Virus record (IMG/VR): IMGVR_UViG_3300046385_000134
Coordinates: 1-47,368 of that record
Length of the DNA: 47,368 nt
Reading direction: 5' to 3' (one strand)
Origin: a virus
Positions 1 to 47,368 of the stretch are shown here, one piece after another. The position numbers were made by a program, and so were the translations under genes. Within the stretch, counting starts at the first letter, position 1. Each line of letters begins with the position of its first letter. The notes below the pieces were generated by a model. That model had not been told where the DNA came from, ran no database searches, and saw nothing but the letters and a program-made list of their open reading frames with translations.

Positions 1-26
1 TCGGTATCTTTGAGGAAATAGTGTAA
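1..26 (+). CDS. 3' end of an upstream gene (partial)
   Basis: Only the last seven codons (GIFEEIV) and the TAA stop are inside the window. The stop overlaps the next start as TAATG, so this is probably the end of a gene in the same operon. In T4 the gene ahead of gp62 is the clamp-loader large subunit gp44, but four other genes lie between here and gp62, so nothing can be said about identity. Confidence 0.4.
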
Positions 27-181
27 TGCAATTTTGGCGGTTGTGGGCAAAAGCAATCGGCGAAAAAGCAAGTGAGGATGATAGGGAAGCTGATAGGGTT
101 GCTATCATCCGCACCGCTATCGTTCTCTGTTACGTAATTACAAACGTGTTTATTATCGCTGGTGTAATTCGACACTGGTAA
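26..181 (+). CDS. Small single-pass membrane protein (51 aa)
   Basis: I do not recognise a family. The first 25 residues are charged and helical (KAIGEKASEDDREADR). Residues about 27-48 form one hydrophobic segment (AIIRTAIVLCYVITNVFIIAGV), so an inner-membrane peptide is likely. The ATG overlaps the preceding stop and a GAGGAAA ribosome-binding site lies about 7 bases upstream. Its operon position between coding genes supports it being real, although it is short. Confidence 0.6.
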   Translation: MQFWRLWAKAIGEKASEDDREADRVAIIRTAIVLCYVITNVFIIAGVIRHW

Positions 182-217
182 AGGATATAAAATGATTAAA
201 GTGTTTAAGAGGTCGAT

Positions 218-586
218 GTGAGTGGCCGCCGTAGTTTTATTAAAGGCTTTGGTATCCTCAGTGCTGTTTTCTCTGGCGGCGCTATTGCTAGTGCTACAAC
301 CCCAACACCAGCGCCTAGCCCTATCGCTGTCAATCCTGGCAATAACGATCTGCCTGTAAAGGAAGACATCAGTCACCTTGCTCCACCAAAGATGGACGTA
401 CCTGTGTTTTCCATTACTGGTGCGTATGGCGAAGACAACAAACCTCAACCAACATATCCTGGATCACCATATATGTTTGCCCCGCTCAATCCTAAAGTTA
501 CTAACAAAGTCAATATAGCTGTAGGACGAGACAATCGTTTGTGGTTGGAGATTGATGGAGAATGGCGGAGAGTTGCAGTTGAATGA
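218..586 (+). CDS. Tat-signal exported protein, function unknown
   Basis: The N-terminus is a textbook twin-arginine signal: SGRRSFIKG matches S/T-R-R-x-F-L-K. It is followed by a weakly hydrophobic segment and an ASA cleavage-type site near residue 26. The mature part begins with a Thr/Pro/Ala-rich linker (TPTPAPSP) and ends in about 40 residues with short beta-like stretches (NKVNIAVGRDNRLWLEIDG). The start is GTG with GAGG about 5 bases upstream; a nine-codon ATG reading frame just ahead ends ATGTGA over the GTG and might couple translation. Export as a folded protein to the host periplasm is inferred from the signal. No enzymatic domain is recognised. Confidence 0.78.
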   Translation: MSGRRSFIKGFGILSAVFSGGAIASATTPTPAPSPIAVNPGNNDLPVKEDISHLAPPKMDVPVFSITGAYGEDNKPQPTYPGSPYMFAPLNPKVTNKVNIAVGRDNRLWLEIDGEWRRVAVE

Positions 587-866
587 TATTTTTGTAAACT
601 TATTAGGATGGATCAAAGATGATTGGCGTAGTAATCGTTTTCGGTTTTGCATTGAGCTGCTTGCTTGGGGCATTAGCATTGGGTGTTCGATCACCATGGC
701 TCTTACTGTCCCCAATCCGCCCCTACTTACTATGTACCCTATATGGATCATCGGTTGTAGCCTCTATGCTTGGGCTGCTTTTACTCGGAAATCTTTTGGC
801 ATGCTGGCTAACTACATGCTTCTTGTGACAATCGACACGATTGGTCTGATTAGGATGCTTGCATGA
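579..866 (+). CDS. Polytopic small membrane protein
   Basis: A 95-residue protein with about three hydrophobic segments, containing PNPPLLTMYPIWIIG and a C-terminal NYMLLVTIDTIGL. A basic and aromatic N-terminal helix (WIKDDWRSNRFRF) looks amphipathic. The TTG start overlaps the upstream stop and has GGAG 8 bases away; an in-frame ATG at 555 (32-base overlap) is the alternative. I believe similar membrane proteins occur in other T4-like phages but cannot assign a function. The next gene overlaps it by ATGA. Confidence 0.7.
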   Translation: MNDIFVNLLGWIKDDWRSNRFRFCIELLAWGISIGCSITMALTVPNPPLLTMYPIWIIGCSLYAWAAFTRKSFGMLANYMLLVTIDTIGLIRMLA

Positions 867-1396
867 AGATTGGTATTACTGGACACTCAAAAGGTCTGGG
901 CGCCGAGCTGGCTGAATATTATTCGAGCCAAGGTCACGATGTGTTGGGATGGTCAAGGTCTAATGGCTTTGATCTGAACAACACATTACCTATTGTTGCC
1001 AAGCAATGTGAGGAATGTGATATAATCTTTAACAACGCACCAGGATATTTCCAATATGAACTATTTCAGTTGTTAGCTGGGTCAGCAAAGTTGCAGAATA
1101 ACCACTCTGTGATTGTTAACATTAGCTCACTTGCTTCGAGGTTTGGTGTATCACAGTCGATGGCGTATGCTGCTCATAAAGCAGCTCTGGATACTGCCAC
1201 GCTTTCCTATCAGCTATGGGGTAGCCGTTGGCCAGCGGCACTTTTAATTCGTCCAGGATACTTTACTGGCGAGCGCTCTGCCCATAAGAAAGTTCAGCAT
1301 GTCGATGTGCATGCTGTGATGCACACAATTATAAACGCGGTAGAGGCTGCGTATAACGACCGATACCGCATTAACGAGATCACTATAGTACGATGA
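863..1396 (+). CDS. Short-chain dehydrogenase/reductase (SDR)
   Basis: A Rossmann-fold NAD(P)-binding oxidoreductase. TGHSKGLG at residues 6-13 is the TGxxxGxG dinucleotide loop, NNAP (57-60) is the NNAG-like motif, and NISSLA (about 86-91) with YAAHK (102-106) supplies the Ser and the YxxxK catalytic pair. At 177 residues it is shorter than the usual 230-270 and lacks most of the C-terminal substrate lid, so substrate cannot be guessed. It overlaps both neighbours by ATGA and sits just ahead of the clamp-loader gene. It is probably an auxiliary metabolic gene, though a non-catalytic role is possible. Confidence 0.85.
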   Translation: MKIGITGHSKGLGAELAEYYSSQGHDVLGWSRSNGFDLNNTLPIVAKQCEECDIIFNNAPGYFQYELFQLLAGSAKLQNNHSVIVNISSLASRFGVSQSMAYAAHKAALDTATLSYQLWGSRWPAALLIRPGYFTGERSAHKKVQHVDVHAVMHTIINAVEAAYNDRYRINEITIVR

Positions 1397-1821
1397 CGCC
1401 ATTTGACTTTGTTAACAGCATTAACAGCCCTTCTAAGAAGGATTTGATGACTGATTCTGAAAACGACGAGCTAGCTGAAAGCTCGTATGTTCCTTTTATT
1501 GTCAATAAGACACTTTCCTACTTTCCAGAAACGATTCTCCACGCTAATGAGATGAACCGTGCTGGGGTAGATAATAAACTTCAATATCACTATCTTCTAA
1601 ATAGCATCCGACCGGCAAAAAGATTTGCCAAGTGGGCGAAGAGTGAGATGACAGAGGATGTTGAAGCAGTGATGCAATACTATGGCTATAGTGCTGACAA
1701 GGCACGACAAGCGCTCAAAATCCTCACCACAGACGACCTACACTACATAAAACAAAAATTAGAACGTGGTGGTAATCATGATAAAACTAGAGTCTCTAGT
1801 AGAGGTAAAACTAAAGATTGA
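1393..1821 (+). CDS. 62: DNA polymerase clamp loader small subunit (gp62-like)
   Basis: T4 gp62, with gp44, opens the sliding clamp gp45 and loads it on primer-template DNA. The family is recognised from the N-terminal PFDFVNSIN, then YVPFIVNKTLSYFPETI, the LHANEMNR segment, LLNSIRPAKRFAKW and YYGYSADKARQALKIL. At about 142 residues it is shorter than T4 gp62 (about 187), as in other marine T4-like phages. It lies directly upstream of regA, the same 62-regA order as in T4. gp44 and gp45 are not in this window. Confidence 0.93.
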   Translation: MTPFDFVNSINSPSKKDLMTDSENDELAESSYVPFIVNKTLSYFPETILHANEMNRAGVDNKLQYHYLLNSIRPAKRFAKWAKSEMTEDVEAVMQYYGYSADKARQALKILTTDDLHYIKQKLERGGNHDKTRVSSRGKTKD

Positions 1822-2173
1822 TGAAGATTTTCTGAAAGTCAAGGAAACATTGACTCGTATTGGTGTGGCTTCAAAGAAAGAAAAGAAGCTGTATCAGTCC
1901 TGTCATATTCTTCACAAGCAAGGACAGTACTACATTGTCCATTTCAAAGAGCTGTTTGCGCTCGATGGCAAACCAACAAACATTTCCGAAGATGATATTG
2001 CGCGTAGAAATACAATCGCAAACCTAATCACCGAGTGGGGCCTTGTTACGTTGGTTGATGCTGCAAAATCAAAAGCTCCAACTACCCCTATGTCTCAGAT
2101 TAAAGTGATCCCACACAAAGAAAAGTCTGAGTGGGATCTTGTGACCAAATATTCAATTGGTCGTAAACTTTAA
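1778..2173 (+). CDS. regA: Translational repressor RegA
   Basis: RegA binds the ribosome-binding sites of early phage mRNAs and shuts down their translation. The match to T4 RegA is very strong: DFLKVKETLTRIGVA, YQSCHILHKQGQYYIVHFKELF, then ARRNTIANLITEWGLV and the C-terminal LVTKYSIG. The ATG chosen gives 131 residues (T4 has 122); a GTG four codons upstream is possible. The gene overlaps gp62 by 44 bases, and its stop overlaps the stop of the convergent minus-strand gene by four bases. As in T4 it may also regulate its own operon. Confidence 0.95.
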   Translation: MIKLESLVEVKLKIDEDFLKVKETLTRIGVASKKEKKLYQSCHILHKQGQYYIVHFKELFALDGKPTNISEDDIARRNTIANLITEWGLVTLVDAAKSKAPTTPMSQIKVIPHKEKSEWDLVTKYSIGRKL

Positions 2174-2712
2174 ATTGTAAACGGCAACCATAACCACACT
2201 GCTTGTGAAAGCATCAGTGTAGCCGTTCCACCAACAGCTAAGCTAGCCCAGTACAGGCGCATATTAACTGCTAGAATCGATGCGGTCAAAAGAACGACAG
2301 CAATCTGAAATAGTGAACCTGAATATGTATACCATGGGCTACGCGTCTTTGCAACAGCACGTTCCTTTTCAAGCCCACGTGCCTTTTCCATCAGAGCTTT
2401 CTTTCCCTCTTTAGGTTCATTGTCGTAGCGATCAATCTTTGCTTCCAATACAGCAGCCTTTTTCATATCCTTACGGGACATTGCATCATCATAAGCCATT
2501 TCAGCAAGAGTCTGTTTAATACTCTTTGCTTGATAGAATGACCATGTGTTGTTTGCTTCTATGGTGTTGTTTAGAATCTTAGAACTATTGCTACCACCGA
2601 AATAGGTATTAAGGGCCAAAAGAGCAGCAAATACCACGATAACCCATCCAGCTTTATCTTTAATTTGGGCTTCTCTTTCGCTTCTACTAAGAGGCTTCTT
2701 TTCTTCTGTCAT
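2170..2712 (-). CDS. DUF4337-like membrane protein
   Basis: Residues about 20-38 form a first membrane helix (AGWVIVVFAALLALNTYFG). It is followed by the typical NNTWSFYQAKSIKQTLAEMAY segment and a charged coiled-coil region about 65-115. Two more helices come near the C-terminus (SGSLFQIAVVLLTASILAVN and LAVGGTATLMLSQAVWLWL). This matches the DUF4337 architecture found in bacteria and T4-like phages; function is unknown. It is the last gene of the minus-strand module, with a TAGGAG ribosome-binding site 8 bases before the ATG. Confidence 0.85.
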   Translation of the reverse strand: MTEEKKPLSRSEREAQIKDKAGWVIVVFAALLALNTYFGGSNSSKILNNTIEANNTWSFYQAKSIKQTLAEMAYDDAMSRKDMKKAAVLEAKIDRYDNEPKEGKKALMEKARGLEKERAVAKTRSPWYTYSGSLFQIAVVLLTASILAVNMRLYWASLAVGGTATLMLSQAVWLWLPFTI

Positions 2713-2720
2713 AATCGCTC

Positions 2721-3083
2721 CTAAAATTTTATTTTTAATCCAATTGATAAATTATTTACTATTGCAGACCCGTGGTCTGCAATAGTAAAATAGTAGTATA
2801 TACTTTTGTTACTATCGGACAAATCACTTTTGTAAACAGCGTAGTGTAATGCAAGTCTGGTAATGAAGTATAGATCTACTTCCCGTGTACTGGGTCTACT
2901 TCCAATAATTTTACTAGCAATGGGGCCTTTTTCAACAAACCCCTCATCATATCGTTGCGTCATATTACGTGTCGTGGACCAATCGCCTAAGATTAGTGCA
3001 GTGCCAGTCCACATCTCACCAATATGTTGAGCACTGCAGTTAAACGATAGCGCTAACAAAAATGATAGCACTAATAGTTTCAT
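2721..3083 (-). CDS. Signal-peptide protein, conserved hypothetical
   Basis: The first 18 residues (MKLLVLSFLLALSFNCSA) form a Sec signal peptide; the Cys lies before a possible SA|QH cleavage site rather than in a clear lipobox. The mature part contains ALILGDWSTTRNMTQRYDEGF, then EKGPIASKIIGSRPSTREVDLYF and a final NNLSIGLKI. This resembles a small family of bacterial and phage proteins (TxxDxxxTRxI ... NPxxGxxPS ... YF) with no known function. It overlaps its upstream neighbour by ATGA. Confidence 0.75.
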   Translation of the reverse strand: MKLLVLSFLLALSFNCSAQHIGEMWTGTALILGDWSTTRNMTQRYDEGFVEKGPIASKIIGSRPSTREVDLYFITRLALHYAVYKSDLSDSNKSIYYYFTIADHGSAIVNNLSIGLKIKF

Positions 3084-3637
3084 TTTGCTAATGGGTTATC
3101 AATCGCTTTTTGGATCTTATTATCCACGTCGCGGTTAATTCGTTCTAACTTATTGTCGGTATCGCGCTTGAGTTTATCCATATCATCACGAGTACGGTCT
3201 AGGTTGGAACGTAGGTCTTTCTGCATGGCTTTTAGATCCATGTCTGTTTCACGCTGTGCTTGCTTAACACTGCGCTCGATCTGTTCTGTGACTGATTCGT
3301 TACGACGAATGTCATTCTTTAGATCTGTCTTGATATCACGAGTATAGTCGGCACCCTTCTGGCTGTTTTCTTCGATCACCGCTAAGCGCTTATCGAATCC
3401 AGAAAGGTCAGGGGCTGAATACTCGGAGATTTTCTTTTTCATCCCTTGATAATCTTTGTACACTTCGAAGGCACCGTACAAACTACCAAGAGTTGATGAT
3501 ACAATTGTGAACGCCACCATTAGTTTGGCGGGGGTGAATTCATATCCACCAATGCTAATAACTGTATCCTTACTAGCATATTTTTTAGCTGCTTCTTCTA
3601 ACTTTTCTACTTCTTTGTTTAAGTCTTTTTCTGACAT
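3080..3637 (-). CDS. Membrane-anchored coiled-coil protein
   Basis: A short charged N-terminal helix, one membrane helix near residues 39-60 (KLMVAFTIVSSTLGSLYGAF), then about 110 residues of charged heptad-like sequence (DLKNDIRRNESVTEQIERS ... DKLKRDTDNKLERINRDVD). This predicts a long parallel coiled coil projecting from the membrane. The ATG used has GGAGAAG 7 bases upstream; an in-frame ATG eight codons earlier has none. The shape recalls spanin-like or membrane-scaffold proteins, but a separate spanin pair exists elsewhere, so this is probably a structural part of the minus-strand module. Confidence 0.8.
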   Translation of the reverse strand: MSEKDLNKEVEKLEEAAKKYASKDTVISIGGYEFTPAKLMVAFTIVSSTLGSLYGAFEVYKDYQGMKKKISEYSAPDLSGFDKRLAVIEENSQKGADYTRDIKTDLKNDIRRNESVTEQIERSVKQAQRETDMDLKAMQKDLRSNLDRTRDDMDKLKRDTDNKLERINRDVDNKIQKAIDNPLAK

Positions 3638-3680
3638 TTTAACTTCTCCATTTATTTCCACAAAAATGGATTGAAAAATA

Positions 3681-4088
3681 TCATTTTTCGAATTTCATGT
3701 TCTTTAAATTACGTAGTTCACCTTCTAATTTTTCAAGTTCCATTCTCTTCTTTTCTAACTCAAGTTGATATAATACACTACAATCAACTCTACCTTTTGG
3801 CGCGCCAATCGGTATAATAATCCTTCCATATACACCTACATCTTTTGTGTTCGGTGTAACTGGGTTTGTTGTTATAATCTGATTATTGTTGTTACCAATG
3901 ATACCAACAACGCCAAACTCAACATTCGTGCCTGAACCAATAGCCATCGAGCAATCAAGTTCGCCAGCTCTAAATCTATCAGAGAGGTAACTACCAGGTG
4001 CGCTTGGTATAGCGAGGTTAAGTGACCCACCTTGAGAATAACTCAGGTTATACCACATTAGCAACAGTAATCCAAATAGATACTTCAT
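3681..4088 (-). CDS. Secreted protein with C-terminal coiled coil
   Basis: Residues 1-18 (MKYLFGLLLLMWYNLSYS) are a Sec signal peptide. The mature part is Gly/Asn-rich (GVVGIIGNNNNQIITTNP) with two cysteines (GELDCSMAIG and GRVDCSVLYQ) that could form a disulfide. It ends in a charged helix (LELEKKRMELEKLEGELRNL), likely a coiled coil. No family is recognised. Its start overlaps the stop of the upstream gene by ATGA, so the two are probably translated together. Confidence 0.75.
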   Translation of the reverse strand: MKYLFGLLLLMWYNLSYSQGGSLNLAIPSAPGSYLSDRFRAGELDCSMAIGSGTNVEFGVVGIIGNNNNQIITTNPVTPNTKDVGVYGRIIIPIGAPKGRVDCSVLYQLELEKKRMELEKLEGELRNLKNMKFEK

Positions 4089-4468
4089 CTTACCTTCGAG
4101 CAGATCTTTGAAGATATTACAGTGTTTTGTACGTCCTGTTTTTTAATTTTGGATTCGGTACAAATGTATGTAACACGTCTTATATCTTCTTTTCTAACAT
4201 AAACGTTTACTTGTTTTGTTTCAAGATACTTTATGTTAATCAGCTTGCTCTCAGATGCAAATGTTACTGGCCCCCAGTCGCTATCGAAAACACCCAGCTC
4301 ATAATATTCAACATCTTTACGTTTATTAAACAACTCCATCTTCGTGGTCATGACCCCATCGATGAATGAGTATTGAAACTTAGGATAAGTCGGCAAAAAT
4401 TGGTGGGCGCTTGCTGTTGCACTCCCACCAATTATGATCATAATTATCACAAAAACATAATGAAACAT
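4085..4468 (-). CDS. Secreted Ig-like protein, possibly chaperone-like
   Basis: An N-terminal signal peptide ending near ATASA (residues 17-21) is followed by alternating beta-strand sequence: TTKMELFNKRKDVEYYELGV, then WGPVTFASESKLINI and KQVNVYVRKED. The pattern resembles the N-terminal domain of PapD-type periplasmic chaperones, but it is too short (127 residues) for the two-domain family and lacks the C-terminal domain. Two cysteines near the end (YICTES and SKICSK) may pair. The chaperone idea is an inference from strand pattern only. Confidence 0.72.
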   Translation of the reverse strand: MFHYVFVIIMIIIGGSATASAHQFLPTYPKFQYSFIDGVMTTKMELFNKRKDVEYYELGVFDSDWGPVTFASESKLINIKYLETKQVNVYVRKEDIRRVTYICTESKIKKQDVQNTVISSKICSKVR

Positions 4469-4477
4469 AATATACTC

Positions 4478-4975
4478 TTAAACAGCGATACAGGATGCAG
4501 TCACGATCGCTCTGTAGGTGCCGGCAGGGAATGCCTTGTTGTATCCGTACTCAGCTTTTGATTCTGCCTTGAACCACACAGAACCTGGAACAGTAAGACT
4601 GATTTCTGTTGTGTTGTTATATTGCACTTTGTTAGTAGAATATGCAGACATTGCTGCATCTGTAACTCTGCTAACATCGACGTTACCTGTCCACTTTACA
4701 ACATCGGAAAGTGTTGGGCTCGTCGAGAAAGAGTTTGGGGTTGTAATAACAGCCTTGTAGAATCCGGACTGCACAACATCGTAACGAACGACTGGTTGTA
4801 CACCACCATCTACTGGAAGGGTGCTTAGTACACTTGGCGATGGGTTACCATATACGCCGGGTGTTTCTGTGTAGATTACACATCTGGATGTGACAATTCC
4901 TGTAATAGGAATATCCTCTGACGATGCAAACAGTGGTGTTGCAAGCAGAGCGGTTAATAGAATTTTTTTGAACAT
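4478..4975 (-). CDS. Secreted beta-rich protein, fimbrial-subunit-like layout
   Basis: Signal peptide MFKKILLTALLATPLFASS, then a beta-rich body with one cysteine near each end of the mature chain (SRCVIY and VTASCIAV), as in proteins whose terminal strands are tied by a disulfide. The C-terminus AGTYRAIVTASCIAV is typical of surface or pilin-like beta sandwiches. It lies next to the small Ig-like gene. Identity as an appendage subunit is only suggested by layout; no usher gene is present. Confidence 0.75.
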   Translation of the reverse strand: MFKKILLTALLATPLFASSEDIPITGIVTSRCVIYTETPGVYGNPSPSVLSTLPVDGGVQPVVRYDVVQSGFYKAVITTPNSFSTSPTLSDVVKWTGNVDVSRVTDAAMSAYSTNKVQYNNTTEISLTVPGSVWFKAESKAEYGYNKAFPAGTYRAIVTASCIAV

Positions 4976-5002
4976 TTCTGTATCCTTGGTTTTGTTAGGG
5001 TG

Positions 5003-5863
5003 TTACTTATTGTATTGCGAATCTACCATTGCCCGGTGCAAACTTTCTTGTGCGAGGCCAAGACTTCTTGCTCTTCGTGAGTCTGGTAGCTTCTTGTCAG
5101 GATAACTAAGAACTTCTTTGTATACACCACCTGGTATATTTATACTATACAAGTCTAAACCGGGTATATTATTCAACATTTCGAGTTGAGATGCCTTTTG
5201 TGCATCCTCAGGCCGTACCATATTATTGGTTACAACCTTCTTTTCTGCGGGTTCTTTGTCGTTTTTTTTCGACTTAGATTCCACAGCAACCTTCTTTTCT
5301 TCTTCGAGGGTTGTTTTATTTTCTATTGCACTTTTTAGATACTCATTGGACAACGGATCTATTGGCTCAGCCGCTTTTAGTGTTAGGTTTTTGAGCATTG
5401 CTTCTGCATATCCTGGGCAACTTGGGCTGCTTAATGGATCAGAGCAGGTGTCGTATCTGTACTTGTATACAACGGATGGATTCTTGACAACACCTTTTCC
5501 GTCCACGGCAATCTCACCATCACCCCAATACTTACCGGCTATGTTATCAACAGGGATCACTTTAGTGATGGAGTTACCTGGAAGGCCAGACCAGTCGTCT
5601 TGTTTTCTGAATATAAACCCACTACCTAATGCGTTTTTGTTCTGAATAGAAACAACCATAGGATCTGCAGCGTTTTTTACAGTAGAATATTGGTATATCA
5701 CACCGTCAACTGTTAATCCTGTTATTGCAGGAAGAATACCGGGCATACTCCACGTCATCCCACCAGTTGCAGCGTTGGTGGTAGTTCCGTTCAATATCTC
5801 AGAGTAAGAGTAGGAGCAGCAAAGTAACGATGCCAAGGCCACCAAATAACGTCTTAGTACCAT
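5003..5863 (-). CDS. Large secreted protein of the minus-strand module
   Basis: A 286-residue protein with a signal peptide (LVALASLLCCSYSYS). It then has a beta-rich domain with FIFRKQDDWSGLPGNSI and GDGEIAVDGKGVVKNPSVVY, and a cysteine pair (DTCSDPLSSPSCPGY). A low-complexity Lys/Glu linker follows (EEEKKVAVESKSKKNDKEPA), then a C-terminal tail (PGLDLYSINIPGGVYKE). I recall similar sequences in other marine T4-like phages, without function. The ATG with AAGGA 8 bases upstream was chosen; a GTG one codon earlier is possible. It overlaps the previous gene by 65 bases. Confidence 0.8.
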   Translation of the reverse strand: MVLRRYLVALASLLCCSYSYSEILNGTTTNAATGGMTWSMPGILPAITGLTVDGVIYQYSTVKNAADPMVVSIQNKNALGSGFIFRKQDDWSGLPGNSITKVIPVDNIAGKYWGDGEIAVDGKGVVKNPSVVYKYRYDTCSDPLSSPSCPGYAEAMLKNLTLKAAEPIDPLSNEYLKSAIENKTTLEEEKKVAVESKSKKNDKEPAEKKVVTNNMVRPEDAQKASQLEMLNNIPGLDLYSINIPGGVYKEVLSYPDKKLPDSRRARSLGLAQESLHRAMVDSQYNK

Positions 5864-6344
5864 CACTCATTCCTTCTGTATTTTCTTCAATCTTACCTGG
5901 TTGAAGTTTCTTATTCGTTTTCCATTGTTCTTTAGCCTCTGCACCGATTGTTCCATCGAAAGGACATGGCGTACCAGCCATCATCATAGCGTCGAAGACT
6001 CGTTTATCCTGACAGAGTGTAGAAACTGCTGCTACCTTCATACCCATATCGTATAGGGTTTTGGATAGTTTCAATCGCTCACAATTCATGTCACGAACGG
6101 TTGTTCCAGCGGACAGACCTAAAATCTGTGTTTGAACAGCACCAGCGACGCCGACTGTACACAAATCCGAGTTGGATATGTTCATAGTAGGGGTAATAGC
6201 AGATGCTGGAGGTGATTTGAGTGTTGTGACAGAATCAGAGTACGAATTCACCGTGCTTCTGGTGGTCGAATCTGTGACGATTGGCTCTGCGTTGGCCAAT
6301 CCCATGCTCATAATCAATAAAACGAAAAGGATGAATTTACTCAC
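5799..6344 (-). CDS. Secreted and C-terminally membrane-anchored protein (first gene of minus module)
   Basis: Residues 1-19 (MSKFILFVLLIMSMGLANA) form a signal peptide. The middle contains conserved-looking SPPASAITPTMNIS, DLCTVGVAGAVQTQILGLS, RDMNCERLKLSKTLYDMGM and AGTPCPFDGTIG with four cysteines. The chain ends with a membrane helix (LFGGLGIVTLLLLLLL), so the protein is probably held in the inner membrane facing the periplasm. The GTG start has TAGGA upstream and lies 33 bases downstream of a minus-strand late box. I believe homologs occur widely in T4-like marine phages; function is unknown. Confidence 0.8.
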   Translation of the reverse strand: MSKFILFVLLIMSMGLANAEPIVTDSTTRSTVNSYSDSVTTLKSPPASAITPTMNISNSDLCTVGVAGAVQTQILGLSAGTTVRDMNCERLKLSKTLYDMGMKVAAVSTLCQDKRVFDAMMMAGTPCPFDGTIGAEAKEQWKTNKKLQPGKIEENTEGMSDGTKTLFGGLGIVTLLLLLLL

Positions 6345-6376
6345 GTGGTATTCCTAGGTTGCACTTGATCAGCCCA

Positions 6377-6384
6377 TATTTATA
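6377..6384 (-). promoter_or_regulatory. T4-type late promoter, minus strand (TATAAATA)
   Basis: The plus-strand bases TATTTATA read TATAAATA on the minus strand, the exact T4 late -10 box recognised by the gp55/gp33 sigma system. It lies upstream of the first gene of the minus-strand module, leaving a leader of about 27 bases. A weak sigma70-like reading, CTGTCA-17-TATAAA, overlaps it on the same strand. Confidence 0.75.
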
Positions 6385-6391
6385 AAACTCG

Positions 6392-6420
6392 TTGACAGTT
6401 TTGACAGTTTGGATTACAAT
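6392..6420 (+). promoter_or_regulatory. Sigma70-type promoter (TTGACA-17-TACAAT)
   Basis: TTGACA and TACAAT are spaced by 17 bases, giving a near-consensus promoter just ahead of the small gene and DNA ligase. A second TTGACAGTT copy follows directly, making a 9-base tandem repeat. It is back-to-back with the minus-strand late promoter, so this 80-base gap is a divergent control region. Confidence 0.85.
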
Positions 6421-6426
6421 CACCAC

Positions 6427-6690
6427 ATGATTACATTTCAAGAAACCAAAGACGGATACTCGTTCTTTAAAGACCGCACAGTAGTTGCGGATGGTTGTTA
6501 TGAGGACGGGAGCTTTCTCCTTATCCACAACGATCAAATGAGTTCTTTCGCCAACGCCCAACAAGCATTCGTTCATCTCAAAGGTACATATAATGAGCAT
6601 TCTGTCCCTCTTAAACAGTCTACAATCGACCTCTTCACGCCTGGAAAAAGAGTCGATTCTTCGGTCCGAGCAAGACCATGCGCTGTTTAA
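6427..6690 (+). CDS. Small hypothetical protein overlapping DNA ligase
   Basis: An 87-residue frame beginning MITFQETKDGYSFFKD, directly behind the promoter. The first 60 residues look like a normal protein (VVADGCYEDGSFLLIHNDQ); the last third overlaps the start of the ligase in another frame by 98 bases and is less convincing. No family is recognised. If it is real, the long overlap would couple its translation to that of ligase. Confidence 0.5.
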   Translation: MITFQETKDGYSFFKDRTVVADGCYEDGSFLLIHNDQMSSFANAQQAFVHLKGTYNEHSVPLKQSTIDLFTPGKRVDSSVRARPCAV

Positions 6691-7885
6691 ACAGGTCATT
6701 AACCTTGCACTGAATCCCTTTATTCAGTTTTACATTCGCAAGATCCCGTCCTATACTCCTAATAATACGGAGCACGCTGCTTCGCTGGCGTCTATGTTGC
6801 CAGCGTTGGGTGATCTAAGCAAGCGAGTTGTTACAGGTCATGACGCTCGTGACCGCTTGCAGAGTATTCTATCTGTTGTGAGTGCTGATGACGCCCAAGT
6901 TATCGAGCGAATCATTCAAAAGGATTTGAAGTGTGGAGTGTCGGATGGCACAGTCAATCGCGTGTGGAAAGACTTTATCCCTTCATATCCTGTGATGTTG
7001 TGCTCTCCGTATGATGACAAAGTCATTAAAAACATTACATTCCCTGCAATCGCTCAGCTCAAGCTGGATGGTATGCGGTTCAATGCAATCGTTGATGAGC
7101 ACGGTGGTGTTACATTCCGTTCACGTAACGGCAAGACGTTGGATCTTTGTGGTGAGCTTGAGCAGGAGTTCTCAAGCCTGGGTCGCTCAGTCGTATTTGA
7201 TGGGGAGTTGCTTGTTGTTGATGAGGAAGGCAAAATCATGCCTCGACAACAGGGCAATGGCATTATGTCTAAGTCCATCAAAGGAACGATGACAAAAGAG
7301 TTGTCTGCACGTGTTCGAGCAAACTTGTGGGATGTGATTCCCTTGGAAGACTTCCAAAAAGGAAAGTGCAATCGTTCTTACTCGCTTCGCTTCGCTGCTT
7401 TGAATGATTATGATCTTCCTGAGAAGATCTCAATTGTCGAAACCACATATGTTGATTCGTTGGATGCTGCTCGTGATATCTTCCAGATCTATCTGGAGCA
7501 AGGTCAAGAAGGCATTATTCTCAAAGATGCAAAAGGTATCTGGGAAGACAAGCGCGTCAAGAATCAGATCAAGTTTAAAGCTGAGCTGGAATGTGATTTG
7601 AAGATTGTCAAATGGGAAATCGGTACAGGTAAAAACGCTGGTCGTTTGGGTGCATTGATTGCAGAAACCAGTGATGGCTTGTTGACAACTGGTGTCGGTA
7701 CAGGTTATAGTGACGATGATCGCGATAACATTAAAGAAGATGTTGTCGGTAAGATCGTCACTGTAAAATACAATGGGTTGATTGTTGATACAAAGACAGG
7801 ACAATACAGTTTGTTCTTGCCCGTCTTTGTTGAGATCCGAGAAGACAAAACACAAGCAGATTCGCTTGAACAATTGAAAGGTTGA
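6593..7885 (+). CDS. 30: ATP-dependent DNA ligase (T4 gp30-like)
   Basis: Seals nicks during phage replication. At 430 residues it is a little shorter than T4 ligase (487) and aligns from the first residues (MSILSLLNSLQS ... KESILRSEQDHALFKQVINLA). The adenylation motif is AQLKLDGMR with Lys157 as the nucleotidyl-lysine. DGELLVVDEEG is motif III, GQEGIILKD motif IV and NQIKFKAELECDLKIVKWE motif V, leading into the OB-fold. The end, VFVEIREDKTQADS, resembles the T4 C-terminus, which confirms the frame. Confidence 0.95.
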   Translation: MSILSLLNSLQSTSSRLEKESILRSEQDHALFKQVINLALNPFIQFYIRKIPSYTPNNTEHAASLASMLPALGDLSKRVVTGHDARDRLQSILSVVSADDAQVIERIIQKDLKCGVSDGTVNRVWKDFIPSYPVMLCSPYDDKVIKNITFPAIAQLKLDGMRFNAIVDEHGGVTFRSRNGKTLDLCGELEQEFSSLGRSVVFDGELLVVDEEGKIMPRQQGNGIMSKSIKGTMTKELSARVRANLWDVIPLEDFQKGKCNRSYSLRFAALNDYDLPEKISIVETTYVDSLDAARDIFQIYLEQGQEGIILKDAKGIWEDKRVKNQIKFKAELECDLKIVKWEIGTGKNAGRLGALIAETSDGLLTTGVGTGYSDDDRDNIKEDVVGKIVTVKYNGLIVDTKTGQYSLFLPVFVEIREDKTQADSLEQLKG

Positions 7886-7887
7886 AT

Positions 7888-8175
7888 ATGCCTATCTACA
7901 TAGTGGATACTTTAGTATCATACCGCATGAAATATGCAATTGAAGCCAACGAGCTCGAGCATGCGTTCGATGAAGTCGTGTGCAACGAAGGTATGATTAT
8001 GGAAATGACACAGAACTGTCTTAGTGAGCAGATCATTGAAGGACGCGAAGTAACACTTGAAGAGTTTGACAACACTTTGAACCGGTTGCATCAAGACAAA
8101 CGTGAGCTTACGTCCATATGGATGGGCCGAGAGCTAATTAATAAGGTGAATTATGAAATTCCAACTAGTGAGTGA
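7888..8175 (+). CDS. Conserved small phage protein
   Basis: A 95-residue acidic, mostly helical protein starting MPIYIVDTLVSYRMKYAIEA. Segments ANELEHAFDEVVCNE and EEFDNTLNRLHQDKRELTSIWMG look conserved. I recall similar proteins of this size in T4-like cyanophages but know no function. It follows ligase by two bases and overlaps the metallophosphoesterase by 23 bases, so it belongs to the same operon. Confidence 0.78.
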   Translation: MPIYIVDTLVSYRMKYAIEANELEHAFDEVVCNEGMIMEMTQNCLSEQIIEGREVTLEEFDNTLNRLHQDKRELTSIWMGRELINKVNYEIPTSE

Positions 8176-9076
8176 CCTACATCTTGAATTCGGTCCTATT
8201 ACAATTAAAAACGCAGGCGCTGATGTTCTCATCCTCAGTGGTGACATTTGCGTTGCCAACGAACTTAATGATAACGATACTAACAATTTGTTAGGCGAAG
8301 CTTCGCGCTCTGTTAAGTATCATAAGTTCTTCCAATCGTGCTGTGAAAACTTTAAGCATGTTGTTTACGTGGCAGGTAACCACGAGCATTATCATGGTGA
8401 CTATGCAACATCTCTTCCTCGTTTGAAGGAAAAGCTTGCCTACTTGTCCAACCTCCATGTTATGGACAAAGAGGTACTAACACTCGGTGATGTCACGATT
8501 GTTGCTGGCACATTGTGGACGGATATGAATAAAGAAGATCCGAATACATTGTATTCCATCAAGGGATATATGAACGACTACAGAATTATTGAAAATACTT
8601 CACACGTGGTCAATTATAAAGCGGCTATTCCAAAAGACAAACCCGTAGGTATGTCGGATGAGGATTGGATTCTTGTTCCGTACGCAGAACGTACTGAATG
8701 GGTGTTTAAAACGCGTCCCGCAAAATTCTGTCCAGAAGATTCTGTTGAGGATCACAAACAGATGTTGTTTGCAATTGCAGCAGCTCTTGAGACAGCACCA
8801 GCTGATCAGAAGTTTGTTATTGTTGGTCATCACTCACCAAGCAAACTATCGACCAAACCTCGTTATGAAAAGGATGTGATTGTTAATGGAGCATACAGCT
8901 CTGATCTGAGTGAGTTTATTCTCAGCAACCCACGGATCAAGTTGTGGACTCATGGTCACACCCATCACAATTTTGACTATATGATTGGTTCAACGCGGAT
9001 TGTCTGTAATCCACGTGGTTACTATGGCTACGATGAGAACCATGAATTTAACCCTGGCATGGTGCTTGAGGTATGA
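8153..9076 (+). CDS. Calcineurin-like metallophosphoesterase
   Basis: The five metal-binding blocks of the family are in order: SDLHLEFG (D8/H10), LSGDIC (about residue 31), AGNHEHYHGD (GNH[E/D]), VGHHSPS, and THGHTHHNFDY (GHxH). A dinuclear metal phosphoesterase is therefore well supported. The substrate is unknown; candidates are cyclic nucleotides, nucleic acid ends or phosphoproteins. It is 307 residues long with an AAGGTG ribosome-binding site and overlaps dCMP deaminase by ATGA. Confidence 0.9.
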   Translation: MKFQLVSDLHLEFGPITIKNAGADVLILSGDICVANELNDNDTNNLLGEASRSVKYHKFFQSCCENFKHVVYVAGNHEHYHGDYATSLPRLKEKLAYLSNLHVMDKEVLTLGDVTIVAGTLWTDMNKEDPNTLYSIKGYMNDYRIIENTSHVVNYKAAIPKDKPVGMSDEDWILVPYAERTEWVFKTRPAKFCPEDSVEDHKQMLFAIAAALETAPADQKFVIVGHHSPSKLSTKPRYEKDVIVNGAYSSDLSEFILSNPRIKLWTHGHTHHNFDYMIGSTRIVCNPRGYYGYDENHEFNPGMVLEV

Positions 9077-9498
9077 CAGACTGGGATCAGCGGTTTATGG
9101 ATTTAGCCACTCACGTTGCTGGGTGGTCTAAAGATCCTTCCACACAAGTTGGTGCCGTTATTGTCAACAACAAGAAGCAAGTGCTCAGTTTGGGGTACAA
9201 TGGTTTTCCACGCGGTATTCAAGATTTTGAGCATCGATACCTAGATAAACCACTCAAATATAAGTTTGTTGCACATGCAGAACGGAACGCACTTGATAAT
9301 GCTTTTGTTGATGTAGAAGGTGCAACGTTGTACAGTACATTGTACCCATGCACAGAATGTGCCAAAGGGATCATTCAACGTGGAATTAAAACAGTCGTAA
9401 CTTCAAAACAATGGTACTCAGAGCAAGCAAAAGTTTTTGACTTCGGAGTGTCAGAAATTATGTTCCAAGAGGCTGGCATCGATGTTGTGATGTTATAA
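9073..9498 (+). CDS. cd: dCMP deaminase
   Basis: Converts dCMP to dUMP, the substrate of thymidylate synthase. The zinc site is the HAERNAL motif (His and catalytic Glu) plus PCTECAKGI (PCxxC). The upstream STQVGAVIV and GYNGFPRGI motifs match T4 Cd. At 141 residues it has a compact family length. It works with the phage ThyX and NrdA/NrdB encoded downstream. Its TAA stop lies inside the TATAAATA late box of the next unit. Confidence 0.93.
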   Translation: MTDWDQRFMDLATHVAGWSKDPSTQVGAVIVNNKKQVLSLGYNGFPRGIQDFEHRYLDKPLKYKFVAHAERNALDNAFVDVEGATLYSTLYPCTECAKGIIQRGIKTVVTSKQWYSEQAKVFDFGVSEIMFQEAGIDVVML

Positions 9499-9501
9499 AT
9501 A
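9494..9501 (+). promoter_or_regulatory. T4-type late promoter upstream of hsp20
   Basis: An exact TATAAATA overlapping the dCMP deaminase stop codon. T4 spacing would put the start site near 9507, inside the left arm of the CCCATC/GATGGG hairpin (9503-9519). The resulting leader to hsp20 is about 205 bases. Confidence 0.75.
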
Positions 9502-9659
9502 ACCCATCTCAGGGATGGGAACATGGCGGCAGTAACCATGTAAACAACTGTCACTAATTTTAAGAACCTACCTTAGGTCCGTTCGTAGCTACGGTAACAG
9601 GCGTCCGTGTAATTACACCCTCGACACGAAAGTTCGAGCCAGTATAAGGTAAGCTGGGC

Positions 9660-9689
9660 GATATGCCTTCGGGGTATCAGTTTTATTAA
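9660..9689 (+). terminator. UUCG-tetraloop hairpin, possible attenuator
   Basis: GATATGCCTTCGGGGTATC folds with GATAT/GTATC and CC/GG around a UUCG tetraloop, with one bulged G. It is followed by AGTTTTATTAA. The T-rich tail is short, so this may be a weak terminator or attenuator, or simply a folding core of the thermometer leader. Confidence 0.4.
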
Positions 9690-9706
9690 CTCGCTTATTT
9701 AAGGAG
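9690..9706 (+). promoter_or_regulatory. ROSE-like RNA thermometer hairpin over the hsp20 ribosome-binding site
   Basis: CTC-G-CTT, loop ATTT, then AAGGAG: six base pairs with one bulged G, hiding the whole Shine-Dalgarno sequence 6 bases before the hsp20 ATG. The anti-Shine-Dalgarno arm contains UCGCU, which fits the U(U/C)GCU signature of ROSE thermometers, including the G lying opposite the AGGA. At low temperature the site would be closed, and heating would open it. Sequence, geometry and downstream gene all agree; folding has not been computed. Confidence 0.72.
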
Positions 9707-9712
9707 AACAAT

Positions 9713-10216
9713 ATGTTCAATACTAGCTTTTTCAAAGACAATACAGCTTTCAAAGACTTTGAAAAGAATTTCATTGGTTTCGAAGACCAATTCAATCGCA
9801 TCTCAAAGATGCACGATGACTTGACCAAGTCCATCCCAAACTACCCTCCATACAACATTAAGAAGACTGGTGAAAATACCTATGTCATCGAAATGGCTGT
9901 TGCTGGCTTTGCTCGTCAAGACATTGAAATCGAGCTGGATGGTGGCAAGATGATCGTCAAAGGTAATGTTGCCAGCGATGACAAGCAAGAAGACTTCTTG
10001 TGGAAAGGTATTGCTGCACGTAACTTCACACGTATCTTCGCTCTGGAAGACCAAGTTGAAGTTAAGGACGCAGAGATGTTCAACGGTATGTTGAAGGTGT
10101 TCCTGGAACGCATTATCCCTGAGTCTAAAAAGCCAAAGAAGGTTGAAGTTAAAGAGAAGGCTTCCAAGTCTTCCAAACAACTTCTTACAGAAGACCCACA
10201 AGGTCGCGATCTGTAA
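9713..10216 (+). CDS. hsp20: Small heat shock protein (HSP20/alpha-crystallin)
   Basis: An ATP-independent holdase chaperone of 167 residues. A variable N-terminal arm (to about residue 45) is followed by the alpha-crystallin domain: YPPYNIKKTGENTYVIEMAVAGF, IEIELDGGKMIVKG and the signature NGMLKVFLERIIPE. A Lys-rich tail follows. hsp20 is a frequent gene in marine T4-like phages and is thought to help virion assembly or protect phage proteins (established context, exact role unproven). It has its own late promoter and a thermometer-like leader and is followed by a terminator. Confidence 0.94.
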   Translation: MFNTSFFKDNTAFKDFEKNFIGFEDQFNRISKMHDDLTKSIPNYPPYNIKKTGENTYVIEMAVAGFARQDIEIELDGGKMIVKGNVASDDKQEDFLWKGIAARNFTRIFALEDQVEVKDAEMFNGMLKVFLERIIPESKKPKKVEVKEKASKSSKQLLTEDPQGRDL

Positions 10217-10223
10217 TTAAGCA

Positions 10224-10250
10224 AGCCCGCCACCGTGCGGGCTATAATTT
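10224..10250 (+). terminator. Intrinsic terminator after hsp20
   Basis: AGCCCGC and GCGGGCT form a 7-bp GC-rich stem around CACCGT, followed by ATAATTTT. The stem is strong but the T-run is interrupted, so termination may be partial. It marks the end of the hsp20 unit. Confidence 0.65.
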
Positions 10251-10312
10251 TGTTCAAAAGACATATGGGTATAAACATGCATAACGACACACAAGCTCTG
10301 GGCGGAGTAACA

Positions 10313-10462
10313 ATGCCTAGCTTCCGAGACTTCTGGAAATGGGTACTCGAAGCTTTCACACCATCATACCAGGATGAGATTGACGCATACCTTGCACAAT
10401 CGACAAGCATTTATGATTTGGAGCAGCGTATGCGCCAATTAGAGAAACGAGGAATGTTATGA
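10313..10462 (+). CDS. DUF3563-like small protein
   Basis: A 49-residue protein, MPSFRDFWKWVLEAFTP, followed by DEIDAYLAQSTSIYDLEQRMRQLEKRG. The AYLAQSxxxxDLExRMRxLE pattern is that of the DUF3563 family of short proteobacterial proteins of unknown role. This supports a proteobacterial host or gene source. The ATG with GGAG five bases upstream was chosen; an in-frame ATG at 10277 is an alternative with no ribosome-binding site. Confidence 0.75.
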   Translation: MPSFRDFWKWVLEAFTPSYQDEIDAYLAQSTSIYDLEQRMRQLEKRGML

Positions 10463-10551
10463 TTAGACGAATTGTTGACTTCTTCATGCGGATGTGTGAA
10501 GCTAGAGCAGAGCATCTAAAGAAACATCCGTACCTATCACGTCTATATTGA
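10459..10551 (+). CDS. Microprotein (30 aa), basic amphipathic
   Basis: Starts on the ATGA overlapping the DUF3563 stop, with AGAAACGAGGAATG upstream, and reads MIRRIVDFFMRMCEARAEHL followed by KKHPYLSRLY. It looks like a basic amphipathic helix. The frame stops exactly where the next promoter begins. Translational coupling supports it; the small size keeps confidence low. Confidence 0.45.
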   Translation: MIRRIVDFFMRMCEARAEHLKKHPYLSRLY

Positions 10552-10553
10552 CG

Positions 10554-10582
10554 TTGACTAAACAGCAGTAAAGAGTGATACT
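10554..10582 (+). promoter_or_regulatory. Promoter of the polymerase operon (TTGACT-17-GATACT)
   Basis: A CGTTGAC-type -35 box, as in several other promoters of this window, with a weaker -10 GATACT at 17-base spacing. The -10 lies at the loop of a terminator hairpin, so initiation would occur inside the right arm. It drives gp43 and the genes after it. Confidence 0.65.
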
Positions 10583-10600
10583 TACTGCTGTTTTCTTTTT
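10561..10600 (+). terminator. Intrinsic terminator overlapping the gp43 promoter
   Basis: AACAGCAGTAA (10561-10571) and TTACTGCTGTT (10582-10592) form a perfect 11-bp stem with a 10-base loop. It is followed by TTCTTTTTT. This is a classic Rho-independent terminator for transcripts from the small genes upstream. Confidence 0.85.
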
Positions 10601-10611
10601 TATGGATTCCT

Positions 10612-13332
10612 GTGAAATTTTATACACACGTACACCGCAATTTTGATAAGATCTTCGTCAGAGGATATGAGGACGGCCAACGTTTTCAGGAGCAAGTTGA
10701 TTATCAACCTTATCTGTTTGTAACATCGAATGCAGAGTCAAATTACCGAACGCTAGACGGTCGGCCTGTGTCGAAGGTGCAACACGGCTCTATGACAGAA
10801 GCTCGTGAATATCTCAAGATGTATAACAACGTAAGTGGTCATGAAGTCTTTGGACTTGAGGCGTATGACTACTTGTACATCTACGACAACTATCCTGGTG
10901 AAATTATGTACGACCCGACAATGATATCGGTCGTCACACTGGATATTGAGACCGACTCCGAGGGCGGTTTCCCCAACATTAAAGAAGCTGATAAAGCGCT
11001 GACTGCTATTACGATTCGTAAGAACGATAAAGCCGTCACGTTTGGTATGCAAGAATACACACCAGAACTCGACTACGTCACATACATTCTGTGTCGGGAT
11101 GAGAAGGATATGATTGCGCGCTTTCTTGATGTATGGCGTAGTTCAGAATGGCTTCCTGATGTCATCACTGGATGGAACGTTGAGTTCTTCGATATTCCAT
11201 ATCTGATCAACCGCATCACGCGTTTGTATGATGAGAAGATGGCCAAGCGCTTGTCTCCTTGGGACCGCTGGGAGCGCCGTCGTGATCCCACTCAGATCGA
11301 GTCTGTTGAGTATTTGAACGTGCCACTTGGCGTGACCATTCTTGATTACATGCAGTTGTATAAGAAGTTCACGTTCTCCCAACAAGAAAGCTTCAAGCTC
11401 GATCACATCGCGTTTATGGAGCTCGGCGAGCGTAAGTTGGATTACACAGAGCTGGGGTTTGAAACTCTGGATGAGTTCTACAAAGGCGACTACCGCAACT
11501 ACATTAACTACAACATCCGAGACGTGGACTTGGTGTATCGCCTAGATCAGAAGATGAAGCTGCTTGAGCAAGTATACGCTATTGCATATGATGGCAAGGT
11601 GAACTACATCGACAGCCTGACTACTGTAGGGATGTGGGACGTCATCATCCACAACTACTTACTGGATCGCGGTATCGTCATTCCTCTGAAAAAGAGAACC
11701 AACAAAGCTCGTCAGATTGAAGGGGCGTTTGTTAAGGATCCTCAATGCGGTCTACATAAGTGGGTTGTGTCGTTTGACTTGAACAGTCTGTACCCACACT
11801 TGATCATGCAGTATAACATCTCACCAGAGACGTTGGAAGGACAGATGTTGCAGTACGATCTTGCAGTCACACCTCGCAGTGTGGATATGTTCTTGGATGG
11901 TGAAATCACACTTGTTCGTTCAGAAGAGGAGCGTGAAAATACATTCCAAAATATCGAGCAAGCAATGTACGGCCTTGTTGAGGAAGCAGTGTATACGCAT
12001 AGCGAAGTTAAGCGCGCTATCAACCTATCGAAGATCTTCCTGCAATACGAAACCGTGTCTGAAGTGTTGGATAAATATAACAGCACGATCACTCCAACAG
12101 GATGTGTGTTTACAAAGGACACCAAAGGGTTCCTACCAACGCTGATGGAAACGATGTACAATGATCGTTCAGCGTGGAAGAAACGCATGCTGCAAGCAAA
12201 GAAGGATTATGAAAAGAACCCTTCACAAGCATTGGAGAATGAGATTGCTCGTTGCCACAACATGCAATTGGCCAAGAAGATTCAGCTGAACTCAGCTTAT
12301 GGTGCTTTGTCCAATCAATACTTCCGCTGGTTCGATAACCGACTAGCAGAATCTATTACGAAATCTGGCCAGCTATCGATTCGCTGGATGGAACGTAAAA
12401 TCAACCAATATCTCAACAAAGTTCTCAAAACAACTGACAAAGACTATGTGCTTGCCATCGATACTGATTCGATGTATATCACGCTTGATGGTTTAGTTGC
12501 TAACGTGTTTAAAGACAAGCAAGCGACAAATGAAGAGATTGTTAGCTATCTGGATAAAGCCTGTCAGAATATCTTTGAACCATTCATCGATAAGAGCTAC
12601 CAAGAGTTGGCTACGTATACTCGTGCATATGCACAGAAGATGCAGATGAAACGCGAAGCGATTGCTAACAAGGGTATCTGGACAGGTAAGAAGCACTACA
12701 TTTTGAACTTGTATGATTTAGAGGGTGTGCGCTATGCTGAACCTAAGCTGAAAATGCAAGGGATTGAAGCTGTCCGATCCTCCACCCCAGCAGCCTGTCG
12801 TGAGAACATCAAGAAAGCTCTTGTTGTTATTATGAACCAGGAAGAGAAGGACTTGCAGGAGTTTATCAGAAACTTCCGTAAGCAATTCAAGCAACTACCG
12901 TTCGAAGACGTGGCATTCCCACGTAGTGTTCGCGGCCTGTTGAAGAAGGATGTTGTTGGTAAAGATGGTAAGATGATTCAGAAGTCTTACAACACCGGTA
13001 CATTAAACTTCCTTCCAAGTACCCCTATCCACGTTAAAGGTGCTTTAATGTACAACTTCCTGTTGAAACTGAAAAAGCTCAACAATAAGTATGTCCCCAT
13101 TGGCGAAGGTGAGAAGATTAAGTTCTGTTATGTACTGGGTTCAGCTCCTGTTCCTACAAACGTGATTGCGGCGCCTGGTAAGATGCCAAAAGAGCTTGGA
13201 ATGGACAAGTACCTCGATTACGACACTCAGTTTCAAAAGTCATTTGTTGAACCTTTGAAGACAATTATGGATGCAATTGGGTGGGAAGAGGGCAACGACC
13301 AGCAAACCTTAGAATCGTTTTTTGGAGACTGA
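10612..13332 (+). CDS. 43: DNA polymerase, family B (T4 gp43-like)
   Basis: The replicative polymerase with 3'-5' proofreading. Exo I is VTLDIETDS (D111, E113), Exo II TGWNVEFFDIPYL, and Exo III YNIRDVDLVYRLD (near 301-312). Polymerase motif A is SFDLNSLYPHLI (D389), motif B KIQLNSAYGAL, and motif C AIDTDSMY (D617, D619). At 906 residues it matches T4 gp43 (898), and it ends LESFFGD, in the position of the clamp-binding tail of gp43. The start is GTG with only a weak ribosome-binding site (GGATTCC). In T4 RegA regulates gp43 translation, so the weak start may be a regulatory target here. Confidence 0.97.
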   Translation: MKFYTHVHRNFDKIFVRGYEDGQRFQEQVDYQPYLFVTSNAESNYRTLDGRPVSKVQHGSMTEAREYLKMYNNVSGHEVFGLEAYDYLYIYDNYPGEIMYDPTMISVVTLDIETDSEGGFPNIKEADKALTAITIRKNDKAVTFGMQEYTPELDYVTYILCRDEKDMIARFLDVWRSSEWLPDVITGWNVEFFDIPYLINRITRLYDEKMAKRLSPWDRWERRRDPTQIESVEYLNVPLGVTILDYMQLYKKFTFSQQESFKLDHIAFMELGERKLDYTELGFETLDEFYKGDYRNYINYNIRDVDLVYRLDQKMKLLEQVYAIAYDGKVNYIDSLTTVGMWDVIIHNYLLDRGIVIPLKKRTNKARQIEGAFVKDPQCGLHKWVVSFDLNSLYPHLIMQYNISPETLEGQMLQYDLAVTPRSVDMFLDGEITLVRSEEERENTFQNIEQAMYGLVEEAVYTHSEVKRAINLSKIFLQYETVSEVLDKYNSTITPTGCVFTKDTKGFLPTLMETMYNDRSAWKKRMLQAKKDYEKNPSQALENEIARCHNMQLAKKIQLNSAYGALSNQYFRWFDNRLAESITKSGQLSIRWMERKINQYLNKVLKTTDKDYVLAIDTDSMYITLDGLVANVFKDKQATNEEIVSYLDKACQNIFEPFIDKSYQELATYTRAYAQKMQMKREAIANKGIWTGKKHYILNLYDLEGVRYAEPKLKMQGIEAVRSSTPAACRENIKKALVVIMNQEEKDLQEFIRNFRKQFKQLPFEDVAFPRSVRGLLKKDVVGKDGKMIQKSYNTGTLNFLPSTPIHVKGALMYNFLLKLKKLNNKYVPIGEGEKIKFCYVLGSAPVPTNVIAAPGKMPKELGMDKYLDYDTQFQKSFVEPLKTIMDAIGWEEGNDQQTLESFFGD

Positions 13333-13333
13333 T

Positions 13334-13579
13334 ATGGATGAATTTGATTTTGGTTTTACAACCTTGGATGAAAAGGATGTAATTACACCAGAGACGCATG
13401 ATGAGTTGACAGAACAGCTCCAACAATTGTATAATGCCATCATACCCTTATTGAAGAATCTCAACGCTAATCCTGAAAAGGAATACATCGTTTGGCCCAA
13501 CCGGTCAGAAAAGATCAAGGCATTCAAAGAGAAGATCGATAAGATTGTTGGCAACACTATTGTAACAAAGAAATTATAA
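13334..13579 (+). CDS. Conserved small phage protein downstream of polymerase
   Basis: An 81-residue acidic protein: MDEFDFGFTTLDEKDVITP, then a helix (ELTEQLQQLYNAIIPLLKNL), EKEYIVWPNRSEKI and KAFKEKIDKIVG. The YIxWPNRxEKI segment is one I recall in many T4-like phages; function unknown. GGAG lies 6 bases before the ATG. It sits in the polymerase-UvsX operon, so a replication-associated role is plausible. Confidence 0.82.
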   Translation: MDEFDFGFTTLDEKDVITPETHDELTEQLQQLYNAIIPLLKNLNANPEKEYIVWPNRSEKIKAFKEKIDKIVGNTIVTKKL

Positions 13580-13770
13580 TGGACTTTGAAACACATCCCC
13601 GCGGCACTGCCGCAGAGCTCAAGGCATCTCGTGAGCTCGCACAAGAAATCAAGCTAACCATTGAGCAGTATAGCCCTGGAATTTTTCCACAGAATGTTCT
13701 GCAGGCCTATAACCGTTTGTATGGTCAATATATTAAACAAATACAACAAGAGGATATGACGTATGAGTGA
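13579..13770 (+). CDS. Conserved small phage protein
   Basis: A 63-residue helical protein, MDFETHPRGTAAELKASREL, continuing AQEIKLTIEQYSPGIF and VLQAYNRLYGQYIKQ. It shares its start base with the preceding stop (TAATG) and overlaps uvsX by 8 bases. I recall the FETHPRGTxxEL start from other T4-like phages. Function unknown. Confidence 0.8.
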   Translation: MDFETHPRGTAAELKASRELAQEIKLTIEQYSPGIFPQNVLQAYNRLYGQYIKQIQQEDMTYE

Positions 13771-14779
13771 TTTTTTTCGTAGTTTAGTGAAGGATTTGAA
13801 AGATGAAGATACTACTATGGCCATTGACGGCACTGGCAGTGCTGAGTTTGGGGGCTTTATTGATACTGGCAGCTATGCTCTCAATGCTGTTCTCAGTGGT
13901 AGCATCTTCGGTGGCGTCCCTGATAATAAAGTTACTGCTTTTGCAGGGGAGTCCACTACTGGTAAAACTTACTTCGTTCTTGGGATCGTCCAATCTTTCC
14001 TCGACGCAAACCCAGATGGAGGAGTAGTATACTACGACACCGAGGCAGCGATTACCAAGGGAATGATGGAAGATCGTGGGATTGATACATCTCGCGTCAT
14101 TATTGCTGAACCCGATACGATCCAGAAGTTTAAAACACATGCACTTAAATTGATCGATGCGTATGAAAAGCAGCCTGCTGACAAACGTCCACCTATGATG
14201 TTTGTGTTGGACAGTTTGGGCCAGTTGTCTACCTCCAAGGAGATGGAGGATAGTCTGGAAGGTAAAGATACACGTGATATGACAAAATCACAAATTATCA
14301 AAGCAGCATTCCGTGTGCTGACTTTGAAGCTGGCAAAGGTAAAGATTCCGTTGCTGGTTACCAATCACGTTTACGAGCTTGTCGGCTCGTACGTGCCTAC
14401 CAAGGAGATTAGTGGTGGTTCAGGTCTCAAGTACGCAGCTAGCACGATTGCTATGCTCTCCAAACGAAAAGAAAAGGATGGAACAGACATCGTTGGCAAC
14501 ATTGTCAAAATTAAGATGCACAAGTCCAGGCTCTCAAAAGAAAACAGCCAAGTCGAAGTGCTTCTTAGTTACGCCACAGGTCTCGACCGATACTATGGTT
14601 TGCTAGATATTGCTGAGAAGCATGGGATTTTTAAAAAGGTCTCGACGCGATATGAATTGCCAAATGGCAAGACTGCTTTTGGGAAAAACATTAACGAAAA
14701 TCCCGAAGAGTATTACACCGAAGAAGTGCTGAAACGAATTGATGAGGCAGCACAAAAAGAATTTAAATATGGAGTTTAA
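13763..14779 (+). CDS. uvsX: Recombinase UvsX (RecA-like)
   Basis: The phage RecA/Rad51-family strand-exchange ATPase used in recombination-dependent replication and repair. Walker A is AGESTTGKT (residues 61-69). GGVVYYDTEAAI matches the RecA acidic segment, MMFVLDSLGQL is Walker B, and LLVTNHVYELVGSY with SGGSGLKYAAS covers the DNA-binding loop region. At 338 residues it is a little shorter than T4 UvsX (391). It lies in the gp43-uvsX-gp41 order common in marine T4-like phages. Confidence 0.95.
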   Translation: MSDFFRSLVKDLKDEDTTMAIDGTGSAEFGGFIDTGSYALNAVLSGSIFGGVPDNKVTAFAGESTTGKTYFVLGIVQSFLDANPDGGVVYYDTEAAITKGMMEDRGIDTSRVIIAEPDTIQKFKTHALKLIDAYEKQPADKRPPMMFVLDSLGQLSTSKEMEDSLEGKDTRDMTKSQIIKAAFRVLTLKLAKVKIPLLVTNHVYELVGSYVPTKEISGGSGLKYAASTIAMLSKRKEKDGTDIVGNIVKIKMHKSRLSKENSQVEVLLSYATGLDRYYGLLDIAEKHGIFKKVSTRYELPNGKTAFGKNINENPEEYYTEEVLKRIDEAAQKEFKYGV

Positions 14780-14781
14780 TT

Positions 14782-15414
14782 ATGAGTACAGAACTGACAC
14801 CTACCACTAACGAAAAGAACGTTATCAATTACAATCCTGTCTTCCCTGTCATGTTTGCAGATGTTAAACTGGATCTGCCTATCGAAGACATGGCTCAGGA
14901 CATCTTGTCTCTGGCAGTTGATACGGAAAACTATGACGGTGGTTATACCACATTCTTCAACCGTCAGAATATTGAGCACATCCGCGGGTATAAACAGTTG
15001 ATGGAAGCGATCTACGGTGTTGTGCTAGCATACACTCGTGAGATGAAGTATGAGGTCAATGCAGATAAATGCAGTATCCATGCATGGGCTAGTGTGATGC
15101 GTAAGGGCGGTTTCCACGGCGTCCATAACCACCCACGTTCGCAATTCTCAGGAACGTTCTATATCAAGTGCGATGAGACGACGAGCCCGATTGTGTTCCA
15201 CAATCCAACAGAACCATTCCGTATGCACGATCCGCTTGTCGGCCGTCCGGAAGATTTTACACCGTTCACGTCACCTACAATGAGTGTCCAGCCAAAAGAA
15301 AACACAATGATGATTTGGCCTTCATGGGTAAACCATCACGTTGAAAAGATGCATGTCGGTGGCCCACGTATCGCAATTTCGTTCAACGTCGATTTCCTGC
15401 CACCAGGAGTCTAA
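14782..15414 (+). CDS. 2OG-Fe(II) oxygenase-like protein
   Basis: A 210-residue protein of the TIGR02466-type double-stranded beta-helix family. IHAWASVMRKGGFHGVHNHP carries the histidine-rich metal site, QFSGTFYIKCDE is a core strand, and MMIWPSWVNHHVEKM with RIAISFNVDF holds the distal His and the 2-oxoglutarate-binding Arg. Such genes are common between uvsX and the helicase in T4-like cyanophages. Substrate is unknown; nucleic acid, protein or small-molecule hydroxylation are all possible. Confidence 0.82.
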   Translation: MSTELTPTTNEKNVINYNPVFPVMFADVKLDLPIEDMAQDILSLAVDTENYDGGYTTFFNRQNIEHIRGYKQLMEAIYGVVLAYTREMKYEVNADKCSIHAWASVMRKGGFHGVHNHPRSQFSGTFYIKCDETTSPIVFHNPTEPFRMHDPLVGRPEDFTPFTSPTMSVQPKENTMMIWPSWVNHHVEKMHVGGPRIAISFNVDFLPPGV

Positions 15415-15417
15415 TAT

Positions 15418-16788
15418 ATGGTTGAAGATTTGATTCTATCAAGTCTCATTCATAACGAGGGATATGGCCGTAAGGTCATTCCCTTTTTGCGGGCTGAGTA
15501 TTTTGGTAACAAAATCGACAAGACGATCTATCAAACGGTTGATTCGTTTGTTCAGAAGTATAACAAGTTTCCTACACATGAAGCTGTATGGATCGAGTTG
15601 CAAGATGTTAAGACTTTTAACGAAGAGGAATTCCAGCTTGCAAAGGAAAAACTCGACGCACTAACACCTAGTGATTCAGAAACTGATTGGCTCGTTGATA
15701 AAACAGAAAAGTTCTGTAAAGACAAAGCCATCTACAATGCAATCGCACAGTCCATTCAGATTTTGGATGACAAGACTGGTAACTTATCTCCTGGGTCCAT
15801 TCCTGCCATGCTGGAAGAGGCGCTCGCTGTATCGTTCGATACACAGATTGGTCATGATTTCTTTGACGACTCTGAAAGCCGCTATGACTTCTACCACAAA
15901 AAGGAATCACGCGTTCCTTTTGACATCGATTACCTGAATAAAATTACAAAAGGTGGCTTGCCTAAAAAGACACTCAATGTCATTTTGGCAGGTACGGGTG
16001 TTGGTAAGTCGTTGTTTATGTGCCATATGGCTGCGTCCAACCTAGCAGCAGGTCGCAACGTTCTGTACATTACGATGGAAATGGCAGAAGAGCGGATTGC
16101 TGAACGTATCGATGCAAACTTGCTCAATACTTCACTTGATCAGTTGTCGTTTATGCCACGCGACGCTTTTCAGAAGAAAATCGAACGTGTCAAGGAAAAA
16201 ACACCCGGTAAACTGATCATTAAGGAATATCCAACTGCGTCTGCTGGTTCTGCAAACTTCCGCCACTTGCTTAACGAGTTGAAACTTAAAAAGAAGTTTA
16301 AACCTGATATCATCTTTATCGACTATCTGAATATTTGCTGCTCAAGCAGAATGAAGCAAGGTGCCAATGTCAACTCATATACATACATTAAAGCAATCGC
16401 CGAAGAGTTGAGGGGATTGGCTGTAGAGTTTGACGTTCCTATGGTATCCGCCACTCAAACAACCCGAACAGGGTTTACGAGCTCGGATATTGGTCTGGAA
16501 GATACATCAGAATCGTTTGGTTTGCCTGCAACGGTCGACCTTATGTTGGCGATGATTTCAACAGAAGAATTGCAAGCGCTCAACCAAGTGATGTTCAAGC
16601 AGTTAAAAAACCGCTACGCAGACCCAACATTCCTTCGACGCTTTGTTGTCGGTGTGGACAGATCAAAGATGAAGTTGTACGACGTCGAGCAATCAGCTCA
16701 AGATGATGTTGTTAAAGACGATGTACCTCTGTTCGATAAAAGCACTGATAAGAAGTTTTCTAAGGATGCGTTTAAAGGATTCAGCTAA
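15418..16788 (+). CDS. 41: Replicative DNA helicase (T4 gp41/DnaB-like)
   Basis: A hexameric 5'-3' helicase that unwinds ahead of the fork and recruits primase. An N-terminal helical domain (1-140) is followed by a RecA-like motor: Walker A AGTGVGKS (191-198), NVLYITMEMAEERIAERID (DnaB motif), Walker B PDIIFIDYLNIC (D302) and PMVSATQTTRTGF (motif 3 sensor). At 456 residues it is close to T4 gp41 (475). It forms the primosome with the gp61 primase encoded about 14 kb downstream. Confidence 0.95.
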   Translation: MVEDLILSSLIHNEGYGRKVIPFLRAEYFGNKIDKTIYQTVDSFVQKYNKFPTHEAVWIELQDVKTFNEEEFQLAKEKLDALTPSDSETDWLVDKTEKFCKDKAIYNAIAQSIQILDDKTGNLSPGSIPAMLEEALAVSFDTQIGHDFFDDSESRYDFYHKKESRVPFDIDYLNKITKGGLPKKTLNVILAGTGVGKSLFMCHMAASNLAAGRNVLYITMEMAEERIAERIDANLLNTSLDQLSFMPRDAFQKKIERVKEKTPGKLIIKEYPTASAGSANFRHLLNELKLKKKFKPDIIFIDYLNICCSSRMKQGANVNSYTYIKAIAEELRGLAVEFDVPMVSATQTTRTGFTSSDIGLEDTSESFGLPATVDLMLAMISTEELQALNQVMFKQLKNRYADPTFLRRFVVGVDRSKMKLYDVEQSAQDDVVKDDVPLFDKSTDKKFSKDAFKGFS

Positions 16789-16946
16789 TGCTGCTTAAAA
16801 TGATATTGTGGGTGTTGTTATATCCACTTGTGGTTGGTGGATATGCCCTAATGTCCATCTTCGAGGTGGCTGTGTTTATATTCAATTCGCCTGTTGATGT
16901 TTGGACAATTATTAGCGATTCAATCGACAACCCACAGGAAGAGTAA
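16788..16946 (+). CDS. Small membrane protein (52 aa)
   Basis: The start overlaps the helicase stop and the stop overlaps the next start, both as TAATG, which strongly suggests a real coupled gene. Residues about 5-33 are hydrophobic (MILWVLLYPLVVGGYALMSI then FEVAVFIF), giving one or two short membrane helices. It ends in an acidic tail (SDSIDNPQEE). No family is recognised. Confidence 0.68.
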   Translation: MLLKMILWVLLYPLVVGGYALMSIFEVAVFIFNSPVDVWTIISDSIDNPQEE

Positions 16947-17392
16947 TGAATGTAAAGGTGACTGGATGTAAGAATGAGAAACTGAAACAGGAAATCATTA
17001 AAGCATCGCGCTTCTTTGCGAAGGAGTTGTTGTCACATCAGATGCTTCCCCATATTGACGTCAAAATTATATTCAAGACTCGATTGGTTGATCTAGGAAA
17101 TTGCATGGCTACTCACGTCAATGAGTGGAACAAACCTCGTACGTTTGAAATACAACTACGAAAAGGACGTTCATTGACGAGCACTTTATGCACATTAGCA
17201 CATGAATTTGTTCATTTGAAACAATTTGCTAGGAACGAGTTAGCTGATGATCATTCTTGTTGGAAAGGGTTTTACATAGATCCTGAAACAATTGATTACG
17301 AAGATCAACCATGGGAAATAGAGGCGTTTTTCAAAGAGCGGATACTGTTTCACCTATACAAAGATGCCACCAATACGTCCCCGTCTAAATAA
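16946..17392 (+). CDS. SprT-like zinc metallopeptidase-fold protein
   Basis: LCTLAHEFVHLKQFARNEL contains the HExxH zinc motif with the SprT-like spacing, and WEIEAFFKE near the end supplies a further acidic residue. The strand IKIIFKTRLVDLGNCMATHV lies before it. SprT/Spartan proteins process DNA-protein crosslinks, and phage versions are small like this one (148 residues). The phage role is unproven. Position right after the helicase operon fits a DNA-associated job. Confidence 0.78.
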   Translation: MNVKVTGCKNEKLKQEIIKASRFFAKELLSHQMLPHIDVKIIFKTRLVDLGNCMATHVNEWNKPRTFEIQLRKGRSLTSTLCTLAHEFVHLKQFARNELADDHSCWKGFYIDPETIDYEDQPWEIEAFFKERILFHLYKDATNTSPSK

Positions 17393-17591
17393 CGAAAATG
17401 CGTCGAATTTACTTTCGTTTGAGCCTGTGCTGATACAAGACTGGGTGACAAACGTCAGTAAATATGGACCGACTGGTAAGTACTGTATTACAATGTTCCA
17501 TCGATACAGACATACTGCGCGTGTTGGTTTTTATAGCGACGAAGATGATATTCTCGATTTTATAACCAACACAATTCAACCGAAAGATTAA
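17364..17591 (+). CDS. Small hypothetical protein
   Basis: A 75-residue frame overlapping the peptidase gene by 29 bases. The Pro/Asn-rich start (MPPIRPRLNNENASNLLSF) is followed by WVTNVSKYGPTGKYCITMFH and GFYSDEDDILDFITNTI. The second half looks like a compact alpha/beta fold. No family recognised. Spacing to the next gene is only two bases. Confidence 0.6.
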   Translation: MPPIRPRLNNENASNLLSFEPVLIQDWVTNVSKYGPTGKYCITMFHRYRHTARVGFYSDEDDILDFITNTIQPKD

Positions 17592-17593
17592 TA

Positions 17594-18163
17594 ATGGATA
17601 TTACACGTAGACAGTTATTGGATGCATTCAATGCAGCTGGTACCGACAAAGGAGTCATGCATGGGTATGATCAAATGTATCATGAGGTGCTCAGCAAAGT
17701 ACCGGTAATCAATAAAATGCTCGAAGTTGGTGTGTTTAAGGGAGCTTCTCTTAACGCATGGCGTGCAATTTTACCAGGTGTAGAGCTTGTAGGTATTGAT
17801 CGAACAATCCGTACAGACATTCCTCCTGAAACATTTACAAATGCTCGGATCATCGAGGCAAATTCTGCTCGTTCTTCTGTCAAGGAGATTGTAGGTACAG
17901 GGTATGATATCATTATCGATGATGGTGATCACCGCCCAGACTGGCAGTGGCAGACGTTCCTTAACTTGGAAGGCTGCTGGGATCAGGTTTATATTATTGA
18001 AGATGTAATGAGCGCGGATAATGAAAAGCTGCTGCGCCGCCGCCTCGTTAGCAAGGGATACACCAAGATCCAAACATATTCATCCTTACTTAAGCAAGCA
18101 CCGGTACAGAACCGCGGTGTAATGGAGAAGATGGACTTTTTTGGTATGGTCATTTACAAATAA
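17594..18163 (+). CDS. Class I SAM-dependent methyltransferase
   Basis: GTDKGVMHGYDQMY at the N-terminus is typical of sugar or small-molecule methyltransferases found in polysaccharide clusters. MLEVGVFKGASLNAW is SAM motif I, VELVGID motif II and YDIIIDDGDHRPDWQW the catalytic Asp region (TylF/CmcI-like, inferred). It is 189 residues long. It opens a block with three glycosyltransferase-type genes and a second methyltransferase, so a sugar substrate is likely. Confidence 0.85.
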   Translation: MDITRRQLLDAFNAAGTDKGVMHGYDQMYHEVLSKVPVINKMLEVGVFKGASLNAWRAILPGVELVGIDRTIRTDIPPETFTNARIIEANSARSSVKEIVGTGYDIIIDDGDHRPDWQWQTFLNLEGCWDQVYIIEDVMSADNEKLLRRRLVSKGYTKIQTYSSLLKQAPVQNRGVMEKMDFFGMVIYK

Positions 18164-18967
18164 ATGATCGACATACAGTGGAAGGGGAAAGTCGGATATG
18201 GTGATATCGTTTCCCCCATTTGTTATGCACACAACCTGTCCTACAAGCTAGGAGAACAGGTTGACCTCACGTTTAGGTGGGATGGGGATTGTATGCAGAA
18301 GATACACCCATCTGATCCTGAGACGTTGTGGGAACGCGCAAGCTATTTGTTTAGCAAGTGTACAAAAGACAGAACCAATGTCAACTTAATCCACAAATTC
18401 AATGCTCCACTCAAGATCAACCATTCAAACTATGATTGGGATGTGGTAGGCAGCGATCGCTTCCACAACTATTGGGTGCCTGTCAAAGAAAACAGAAACG
18501 AAACAAATATTATTGTTGTCAATAGCACAGACAATAATGTAATGTCTCTTTCCCAGTATGGTAAGTCGTGGAAAGATCCGATTGCTAATGATTGGCTTTA
18601 TCTAGTAGTATCCCTTAAAGAACAAGGCTTTGAAGTAGTAACCGTCGATTACCGCACTCCTATTGATTATCTGTACAACACTTTGCTGTCAGCAAAAGGG
18701 TTCATTGGTTATCATGGAACCGCAGCATGGGTTGCTCGCATGACACATACACCTTCCATTCTCTTTTCACAGGGTGGAAGCTTGACTAAAAACGCCTTCT
18801 TTAGTGCCACGATACACAAAGGTGCAGATGAGATCGAACGCGTGTTGAATGGAGTTGAGGGTAAGTTTTTGCTGGCTCGTAATGACATTGCTACCCATCG
18901 CGACGATTACTTCCGCAAGTATGCACCTGGTGTTAAGTTTTTGAGGAGTTTAACGCATGGCGTTTAA
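18164..18967 (+). CDS. Putative GT-B-like glycosyltransferase
   Basis: A 267-residue protein. The N-terminal GKVGYGDIVSPICYAHNLS resembles the start of GT-B (heptosyltransferase-like) enzymes. The C-terminal GFIGYHGTAAWVARMTHTPS resembles their nucleotide-sugar site, where a Gly-x-His segment precedes a strand. TNIIVVNSTDNNV and GFEVVTVDY are Rossmann strands. The call rests on pattern and on sitting between a methyltransferase and a glycosyltransferase. It overlaps the next gene by 11 bases. Confidence 0.6.
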   Translation: MIDIQWKGKVGYGDIVSPICYAHNLSYKLGEQVDLTFRWDGDCMQKIHPSDPETLWERASYLFSKCTKDRTNVNLIHKFNAPLKINHSNYDWDVVGSDRFHNYWVPVKENRNETNIIVVNSTDNNVMSLSQYGKSWKDPIANDWLYLVVSLKEQGFEVVTVDYRTPIDYLYNTLLSAKGFIGYHGTAAWVARMTHTPSILFSQGGSLTKNAFFSATIHKGADEIERVLNGVEGKFLLARNDIATHRDDYFRKYAPGVKFLRSLTHGV

Positions 18968-19661
18968 CGTATACATTGGTTATGATGCACGAGAAGACAT
19001 TGCTGCTGAGGTGTGCAAGTTCTCCATCCAGAAAAGACTTACATCATATGCAAATGTTCGTTACCTCAGAAGTAACAACATTCTCGGTTATGCTCGTGTC
19101 AACGGCGGCCCACAATCAACTGATTTTACATACACTCGCTTCTTTATTCCTTCACTGGAGGGGTACAAGGGGTTTTCTGTCTTTTGTGATTGCGACTTTT
19201 TGTTCATCGATGATATTAATGAGCTGATGGCATCGATCGATCCAACAAAAGCAGTCAGTGTTGTTAAGCACCCTCGATACATTCCCAACACAGACATTAA
19301 GATGGATGGTATATCCCAACATCCCATGGCACGCAAAAACTGGGCAAGCTTGATGGTGTTTAATAACGCACATCCATCGAACGCTATACTAACACCCGAC
19401 TATGTCAACACAGTAGAGCCTGGAAGATCTCTCCACCAATTTGCATGGTTGAAAGATGAAGAGATTGGTTCCATATCGCTTGATTGGAATACACTCGATG
19501 GATACTACGAACTAGATAATCCACGCGCGATTCACTATACTGATGGTGGGCCGTGGTTTGCTGAATATAAACAAACACAATATTCCAATTACTGGTGGAA
19601 CGAATACGATGACTACATTAACACTTGCGGAAAGCAACGAACTTTATCGCCTAACACATGA
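18957..19661 (+). CDS. GT-A glycosyltransferase (GT8-like)
   Basis: MAFNVYIGYDAREDIAAEV opens a GT-A fold. TDFTYTRFFIPSL and FSVFCDCDFLFIDDI give the DxD metal-binding motif, and WASLMVFNN, LDWNTLDGYYE and AIHYTDGGPWF are typical of GT8-like bacterial and phage enzymes. It would move a sugar from a nucleotide donor to an unknown acceptor (LPS, virion protein or DNA). It overlaps the next methyltransferase by 53 bases. Confidence 0.83.
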   Translation: MAFNVYIGYDAREDIAAEVCKFSIQKRLTSYANVRYLRSNNILGYARVNGGPQSTDFTYTRFFIPSLEGYKGFSVFCDCDFLFIDDINELMASIDPTKAVSVVKHPRYIPNTDIKMDGISQHPMARKNWASLMVFNNAHPSNAILTPDYVNTVEPGRSLHQFAWLKDEEIGSISLDWNTLDGYYELDNPRAIHYTDGGPWFAEYKQTQYSNYWWNEYDDYINTCGKQRTLSPNT

Positions 19662-20118
19662 ACAGCATTCTGATTACTTTGCTGGATACTCTATCATGGA
19701 GTATGTGTATGAAATTGGTCACCTAATCAAACATTCAAATGTAACATCTGTTATTGATTATGGATGTGGAAAAGCACGTGCATGGAAGATGTACAACCTC
19801 AAACAACTTTGGAAGTTGCACGATGTCCAGCTCTATGACCCGGGCGTTGATGAGTATGCTCTGAAACCATACACACCCCGCGACATGGTTATATGTACGG
19901 ATGTGCTTGAACACGTACCGGAACATCTCGTGGATGAGGTGCTGGCGGATATTGAATCACTTGCTACAAAGGTTGTGTTTCTAAACATCTCAACACGCCC
20001 AGCAAGCAAGAAGCTAGTGGACGGATCAAATGCTCATGCAACTGTCAAGCCTGCTCACTGGTGGCAAGCGAAGATCGACAAGATGAACAAGTTGGTGATT
20101 ACGCACTACACCTCATGA
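19609..20118 (+). CDS. SAM-dependent methyltransferase
   Basis: A 169-residue protein. SVIDYGCGKARAW is the SAM-binding glycine-rich loop, DVQLYDPGVDEYA motif II and VICTDVLEHVPEHLVDEV the typical post-II motif of Methyltransf_11/23-type enzymes. The internal ATG (MTTLTLAESNELYRL) was chosen because earlier starts lie deep in the upstream gene. It ends on ATGA with the GT2 gene. A sugar or lipid-linked substrate is suggested by its neighbours. Confidence 0.8.
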   Translation: MTTLTLAESNELYRLTHEQHSDYFAGYSIMEYVYEIGHLIKHSNVTSVIDYGCGKARAWKMYNLKQLWKLHDVQLYDPGVDEYALKPYTPRDMVICTDVLEHVPEHLVDEVLADIESLATKVVFLNISTRPASKKLVDGSNAHATVKPAHWWQAKIDKMNKLVITHYTS

Positions 20119-20870
20119 TTTCCTGCAACGTAACATATTATAATGAGCCGACATGGCTCAAGTGGTGGTATAAGACTGTCAAAAATCTCAACGAGCAGGG
20201 ATACGACATTATGCTCAACGTATGTGATGACGGATCACAGCGATTACCTGCTTCTGAATTCTTTAACAAACACACACCTACCGATAAGATGCGACTGTTT
20301 CGTGTGAAAGAGGATATTGGGTTTAATTCGCATGGTGCACGTAATTTGCTAATGAAGCAAACGCTGACTGAGTGGAACCTTATGTCTGATATCGATAGAA
20401 GATACCCAGAAGAAACGCTGAAACAGTTTGCTGAGTTTGCTGACGTAAAGTTACAACGTGGTAACTATTACTCGTTACTAGAGATGATCAAGACATCGCC
20501 TGATGGATATTCTGTCAATGATTTCATTGTCAATTCATATGACTTTTGGAGAACAGGTGGGTACGATGAAGAGTTTGTCAACATTCATTGGGGTGATAGG
20601 TGGTTCTTAGACACTCTGCGACATGTTGCACGACGTATTCTTCTTCCCGAATGGAAAGTTAAATATGTACGCGGTGCTCGTGAAGTAACATGGGCTGATG
20701 TACCAACTACCCAGTACCCAGATGATCAAACGTTGATTCATCCAAATAACAGGTGGCCTGATGAGGATTTCCGCTTTGGTTTGAAAGATAGAATCAAAGA
20801 GCGAAACAAAACAGAAGAAGGCCGCAAGTCCAAACAAGTAATCAATTTTGAATGGGAACAGGTGTTCTAA
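20115..20870 (+). CDS. GT2-like glycosyltransferase
   Basis: MISCNVTYYNEPTWLKWWY followed by NVCDDGSQRLP is the GT2 nucleotide-sugar site. GFNSHGARNLLM, WNLMSDIDRRYPEE (DxD-like) and GYDEEFVNIHWGDRWF (the acceptor-site region) continue the fold. The ATG that overlaps the upstream stop was chosen, giving 251 residues. It is the last gene of the sugar block. Confidence 0.83.
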   Translation: MISCNVTYYNEPTWLKWWYKTVKNLNEQGYDIMLNVCDDGSQRLPASEFFNKHTPTDKMRLFRVKEDIGFNSHGARNLLMKQTLTEWNLMSDIDRRYPEETLKQFAEFADVKLQRGNYYSLLEMIKTSPDGYSVNDFIVNSYDFWRTGGYDEEFVNIHWGDRWFLDTLRHVARRILLPEWKVKYVRGAREVTWADVPTTQYPDDQTLIHPNNRWPDEDFRFGLKDRIKERNKTEEGRKSKQVINFEWEQVF

Positions 20871-21661
20871 TGGAATCAGCAGCGATAACAGCGGAACGTA
20901 CTGCGTACCGAAAAATTAAACAACTGCTTGGCAACCCCCGTGCAATTGCTGAACCACGTGGCAATGACATGGGGTTTCCTGACTTTGGGTTTACATTTAA
21001 AGTAGAGGGAAAGGTAGTCGATTTGCATTTTGAGTTTAAGATGAACCGAAATGCCCCAATGGGAAGCAGTAGACGCTGGCGTTTCGATGGTGAAAAGTTC
21101 ACAGTGCCTGATGCGGAGCGTGAAGAAGAAGTTCTGTTAATGCTCGCTATGAATAGTTCCCCAGAATGTATTAATAACGGAGTGCGTTTGCTTGGTGAGC
21201 TGCGAAAGCACTTTGATGAACGTGTCAAGGAAATATCTACATCAACGTTCGGTGTTGAGCGTGATACAAAGGTCCGCCGCCAAAAGATAGAAGAATTTAA
21301 GAAAAAAGCAGGTATTCTTACGATTGCAAAGGGTATTGAGAATTCTGCTTTTGGAGCAGGTATCATTCAGCGTTACCGTAGAAAGTGGCGTGAAGTAATT
21401 CGCCCGAGTGCAGCATACAGCATGTTGTTCTTCGTGATTGGTGATAGTATTTGGTTCGTTGATGAGATAGGAACACTCGATTACATACAGAAGCAAGGGA
21501 TAGCTCGTTTGTTCGGCGCAGAGCAGATTCCAGAGCTAAAGGGATTAAGAGCTCGGGTTGAAGCTCGAATAAGCCCAAAAATAACAGAAGGAAAGATGGA
21601 TGTTATCGCGATTACGCGGCTAACAGGTGATCCTCAAACACAAGGACTACAGATTTTCTGA
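20870..21661 (+). CDS. Putative PD-(D/E)XK-type nuclease
   Basis: PRGNDMGFPDFGFTF followed about 16 residues later by DLHFEFKMN gives a PD...(D/E)xK arrangement typical of restriction-like nuclease cores. The rest is helical, with a coiled central part (RKHFDERVKEISTS) and a C-terminal strand-rich domain (LFFVIGDSIWFVDEIGTLDY). No specific family is recognised, so this is a fold-level guess. It starts on TAATG after the GT2 gene and its stop is directly followed by a late promoter. Confidence 0.55.
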   Translation: MESAAITAERTAYRKIKQLLGNPRAIAEPRGNDMGFPDFGFTFKVEGKVVDLHFEFKMNRNAPMGSSRRWRFDGEKFTVPDAEREEEVLLMLAMNSSPECINNGVRLLGELRKHFDERVKEISTSTFGVERDTKVRRQKIEEFKKKAGILTIAKGIENSAFGAGIIQRYRRKWREVIRPSAAYSMLFFVIGDSIWFVDEIGTLDYIQKQGIARLFGAEQIPELKGLRARVEARISPKITEGKMDVIAITRLTGDPQTQGLQIF

Positions 21662-21662
21662 T

Positions 21663-21670
21663 TATAAATA
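21663..21670 (+). promoter_or_regulatory. T4-type late promoter of the virion/lysis block
   Basis: An exact TATAAATA immediately after the upstream stop. T4 spacing predicts a start near 21676, 32 bases before the first virion-module ATG. It shares the flanks TTATAAATA(A/C)CCC with the late box upstream of hsp20. Confidence 0.8.
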
Positions 21671-21703
21671 CCCCAGAGTTAGGCTAAGTGTAAACCTCTG
21701 AGG
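21671..21703 (+). promoter_or_regulatory. Hairpin masking the ribosome-binding site of the first late gene
   Basis: CCCCAGAG (21671-21678) can pair with CTCTGAGG (21696-21703) with one mismatch. The right arm contains the GAGG ribosome-binding site. A transcript starting at the late promoter would lack most of the left arm, while read-through transcripts would carry the full hairpin. This is the logic known for T4 gene e and soc. Confidence 0.55.
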
Positions 21704-21707
21704 TATT

Positions 21708-22739
21708 ATGAAACAAAAAGAAACAAAAAAGCCTGTCGTATCGACCGACAGCAACAAGATCGTTATCAATCCACCTGAAAAAACCGAACGCGAGCGTCAC
21801 GCTGTCGTGAACGAACGTTTCGAACAGGCAACGCAGATTGGTAAAAAGGTAGGGATGGTCCTTCAAGCAAAGGCCTCCCGCGCAGACATCCCTGAACAGG
21901 TGATTCGTCAAGTATACGTACGTGGTTTGAATGAGTTCGTCAATCTGAGCGAACTCAATCGTGATACATTGAATTCTTATCACTACAAAGCTGATAAGGA
22001 CATTACAAAGGCTCACCGTGTACTTGGTCCTCAGATCAAAGCTGGTGATGCAAAAGCTGCAAACAAGACATCTGATAGAATCAGCAGACGTATGCGTGGC
22101 ATGGACCGCTCCGTAGACCGCTTAAACAAAGAACAATATGCGATGAACCGAGTCAATTCGTTCATCGCTGGCGGCGCTGCTCTTTCAGAAGACTTTGATC
22201 TGATTCCTGTGATGGAAAAGGTTGGCATGAAGGGTTCAGGCGGTGCAATGCGTCCGCACATCCGCCGCGAAAAGAGCCCGTACAATGGCAAGACTATTTT
22301 CTACGTCGTTGATGCTAAGGGCAATACCAAGTTTTCTACATCTGATGAGCTGGCTGCTAAAAAGCACTTGGCTGCAAAATACAACTCATATATGGCAGAA
22401 GAGGTCAATCTTACCGAAGAGCCAGACCATGCAAAGCAGATTACCAAGCTAAAAGATGCTGTTAAGAAAATGAAGAAGGACATGATGACCGCTCTTCAAG
22501 ATCATAAGAACGAATTGAAGGAAAAAGAAACCGAACAGGCTCCTGTTGACGTAGATCACCAAGCGGCGATGACACACTTTGCTACACAGCACCGTAATGC
22601 TACTATCAACGGAGACGAGAAATCTGCTAAAGAGTACGCTGGTCACTATCACAACTACAGCGCTGCGTTGTCAAAAATGTACAACAAGAACTTGAGAACA
22701 ATCATGAAGGGACAGCCAGCGAAAGCAAAGGCGAAGTAA
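21708..22739 (+). CDS. Virion-module protein with IDEL-type motif
   Basis: A basic, Lys/Ala-rich 343-residue protein. Residues 78-95 (VNLSELNRDTLNSYHYKA) match a motif shared with two downstream proteins (VEQIDELSKSTLGSYVKKA and a variant). Residues 124-142 (DRISRRMRGMDRSVDRLNK) also match downstream copies. IRREKSPYNGKTIFYVVDAK is a small beta segment, and VNLTEEPDHAKQ and ALSEDFDLI contain LxE sites like those cut by T4 prohead protease. The C-terminus is highly basic. It is probably an internal capsid or core protein (inference). Confidence 0.78.
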   Translation: MKQKETKKPVVSTDSNKIVINPPEKTERERHAVVNERFEQATQIGKKVGMVLQAKASRADIPEQVIRQVYVRGLNEFVNLSELNRDTLNSYHYKADKDITKAHRVLGPQIKAGDAKAANKTSDRISRRMRGMDRSVDRLNKEQYAMNRVNSFIAGGAALSEDFDLIPVMEKVGMKGSGGAMRPHIRREKSPYNGKTIFYVVDAKGNTKFSTSDELAAKKHLAAKYNSYMAEEVNLTEEPDHAKQITKLKDAVKKMKKDMMTALQDHKNELKEKETEQAPVDVDHQAAMTHFATQHRNATINGDEKSAKEYAGHYHNYSAALSKMYNKNLRTIMKGQPAKAKAK

Positions 22740-22740
22740 T

Positions 22741-23316
22741 ATGTCAACAACTAACAAATTTTTCACCGATAACATGGGTGGCACACGGGCTGAGAATTAT
22801 ATCGGAAACTTTGGTGAAGTTTTCTACGATACCACTGGTGTAACACCTATGCGTTTGTCTGATGGACAAACACCTGGTGGTATTCCGTTTGGTATTGCCA
22901 CTGCCTCAAAAACCTTTGATCCTCAATTCACAACTGTTACTGGTGAAACTCTTACAGGTGTTGTTGTAACAGGCAGCTATGTAAAACAAGGGCTAATTGT
23001 GCACTGCCGTGTTAACGTTGATTTTACAAACTGCACTAATTTTGGTGCAAATAATCAATATAAGTTTACCTTGCCGTTCCCAAGCATTGCTACTATGACT
23101 ATGCGTGGTGGTACACTTCATCAAACTAATGGTGACTCATTGTATCATATTGCAGGAATTGTTGAACAAGCAACGAGTAACACGGTAGTTAAATTGTATT
23201 ATTCTGGTAGCACTACAGATCTCGCATGGAAAGCAAATACGCCAGTAGGTGCAACGTCAAATACATCACACTTTGATATTAGCGGTGCATACGAGACTAG
23301 TAGTTTGGCTGTTTGA
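22741..23316 (+). CDS. Phage structural protein, tail-fibre/adhesin-like
   Basis: The N-terminus YIGNFGEVFYDTTGVTPMRL with SDGQTPGGIP is a widespread phage segment (GELFYD...LRLSDGxTPGG) found at the attachment end of fibre or tropism proteins. The rest (about 60-191) is a beta-rich domain (GSYVKQGLIVHCRVNVDFTN, NQYKFTLPFPSIATMTM). At 191 residues it is short for a fibre. It is probably a small virion-surface protein or a fibre accessory. Confidence 0.72.
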   Translation: MSTTNKFFTDNMGGTRAENYIGNFGEVFYDTTGVTPMRLSDGQTPGGIPFGIATASKTFDPQFTTVTGETLTGVVVTGSYVKQGLIVHCRVNVDFTNCTNFGANNQYKFTLPFPSIATMTMRGGTLHQTNGDSLYHIAGIVEQATSNTVVKLYYSGSTTDLAWKANTPVGATSNTSHFDISGAYETSSLAV

Positions 23317-23334
23317 AACTGAATAGGAATACAT

Positions 23335-23778
23335 ATGGACGAACTAATCGAACAAATGAAGGTTGTGCTTGCTGATACAGTAGCCTTCGGAATGAAAGCA
23401 CATCAGTACCACTGGAACGTAGAGGGCATTGACTTCTATGCTAATCACAAATTCTTTCAACTAATTTACGAAGAAGTAGATGGTTCTGTTGACGGTATCG
23501 GAGAGCAGATCCGTCAAATTGATGCATATGCACCGCTGAGCCCACAACGTATTGCTGAGTTGACGAATCTTGCAGACACACCACCATCACCTGAATTCAA
23601 AGTGATGGTTCGTAATCTGTACAACGACAACAATACTGTTCTTCGCACTCTGATGGAAGCATACCGCCTAGCTGAAAGATACAGTGAAATTGGCCTGTCC
23701 AACTTCCTCCAAGACCGTGTAACAGCTCACAAGCAACATCTGTATATGCTTCGCTCGACTCTGAAAGGTGATGAGTAA
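23335..23778 (+). CDS. Dps/ferritin-like DNA-protection protein
   Basis: A 147-residue four-helix-bundle protein. AHQYHWNVEGIDFYANHKFF gives the conserved His/Trp of the Dps ferroxidase entry, and EEVDGSVDGIGEQIRQIDAY matches the D-x3-E metal ligands (normally DxxAERIRxLG). The Dps fold is well supported. Ferroxidase activity is likely but one flanking residue (AER to GEQ) differs. Dps shells bind DNA and remove iron and peroxide. Its position among virion genes under late control is unusual. Confidence 0.85.
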   Translation: MDELIEQMKVVLADTVAFGMKAHQYHWNVEGIDFYANHKFFQLIYEEVDGSVDGIGEQIRQIDAYAPLSPQRIAELTNLADTPPSPEFKVMVRNLYNDNNTVLRTLMEAYRLAERYSEIGLSNFLQDRVTAHKQHLYMLRSTLKGDE

Positions 23779-24374
23779 TGTATAAATCACTAGAAAGCAT
23801 TATTCGTGGCCGCACACAGAGCGAGTCAACGTATAAAAGCTTCCGCTCAGCTCTGAGCTCTATCTACGAGAAGAAGATAGAAACACACTACCGCGATCAG
23901 ATCGTTGTTGGAGCATACAAAACATCCAACTTTGAAATGTGCCCAAAGGCACAGTTGTTGTTTAGTAAGTTGCCAGAAGACATTGATCGCGATGCTGCAG
24001 AAAAGGCTGCTGTATTTTTAGATCAATTGTTTGCTTTAGAAAAAAGCGTGATCGCTAGCGATAAAGCAACAGGTGAAGACATTAAGCAAGCAGAAGCATA
24101 CGCTGAAAAAGCAATGTTAATGGGTGCTGATGCTGATCTGACAAAGCAGCTTGGTTTCGTAAAGGACCACGTTGCTACTATTAAGAAACTCCACAAAGTG
24201 GAAGATCTCAATCCAAAGACATCGGTGTCCGATGAAGATATTAAAAAGAAGTTTACACGACCATCCCTTGCACAGACACCAGAACCAAAAGATATGGACA
24301 TTGATAATCAAAAGTTCCGTATTTCGCGCAATCTGAAGATGCAACGCAAATTAAAAATCATAGATAACGACTAA
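23778..24374 (+). CDS. Hypothetical helical protein of the virion module
   Basis: A 198-residue protein. The N-terminus MYKSLESIIRGRTQSESTYK is basic, the middle is strongly helical (AEKAAVFLDQLFALEKSVIA; AEAYAEKAMLMGADADLTKQ), and the end is basic (ISRNLKMQRKLKII). No family is recognised. The start shares a base with the Dps stop and the next gene follows by 11 bases with a GGAG site. It is probably a virion or internal protein by context. Confidence 0.7.
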   Translation: MYKSLESIIRGRTQSESTYKSFRSALSSIYEKKIETHYRDQIVVGAYKTSNFEMCPKAQLLFSKLPEDIDRDAAEKAAVFLDQLFALEKSVIASDKATGEDIKQAEAYAEKAMLMGADADLTKQLGFVKDHVATIKKLHKVEDLNPKTSVSDEDIKKKFTRPSLAQTPEPKDMDIDNQKFRISRNLKMQRKLKIIDND

Positions 24375-24385
24375 GGAGAAACTAA

Positions 24386-26107
24386 ATGATCAAAGATCTA
24401 CCAAAGGGCCTATTGAACGCTGTTGCAGCTATCAATCAGAAATCCCGCGAAGCTTACGTAGCTGAACAAGCTGAGAAGCAAAAAGTATACGAGTCCAAAC
24501 TGGCACAGAAGATGAAAGCACCTCAAAAAGTAGGTCTTTCTGAAGCTGAACACGTTTTACCAATGAGGGGTGGTGATGCACGCTATAGTGAAATGATGAA
24601 GCATGCAAACAGAATGGGTTATAATGTGCACCACAATGAACATCGAGGCGACGAAAGAAGTGGCAATAAAGGTAAAGCTGATATTACTGTTCACTATGAA
24701 CGTGGCGATCAGCGCGATACAGCTACACCAGCGTCAATTGAAATTCACAAAGGTAGCAAAGCTCATGGTGATAAAGCTCTTACTGCTATGGTTAAAGGTA
24801 AAGCCTCAGCTATGAGAGAAGCTGCTGAGGGCACCGCACCAAAGACAGACAAAGAAAAGCAACTAGCTGCTATGTCTGGCGACAAGACAAAGATCACCAA
24901 AGGTGATGTTTTGAAGGCGCGTGGCGTCAAAGAAGGCTGGGATGATATGCTCAAAGCTACTCGTGAAAAGTCTAAACCACAACCTAACGGCGGTAGCGGT
25001 AAAAAGCAAGGCTCTTCATACGGCGGTAGCAAGCAAAAAGACGAAAAAGAAGTTAAAGAAGATGTTGAGCAAATCGACGAACTGAGCAAGTCTACACTTG
25101 GCTCTTACGTTAAGAAGGCATCGACAGCAATGGCATCACAAAACGCTGTGGCTAGTCAATTCCGTAGTGCAGGCTCTGATGCACGCTTAAAAGCCATGAA
25201 TGCAAAGAGCGACGCAACGCAGGATAAACATGCCAGAGATGCAAGAGTGAATATGAGTATTGCTGACAGACACTATGCTGGTGTTGGTAAGAGACAAGCA
25301 AACATCGGCAAAGCTGTAGATCGTTTGACAAAAGAAGATATCGATGCGTCCGCAGCAGTTCTGCGCGCTTCTATTCAAGAAGGCGTACTGGGCACAATGA
25401 AGAAGTTGGCTAAGAAAGCTGTTAAGAAGGTCGGTGATACACTTGGTCACGGTAGCGATGAGGACTTGTTGAAAGATCTTCAAAAGAAGATGGGTAAGTC
25501 TAACCCACACGGCAAACGTAGCATGGCTTCGGAAGAAGTTGATCAAATCGATGAGAAATACACCGACAAGCAAAAAGCTTTAAAAGTTGGATATCAAGTA
25601 GGGCAAAACAGCCCATACGGAGACAAAAAACCAACTGCAAACAGAATATCTCATGACTTCAAAACAAGAACTGATAGCAACACTACTGTCCGTGGAAGCG
25701 GTCGCGCACATTCTGCAGCACACCTCCTTAGAACTGTAAAAGGACTAAAGTCCACTTATGATAAAGGAGTTACGGGTGGTGAATCTGCGCATAGAAAGGC
25801 CGTAGATGCTCATGTGAGCGGGATGATGAAGAAGCCAAGATTGGCTGGAAAACTGCCTGAGCATGTCGAGCAAGCAGCGGCTGATCAAATTGACGAGGCC
25901 TTGCGTACAATTTCTACACATGGCAAGGGCGAAGGTGCTCACCACGCTGTTGTAAAGCGTGATGCTGAGTGGAATGAATATCAAGTTCACTTCTACAAAG
26001 ATGGCAAGCACATGGGTGAAGGTCCAGTTAGCCACCACGATGACAAGAAGGACGCTCAGGACACTGCCGAGAGCGAAGTCAAACGCATGAATAAGAAAGC
26101 AGACTAA
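24386..26107 (+). CDS. Internal virion polyprotein candidate with repeated IDE sites
   Basis: A 573-residue, highly basic, low-complexity-linked protein. Three QIDE sites occur at residues 229-232, 387-390 and 501-504. IQE332-Gly and LSE53-Ala are also present; all fit the [I/L]xE cleavage rule of T4 prohead protease gp21. The first (VEQIDELSKSTLGSYVKKA) begins a domain ending near VDRLTKED (311-318). The last section (ALRTISTHGKGEGAHHAVVK to the end) is a compact alpha/beta domain. It has a GGAG ribosome-binding site and overlaps the next gene. Processing into several packaged proteins is an inference. Confidence 0.8.
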   Translation: MIKDLPKGLLNAVAAINQKSREAYVAEQAEKQKVYESKLAQKMKAPQKVGLSEAEHVLPMRGGDARYSEMMKHANRMGYNVHHNEHRGDERSGNKGKADITVHYERGDQRDTATPASIEIHKGSKAHGDKALTAMVKGKASAMREAAEGTAPKTDKEKQLAAMSGDKTKITKGDVLKARGVKEGWDDMLKATREKSKPQPNGGSGKKQGSSYGGSKQKDEKEVKEDVEQIDELSKSTLGSYVKKASTAMASQNAVASQFRSAGSDARLKAMNAKSDATQDKHARDARVNMSIADRHYAGVGKRQANIGKAVDRLTKEDIDASAAVLRASIQEGVLGTMKKLAKKAVKKVGDTLGHGSDEDLLKDLQKKMGKSNPHGKRSMASEEVDQIDEKYTDKQKALKVGYQVGQNSPYGDKKPTANRISHDFKTRTDSNTTVRGSGRAHSAAHLLRTVKGLKSTYDKGVTGGESAHRKAVDAHVSGMMKKPRLAGKLPEHVEQAAADQIDEALRTISTHGKGEGAHHAVVKRDAEWNEYQVHFYKDGKHMGEGPVSHHDDKKDAQDTAESEVKRMNKKAD

Positions 26108-26541
26108 TGAAAAAGTTTTCCACATTTATCAACGAAAACGTCGAGCAGATCGATGAGTTGACATCGGAATTGCTTGGTCGCTATAAGCAAAAGGCCAGCG
26201 CACAATCCTCTGCTTTGGACAAAGAAGGTTTTGCAACACGTGACCAGAAGAAGGCACGTGAATTGCTAGACAAGGCCCACAAACGCTACAAAGGTATCAT
26301 TAAAGCTACTGGTAAGCAGTTTGACAATGATATGAAGAAGGAAGAAGTTGTACTAGGCGAAGAGGCCAAACACAACGAAGTCCACGTGTCTGATGCGGGT
26401 GGTGGCAAGTACAAGGTACATGCGGTCGGTAAGAAGTTCTCTGGTGGTATTAAAGTCGGCGAACACCTAAACGATACACATCTTGATGATGTTTCTGAAA
26501 TGGGTGGCAAAATTAAAATGGTCAAATCCAAAAAGGACTAA
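26107..26541 (+). CDS. Probable packaged internal protein with capsid-targeting sequence
   Basis: Residues 1-10, MKKFSTFINE, closely resemble the T4 internal-protein capsid-targeting peptide (MKTYQEFIAE). They are followed at once by NVEQIDELTSELLGRYKQKA, another copy of the shared IDEL motif. VVLGEEAKH (about 81-89) may be a further LxE site before a C-terminal beta domain (GGGKYKVHAVGKKFSGGIKV). It is 144 residues long. Capsid packaging and cleavage after Glu10 and Glu17 are predicted from the motif alone. Confidence 0.8.
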   Translation: MKKFSTFINENVEQIDELTSELLGRYKQKASAQSSALDKEGFATRDQKKARELLDKAHKRYKGIIKATGKQFDNDMKKEEVVLGEEAKHNEVHVSDAGGGKYKVHAVGKKFSGGIKVGEHLNDTHLDDVSEMGGKIKMVKSKKD

Positions 26542-26543
26542 TC

Positions 26544-26759
26544 ATGCCCATCTTGAACATTGGTCAAATGGTCGTTAAAGGCGAGGAAAAGAAAGAAATT
26601 ACTCGCCAAATTAACAACGCGGCACGCGCAAAGACGGAGGTTATTGAAGGCCGTCTAGTGCCCCGCGAAGGTACAGCTTTATTTGTCAATGGTCAACGTC
26701 GTACTATTGGTAAGAAATCACAGTACCTTTTGGATATGCTGACTTTAGACGACAAATAA
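26544..26759 (+). CDS. Small hypothetical protein of the virion module
   Basis: A 71-residue basic protein, MPILNIGQMVVKGEEKKEIT, followed by a helical RQINNAARAKTEVIEG and strand-like GTALFVNGQRRTIGKKS. No family is recognised. It sits two bases after the internal-protein gene. The end overlaps an A/T-rich stretch with two AATAAATA boxes. Confidence 0.68.
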   Translation: MPILNIGQMVVKGEEKKEITRQINNAARAKTEVIEGRLVPREGTALFVNGQRRTIGKKSQYLLDMLTLDDK

Positions 26760-26767
26760 ATAAATAA
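26755..26767 (+). promoter_or_regulatory. Possible variant late promoter (AATAAATA)
   Basis: AAATAAATAAATAA contains two overlapping AATAAATA sequences, one base off the T4 late consensus, about 22-25 bases before the next ATG. Spacing and context suit a late promoter, but overlap with a stop codon and A/T-richness make chance likely. Confidence 0.3.
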
Positions 26768-26787
26768 CAAATCTTAGGAGAACTTAA

Positions 26788-27354
26788 ATGCCTTTATTCA
26801 AATCCGATGACCTTGCAAACAACGCGCCAAAGGGCAAAAGCGTTATTGCTGGCACTTCCGCACGTGGTAACGTTGTTTTTGCAAACACGACCAATGGTGC
26901 ATTCGTAAACAACACTGTTAAGGGTCTGTACGGTATTAGCGTTACAGAAGCTGGTGTTGCGCCTGGTAAAGTTACCCACGCTGGCTGGAACCTTGTAACC
27001 CAAGGTACAGGTCCAGTCGCTGGTCTGACAATTGTTGCTGGTGGTACTGACTACAAAAACACAGATGTTATCACTGTTTCAGGTGGCGCTGTTAACGCTT
27101 CTGCAACAATGGGTACTAACTCCACTGGTGGTATTACTTCTGTTGTTTTGGTATCTGGTGGCCGTGGCTTTATTAACACGACCGCAACTACTCTAGCAAT
27201 TGCCAACTCCACTGGCGGCGCAACGAGCGGTTCTACTGCTAACGTTACGTTCACTTTGGGTGGCCGTGCAAACCGTGTTCAATATGAAACACTGGTTGCA
27301 ATGGGCAGCGCGATGACTTCTAACGGTTCCGGTGCTATTCCTGGGATTAACTGA
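26788..27354 (+). CDS. Virion structural protein with inserted beta domain
   Basis: The N-terminal 75 residues (ending KVTHAGWNLVTQGTG) and the C-terminal GGRANRVQYETLVAMGS belong to a common small phage structural protein in which these two parts are normally adjacent (HAGWxLxxEGTGGRAGRVQxExLVAM). Here about 80 residues of Gly/Thr/Ser-rich beta repeat (LTIVAGGTDYKNTDVITVSG and LVSGGRGFINTTATTLAIAN) separate them. It has a strong ribosome-binding site (TTAGGAG). It is probably an abundant decoration or tail-associated protein. Confidence 0.78.
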   Translation: MPLFKSDDLANNAPKGKSVIAGTSARGNVVFANTTNGAFVNNTVKGLYGISVTEAGVAPGKVTHAGWNLVTQGTGPVAGLTIVAGGTDYKNTDVITVSGGAVNASATMGTNSTGGITSVVLVSGGRGFINTTATTLAIANSTGGATSGSTANVTFTLGGRANRVQYETLVAMGSAMTSNGSGAIPGIN

Positions 27355-27647
27355 TGGTTGACCGCGCACGGAAAATTTCTGAGCTAACGGCGACCACGAG
27401 TGTCGCTGGAAACGGTTTACTCGTTATTGTAGACAACTCCAGCAGCACTCCGGTCACAAAAAAGATAACAGTATCAAACCTGTTATCTAACAGCGCAAAC
27501 GTTAAAGCAACAGGAATAGTTACAGCATCAGCACCATCTACATCGTCGAGTAACGGTGCTGCTGGTGACGTGCGATACGATTCGAGCTTTGTTTACGTTT
27601 GTATTGCTACTAACACATGGAAGAGATCGCCTCTCGACACTTGGTAA
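27354..27647 (+). CDS. Small virion structural protein
   Basis: KISELTATTSVAGNGLLVIV then TKKITVSNLL and GDVRYDSSFVYVCIATNTWK form a familiar pair of segments of small phage structural proteins: a fibre-type N-terminal module and a YDSxYxYVCxxxNTWKR end. It is 97 residues long. It follows the previous gene with overlapping stop and start (TGATGG). Likely on the virion surface; exact place unknown. Confidence 0.78.
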   Translation: MVDRARKISELTATTSVAGNGLLVIVDNSSSTPVTKKITVSNLLSNSANVKATGIVTASAPSTSSSNGAAGDVRYDSSFVYVCIATNTWKRSPLDTW

Positions 27648-27648
27648 T

Positions 27649-28041
27649 ATGACAGATAAACTTGACGAGAGCAACTTTTTGTTGTACGCAGCTAGACATT
27701 ATGATAATCCACACTGTTACGACACCGAAGAATTTTATGATGATCTGAACCGCTTTAAATATTTGAAGCGGTTATTCAACAGGTATGAAGAAACAGGCGA
27801 ACTAAAAGAACGCTTGATTATCAACCATTTGACGGTAGTCTACAACATATATGGTGTTGAGCCTGCAACAAGAATGTTGTTCCTCAAGCTAAGAGGTCAA
27901 TATCAGTTGTTAAAGCCGTTCCTTGTTCTGATGGGATATATGCCTGAAACGATTACAGGTATTGGGCCAGAAGCCCAAACAATAATCAGCTCTGACATCC
28001 ACATGGATGAAAAGATAGTAGAAGTATTGAGACAAATATGA
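27649..28041 (+). CDS. Conserved phage protein (DUF7207-like)
   Basis: A 130-residue helical protein: KLDESNFLLYAARHYDNPHC, then EEFYDDLNRFKYLKRLFNRY, KERLIINHLTVVYNIYGVEP and LKPFLVLMGYMPETI. This is a highly conserved small protein of T4-like phages that I recall as a domain of unknown function (name from memory). The ATG two bases after the previous stop was chosen. It overlaps the next gene by ATGA. Confidence 0.82.
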   Translation: MTDKLDESNFLLYAARHYDNPHCYDTEEFYDDLNRFKYLKRLFNRYEETGELKERLIINHLTVVYNIYGVEPATRMLFLKLRGQYQLLKPFLVLMGYMPETITGIGPEAQTIISSDIHMDEKIVEVLRQI

Positions 28042-28268
28042 AAACATTCAAGCAATTTTTAGAATGTGCCGATATGTGCAGAGTGTGTGGTCAGACGCCA
28101 TGCAACTGTACACATATTGAGGAAGAGATTGCAGTTAATAATGCCGGAAGTGGGAACGTGCCAGGTATAGGGGTTGGACCCCAAGGTGAGCCTGGTGGTC
28201 GTAAAGCTATTATGAACAAGATGTTCAAGCGAAAGGCAGCTAATGTGGGTATTAAAGTTTCTACCTGA
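28038..28268 (+). CDS. Cys-rich small protein with capsid-targeting-like N-terminus
   Basis: Residues 1-9 (MKTFKQFLE) resemble the T4 capsid-targeting peptide. Next comes a four- or five-cysteine cluster (CADMCRVCGQTPCNC) that could bind zinc. The second half, NNAGSGNVPGIGVGPQGEPG, is a glycine-rich segment I recall from other T4-like phages, followed by a basic end (KMFKRKAANVG). It may be packaged in the head. The next gene overlaps it by 26 bases. Confidence 0.75.
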   Translation: MKTFKQFLECADMCRVCGQTPCNCTHIEEEIAVNNAGSGNVPGIGVGPQGEPGGRKAIMNKMFKRKAANVGIKVST

Positions 28269-28650
28269 TTGGATATTCTACGCAATATTAATTCTAGGAT
28301 TCGCTGGATTAGTTTTAAGTAAGTTCGTCCCTGTATATTACAGAACAGCAGTACAAGCCGCATCAGCGGCTTTCTTTGTTTTTGGAATTTATATGGCAGG
28401 TGCTATCTACGACAACAATGCATGGAAAGCCCGTGTAAACGAGTTAGAAAAGAAGGTTGCAGAGGCGCAAGCAGAATCCGCAAAAGAGAATACAAAGATC
28501 GTAGAGAAGGTAATCACTAAGCGTGAGTATTATCGCGAACGTGGAAACGATATTATCAACTACATTGATCGAGAAATTGTTAAGTATGACGCGTCATGCG
28601 AAATACCTAAGGAGTTCATTGAAGTACATAATAAGGCAGCAACGAAATGA
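28243..28650 (+). CDS. Inner-membrane spanin (Rz-like)
   Basis: A 135-residue protein with hydrophobic N-terminal segments (WIFYAILILGFAGLVLSKFV and AASAAFFVFGIYMAGAIYDN). A periplasmic coiled coil follows (ARVNELEKKVAEAQAESAKE and onward). The next gene encodes a lipoprotein starting inside its end, which is the usual Rz/Rz1 arrangement. Together they would fuse inner and outer membranes at the last lysis step. Having two membrane segments rather than one is a small departure from classic Rz. Confidence 0.75.
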   Translation: MWVLKFLPDWIFYAILILGFAGLVLSKFVPVYYRTAVQAASAAFFVFGIYMAGAIYDNNAWKARVNELEKKVAEAQAESAKENTKIVEKVITKREYYRERGNDIINYIDREIVKYDASCEIPKEFIEVHNKAATK

Positions 28651-28904
28651 AATACATTCTTCTTACATTGTTGTTGACAGGATGTACAACTGTTCCTGTC
28701 GTTGCTAAGTTTCCAGAAGCTCCTTCACAGCTCTTGGAAGCATGCCCTGAACTACAAAAACTAAACGACCAAGCAAAGCTGAGTGATATTTCCAAAACAG
28801 CTGTGCTTAATTATACCACATATTATCAATGCACTTCAAAGACAGAAGCATGGATTGATTGGTATCGAACACAAAAGAAAATATTTGAAGGTATAACCAA
28901 ATGA
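28647..28904 (+). CDS. Outer-membrane lipoprotein spanin (Rz1-like)
   Basis: MKYILLTLLLTGC is a short signal ending in an L-T-G-C lipobox, so Cys13 should be lipid-modified. The mature part is 73 residues with PEAPSQLLEACPELQKLNDQ and a helical end (TSKTEAWIDWYRTQKKIFEG). It overlaps the preceding coiled-coil gene by ATGA, typical of separated or overlapping spanin pairs. The protein is somewhat longer and less Pro-rich than lambda Rz1. Confidence 0.78.
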   Translation: MKYILLTLLLTGCTTVPVVAKFPEAPSQLLEACPELQKLNDQAKLSDISKTAVLNYTTYYQCTSKTEAWIDWYRTQKKIFEGITK

Positions 28905-29314
28905 AAACATTCAATCAATTTATCAACGAAGGTCTTTGGGACAATATTCATGCAAAACGTAAGCGTATTGCTAAAGGATCCGGTGAAAAGATGCGTGCCC
29001 CAGGATCAAAAGGAGCCCCGACAAAACAGAATTTTGTCGATGCACAGGAATCCGCTGCATGGACCCGAAAGGCTGGTAAGAATCCTGATGGAGGCTTGAA
29101 CAAAAAAGGGATCGCCTCTTACCGCAGAGAAAACCCAGGATCAAAACTGTCAATGGCTGTAACAACAAAGCCATCGAAACTTGATCCTGATTCAAAGGCA
29201 GCAAAACGTCGTGATAGTTTCTGCGCTCGAATGAGCGGAGTAGATGGTCCGATGAAAAAGCCAAACGGTGAGCCAACACGAAAGGCTCTTGCTCTAAGAA
29301 AATGGAATTGCTAA
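28901..29314 (+). CDS. Basic packaged protein candidate (DUF6321-like) with capsid-targeting sequence
   Basis: Residues 1-10, MKTFNQFINE, differ from the T4 peptide MKTYQEFIAE at only four positions and end in I-x-E followed by Gly, an ideal prohead protease site. The mature part (GLWDNIHAKRKRIAKGSGEK ... PMKKPNGEPTRKALALRKWN) is strongly basic and resembles a phage domain of unknown function (DUF6321, from memory). It lies between the spanins and the endolysin. DNA binding inside the capsid is a reasonable guess. Confidence 0.82.
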   Translation: MKTFNQFINEGLWDNIHAKRKRIAKGSGEKMRAPGSKGAPTKQNFVDAQESAAWTRKAGKNPDGGLNKKGIASYRRENPGSKLSMAVTTKPSKLDPDSKAAKRRDSFCARMSGVDGPMKKPNGEPTRKALALRKWNC

Positions 29315-29316
29315 AA

Positions 29317-29949
29317 ATGGAACTAACAAAAGAACAACTAAAACAATTACTTCCAAAAAATCCATACATCGATTACTGGCACAATGCTCTTTCGCAGCTA
29401 CTGCCAGAGTATGAGATCAACACTCCTCAACGTATTGCAGCATTCATCGCTCAGTGCTCTCACGAGTCTGGCGGGTTTACTGCACTAAAAGAGAATCTGA
29501 ATTACCGTGCTGTAACTTTGAGAAAAATCTTCCCAAAGTATTTTCCTACAGATGAGATTGCAAATCAATATGCTTCAATGCCTAATAAGCAAGCAGCAAT
29601 TGCAAACCGTGTGTACGCAAACCGTATGGGTAATGGGGATGAGGCTTCGGGCGATGGTTACAGATATTGTGGCCGTGGCTTGATCCAATTGACTGGTAAG
29701 GAAAACTATACATGGTTTGCTGCAAGTCTTGAAATCTCTGTTGAGGAAGCTGCTGAGTATCTTCAAACGTTTGAAGGTGCTGCTCAGTCAGCATGCTGGT
29801 TCTGGGAAACTAATAACCTGAACCAATGGGCCGATAAGGGTGATATTCTTACATTAACAAAGCGAATTAACGGTGGTACTATCGGGTTAGAGGATCGTAT
29901 TAAACATTATAAACACGCTTTGCATGTATTAGGAGTAGACCATGGCTGA
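29317..29949 (+). CDS. GH19-family endolysin
   Basis: A chitinase-like lysozyme that cuts the peptidoglycan glycan strand. AAFIAQCSHESGGFTALKEN contains the catalytic Glu region. YANRMGNGDEASGDGYRYCG followed by RGLIQLTGKENY is the GH19 signature, and LTKRINGGTIGLEDRIKHY the C-terminal conserved block. At about 210 residues with no signal peptide it needs a holin, and one is encoded next. An ATG 15 bases upstream is an alternative start; the chosen ATG has GGAA 9 bases before it. Confidence 0.9.
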   Translation: MELTKEQLKQLLPKNPYIDYWHNALSQLLPEYEINTPQRIAAFIAQCSHESGGFTALKENLNYRAVTLRKIFPKYFPTDEIANQYASMPNKQAAIANRVYANRMGNGDEASGDGYRYCGRGLIQLTGKENYTWFAASLEISVEEAAEYLQTFEGAAQSACWFWETNNLNQWADKGDILTLTKRINGGTIGLEDRIKHYKHALHVLGVDHG

Positions 29950-30424
29950 TGAAGTAAAACAAGAAGAAAAAGCACCGGAAGATTGGATGACCAAGAAGTG
30001 GCGTCCAATGATGGCAATGATGTATATGATCTGCTGTCTATTTGACTTTGCGCTATTCCCGATCATGTTCACTGTTGTTCAGTTCTGGGAAGTGCAAGCA
30101 GCAAATGATGCATTCCGTCAATGGGTACCAATCACACTGCAAGGTGGTGGTCTGTTCCACGTTGCAATGGGTGCTGTCCTTGGTGTATCTGCATATGGCC
30201 GTACACAGGAAAAGGTTGCTGGCGCTGCTGGTGGTCCTTCTTTGCCTGCTGGTCTACCGACACAAACAATTGCACCAACACCAGCTCCTGCGCCAGTGCA
30301 ATACAGTGCTCCAGCACCGCAAATTGAACCAACATATATACCTCAAACTATTAATCAACCACAGGTTGTAGTAGGATTTGGCGGTAAACCAGCGCCTGCC
30401 CCAGCACCGCAACCACTCCTATAA
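29942..30424 (+). CDS. Holin of the 3TM superfamily
   Basis: WMTKKWRPMMAMMYMICCLF, then DFALFPIMFTVVQFW and LQGGGLFHVAMGAVLGVSAY match the three-helix phage holin family (WRPxxA ... QGGGLYHIAMGAVLGxxAxGRT). A Pro/Ala/Gln-rich C-terminal tail of about 75 residues is added. Holins open the inner membrane so that endolysin reaches the wall. The gene overlaps the GH19 endolysin gene by 8 bases. Confidence 0.82.
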   Translation: MADEVKQEEKAPEDWMTKKWRPMMAMMYMICCLFDFALFPIMFTVVQFWEVQAANDAFRQWVPITLQGGGLFHVAMGAVLGVSAYGRTQEKVAGAAGGPSLPAGLPTQTIAPTPAPAPVQYSAPAPQIEPTYIPQTINQPQVVVGFGGKPAPAPAPQPLL

Positions 30425-30433
30425 GAGGATCCC

Positions 30434-30643
30434 ATGAAAACCTTCCTATACGCGCTATGCGTCTCCGCAGGTCTTCTTTTCTCTGCCGGCATTCATGCTG
30501 CAGAAACAAAAGAAGTATGCGTTGACAAGACCACGAAAGATGGTAAACCTGTCAAAGGTAAAGACGGCAAGACAGCCCAAACATGCAAGACAATTAAAGT
30601 GCATAAGAAGCTAGAAGGCACGGCGGTACCGGAGAAGAAGTAA
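30434..30643 (+). CDS. Small secreted Lys-rich protein
   Basis: Residues 1-22 (MKTFLYALCVSAGLLFSAGI, then HA) form a Sec signal peptide cleaved near HAA. The 47-residue mature part has two cysteines (EVCVDK and QTCKTI) and repeated GKDGK/DGKPVK segments. It sits in the lysis cassette between the holin and a coiled-coil membrane protein. No family recognised; it may assist lysis in the periplasm. Confidence 0.72.
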   Translation: MKTFLYALCVSAGLLFSAGIHAAETKEVCVDKTTKDGKPVKGKDGKTAQTCKTIKVHKKLEGTAVPEKK

Positions 30644-30644
30644 A

Positions 30645-30875
30645 ATGGAATCGTTCGATACAGGAGCTCGAATAGCAGTGCTAGAGAATGAAATGAAGAA
30701 CGTAGCTGCAGAAGTCAAGGAACACCGCCTTGACTCCAAAGAGCAACACAAGCAGATGATGGAGAAAATCGTCGAAATCGATAAACGCCTAGGTGTCATC
30801 GAAAGATGGCGCTGGATGATTGTTGGTGGCGCGCTTGCTTTAGGCTACGTAGCATCTCACTTCTTTAAAATGTAA
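30645..30875 (+). CDS. XhlA-like coiled-coil membrane protein
   Basis: A 76-residue protein with a coiled coil (ARIAVLENEMKNVAAEVKEH, then QMMEKIVEIDKRLGVIERW) followed by a C-terminal membrane helix (WMIVGGALALGYVASHFF). This is the layout of XhlA/haemolysin-type phage proteins that act with holins. It is the last gene of the lysis block and is followed by a strong terminator. Confidence 0.72.
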   Translation: MESFDTGARIAVLENEMKNVAAEVKEHRLDSKEQHKQMMEKIVEIDKRLGVIERWRWMIVGGALALGYVASHFFKM

Positions 30876-30878
30876 CCG

Positions 30879-30907
30879 TTGACTTTTCAACGCCAAAGCC
30901 CTATAGT
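30879..30907 (+). promoter_or_regulatory. Promoter of the primase/nucleotide operon (TTGACT-17-TATAGT)
   Basis: A CGTTGACT -35 box and TATAGT -10 at 17-base spacing. The -10 lies in the left arm of the terminator that ends the lysis operon, and the start site (near 30914) falls in the terminator loop. Confidence 0.85.
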
Positions 30908-30945
30908 CCACCTGTCTTGGTGGAATAGCTATAGGGCTTTTTATT
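30895..30945 (+). terminator. Strong intrinsic terminator ending the lysis operon
   Basis: AAAGCCCTATAG (30895-30906) and CTATAGGGCTTT (30929-30940) form a perfect 12-bp stem, with an inner stem CCACC/GGTGG and a TGTCTT loop. A TTTTTATT run follows and touches the primase ATG. It is interleaved with the next promoter. Confidence 0.88.
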
Positions 30946-31977
30946 ATGCAGTGGATTGATGACAAATATATTGGGAGCATCTCAAATCGTTTGAGTATGT
31001 TTAAGCGCGCCGATGATGGTGTGTATAATTTCAGGTGTATGGTTTGCGGAGACTCCCGTAAGAGCAAAACCAAAGCTCGTGGTTACCTGATTCGTAAAAA
31101 TGGCAATTACTTTTTCACATGCCATAACTGTAGTGCAACAATGTCGTTCAGCCGTTTACTGGAGATTGTAGACCCTGAACTGCACAAAGACTACATCAGA
31201 GAGCGTTTCTTGGAAAATCGCCGTGCTAATACGGCTAATATTGTGGAACCAGCACCCGATATCGGGCGGTTCATCACACCCAAATTCATTAAGTATACGC
31301 AGCTAGCAGATCTCAAAAAGATTAGCCAGTTGGATCCGTCACATCCGGCAAAGCGGTACATTATGAGTAGGAAGATCCCGTCTCCACTCCATTCTCGCTT
31401 GTTCTATGCGCCTAAGTTTAAGGCGTGGACAAATACCCTTATTCCTAATAAATTTGACTTGGAAAAGAAGGATGAGCCGCGTCTAATCATCCCGTTCATT
31501 GATAAGTATGGTAACCTGTTTGGATATCAAGGTAGGTCGTTTGGTAATGTTGAGCCACGGTATATTACGATCATTCTTGATGAGGCGATGCCGCGTGTGT
31601 TTGGTATGGATAAGATTGATTTGGTAGAGCGTGTATACGTTACAGAAGGCCCAATTGACTCAATGTTCATCCCTAATTGCTTGGCAATGGGTGGTTCCCA
31701 CCTTGATAAGACAACAGTAAAGCTTGGCCTCAAGCCGTATAACATGGTTATAGTGTATGATAATGAACCAAGAAATAAAGAAATCGTGTTAGCTATTGAA
31801 AAAGCAATTGATTTAGGTTATAATGTATGCCTATGGCCGGAAGGTACTGCTCAGAAGGATGTTAATGAAATGATCCAAGATGGGCTGACCCCTAAACAGG
31901 TACTTGCTATTATAGATGCTCATACATACACTGGGCTGACAGCAAAAATGAAACTTACACAATGGAAGAAAGTATGA
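30946..31977 (+). CDS. 61: DNA primase (T4 gp61-like)
   Basis: Makes RNA primers for lagging-strand synthesis with the gp41 helicase. The N-terminal zinc ribbon has Cys31, Cys34, Cys59 and Cys62 (CMVCGDSRKSKTKARG and FTCHNC). The TOPRIM part shows RVYVTEGPIDSMF (Glu) and MVIVYDNEPRN (Asp). The length of 343 equals T4 gp61 (342). The ATG directly follows the terminator T-run, with only a weak GGG site upstream, so translation may be inefficient or regulated. Confidence 0.95.
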   Translation: MQWIDDKYIGSISNRLSMFKRADDGVYNFRCMVCGDSRKSKTKARGYLIRKNGNYFFTCHNCSATMSFSRLLEIVDPELHKDYIRERFLENRRANTANIVEPAPDIGRFITPKFIKYTQLADLKKISQLDPSHPAKRYIMSRKIPSPLHSRLFYAPKFKAWTNTLIPNKFDLEKKDEPRLIIPFIDKYGNLFGYQGRSFGNVEPRYITIILDEAMPRVFGMDKIDLVERVYVTEGPIDSMFIPNCLAMGGSHLDKTTVKLGLKPYNMVIVYDNEPRNKEIVLAIEKAIDLGYNVCLWPEGTAQKDVNEMIQDGLTPKQVLAIIDAHTYTGLTAKMKLTQWKKV

Positions 31978-32171
31978 TGATGCACTTTTTGAGTGAATAT
32001 TATGGACGAGACAACGGACGCACTGCCCAGATCCATGCTGATGGATTTGGATATTATGTTCAAATGTATCAAGATGGTAATATGGTGAAACGTGTGCCTC
32101 TCTACGAGCAATCACGTGATTATGCAGAAGACTGCGCAGAAAACTGGACTTTAGGAATTATTAATGAGTGA
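31974..32171 (+). CDS. Small hypothetical protein
   Basis: About 65 residues: MMHFLSEYYGRDNGRTAQIH, then GFGYYVQMYQDGNMVKRVPL and YEQSRDYAEDCAENWTLGII. The centre reads as a small beta-sheet module with a helix after it, a pattern I recall in small T4-like phage proteins of unknown role. It starts on the ATGATG overlapping the primase stop and overlaps thyX by 8 bases. Confidence 0.72.
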   Translation: MMMHFLSEYYGRDNGRTAQIHADGFGYYVQMYQDGNMVKRVPLYEQSRDYAEDCAENWTLGIINE

Positions 32172-32880
32172 ATACCTCTCCCCACACAACTTTGAAGCAA
32201 GACTAATTAGCTATTCAAAACCATCTCGTGAACTTGTTCAGGAGGGGTTGTACGATATTCAGGAGCTTATTGGTTTCTGTGCACGTGTATCCAATCCAGC
32301 GAACCAGATGAATTTACAAACATCTGAGAAGCTGATTAAATATCTAATCAAACACCAACATTGGTCTCCTTTGGAGATGGTGTCGGCATGTGTGGAAATT
32401 ACAACAACACGTGATATTGCTCGTCAGATCCTTCGTCATCGTAGTTTTTCCTTTCAGGAATTTAGTCAACGATATGCAGATCCTACAGCGGAGATGTCAG
32501 AAGCCTTTGTAACTCGTGAAGCACGCTTTCAAGATACCACCAATCGTCAAAATAGCGTTGAGTTTGACATGACCAACGATGAGCAGAGACGTCTCGCTTT
32601 CGAGTGGGAAAGGTCCCAGAAACGAGTTCTGTACGCAGTAGAAAAAGAATACAAATGGGCTATTGCTAACGGTATTGCGAAGGAACAAGCACGTGCTTTA
32701 CTACCAGAAGGACTGACAAAAAGCCGCATGTATATGAACGGAACATTGCGTTCTTGGATCCACTATATACAACTCCGGTCTGCCAACGGGACGCAGAAGG
32801 AACACATTGAAATTGCTAAAGCATGTGCACAAGTGATTGCAGAAATCTTCCCGCTCACCACGCAGCTGGTATCAGAATAA
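32164..32880 (+). CDS. thyX: FAD-dependent thymidylate synthase ThyX
   Basis: Makes dTMP from dUMP using methylene-tetrahydrofolate and FAD. The signature RHRxxSxxxxSxR is exact (RHRSFSFQEFSQR, residues 91-103). HQHWSPLEMVSACVEITT and LPEGLTKSRMYMNGTLRSW are the other conserved blocks. It is 238 residues long. It takes the dUMP produced by the phage dCMP deaminase and sits ahead of nrdA. Confidence 0.95.
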   Translation: MSEYLSPHNFEARLISYSKPSRELVQEGLYDIQELIGFCARVSNPANQMNLQTSEKLIKYLIKHQHWSPLEMVSACVEITTTRDIARQILRHRSFSFQEFSQRYADPTAEMSEAFVTREARFQDTTNRQNSVEFDMTNDEQRRLAFEWERSQKRVLYAVEKEYKWAIANGIAKEQARALLPEGLTKSRMYMNGTLRSWIHYIQLRSANGTQKEHIEIAKACAQVIAEIFPLTTQLVSE

Positions 32881-32899
32881 TAAAAATTGGAGTTTATTA

Positions 32900-34699
32900 A
32901 TGTCAAATGACACATATATGGGAGTAGAGATTGACTACTCCCGGGATAATCTATTCGATGTCCTAGGAATCAAGCGTCTCCAAGAGTCCTACATGAAAGA
33001 GGATGAAACTAGCCCACAACAACGTTTCGCCTTTGTATCAAAACAGTTCGCTACAGATGAAAAACACGCGCAAAGACTTTACGACTACTCTAGTCGACAT
33101 TGGTTGTCTTATTCTACCCCCATTCTGTCTTTCGGTCGTTCTGCCCGTGGTCTTCCTATTAGCTGTTTTCTTCCATATCTACATGATAGTTCAGCAGGGT
33201 TGGTCGATACTTTATCGGAAGTTAACTGGCTGAGTATGCTTGGTGGTGGTGTTGGTATCGGTGTCGGTATCCGCTCTGCTGATGATAAGTCTGTTGGTGT
33301 TCTACCACACCTTCGTACGTACGATGCAAGCTCTTTGGCATATCGTCAAGGTCGCACTCGTCGTGGTAGCTATGCTGCTTACCTAGACATCAGCCACCCA
33401 GACATCCAGATCTTCCTTGATATGCGTAAGCCTACTGGTGATCCCAATATGCGCGCACCTAATTTGCACCACGGAATCAATATTCCTGATGCGTTCATGC
33501 AGATTATTGAAAATTGCATGAAGGATCCTAACGCTAGCGATGACTGGGAGTTGAAAGATCCACACAATGGTGAAGTCCGTGAAGTAGTATCTGCTAAGGA
33601 GCTGTGGCAAAAGATTATGGACCTGCGTATGCACACAGGTGAACCATATTTGCACTTCATCGATACAAGTAACCGCATGATGCCCCAGTTCCAGAAGGAT
33701 CTGGGTTTGTCTATCAAGCAAAGCAACCTGTGTTCTGAAATTATTCTGCCAACAGATAAGAATCGCACCGCTGTGTGCTGCTTGTCTTCTGTTAACTTGG
33801 AATACTTCGATGAGTGGAAGAACGATGAGTTGTTCCTGCGCGACATAGCAGAGATGCTTGATAACGTACTGCAATACTTCATTGATAATTCCAATGACAC
33901 AATTGCACGTGCTCGCTATAGTGCTGAGCGTGAGCGTAGTATTGGTGTTGGTGCTTTGGGCTTCCATGCCATGCTACAAAAAGCAAACATTCCGTTTGAA
34001 AGTGCACTCGCAAAGTCGATCAATAACCAGATCTTTGGACATATCAAGGAAAAATTACATGAAGCTAATCTCGCTTTGGGCAAGATTCGTGGAGAAGCTC
34101 CAGACGCACGTGGATCCGGCCAACGTTTCAGCCACGTTATGGCTATTGCTCCTAATGCAAGTTCTTCGATCATTATGGGCAACACTAGTCCTAGTATTGA
34201 GCCTTACCGTGCTAATGCATACCGTCAAGACACTCTTTCCGGCGCTCACCTGAACAAGAACAAGTATCTTGATCAGATCATCCGCACTGCTGCAGACGGC
34301 AAGCCAGATGGTTGGTACGAAGAAGTGTGGTCGTCTATCATTGCGAATGATGGTTCTGTCCAGCACCTTGAGTGGATGGATGATTGGACGAAGGATGTAT
34401 ACAAGACATCGATGGAAATCGATCAACGCTGGATCATCGAGCATGCTGCTGATCGCCAGCAATACATCGATCAAGCCCAGTCACTGAATGTGTTCTTCCG
34501 TCCAGATGCCGATGTTAAATACATCCACGCTGTTCACTTCCTTGCCTGGAAGCTGGGATTGAAAACACTATATTACTGCCGTAGCGAGAAGCTGGCAAAG
34601 GCTGATAAGGTATCGAAGAGGGTTGAACGCGTTGTGATGCCTGAAATCGATCTGTTGGCTGTTGCTGATGGCGATGTATGTCTGGCATGTGAGGGATAA
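32900..34699 (+). CDS. nrdA: Ribonucleotide reductase large subunit, class I
   Basis: Reduces NDPs to dNDPs. Key residues are present: PISCFLPYL (first redox Cys), QSNLCSEI (Asn-x-Cys-x-Glu active site), AVCCLSSVNL (second redox Cys), LKTLYYCRSE (Tyr pair of the radical path) and a C-terminal CLAC tail for thioredoxin. At 599 residues it is about 150 shorter than T4 or E. coli NrdA. The missing part is the N-terminus with the ATP-cone, so activity should not be shut off by dATP. The ATG with TTGGAG upstream was chosen. Confidence 0.95.
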   Translation: MSNDTYMGVEIDYSRDNLFDVLGIKRLQESYMKEDETSPQQRFAFVSKQFATDEKHAQRLYDYSSRHWLSYSTPILSFGRSARGLPISCFLPYLHDSSAGLVDTLSEVNWLSMLGGGVGIGVGIRSADDKSVGVLPHLRTYDASSLAYRQGRTRRGSYAAYLDISHPDIQIFLDMRKPTGDPNMRAPNLHHGINIPDAFMQIIENCMKDPNASDDWELKDPHNGEVREVVSAKELWQKIMDLRMHTGEPYLHFIDTSNRMMPQFQKDLGLSIKQSNLCSEIILPTDKNRTAVCCLSSVNLEYFDEWKNDELFLRDIAEMLDNVLQYFIDNSNDTIARARYSAERERSIGVGALGFHAMLQKANIPFESALAKSINNQIFGHIKEKLHEANLALGKIRGEAPDARGSGQRFSHVMAIAPNASSSIIMGNTSPSIEPYRANAYRQDTLSGAHLNKNKYLDQIIRTAADGKPDGWYEEVWSSIIANDGSVQHLEWMDDWTKDVYKTSMEIDQRWIIEHAADRQQYIDQAQSLNVFFRPDADVKYIHAVHFLAWKLGLKTLYYCRSEKLAKADKVSKRVERVVMPEIDLLAVADGDVCLACEG

Positions 34700-34700
34700 T

Positions 34701-35213
34701 ATGAACCGTCGACCTCTTAAATTTATTACGAGGGAGAAGGAATGGGAGCTGATTCAGCGATTGCTTACAATTGTTGACAGCTCCTCATTTGATCCTACAG
34801 ACACAGCGGTGATCATGGCATCACCAGACTACTCAGCAACAGTAGCCATGCATCTAGCTCATGCATGGTCGCTAAAAGGTGAGATGCTTTCAATCATTCC
34901 TGTTGATGTTACATACCCCGATGAGGATTCAGCACCATACCGTGAAAAGATGGTAGAGCAAGCAAGATATATTCGACAGTTTAAAAAGCTGGTACTTGTA
35001 GAAGCTGGTATCATTAGAGGCGGCAACTGGAAGTGGATGCTCGATCTCCTCGATTGCTGGGGATTTGAAAGAAAAGACATCACGTTAGTAGCGATGTGTG
35101 AAAACGTATTTTCTGCAATCAAATCTGATTATGTCGGGGAATATTACAACGACGACAAAGAGGAGCTAATGTTCTACTTTGAAAAATATAACAAACATTG
35201 GCCAGTGAGGTAA
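34701..35213 (+). CDS. Hypothetical protein between nrdA and thioredoxin, phosphoribosyltransferase-like pattern
   Basis: A 170-residue alpha/beta protein. FDPTDTAVIMASPDYSATVA and FKKLVLVEAGIIRGGNWKWM resemble the strands of a phosphoribosyltransferase-type Rossmann fold, the second in the position of the PRPP loop. The end GEYYNDDKEELMFYFEKYNK is distinctive and I recall it beside nrdA in other T4-like phages. Enzyme activity is not established. It follows nrdA by one base. Confidence 0.7.
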   Translation: MNRRPLKFITREKEWELIQRLLTIVDSSSFDPTDTAVIMASPDYSATVAMHLAHAWSLKGEMLSIIPVDVTYPDEDSAPYREKMVEQARYIRQFKKLVLVEAGIIRGGNWKWMLDLLDCWGFERKDITLVAMCENVFSAIKSDYVGEYYNDDKEELMFYFEKYNKHWPVR

Positions 35214-35214
35214 A

Positions 35215-35463
35215 ATGAAACTACTTAAATTCGAAGCACCATGGTGCACAAAGTGCAAAACAGTATCAAAGGTATTGGAAGGTATGGCTCTTCCATTTCC
35301 TGTAGAGATTGTCAACATTGACGCTGATCGGGACACTGCACTACTGTATGGTATTCGTGGCATTCCACATATGATCCTGATGGATGAGAATGATACCATC
35401 ATTACCCGTATTGGTGGTGTAGCAACAAAAGAACAACTAACAGAGGCGTTTGGACTACAATGA
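35215..35463 (+). CDS. Thioredoxin/glutaredoxin-like protein
   Basis: An 82-residue minimal thioredoxin fold. FEAPWCTKCKTVSK holds the WCxxC redox site, VEIVNIDADRD the second strand, and IRGIPHMILM the cis-proline loop. It is the likely electron donor for the phage ribonucleotide reductase, which ends in a CxxC tail. It overlaps the next gene by ATGA. Confidence 0.9.
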   Translation: MKLLKFEAPWCTKCKTVSKVLEGMALPFPVEIVNIDADRDTALLYGIRGIPHMILMDENDTIITRIGGVATKEQLTEAFGLQ

Positions 35464-35894
35464 AAAAACTTCTAGTATTGCTGGCATTCTTGCCACTATT
35501 TGCATTTGCACAAAAAGAAAAAGCCGGCGTCACATACGATGTTGTGCTAACACGTGTTATCGATGGTGACACAGTTGCGTTCCAGGCTAACTGGCTACCC
35601 GATCCATTGAAGAAGGAACTATCTATTCGTGTATTCGGTGTAGACACACCTGAAAAAGGATTCCGTGCTAAATGTCCTTCTGAGGATGCTCGTGGACAAG
35701 CTGCCACTGCATTTACCAAGAACATGATCAACACATCCACAAAGCGCCAGATCGTTATGATGGACTGGGACAAGTATGGTGGTCGTGTGTTGGGAGATGT
35801 ATTGCTCGATGGTAAGAGTCTTCGTGCAGGTCTGATCCAGAATGGATTTGCACGCGAATACTACGGTGAAGCCAAGACTTCATGGTGTCAGTAA
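35460..35894 (+). CDS. Exported thermonuclease (staphylococcal nuclease-like)
   Basis: MKKLLVLLAFLPLFAFAQ is a Sec signal peptide, so the enzyme should act in the periplasm or outside. The SNase domain shows LTRVIDGDTVAFQ (Asp/Thr of the Ca site), IRVFGVDTPEKGF (catalytic Arg and Asp) and GRVLGDVLLDGKSL (catalytic Arg region). It is 144 residues long. An exported nuclease inside a nucleotide-synthesis operon is unexpected; nucleotide salvage or destruction of incoming DNA are possible roles. Confidence 0.9.
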   Translation: MKKLLVLLAFLPLFAFAQKEKAGVTYDVVLTRVIDGDTVAFQANWLPDPLKKELSIRVFGVDTPEKGFRAKCPSEDARGQAATAFTKNMINTSTKRQIVMMDWDKYGGRVLGDVLLDGKSLRAGLIQNGFAREYYGEAKTSWCQ

Positions 35895-36529
35895 GTGATA
35901 TTCAAATGCTCGATATTTTCTCACCAGAGATTGTCGAGCAAACCATCAGATACTATAATTCCATTGGAACATATAGATCAGAAACGATGAAGAAAGCCGA
36001 TCCAGGGGATGCTCTCAACTGGATCGACCCTATTTTGAGGAAACATTTTCCAGAGATAGGGGAGTTTATCGGCGGTAACTTCTACAAACACAAATATCCC
36101 TATTTGCCACATACAGATCACCAAGCTCAGTGGGGTGATTCGAGTATCAACATTGTTGTTCCATTGTGGTTTATTGGGTCACAACCTTCTCTAATTGTGT
36201 TCGATCAGACATGGTCAGGTCCTCCTACTACATGGACAATGACATACCCAAAAAGAGATGGTGAAATTAGTTCATCTGTTAATGGACAGCTTTTAGGGTG
36301 TCCTGGGGATTATGACATTGGCAACCACACAGATGACCATGTTGATTATGATCTTGCAATGGAGCATTTACAATTCCCAGAAGATTGTTATTATGGAATG
36401 AGTGGCGTGGCGTTTACTTTTACGCCCGGATCTGCTATTATGTTCGACAACTCAAAAATACATTGCACGAGCAAATTCATAGGTGAAAAGCTCGGCCTCT
36501 CACTTAGGTACAAACCAAAACAATTATGA
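35882..36529 (+). CDS. 2OG-Fe(II) oxygenase-like protein
   Basis: A 215-residue jelly-roll protein. KYPYLPHTDHQAQWG provides the HxD metal site, ALTP-like core strands include SINIVVPLWF and VAFTFTPGSAIMFDNSKIHC with the distal His, and GLSLRYKPK carries the 2OG-binding Arg. No specific substrate class is evident. It overlaps the nuclease gene by 13 bases and nrdB by ATGA, so it is co-expressed with the reductase. Confidence 0.8.
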   Translation: MVSVSDIQMLDIFSPEIVEQTIRYYNSIGTYRSETMKKADPGDALNWIDPILRKHFPEIGEFIGGNFYKHKYPYLPHTDHQAQWGDSSINIVVPLWFIGSQPSLIVFDQTWSGPPTTWTMTYPKRDGEISSSVNGQLLGCPGDYDIGNHTDDHVDYDLAMEHLQFPEDCYYGMSGVAFTFTPGSAIMFDNSKIHCTSKFIGEKLGLSLRYKPKQL

Positions 36530-37509
36530 CCACAAAACAAAAACTTAAACTAACCGACGAGCGCAGCTCATTTAAGCCATTTAACTATCCATGGGCATAT
36601 GATGCATGGTTGAAGCACGAACAAAGCCATTGGTTACATACCGAAGTACCAATGCTAGAAGACGTCAAGGACTGGAAGAATAAACTTTCAGCAGAAGAAA
36701 AGCAATTCCTCACACATATCTTCCGTTTCTTTACTCAAGGTGATGTGGACGTTGCTGGTGGTTATGTAAAGAACTATCTGCCATACTTCCCGCAACCAGA
36801 AGTTCGTATGATGCTGACTGGATTTGCTGCACGTGAGGCATTGCACGTTGCTGCATATAGCCACCTAATCGAGACGCTGGGTATGCCGGAGTCTACATAT
36901 AATGAATTCCTCGAGTATGAGGAAATGAAGGATAAGCACGACTATTTCCTCTCCATTGCAGGACAAGACGCAACTACGATTGCCCAGCAGATCGCTGCGT
37001 TCTCTGCATTTACGGAAGGCATGCAACTGTTCTCGAGCTTCATTATGCTGTTGAACTTCCCACGTCATGGTAAGATGAAGGGAATGGGTCAGATCGTCAC
37101 TTGGTCGATCGTTGATGAGACAATGCACGCAGAGGGAATGATCAAGCTGTTCCGTACGTTTATTGAAGAGAATAAGAGTATCTGGAACGATGAGCTCAAA
37201 CAACAAATTTACAGCATTGCTGAGAAGATGGTTCTACTCGAGGATCGGTTTATCGATCTGGCATTCAGCCTGGGCCCTATGGTTGATCTGGACGCTGCTG
37301 ACGTTAAACAGTACATCCGCTATATTACTGACCGTCGCCTCATTAGCCTTGGCCTTAAAGGAATTATGAAGGTTAAGAAGAATCCGTTGCCATGGGTTGA
37401 AGAAATGATTAATGCTCCTACGCATACTAACTTCTTCGAAAACCGTGCAACAGATTATGCAAAAGGTGCAACGAGCGGTTCATGGGATAACGTGTGGGCA
37501 AAACCCTAA
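36526..37509 (+). CDS. nrdB: Ribonucleotide reductase small subunit, class I
   Basis: Carries the di-metal site and radical. Ligands are visible: Asp73 or Asp75 (TQGDVDVAG), Glu104 and His107 (AAREALHVAAY), Glu164 (FTEGMQLF), and Glu198 and His201 (IVDETMHAEGM). Tyr111 sits in the radical-tyrosine position, so a tyrosyl-radical enzyme is likely. It is 327 residues long and ends in GSWDNVWAKP, the tail that docks on NrdA. It is separated from nrdA by four accessory genes. Confidence 0.95.
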   Translation: MTTKQKLKLTDERSSFKPFNYPWAYDAWLKHEQSHWLHTEVPMLEDVKDWKNKLSAEEKQFLTHIFRFFTQGDVDVAGGYVKNYLPYFPQPEVRMMLTGFAAREALHVAAYSHLIETLGMPESTYNEFLEYEEMKDKHDYFLSIAGQDATTIAQQIAAFSAFTEGMQLFSSFIMLLNFPRHGKMKGMGQIVTWSIVDETMHAEGMIKLFRTFIEENKSIWNDELKQQIYSIAEKMVLLEDRFIDLAFSLGPMVDLDAADVKQYIRYITDRRLISLGLKGIMKVKKNPLPWVEEMINAPTHTNFFENRATDYAKGATSGSWDNVWAKP

Positions 37510-38168
37510 TACTGCGTCCTGACGGATACCAGTACGACTTAGACTCCTACTTTCCTGATCTAAAAAGGGACGTAGGTGTCTCTTTATCTGCAGGTATAGA
37601 ATCTACTATCCTGCTCCACATCCTGGTAACAAGGTATGGAGCAGATCGAGTGAAAGCGTTCTCTGGTGTTATCGAAGGACGTCGAGGATGGGAAAGCAAC
37701 TACGCTGCTAAAATGGCTCAATGGATGAATGTGCAACACATTCCTGTTGATGATGACTTTTCATGCATGTCACCAAAAGAAAGCGTACGTCTTTACAATC
37801 ATGCCTTTCAAAAGTATGATATCAGGTCGTGGTTTGTTGGCGCAGCAAAATTGTGGTACCACCCTACATTTCACACATTACAAACATCATTGGAGCTTCG
37901 TAAGAAAGGTGTGTACCTTCCTTTCATAGATCTTCAAAAGCAACATACTATCGACCTGTACTACCAGCTTGGTGTCGAACATCTACTAAAAGACACTCAT
38001 TCATGTACTGCTCAAGGTGTTACGCATTGTGGAAACTGTGTATGTTGCTCGGAACGTGTCAGAGGATTTAATGAACTTGGTCTAAACGATCATTCTATAT
38101 ACGACTGTGGCTGGACGGAAGCTCTTAGAGAAGCGTATGTACCAGGCCGCATTGTTAAGACATGGTAG
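37494..38168 (+). CDS. QueC-like PP-loop protein
   Basis: GVSLSAGIESTILLHIL is a PP-loop ATP-pyrophosphatase motif, here SAGIES instead of the usual SGGxDS. CTAQGVTHCGNCVCCSERVRGF matches the QueC zinc site (C-x7-C-x2-C-x2-C, then R..GF). QueC makes preQ0, the precursor of 7-deazaguanine bases used in tRNA and in some phage DNAs. No other preQ0 gene is seen in the window. It is 224 residues long with a GTG start overlapping nrdB by 16 bases. Confidence 0.72.
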   Translation: MGKTLILRPDGYQYDLDSYFPDLKRDVGVSLSAGIESTILLHILVTRYGADRVKAFSGVIEGRRGWESNYAAKMAQWMNVQHIPVDDDFSCMSPKESVRLYNHAFQKYDIRSWFVGAAKLWYHPTFHTLQTSLELRKKGVYLPFIDLQKQHTIDLYYQLGVEHLLKDTHSCTAQGVTHCGNCVCCSERVRGFNELGLNDHSIYDCGWTEALREAYVPGRIVKTW

Positions 38169-38176
38169 GAGATCTA

Positions 38177-38344
38177 ATGATAGACCAAAATTCAGAACCA
38201 CACGTATGTTTCGAGTGTGATGCGGAATATGTAGTGACTACACCGTACAACGACATCGCTGTTGCATTTTGCCCATTCTGTGGCGCAGAAACAGCAGATG
38301 ATGAAGATTTAGATGAAGACAACGAAGAAGACTACGACGAATGA
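38177..38344 (+). CDS. Small zinc-ribbon protein with acidic tail
   Basis: A 55-residue protein with two CxxC knuckles (HVCFECDAEY and AFCPFCGAET) forming a zinc ribbon. An almost purely acidic tail follows (ADDEDLDEDNEEDYDE). The ATG with GGAG 6 bases upstream was chosen. It may bind protein partners such as RNA polymerase or mimic DNA; this is a guess. It overlaps the next gene by ATGA. Confidence 0.78.
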   Translation: MIDQNSEPHVCFECDAEYVVTTPYNDIAVAFCPFCGAETADDEDLDEDNEEDYDE

Positions 38345-38742
38345 CGTGGTTTTTAAATGATGTACAGTTTGATGAACCAGAAGAGCAGTATTACGGGTTT
38401 GTGTATCAAATAACAAATACGCAAACAAACAAAAAGTATATCGGTAAAAAACTGTTCTGGTTCAAGAAGACTAAAGTGTTGAAGGGCAAGAAGAAAAAGT
38501 ACCTTGCCCCATCTGACTGGAAGACTTATTACGGCTCGTCTGTTGCTGTAAAGAAAGACGTCGATGCACTCGGTGAAAGTGTTTTCAAGCGTGAAATATT
38601 GAGACTGTGCAAGAGTAAGGGTGAATGCTCTTATTATGAAGCAAAGTATCAGTTTGATGCTGATGTGTTAAAAAATCCTGATCAATACTACAATGATTGG
38701 ATTATTTGCAGGGTACATCGGAAACATATCGCTAACTGTTGA
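38341..38742 (+). CDS. GIY-YIG-fold protein
   Basis: YYGFVYQITNTQTNKKYIGK is the GIY-YIG motif in the form found in T4-like phage proteins (GFVYxITN...KYIGKK). FKREILRLCKSKGECSYYEA carries the conserved Arg and Glu of the fold. It is 133 residues long with no obvious DNA-binding extension, so it may be a minimal homing-type or repair nuclease. It ends just before a promoter. Confidence 0.78.
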   Translation: MTWFLNDVQFDEPEEQYYGFVYQITNTQTNKKYIGKKLFWFKKTKVLKGKKKKYLAPSDWKTYYGSSVAVKKDVDALGESVFKREILRLCKSKGECSYYEAKYQFDADVLKNPDQYYNDWIICRVHRKHIANC

Positions 38743-38766
38743 CCTTAGTGTATAAATGTGTATAAT
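38739..38766 (+). promoter_or_regulatory. Sigma70-type promoter (TTGACC-16-TATAAT)
   Basis: GTTGACC overlaps the stop of the GIY-YIG gene and a perfect TATAAT follows at 16-base spacing. The start site would be just ahead of the AAAGGAG ribosome-binding site of the next gene. A TATAAATG lies between the two boxes. Confidence 0.82.
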
Positions 38767-38784
38767 AGAAGAAAGGAGATTATT

Positions 38785-38979
38785 ATGCAAAGACAACAAT
38801 TTGTTACTAAGCCTAATTTCTCATTATACAATTGCATCAACAACGAACGGATTACCGGAGACTTGATCAATGAAGATGAGATTGAGGGTAAGAAGTTTTA
38901 TGTGATGCGCGTAGGTCCTCGCGTGCTAAAACTAGCGAAGGACGCATACGCACCAAAGAAAGCCAACCTGACCCGTTGA
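38785..38979 (+). CDS. Small hypothetical basic protein
   Basis: A 64-residue protein: MQRQQFVTKPNFSLYNCINN, then ERITGDLINEDEIEGKKFYV and MRVGPRVLKLAKDAYAPKKA. It has an excellent ribosome-binding site (AAAGGAG, 8 bases away) and its own promoter, which suggests strong expression. The GxxFYVMRVGPRVLKLAKDAY part looks like a conserved small module. No function known. Confidence 0.78.
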   Translation: MQRQQFVTKPNFSLYNCINNERITGDLINEDEIEGKKFYVMRVGPRVLKLAKDAYAPKKANLTR

Positions 38980-39004
38980 CTTTACAGTTTAAATGCTGTA
39001 TACT
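38976..39004 (+). promoter_or_regulatory. Sigma70-type promoter (TTGACT-17-TATACT)
   Basis: CGTTGACT overlaps the stop codon of the upstream gene and TATACT follows with 17-base spacing. It drives the HTH gene; the predicted transcript starts near 39011. Confidence 0.82.
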
Positions 39005-39009
39005 CGGTT

Positions 39010-39036
39010 TACCAACTATTATTGGTATTTTGTTAT
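39010..39036 (+). promoter_or_regulatory. Leader hairpin at the start of the HTH transcript
   Basis: TACCAA-CTATTA-TTGGTA is a 6-bp inverted repeat followed by TTTTGTT. It sits right at the predicted start site. It could be an operator for autoregulation, an mRNA 5' stabilising hairpin or a weak terminator. Confidence 0.4.
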
Positions 39037-39059
39037 CTTACTTTATGAAAGAATTGAAA

Positions 39060-39281
39060 ATGACTCAAAAGCAAAAATTGTTTACCGCGCTATCTAAAGG
39101 CGTTGAATTGACCACCAAGCAAATTCGCGCACGCGGTATTGCATCGCCTAGCAAGGTTGTTTCTCGCTTGCGCGAAGACGGTGTTAAGATTGCAACCAAG
39201 GAATATGTCACCAAAAAGGGTGTTGTTACTTACAAGTATGCATTGACCCAAGGTACAAAGCGTGCTGCAATGACTGCTTGA
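39060..39281 (+). CDS. Small winged-helix/HTH protein
   Basis: A 73-residue protein: KQKLFTALSKGVELTTKQIR, then ARGIASPSKVVSRLREDGVK and a wing-like KEYVTKKGVVTYKYALT. The layout of three helices then a beta-hairpin is that of small winged-helix DNA-binding proteins common in T4-like phages. An in-frame ATG 15 bases upstream is possible. With its own promoter and leader hairpin it may be a transcription regulator. Confidence 0.78.
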   Translation: MTQKQKLFTALSKGVELTTKQIRARGIASPSKVVSRLREDGVKIATKEYVTKKGVVTYKYALTQGTKRAAMTA

Positions 39282-39306
39282 TCACAGCATAGATAAGTGA
39301 TATAAT
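39278..39306 (+). promoter_or_regulatory. Promoter (TTGATC-17-TATAAT) abutting a terminator
   Basis: TTGATC overlaps the HTH stop codon and a perfect TATAAT lies 17 bases on. The next base begins the terminator stem, so the transcript would start inside that stem. It serves the gene cluster beginning with the SH3-like protein. Confidence 0.72.
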
Positions 39307-39330
39307 GGGGGTGATAATTCACCCCCTTTT
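39307..39330 (+). terminator. Intrinsic terminator (GGGGGTG/CACCCCC, TTTT)
   Basis: A perfect 7-bp GC-rich stem with an ATAATT loop and a TTTT tail, ending the HTH transcript. It follows directly on the TATAAT box of the next promoter. Confidence 0.8.
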
Positions 39331-39347
39331 CGTTTAAGGAGTTTGTT

Positions 39348-39617
39348 ATGGAACAGTTTTACACATCGAAGCAAGGCCGCGATCATTTGAAAACAATGCT
39401 GCACAACAGCGTTGTGGAAGTACGATTCTTGAAGGCTGATGGCACAGAGCGTGTTATGAAGTGTACCCTGCAGTCTGATGTGATCATTGCAGGTGAGAAG
39501 AAGACAGAACGCACCAAACCTGTCAATGAAGAAGTATTGAATGTGTGGGATGTGGAAAAGGATGCATGGCGCTCTTTCCGTCTTGATGCAATCACGAATG
39601 TGAATACACAGCTATGA
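39348..39617 (+). CDS. SH3-like beta-barrel protein (WYL_2/DUF2693-like)
   Basis: An 89-residue protein: SVVEVRFLKADGTERVMKCT, then KKTERTKPVNEEVLNVWDVE and WRSFRLDAITNV. This pattern (VxFxKxDGTxRxMxCTL ... VWDxExxxWRSFRxDxI) is that of a very common phage family with an SH3/Sm-like barrel. The role is unknown. AAGGAG lies 8 bases before the ATG, and it overlaps the next gene by ATGA. Confidence 0.83.
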   Translation: MEQFYTSKQGRDHLKTMLHNSVVEVRFLKADGTERVMKCTLQSDVIIAGEKKTERTKPVNEEVLNVWDVEKDAWRSFRLDAITNVNTQL

Positions 39618-40033
39618 AAGTAGGATTCACATGCTCAGCATTTGACTTGTTGCACGCAGGTCATATTCTAATGCTTGAGGAAGCAAAGAAACAGTGCGAT
39701 TGGCTCGTAGTTGGGCTGCAGACAGATCCATCTATCGATCGACCAGATACTAAGAACACTCCTGTTCAATCGATTGTTGAGCGGTACATCCAGTTGAAAG
39801 CTGTCAAATATGTCGACGAGATTGTTGTTTATACAACAGAAAAAGATCTTATCGATCTTCACTACGTCGTTCCGGTGAAGGTTCGTATTCTAGGTGAAGA
39901 ATACCAAGACAAAGATTTCACCGGCAAAGAGTTGTGCGGCACACTTGGCATTGAGACATACTTCAATACACGTCAGCATCGCTTTAGCACAACAGAGCTA
40001 CGTCAACGAATTGCTGTGGAAGCATTGAAATGA
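39614..40033 (+). CDS. Cytidylyltransferase-like nucleotidyltransferase (TagD-type)
   Basis: GFTCSAFDLLHAGHILMLEE contains the HxGH nucleotide-binding motif, and HRFSTTELRQRI the ISTTxLRxRI signature of glycerol-3-phosphate or phosphocholine-type cytidylyltransferases. It is 139 residues long, a single domain. It would activate a small alcohol phosphate or sugar phosphate with CTP. It lies next to an epimerase and a glycosyltransferase, so the product is probably used to modify a glycan. Confidence 0.85.
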   Translation: MKVGFTCSAFDLLHAGHILMLEEAKKQCDWLVVGLQTDPSIDRPDTKNTPVQSIVERYIQLKAVKYVDEIVVYTTEKDLIDLHYVVPVKVRILGEEYQDKDFTGKELCGTLGIETYFNTRQHRFSTTELRQRIAVEALK

Positions 40034-40989
40034 ACGTATTGGTAACAGGTTCACATGGATACATTGGATCTGTTCTCTGTAAAGTGCTTACAGAAGCAGG
40101 TCACAACGTGGTGGCAGTTGATAATAAAAAGTTCCTTGGCGGGGACTTTCGCTATTTCCGAACTGTGTATCATCATTCATTTGATTCTGATATGGTTGCC
40201 AACCTCGTTATCACTGAAAAGATTGAGGTAATTTACCATCTAGCAGCAACGAGCCTGGTTGGACCTGATGCACTTGATCCGATTGAGTATTACTGGAACA
40301 ACGTGTCTCACACCACTAACATGGTTCATAAGCTGATTGAGCGAGGATGGAAGGGCCGCATTGTATTTGCAAGCACTGCTGCAGTATACTCACCTCAATC
40401 TAACATGCTCGGTCGTCCGTTTGACGAGTACTCACAAGTAGATCCTGCAAGTGTGTATGGAAGAACTAAATTGATCTGTGAGGACGTGTTGAAGCACGCA
40501 ACCAAATACGGAATTAAAACGTCTATATTCCGTTTCTTTAACGTTGCTGGTGCAGTTGATGATCTTGGTGAAGAACACGAAGATACCCACCTCATATCGA
40601 GGATTTGCCATGCAGCATTGGGGCATTCAGATATGAAGGTGTATGGTGATAACTTTGATACGCCAGACGGCACGTGTATTCGGGATTATGTCCATGTACT
40701 GGATGTGTGTCGAGCAATGATGTGTTATCGTCCAGAAGCTCCCTTGGAAGTATACAACTTAGGTACTGGCCAAGGAGCATCCGTCAAACAGGTAATTGAC
40801 TTCTTTACGTGTGTTACTGGTATTGATGTTCCGTATGAAGTTGTCAGACGCCGCGCAGGTGATGTATCAACGCTCGTGGCTGACGGCAGTGCATTTAAAA
40901 GAGATACGGGATTCCAGTACCAGCACAGTTTTTTGGTTGAGATTATAGAAACATCGTGGGAATATTTTAGGAGTAAAAATGGGGTTTGA
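40030..40989 (+). CDS. NAD-dependent epimerase (GalE-like)
   Basis: VLVTGSHGYIGSVLCKVL is the NAD loop, FASTAAVYSP the Ser/Thr catalytic strand, and SVYGRTKLICED the YxxxK. GTCIRDYVHVLDVCRAM is the GalE signature (RDYxHVxD), and YNLGTGQGASVKQVID the C-terminal hallmark. It is a UDP-sugar 4-epimerase-type enzyme of 319 residues, matching the family. It would supply an epimerised nucleotide sugar to the glycosyltransferases. It overlaps the next gene by 11 bases. Confidence 0.9.
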   Translation: MNVLVTGSHGYIGSVLCKVLTEAGHNVVAVDNKKFLGGDFRYFRTVYHHSFDSDMVANLVITEKIEVIYHLAATSLVGPDALDPIEYYWNNVSHTTNMVHKLIERGWKGRIVFASTAAVYSPQSNMLGRPFDEYSQVDPASVYGRTKLICEDVLKHATKYGIKTSIFRFFNVAGAVDDLGEEHEDTHLISRICHAALGHSDMKVYGDNFDTPDGTCIRDYVHVLDVCRAMMCYRPEAPLEVYNLGTGQGASVKQVIDFFTCVTGIDVPYEVVRRRAGDVSTLVADGSAFKRDTGFQYQHSFLVEIIETSWEYFRSKNGV

Positions 40990-41968
40990 TGTAAACGAAA
41001 TTTCGAAGAATTCGAAAGGCGGCACTGAGCTGTTGAAGATGGAGCTGGAGAAGCGGTTACCTGCTGGGTTAATCGATGACTTCCAGATCATCTGCTCACG
41101 TGTGCGCCAAATTGAAGAAGATAAGATCCGTCTATACTGGTTACATGACCTGCCAGAGGATCCAGAAACTGCTCACCTGAAAGAAGCAGCAAGCCGTGAC
41201 CGCTTCCATAAGATGGTGTTCTGTGGTAACTGGCAGTATACACGTTACCGCGACTACCTTGGCGTTCCACATGACCACAACTCTTTGGTCATCGATAACG
41301 GTGTTGAACCAATCGAAGTACATGAGAAACCAAAAGATGAAGTTCGTCTGATCTACTTCTCAACACCTCAACGCGGGCTGGAAATCCTGGTACCTGTGTT
41401 TGAAGAGTTGTGCAAGAAACATGACAACATCGTACTTGATGTGTTCTCGAGTTACAGCATCTATGGCTGGCCTGACGCTGATAAGCGCTTTGAGCCAATC
41501 TTTGATCGTTGCCGTGCTCATCCAAAGATCAACTATCATGGATCGCAGTCAAATGAAGTGGTCCGTGAAGCGCTTAAACGTGCACATATAATGGCCTATC
41601 CTTCTATTTGGATGGAGTGCAACAGTCGCGCAGTGATTGAAGCAATGAGTGCTGGATTGATGTGTATCCATCCTAACTATGGTGGTTTGGTTGACACATC
41701 TGGTGGTATGAACTTGATGTATCAGTGGGATGACAACGTCAACCGCCATGCCGGTGCATTCTATGCAGCCTTGGATCACGGTATTCAATCTGTTCATAGT
41801 GAGCCATCACGCAACTATTTGCAGCTCGTTAAGATGTATGCTGATACACGATTCGGGTGGAACAGAATCACTGCACAATGGGAAAGTTTGTTGATGGCTA
41901 TGAAAGAACGGTACCCAACTTTGGAATCTCGTGCACTACCTCAACAGATGTTCCATTACAAACCATAA
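40979..41968 (+). CDS. GT4-like glycosyltransferase
   Basis: A 329-residue GT-B enzyme. The N-terminal GGTELLKMELEKRLP is typical of this phage and bacterial subgroup. RLIYFSTPQRGLEILVPVFE is the start of the C-terminal domain, and IMAYPSIWMECNSRAVIEAM followed by SAGLMCIHPNYGGLVD the donor-sugar site with the conserved Glu. It is the last gene of this sugar cluster and is followed by a promoter. Confidence 0.87.
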   Translation: MGFDVNEISKNSKGGTELLKMELEKRLPAGLIDDFQIICSRVRQIEEDKIRLYWLHDLPEDPETAHLKEAASRDRFHKMVFCGNWQYTRYRDYLGVPHDHNSLVIDNGVEPIEVHEKPKDEVRLIYFSTPQRGLEILVPVFEELCKKHDNIVLDVFSSYSIYGWPDADKRFEPIFDRCRAHPKINYHGSQSNEVVREALKRAHIMAYPSIWMECNSRAVIEAMSAGLMCIHPNYGGLVDTSGGMNLMYQWDDNVNRHAGAFYAALDHGIQSVHSEPSRNYLQLVKMYADTRFGWNRITAQWESLLMAMKERYPTLESRALPQQMFHYKP

Positions 41969-41971
41969 ACG

Positions 41972-42000
41972 TTGACAAAGGTGGTAGATTGGTGTAATAT
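41972..42000 (+). promoter_or_regulatory. Promoter of the RNase H/PhoH operon (TTGACA-17-TAATAT)
   Basis: A consensus TTGACA in the CGTTGACA context with TAATAT at 17-base spacing. The -10 box is in the loop of a 10-bp dyad, GTGGTAGATT (41981-41990) and AATCTACTAC (42006-42015), with one G-T pair. There is no T-run after the dyad. Confidence 0.85.
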
Positions 42001-42028
42001 ATACTAATCTACTACTCTGAAATTTAAT

Positions 42029-42883
42029 ATGATTTTACTGGACCTTTCACAGGTAATGATCTCTAACATTATGGCACAGATTGGAACGCACACCGATGCA
42101 ATCCAACCTGACCTTGTTAGACATATGATTATCAACACCATTCGTTCGCTTAAAGTGAAGTTTGGCAAAGAATACGGCGAACTTGTTATTGCATGTGATG
42201 ATCGCAAATACTGGCGCCGTGAGTTCTTCCCACAATACAAAGGTAATCGTAAGATTGACCGCGAAAAGTCTAACGTAGACTGGCCTGCTTTATTCGAGAT
42301 CATTAACATGATTAAGCAGGAGCTGAAAGACCATTTCCCATACCGCGTAATCCAAGTCGAACACGTTGAAGCAGACGATGTTATTGCATCGCTGTGTATG
42401 AAATTTGGTCAAGAACTAAATAATGGAAACAAGATCCTGATCCTCAGTGGGGATAAGGACTTTGTTCAACTCCAGAAGTTTGGTAACGTGTATCAGTATG
42501 ATCCAGTAATGAAGCGTGATATCGCTTCCAACGATCCTGAGAAATTCCTGACACGCTTGATTCTTTCTGGTGACCGTGGTGACGGTGTACCAAATGTCCT
42601 GTCGCCGGATAATTGTATTGTTGAGGGTATTCGCCAGAAGGCCCTCAGAGAAACCAAAGTTGATGAAATTCTCAACACACCCTTTGAGTCTCTGCCCGAA
42701 GAGATTCGCCGAAATTGGAATCGCAACAAGATGATGATCGATCTGAGCATGATTCCAAAACATATACAGACTGCCATTGTGCAGGAGTATGACGCACAGG
42801 CCGGCAAGCCTCGTGACAAAATCTTCAATTATTTGATTAACCACAAAATGAAACTACTGATCGAATCAGTGGGTGACTTCTAA
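42029..42883 (+). CDS. rnh: RNase H / 5'-3' exonuclease (T4 Rnh-like)
   Basis: A FEN-1-type nuclease that removes RNA primers. MILLDLSQVMIS gives the first Asp, VIACDDRKYWRREFFPQYKG the second cluster, VEADDVIASLCMKFG the third, and ILSGDKDFVQLQ the fourth. SGDRGDGVPNV is the helix-hairpin-helix region. At 284 residues it is near T4 Rnh (305). It heads a promoter-proximal operon with PhoH and an exonuclease. Confidence 0.93.
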   Translation: MILLDLSQVMISNIMAQIGTHTDAIQPDLVRHMIINTIRSLKVKFGKEYGELVIACDDRKYWRREFFPQYKGNRKIDREKSNVDWPALFEIINMIKQELKDHFPYRVIQVEHVEADDVIASLCMKFGQELNNGNKILILSGDKDFVQLQKFGNVYQYDPVMKRDIASNDPEKFLTRLILSGDRGDGVPNVLSPDNCIVEGIRQKALRETKVDEILNTPFESLPEEIRRNWNRNKMMIDLSMIPKHIQTAIVQEYDAQAGKPRDKIFNYLINHKMKLLIESVGDF

Positions 42884-43335
42884 TGAAAAAAAGCATCTCG
42901 GAACTTCTTACAGAATGTTCCAAACTCCCTAGTTCAAAAGCAAAAGCAGAGTTTCTACAACAGAACGATTCGCTGACAATGCGTGTTGTTTTACAGTACG
43001 CTCTTGATCCACGCATCGTATGGAATTTGCCACCTGGTGAACCTCCATACAAACCCTGCGAGTTTCTCGATCAAGAGGCTCGACTTTTCCAAGAGATCCG
43101 CAAACTGTACTTGTTCATTAAAGACAGCGGTGCGCCTGATCTATCAGCCCTTAAACGGGAATCCCTTTTTATTCAGTTTCTTGAGGGCATTGACCCTAAA
43201 GATGCAAAGCTGATGTGTAGTGTAAAAGATAAGAAGCTCCCATACAAAGGACTTACCGCTAATCTTATTAACACAGCCTTTCCTGGCTTGATTCTACAGA
43301 AAGAAGAGAAGAAAAGTGAGCAAACCTCAGCGTAA
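42883..43335 (+). CDS. DUF6433-like conserved phage protein
   Basis: A 150-residue protein with LQYALDPRIVWNLPPGEPPY followed by KPCEFLDQEARLF, then LSALKRESLFIQFLEGIDPK and DAKLMCSVKDKKLPYKGLTA. This is a very characteristic conserved protein of T4-like phages (family name from memory). Function unknown; consistent position beside rnh suggests a replication or recombination role. It shares one base with the rnh stop. Confidence 0.85.
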   Translation: MKKSISELLTECSKLPSSKAKAEFLQQNDSLTMRVVLQYALDPRIVWNLPPGEPPYKPCEFLDQEARLFQEIRKLYLFIKDSGAPDLSALKRESLFIQFLEGIDPKDAKLMCSVKDKKLPYKGLTANLINTAFPGLILQKEEKKSEQTSA

Positions 43336-43489
43336 GATGCAGGACCAGTATAACTTCGAACGAGAAGAGAAGTCCCATCATTATTACAAGATTCAAAAAA
43401 CAGAGCAATCCAAAAAGATGCTCCGAAGTTTGGATAAGGCCTTGAAGACCAAGGACCTACATAAACTGATCCATGCAGATGAATATTAA
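43316..43489 (+). CDS. Small basic protein (57 aa)
   Basis: Starts at a GTG inside the end of the previous gene (GAAGAGAAGAAAAGTG) and reads MSKPQRKMQDQYNFEREEKS, then HHYYKIQKTEQSKKMLRSLD and ends HKLIHADEY. It fills a gap that would otherwise be empty between two tightly packed genes. It resembles small basic proteins I recall in this position in other T4-like phages. No function known. Confidence 0.62.
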   Translation: MSKPQRKMQDQYNFEREEKSHHYYKIQKTEQSKKMLRSLDKALKTKDLHKLIHADEY

Positions 43490-43498
43490 GGAGATAGC

Positions 43499-43789
43499 AT
43501 GTTTACAAAATTGAAGCAATGGTTGTTTGGTAAGCCGGAACAAACACAAGTACAAGTAGTTGGCGACAACTCAGTTGGTGTGCAAGCAAAAGAATCTGTT
43601 GAGGTTCAGGTTAGCGGCGTACCGTATAAGGTTGAATTGCCAACACCAAAACTAGAAGTTGAAAAGCCTAGTGAACCAGCTCCTGCTGTCACAGTAGCAC
43701 CCGACGTGACCTGGCCTTTTGACGGCACCGAAGAAGCTAAGCTAAAGAAGCCTCGCAAGCCACGCGCCAAAAAGCCTAAGGCAGAGTAA
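43499..43789 (+). CDS. Hypothetical protein with basic tail
   Basis: A 96-residue protein. The N-terminus MFTKLKQWLFGKPEQTQVQV could be an amphipathic membrane-binding helix. The middle is Val/Glu/Pro-rich (VELPTPKLEVEKPSEPAPAV) and probably disordered. The end is a Lys/Pro/Arg-rich tail (KKPRKPRAKKPKAE), likely DNA- or RNA-binding. GGAG lies 8 bases before the ATG and it shares a base with the next start. Confidence 0.72.
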   Translation: MFTKLKQWLFGKPEQTQVQVVGDNSVGVQAKESVEVQVSGVPYKVELPTPKLEVEKPSEPAPAVTVAPDVTWPFDGTEEAKLKKPRKPRAKKPKAE

Positions 43790-44028
43790 TGCCAACATAC
43801 ACCTTCCGCAAGAAGGGCACCGAAGAGGTGTTTGACAAGTTTATGTCAATCTCTGCTAGAGAGCAATACCTAGCAGAGAACCCAGATATTGAATCGATCA
43901 TCGGTGCTCCTGCCACGATCGACGCTACATTCAATAAAAAGCCCGACGCTGGCTTCCGTGAAGTGTTGCAAAAGATCAACGCTCACCACGATAAAAAATA
44001 TACACGGTCTACCATCAACACGTTCTAA
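43789..44028 (+). CDS. FmdB-like small conserved protein lacking zinc cysteines
   Basis: MPTYTFRKKGTEEVFDKFMS with ISAREQYLAENPDIESIIG follows the FmdB-type start (MPxYxFxxxxxxxxFxxxMSIxExexxLxxNP), but the usual CxxC pairs are absent. The C-terminal GFREVLQKINAHHDKKY is helical. I recall this 75-80 residue form in many T4-like phages, so the cysteine-free version may be normal there. Role unknown. Confidence 0.76.
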   Translation: MPTYTFRKKGTEEVFDKFMSISAREQYLAENPDIESIIGAPATIDATFNKKPDAGFREVLQKINAHHDKKYTRSTINTF

Positions 44029-44039
44029 AGGAGTATCAT

Positions 44040-44765
44040 TTGAACGGACTGCCTGCCTACAAAGAAGACGATTTCACTTCATTAAAGAAAGATCGCAAGC
44101 GTAAAGTAACACATAATAAGGAGTTATTGAAGGTAAGGCAAATTAAGCCGATGACATGGGCGCAGGAAGATATGATTGAAGCATATGCTCGTGGTGCTAA
44201 CATCGTTGCTGTTGGTTCGGCTGGTACGGGTAAAAGCTTCATTGCTTCCTACCTCGCACTGACCTCACTATTTTCCAGACAAGTAGATAAGATCGTTGTG
44301 GTGCGTAGCGCTGTGGCGACAAGAGATATGGGGCACTTGCCTGGCTCCTTGCAAGAGAAGTCAGAAGTGTTTACAATTCCATACAAGCAGATTTTTAATG
44401 ATCTGTGTGAGAATGGAACAGCATGGGACATCCTTACAAAGAAGAACATGGTAGAGTTCATTACCACTTCTTATGTTCGTGGTATCACTCTTGAAAACTC
44501 GATTGTAATTATCGATGAATTTCAATCAATGACTGCACATGAGCTGTATAGCGTATTGACACGTGCAGGTAAGGGAACACGTATTATCGTGTGTGGTGAT
44601 ACGAAACAGACTGACTTAGATGGCCGCAAAGAAAAGAGCTGCTATGACTGGTTCATGCAGGTCGTTGATAAGATGCCTGATTGGTTCAACTGCACCACGT
44701 TCATCCATTCTGATATTGTGCGTAGTGATTTTGTTAAAGCCTTGATTATGGCTGTGGAGAGTTAA
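44040..44765 (+). CDS. phoH: PhoH-like P-loop ATPase
   Basis: IVAVGSAGTGKSFIASYLAL is Walker A (Gly59-Ser66) and SIVIIDEFQSM Walker B (Asp159-Glu160). VVVRSAVATRDMGHLPGSLQ and RIIVCGDTKQTDL are PhoH hallmarks. It is 241 residues long. PhoH proteins are RNA helicase-like ATPases of uncertain role, very common in marine phages. The start is TTG with GGAG five bases before it, as no ATG is suitably placed. Confidence 0.92.
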   Translation: MNGLPAYKEDDFTSLKKDRKRKVTHNKELLKVRQIKPMTWAQEDMIEAYARGANIVAVGSAGTGKSFIASYLALTSLFSRQVDKIVVVRSAVATRDMGHLPGSLQEKSEVFTIPYKQIFNDLCENGTAWDILTKKNMVEFITTSYVRGITLENSIVIIDEFQSMTAHELYSVLTRAGKGTRIIVCGDTKQTDLDGRKEKSCYDWFMQVVDKMPDWFNCTTFIHSDIVRSDFVKALIMAVES

Positions 44766-45485
44766 TTGTTTACAACGCAACCTAGGTCGAAGTATTTTGA
44801 CCTATCCGAACCCTTGCCCGAAGCTATTGAACCAGAGGTTTCGTATAGCGATGAAGGCAAGCGGTTCTACAAGACTCCTGAGGGTAATCTATACCCTTCT
44901 GTCACCACTGTCCTCTCAACACTGTCAGCAGATGGCATTGAGAAGTGGCGTAAGAAAGTAGGAGCAGAGGAGGCCAAAAAGATTGGCGTCCAGGCATCCC
45001 GCCGTGGTACCGCTGTTCACTTGATTGCTGAAAACTATCTGTTGAACAAAGACGACTACACAAGCGGTGCCATGCCAGCAAACGTATCCACATTCAATCA
45101 GATTAAGGGTTACCTCGATCTGTACTGTGATGCGGTGCACGGGAATGAATACCCGCTATATAGTGATGAATTACGTACTGCCGGGCGTTGTGATATGATT
45201 GGACGGATGCATGGCATTCGCACGATCGGTGATTTCAAAACAGCAAAGAAGTTCAAAAAAGAAGAGTGGATCAAAGGTTACTTCCTCCAATGTACCACTT
45301 ATGCTCTTGCTCTTTATGAACGCCATAAGATTTGGTGCCCCCAGATCTGCATTATGATTGCTACGGATGAAGATGGTTTACAGCCATTCCTCAAACGTAC
45401 CAAGGATTATGTTGATGAAGTACGTGATGTGTTCGACAACTATCACAAACAAAGGGAAGTACAATGCCTGGATTCGTTCTTATAA
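44766..45485 (+). CDS. PD-(D/E)XK exonuclease (MGME1/RecB-like)
   Basis: RRGTAVHLIAENYL is the helical motif before the core, and TAGRCDMIGRMHGIRTIGDF continuing KTAKKFKKEEW the Asp...(D/E)xK catalytic site. FLQCTTYALAL carries the conserved Gln-Tyr of RecB-type nucleases. It is 239 residues long. MGME1-like enzymes cut single-stranded DNA flaps, fitting the neighbouring RNase H and PhoH. It starts with TTG right after the phoH stop and is overlapped by a small downstream gene. Confidence 0.87.
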   Translation: MFTTQPRSKYFDLSEPLPEAIEPEVSYSDEGKRFYKTPEGNLYPSVTTVLSTLSADGIEKWRKKVGAEEAKKIGVQASRRGTAVHLIAENYLLNKDDYTSGAMPANVSTFNQIKGYLDLYCDAVHGNEYPLYSDELRTAGRCDMIGRMHGIRTIGDFKTAKKFKKEEWIKGYFLQCTTYALALYERHKIWCPQICIMIATDEDGLQPFLKRTKDYVDEVRDVFDNYHKQREVQCLDSFL

Positions 45486-45595
45486 CACCTAATGGTCAGC
45501 GCCACCCATATCATATAAAGGCCTGTGCGGAAATATTTAAAAGTATTTTTGGTGGCCGTATTGAGGATGTAAAGACAGGATGGATCTGGGATTAA
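45464..45595 (+). CDS. Small hypothetical protein (43 aa)
   Basis: Begins 22 bases before the end of the exonuclease gene, with AAAGGGAAG upstream: MPGFVLITPNGQRHPYHIKA, then CAEIFKSIFGGRIEDVKTGW and IWD. The composition is protein-like, and the frame runs to just before the next small start. It could be a small DNA-binding module, but no family is recognised. Confidence 0.5.
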   Translation: MPGFVLITPNGQRHPYHIKACAEIFKSIFGGRIEDVKTGWIWD

Positions 45596-45596
45596 T

Positions 45597-45680
45597 ATGT
45601 TTGCACACATAATTTATTATCTACGTTTGAAATACGTAGAATGGAAAATCAAAAAAGAAAATAGCAAGTTCAATTATTGA
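45597..45680 (+). CDS. Microprotein, first copy of duplicated unit (27 aa)
   Basis: Starts just after the previous stop (TAATATG) and ends one base before the SGNH-like gene. The C-terminal half (YVEWKIKKENSKFNY) matches the same region of the microprotein before the second SGNH-like gene. A hydrophobic aromatic start and basic end suggest an amphipathic helix. The paralogy gives this tiny frame more support than its length would. Confidence 0.6.
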   Translation: MFAHIIYYLRLKYVEWKIKKENSKFNY

Positions 45681-45681
45681 T

Positions 45682-46398
45682 ATGAGTGTTTTAATTTCTG
45701 GAGGCTGCTCTTACGCCTATGGTGAAGGGCTAGCCAACCGTGATGATCGGTATGCACAAAAAGTCGCTGACTACATGGATAAAGAACTTGTGGATGTATC
45801 TGTCCCTGGTGCATCCAATGATTACATCGCATCATGTGTGATCATGGGTATTAACCGTGCTTTGTCACAAGGTAAACAACCAAGTGATATTGTGGTAATG
45901 GTTGGATGGACTTCACAAGCACGGTACGAATATTATGACACAGGTGTTGACTTAATTATGTCCGTAATGGCAATGGTTGGCCCTGGAACACAGCATCATA
46001 AGATTGGTAATGTGTCACGTGATCAGATAGTAGAGTCTATGTGGGGACCGTCGTTCGGTTACTATCAGTTTCTCAGAGCATATCAACGTGTCGATGCACA
46101 CTGTAAACTACTTGGGATACCCGTTATTCACAAGCAGAGCATTAACGTATATGCTATTAACTTTAGAGCTGCTCCGCACGCGTTTGCTTCATTTGCACAA
46201 AATGAAATCATAAACCACGCCCTGACTCCAGAACAAAAGAAGAGTGTCAAACATCTATTGAACCAATCTTCTTTTCAAACAATGGCTGCTGCAGACAAAG
46301 AGCTCGATGAAACCCAGCACCCCACATCTCCCTCCCATTTTAAATGGGCCAATCTGATAATATATGATTTTGAGAAGACACATGGTAAAATGGGTTAA
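45682..46398 (+). CDS. SGNH-hydrolase-like protein, copy 1
   Basis: A 238-residue protein. SGGCSYAYGEGL has the block-I Ser, DVSVPGASNDYIA the Asn block, VVMVGWTSQARYEYYD a core strand, and QHPTSPSHFKWANLI a His block. The Asp expected just before that His in copy 2 (DSHP) is Thr-Gln here, so this copy may be inactive or divergent. It is paralogous to the next large gene. SGNH enzymes are often esterases or O-acetyltransferases acting on sugars, which fits the adjacent sugar genes. Confidence 0.72.
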   Translation: MSVLISGGCSYAYGEGLANRDDRYAQKVADYMDKELVDVSVPGASNDYIASCVIMGINRALSQGKQPSDIVVMVGWTSQARYEYYDTGVDLIMSVMAMVGPGTQHHKIGNVSRDQIVESMWGPSFGYYQFLRAYQRVDAHCKLLGIPVIHKQSINVYAINFRAAPHAFASFAQNEIINHALTPEQKKSVKHLLNQSSFQTMAAADKELDETQHPTSPSHFKWANLIIYDFEKTHGKMG

Positions 46399-46474
46399 AA
46401 GCATCGTGCAGAGATGTCAGCTAGCGTGGATTCGTTACAAAATTAAAAAACAAAGTAATAAGTTTACATACTAA
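46382..46474 (+). CDS. Microprotein, second copy of duplicated unit (30 aa)
   Basis: Starts 17 bases inside the end of copy 1 and its stop overlaps the start of copy 2 (TAATG). Its end (AWIRYKIKKQSNKFTY) is clearly related to the first microprotein: Ile-Lys-Lys, Lys-Phe and final Tyr are identical and most other changes are conservative. It is basic and amphipathic. Conservation after duplication argues that it is translated and useful. Confidence 0.6.
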   Translation: MVKWVKSIVQRCQLAWIRYKIKKQSNKFTY

Positions 46475-47199
46475 TGAAAAAGGTTTTGGTATCGGGTGGA
46501 TGCTCTTTTGCATATGGTTTCAATCTACCCGACCGTAATGATCGATATGCAAAAGTAATCGCAGATCAATGCAAGCTCGATCTTTTCGATGTCTCTACAT
46601 CAGGCGCTGGAAACGATACAATTGCAGCAGCAACCGTCACAGGCGTGCATGCATCACTCAAGAAGTATAGCCCCCACGAGATCATTGTTATTGTAGGGTG
46701 GACCGATCAGGCTCGGTTTGAGTACTGGGATAATGTTGCTAAGGGAATTCAAACAGCTTTTCCGGAATACCAGAAACATAAGTTTGGTGCAGCTAATCCT
46801 CGTCATGCAAACATATCACAATTTGCTGCAGATAATATGTGGTCATTAGAATATAGTTACTACAAGCTGATACATTCTTTCAATTACCTTAACAGTTTTT
46901 GCAGAGCTAATGGTGTTACTATAATCAATAAACCTAATTTAACACTCTACAAAGTACCGATGGAGAAGGTTGATACAATCAATTCAGAAATGAACGGAAG
47001 AAGTTACGTTGATGATGTGATAATGCCTGCTGATAAAAAAGCATGGGAAAACATATTCATAGCCACATCATTATACAAGTTTACATCCACTCTCGGCCTT
47101 CAAATACAGCCGGGTTATGATTCACATCCGAACGCTGAAGGTCATCGTTCATGGGCAAGAAAGTTAATGAAAGATTATGGCAACGTACTGGGGACTTAG
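46474..47199 (+). CDS. SGNH-hydrolase-like protein, copy 2
   Basis: A 241-residue paralog of the previous large gene. SGGCSFAYGFNL, DVSTSGAGNDTIAA, IVIVGWTDQARFEYWD and the catalytic-type QPGYDSHPNAEGHRSWA are aligned blocks. The DxHP motif is intact here, so Ser, Asn, Asp and His are all available for an SGNH-type esterase. It overlaps the start of the carbamoyltransferase by 23 bases, suggesting a joint pathway. Confidence 0.76.
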   Translation: MKKVLVSGGCSFAYGFNLPDRNDRYAKVIADQCKLDLFDVSTSGAGNDTIAAATVTGVHASLKKYSPHEIIVIVGWTDQARFEYWDNVAKGIQTAFPEYQKHKFGAANPRHANISQFAADNMWSLEYSYYKLIHSFNYLNSFCRANGVTIINKPNLTLYKVPMEKVDTINSEMNGRSYVDDVIMPADKKAWENIFIATSLYKFTSTLGLQIQPGYDSHPNAEGHRSWARKLMKDYGNVLGT

Positions 47200-47368
47200 T
47201 TATGGACATCACGATGCTGCTGGTGTCGTGATTGATAATGGTAAACTTGTGTATGCAAAACGTGCACAAGAATATACCAACAAACCAAACGATAAAAACA
47301 TTCATCCGTTGATGATTGGATGGATGGGCACGTTTACAGACAAGCGTGTCCCTGAACAGATTTACCTC
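47177..47368 (+). CDS. Carbamoyltransferase (NodU/TobZ-like), 5' part
   Basis: The 64 visible codons read MATYWGLSYGHHDAAGVVID, then NGKLVYAKRAQEYTNKPNDK. GxxxGHHDAAxxVxxxGxxxxAxxxE is the N-terminal Kae1-like domain of O-carbamoyltransferases. They use carbamoyl phosphate and ATP to carbamoylate sugar hydroxyls or nucleosides. The gene runs off the window. The nearby epimerase, glycosyltransferase and SGNH proteins suggest a sugar target, but DNA-base modification cannot be excluded. Confidence 0.82.
   Translation, partial: MATYWGLSYGHHDAAGVVIDNGKLVYAKRAQEYTNKPNDKNIHPLMIGWMGTFTDKRVPEQIYL

Follow-up and report, generated by a model that had tools for sequence, protein, structure and literature searches.

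A probable ROSE-like RNA thermometer preceding hsp20, a late-transcribed phage gene

Results

The hsp20 locus

The window, that is, the whole stretch of 47,368 nucleotides analysed, is a 47 kb IMG/VR virus record carrying T4-like genes, including those for polymerase B, UvsX and a DnaB-like helicase. It encodes a small heat-shock protein whose gene, hsp20, opens with an ATG at 9713 and follows a leader with a late promoter and several RNA elements (Table 1). The gene is common in phages related to cyanophages, and in cyanophages themselves it belongs to the core, being present in 16 of 16 genomes (PMC3037559). A search for a tRNA upstream found none. Elsewhere in the window, a gene at 23335-23778 has a ferritin-like domain (PF00210, E=2e-19), and a series of ORFs runs along the minus strand at 2170-6344; several of these have signal-peptide-like starts by eye, and none of the five tested gave a Pfam match.

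Table 1. Positions of hsp20 and of the features of its leader in the window.
Feature	Position	Strand	Description
T4-type late promoter, TATAAATA	9494-9501	+	read from the sequence; two forward copies in the window
Element A (not ROSE)	9503-9552	+	CCCATC/GATGGG hairpin, then pseudoknot-like ACATGG/CCATGT; read from the sequence
Element B (not ROSE)	9559-9665	+	conserved pseudoknotted RNA; model R3, 74.9 bits
ROSE hairpin I	9660-9678	+	UUCG loop, bulged G9665; model R2, 66.9 bits over 9650-9715
Anti-SD arm CUCGCUU	9690-9696	+	ROSE motif UCGCU, bulged G9693
Shine-Dalgarno (SD) AAGGAG	9701-9706	+	sequestered in predicted hairpin II
hsp20	9713-10216	+	167 aa, IbpA-type small heat-shock protein; PF00011, E=3e-16; phrog_432, E=3e-41

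Two hairpins before the start codon

Hairpin I can be read as GAUAU-G-CC(UUCG)GG-GUAUC. In hairpin II, six predicted pairs (C9690-G9706, U9691-A9705, C9692-G9704, C9694-G9703, U9695-A9702 and U9696-A9701) close an AUUU loop at 9697-9700 and leave G9693 unpaired. An earlier sequence-only reading of the locus had described AAGGAG as paired with CTC(G)CTT around an ATTT loop, and both the sequence and its coordinates proved correct. It had further pointed to a UCGCU in the opposing arm, fitting U(U/C)GCU down to its odd G, and to a UUCG-capped hairpin upstream; G9693 is indeed bulged opposite the SD, and the upstream hairpin is present and likewise has a bulged G.

Elements of the ROSE-like class, as defined in PMC11182007 and PMC3669281, combine a U(U/C)GCU motif imperfectly paired to the SD, a bulged G within that motif, and two to four hairpins, the last of which contains the SD. 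The window leader has the UCGCU form of the motif, two hairpins with the SD in the second, and G9693, a G retained in both alignment A1 and alignment A5 (A1 leaders were extracted by motif search from loci chosen by protein). The window contains a single instance of CTCGCT-N3..10-AGGAG, where shuffles predict 0.07. A fourU thermometer was ruled out, as the arm opposite the SD is without four consecutive U.

Late promoter and upstream RNA elements

Transcription of the window leader likely starts at about 9506-9510, and about 150 nt of other conserved RNA lie between the late promoter and hairpin I. Element A directly follows the promoter, with a GGGATGGG hairpin, a pseudoknot-like stem and an A-rich tail, in the window and in L001, L026, L046, L107 and L146; its loop GGCAGT can be read as pairing with ACTGTC, and a similar arrangement occurs in many freshwater relatives. 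Element B, for which no Rfam family was found, shows covariation in P2, P3 and the pseudoknot pairs (29 sequences) and contains the motifs ACCUURGG and GUAA. It precedes the ROSE element in many freshwater phages (L138:2220-2325, L114, L156 and others), mostly as a single copy at the hsp20 leader, with weaker additional matches in the L064 and L017 contigs.

Many relatives also have the late promoter upstream of the element. The late-promoter-like NWTAAATA starts 17-19 nt 5' of the GCC in hairpin I in 36 of 85 aligned leaders, a spacing from which the transcript in those 36 leaders would start almost at hairpin I.

Conservation among viral loci

The same leader precedes hsp20 in hundreds of lake and ocean phages, and the element is far from unique to the window phage. 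A covariance model built from 39 distinct leaders was run on the window and on 80 viral loci chosen by Hsp20 protein similarity, yielding 76 copies in 457 kb (75 loci plus the window), of which two are cut short by the end of a contig. All 75 protein-selected loci untruncated at the leader contain the element exactly once; the remaining five of the 80 gave no match because the contig begins too near the gene to contain a leader. The element heads either hsp20 itself or an ORF of 70-76 aa followed by hsp20. Two further protein-selected sets of 80, partly overlapping the first, were searched with a loose motif, which was present at 153/160 loci against 33/1528 other ORF starts, a few of the 153 matches (e.g. 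L255) being probably off the true site. Several loci without this motif are truncated or have UUGCC with AGGAGG instead. The motif variants in protein-selected loci were TCGCT (58) and TTGCT (95).

A DNA pattern blind to hsp20, GCCTTCGGGGT-N8..22-AACTCGCTT, matched at least 120 viral contigs. Among 80 of these examined, a few were too short downstream to read, and nearly all the readable ones led to Hsp20, directly or past one small ORF; in L135, the pattern is followed first by a small rubredoxin-like ORF. The 70-76 aa ORF lies between element and hsp20 in many freshwater phages (e.g. L006, ORF from 2778). It resembles a phasin by eye, but this candidate was rejected, and the ORF is left unnamed because it matched no PHROG and no Pfam family scored above its cutoff.

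Among cultured phages, hsp20 is preceded by the leader in the cyanophages S-SKS1, P-SSM2, S-RIM2, S-CRM01, S-B64, P-TIM40 and others, in the pelagiphages HTVC008M, Mosig and HTVC115P, in the methylophage Melnitz and in C48C1. A blastn search with one marine leader touched 356 phage records, some of them elsewhere than at such a leader (a weak Nodularia phage match is an example). The covariance model R2 placed its best match (E <= 2e-7) at the leader in 23 of 23 large records, with second matches of E 0.009 or worse, that is, one strong copy per genome; as most of these records are in the R2 training set, this result speaks for uniqueness and not for independent detection. An independent test is provided by model R1, which was trained on freshwater leaders only and recognises most marine and pelagiphage leaders.

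The annotated hsp20 start of S-SRM01 lies inside hairpin I (L219:603) and looks wrong, as does that of S-T4 (L217:734), which lies downstream of the likely start. In P-SSM2, a strong manA RNA (L215:15-212; 181.6 bits) is found upstream of the hsp20 leader.

Covariation

In an alignment of 84 distinct leaders, which is biased towards the structure by having been fitted to the model, 99.3% of cells are paired. Double-sided changes amount to 172 cells against 47 ± 7 in shuffled alignments, none of 500 shuffles reaching the observed value, and the covariation signal is lost when pairing partners are shifted. Nearly all of it lies in hairpin I, where 5 of 7 pairs show compensatory changes. Hairpin II, in which U(U/C)GCU and the bulged G are retained, hardly varies; its changes are C-G to U-G at the pyrimidine of the motif and a few register shifts with AGGAGG. 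Such constancy is expected given that the SD is fixed; the pairing of hairpin II rests mainly on an invariant complement and bulged G amid freely varying spacers, with few compensatory changes. The sequence-only reading had depended on the pairing recurring in related hsp20 leaders, and on alignment it is conserved, with covariation in hairpin I.

These comparisons bear on one alternative, that an ordinary ribosome-binding site and its surroundings resemble the element by chance. In its favour, the paired stretch is short, and a partial complement beside AGGAG is no rarity, a similar core being found in 3 of 163 other genes. Conservation, covariation and specificity for hsp20 nonetheless refute it, and its probability is negligible.

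Folding energies and temperature

Folded in isolation, hairpin II of the window adopts the described structure, at about -5.2 kcal/mol (20 C) or -2.8 kcal/mol (37 C). When the whole leader is folded to minimum energy, it is only partly formed; the expectation of a low-energy hairpin is borne out by the isolated element and only in part by the entire leader. In most leaders, the isolated hairpin lies between about -4 and -6 kcal/mol at 20 C and between -2 and -4 kcal/mol at 37 C, against -7.8 kcal/mol at 37 C for the ROSE_3 (Pseudomonas) consensus. Deleting the bulged G in silico makes hairpin II much stabler. The SD is more often paired at 20 C in hsp20 leaders than in other genes with AGGAG (0.69 vs 0.51, p=5e-11). 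Mean SD accessibility in whole-leader folds rises from 0.23 at 5 C to 0.34 at 50 C, against 0.31 to 0.38 in shuffled leaders. The temperature-dependent fold proposed in the sequence-only reading gives a shallow response, close to that of shuffled leaders. The decisive support for the element is comparative, not energetic. A helix of such low stability would suit cool-water hosts.

The weakness of hairpin II and the shallow temperature dependence of the whole leader also agree with a static arrangement, in which hairpin I, lying near the inferred transcript start in many phages, would shield the 5' end of the mRNA and hairpin II would fix the level or timing of translation, with no useful temperature response. 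A static brake, however, needs no bulged G and U(U/C)GCU shared across divergent phages, and it fits neither the restriction to hsp20 nor the likeness to validated thermometers; we consider this explanation quite improbable.

Conserved IbpA residues and self-repression

In E. coli, IbpA represses its own synthesis via a thermometer-type leader, for which Arg93 and an aromatic residue at position 34 are needed (PMC10474464). By the same logic, the phage leader might be mainly a target of Hsp20: the free protein would bind its own leader and block translation until aggregated proteins titrate it away, so that protein aggregation, and not temperature, would be sensed. In an alignment of 206 distinct phage Hsp20s with E. 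coli IbpA, position 34 is Tyr or Phe in 205 and position 93 is Arg in 203, the window protein having the Tyr34 and Arg93 equivalents; hairpin I, with its bulged G, is conserved too. Against this, the equivalent of Lys98, where E. coli needed a positive charge, is mostly lost (Lys in 9/206), the conservation of Arg93 may have other reasons, and hairpin II has the bulged G that marks temperature-sensing elements. As the main role of the leader, self-repression is unlikely, but it can coexist with a thermometer, and the retention of the key IbpA residues makes it a serious companion mechanism that may act as well.

Matches to bacterial ROSE families

No Rfam family scored above its cutoff on the window leader. 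The best of 4227 families on 9400-9800 was ROSE_3, matching over its full model length at 9657-9718 (22.3 bits, E=0.019), and ROSE_2 matches the same place. The covariance search suggested by the sequence-only reading thus brought up a ROSE family first at the right site, with a score below the gathering cutoff of 43 bits for ROSE_3 (RF02523). Higher ROSE_3 scores were obtained for the leaders of Melnitz (34.1 bits, E=0.0013), L064 (29.6), S-SKS1 (27.9) and C48C1 (26.8), none of the phage leaders tested reaching the cutoff. In whole virus records, ROSE_3 gave weak scattered matches, and in 274 bacterial genomes none over the cutoff.

In the reciprocal direction, R2, for which phage leaders were the sole training set, singled out the ibpB leader within a 5 kb E. 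coli stretch (24.9 bits; E=6e-5 for 52 kb). It also recovered, from a bacterial genome, the leader before an ibpA-type gene (L399). Most of its weak matches in the 274 bacterial genomes do not lie beside an Hsp20 and may be chance; L401, with a match about 100 nt from its hsp20, was left uncounted. Recent transfer from a bacterial genome was considered and rejected: across 257 Gb of genomes from bacteria and archaea, the full phage pattern gave one real match, in what looks like a phage contig within a MAG (L227), and three other matches without an SD. A scan of the same genomes for Hsp20 protein relatives, which reaches close relatives only, found none.

Discussion

The computable structural and comparative features support a ROSE-like reading of this leader, namely the pairing of motif and SD, the bulged G, the two hairpins, the heat-shock gene that follows, the covariation, and the sub-threshold reciprocal detection with bacterial ROSE. 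We put the probability that it is a ROSE-like RNA thermometer on a late-transcribed phage hsp20 at roughly 80%, temperature sensing itself being suggested by analogy. The mRNA would start at the T4-type late promoter, upstream of both hairpins, and hairpin I, with its stable UUCG or similar loop and bulged G, would serve as a static scaffold. In the cold, ribosomes would initiate poorly because (A)CU(C/U)-G-CU of hairpin II would pair with AGGAG; warming would open this hairpin, whose helix the bulged G would keep marginal, and allow synthesis of Hsp20 and, in many relatives, of the small ORF. Melting, translational induction and a benefit in warm-water infection are all extrapolated here from bacterial ROSE elements.

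More tentatively, aquatic T4-like phages may possess an ancient family of ROSE elements fired from late promoters and tuned cooler than bacterial ROSE, with temperature (hairpin II) and aggregation (Hsp20 binding) as inputs and, in many freshwater phages, the pseudoknotted RNA as a third. The role of phage hsp20 has only been guessed at, as capsid scaffolding or heat survival (PMC3037559, PMC7674155). A thermometer would mean that the phage makes its chaperone on demand in warm or stressed infections; ROSE control would then operate in infected cyanobacteria and Pelagibacter, and lytic infection would be tied to water temperature. The thermometer reading is directly testable in cultured phages.

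Thermometers reported in phages are those of lambda cIII, the SPbeta blyA fourU and a gut-phage sigma70 fourU (PMC10586365, PMC11182007). These are phage genes whose translation is likewise under proposed thermal control, but motifs, genes and lifestyle differ. The sequence-only reading had held that no ROSE element was described in a phage, and the literature consulted (mostly open-access journal papers) agrees, naming only these three, none as ROSE-type, and containing no leader study of cyanophage hsp20 that we could find.

One close counterpart is the leader of E. coli ibpB, which lies within the ibpAB operon and is reportedly a tested thermometer (Gaubig 2011, cited in PMC3669281). It has GCUC-G-CC(GUCA)GG-GAGC and ACUCGCUU...AAGGAG, resembling the phage hairpins, and was found by the phage-only model, but it is intercistronic, has additional bases between the hairpins and belongs to a bacterial gene.

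Another close counterpart is found in Pseudomonas ibpA, whose short ROSE-like thermometers are equated here with Rfam ROSE_3 (RF02523). When probed, these showed two hairpins, of which hairpin II melts and hairpin I is static (PMC3669281). They share with the phage leaders the two hairpins, the ROSE motif and bulged G opposite the SD and the small heat-shock gene next to them (PMC3669281); in the ROSE_3 consensus, as in the phages, CUCGCU faces AGGAG and hairpin I takes the form AUGCC...GGGU with a bulged G. The phage element differs in scoring below the Rfam cutoff, in its weaker SD hairpin, in lying behind a late promoter instead of a sigma32 one, and in its occurrence in phages that include those of cyanobacteria and Pelagibacter. 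We interpret the phage leaders as ROSE-like thermometers that form a phage clade and sit on a gene transcribed late.
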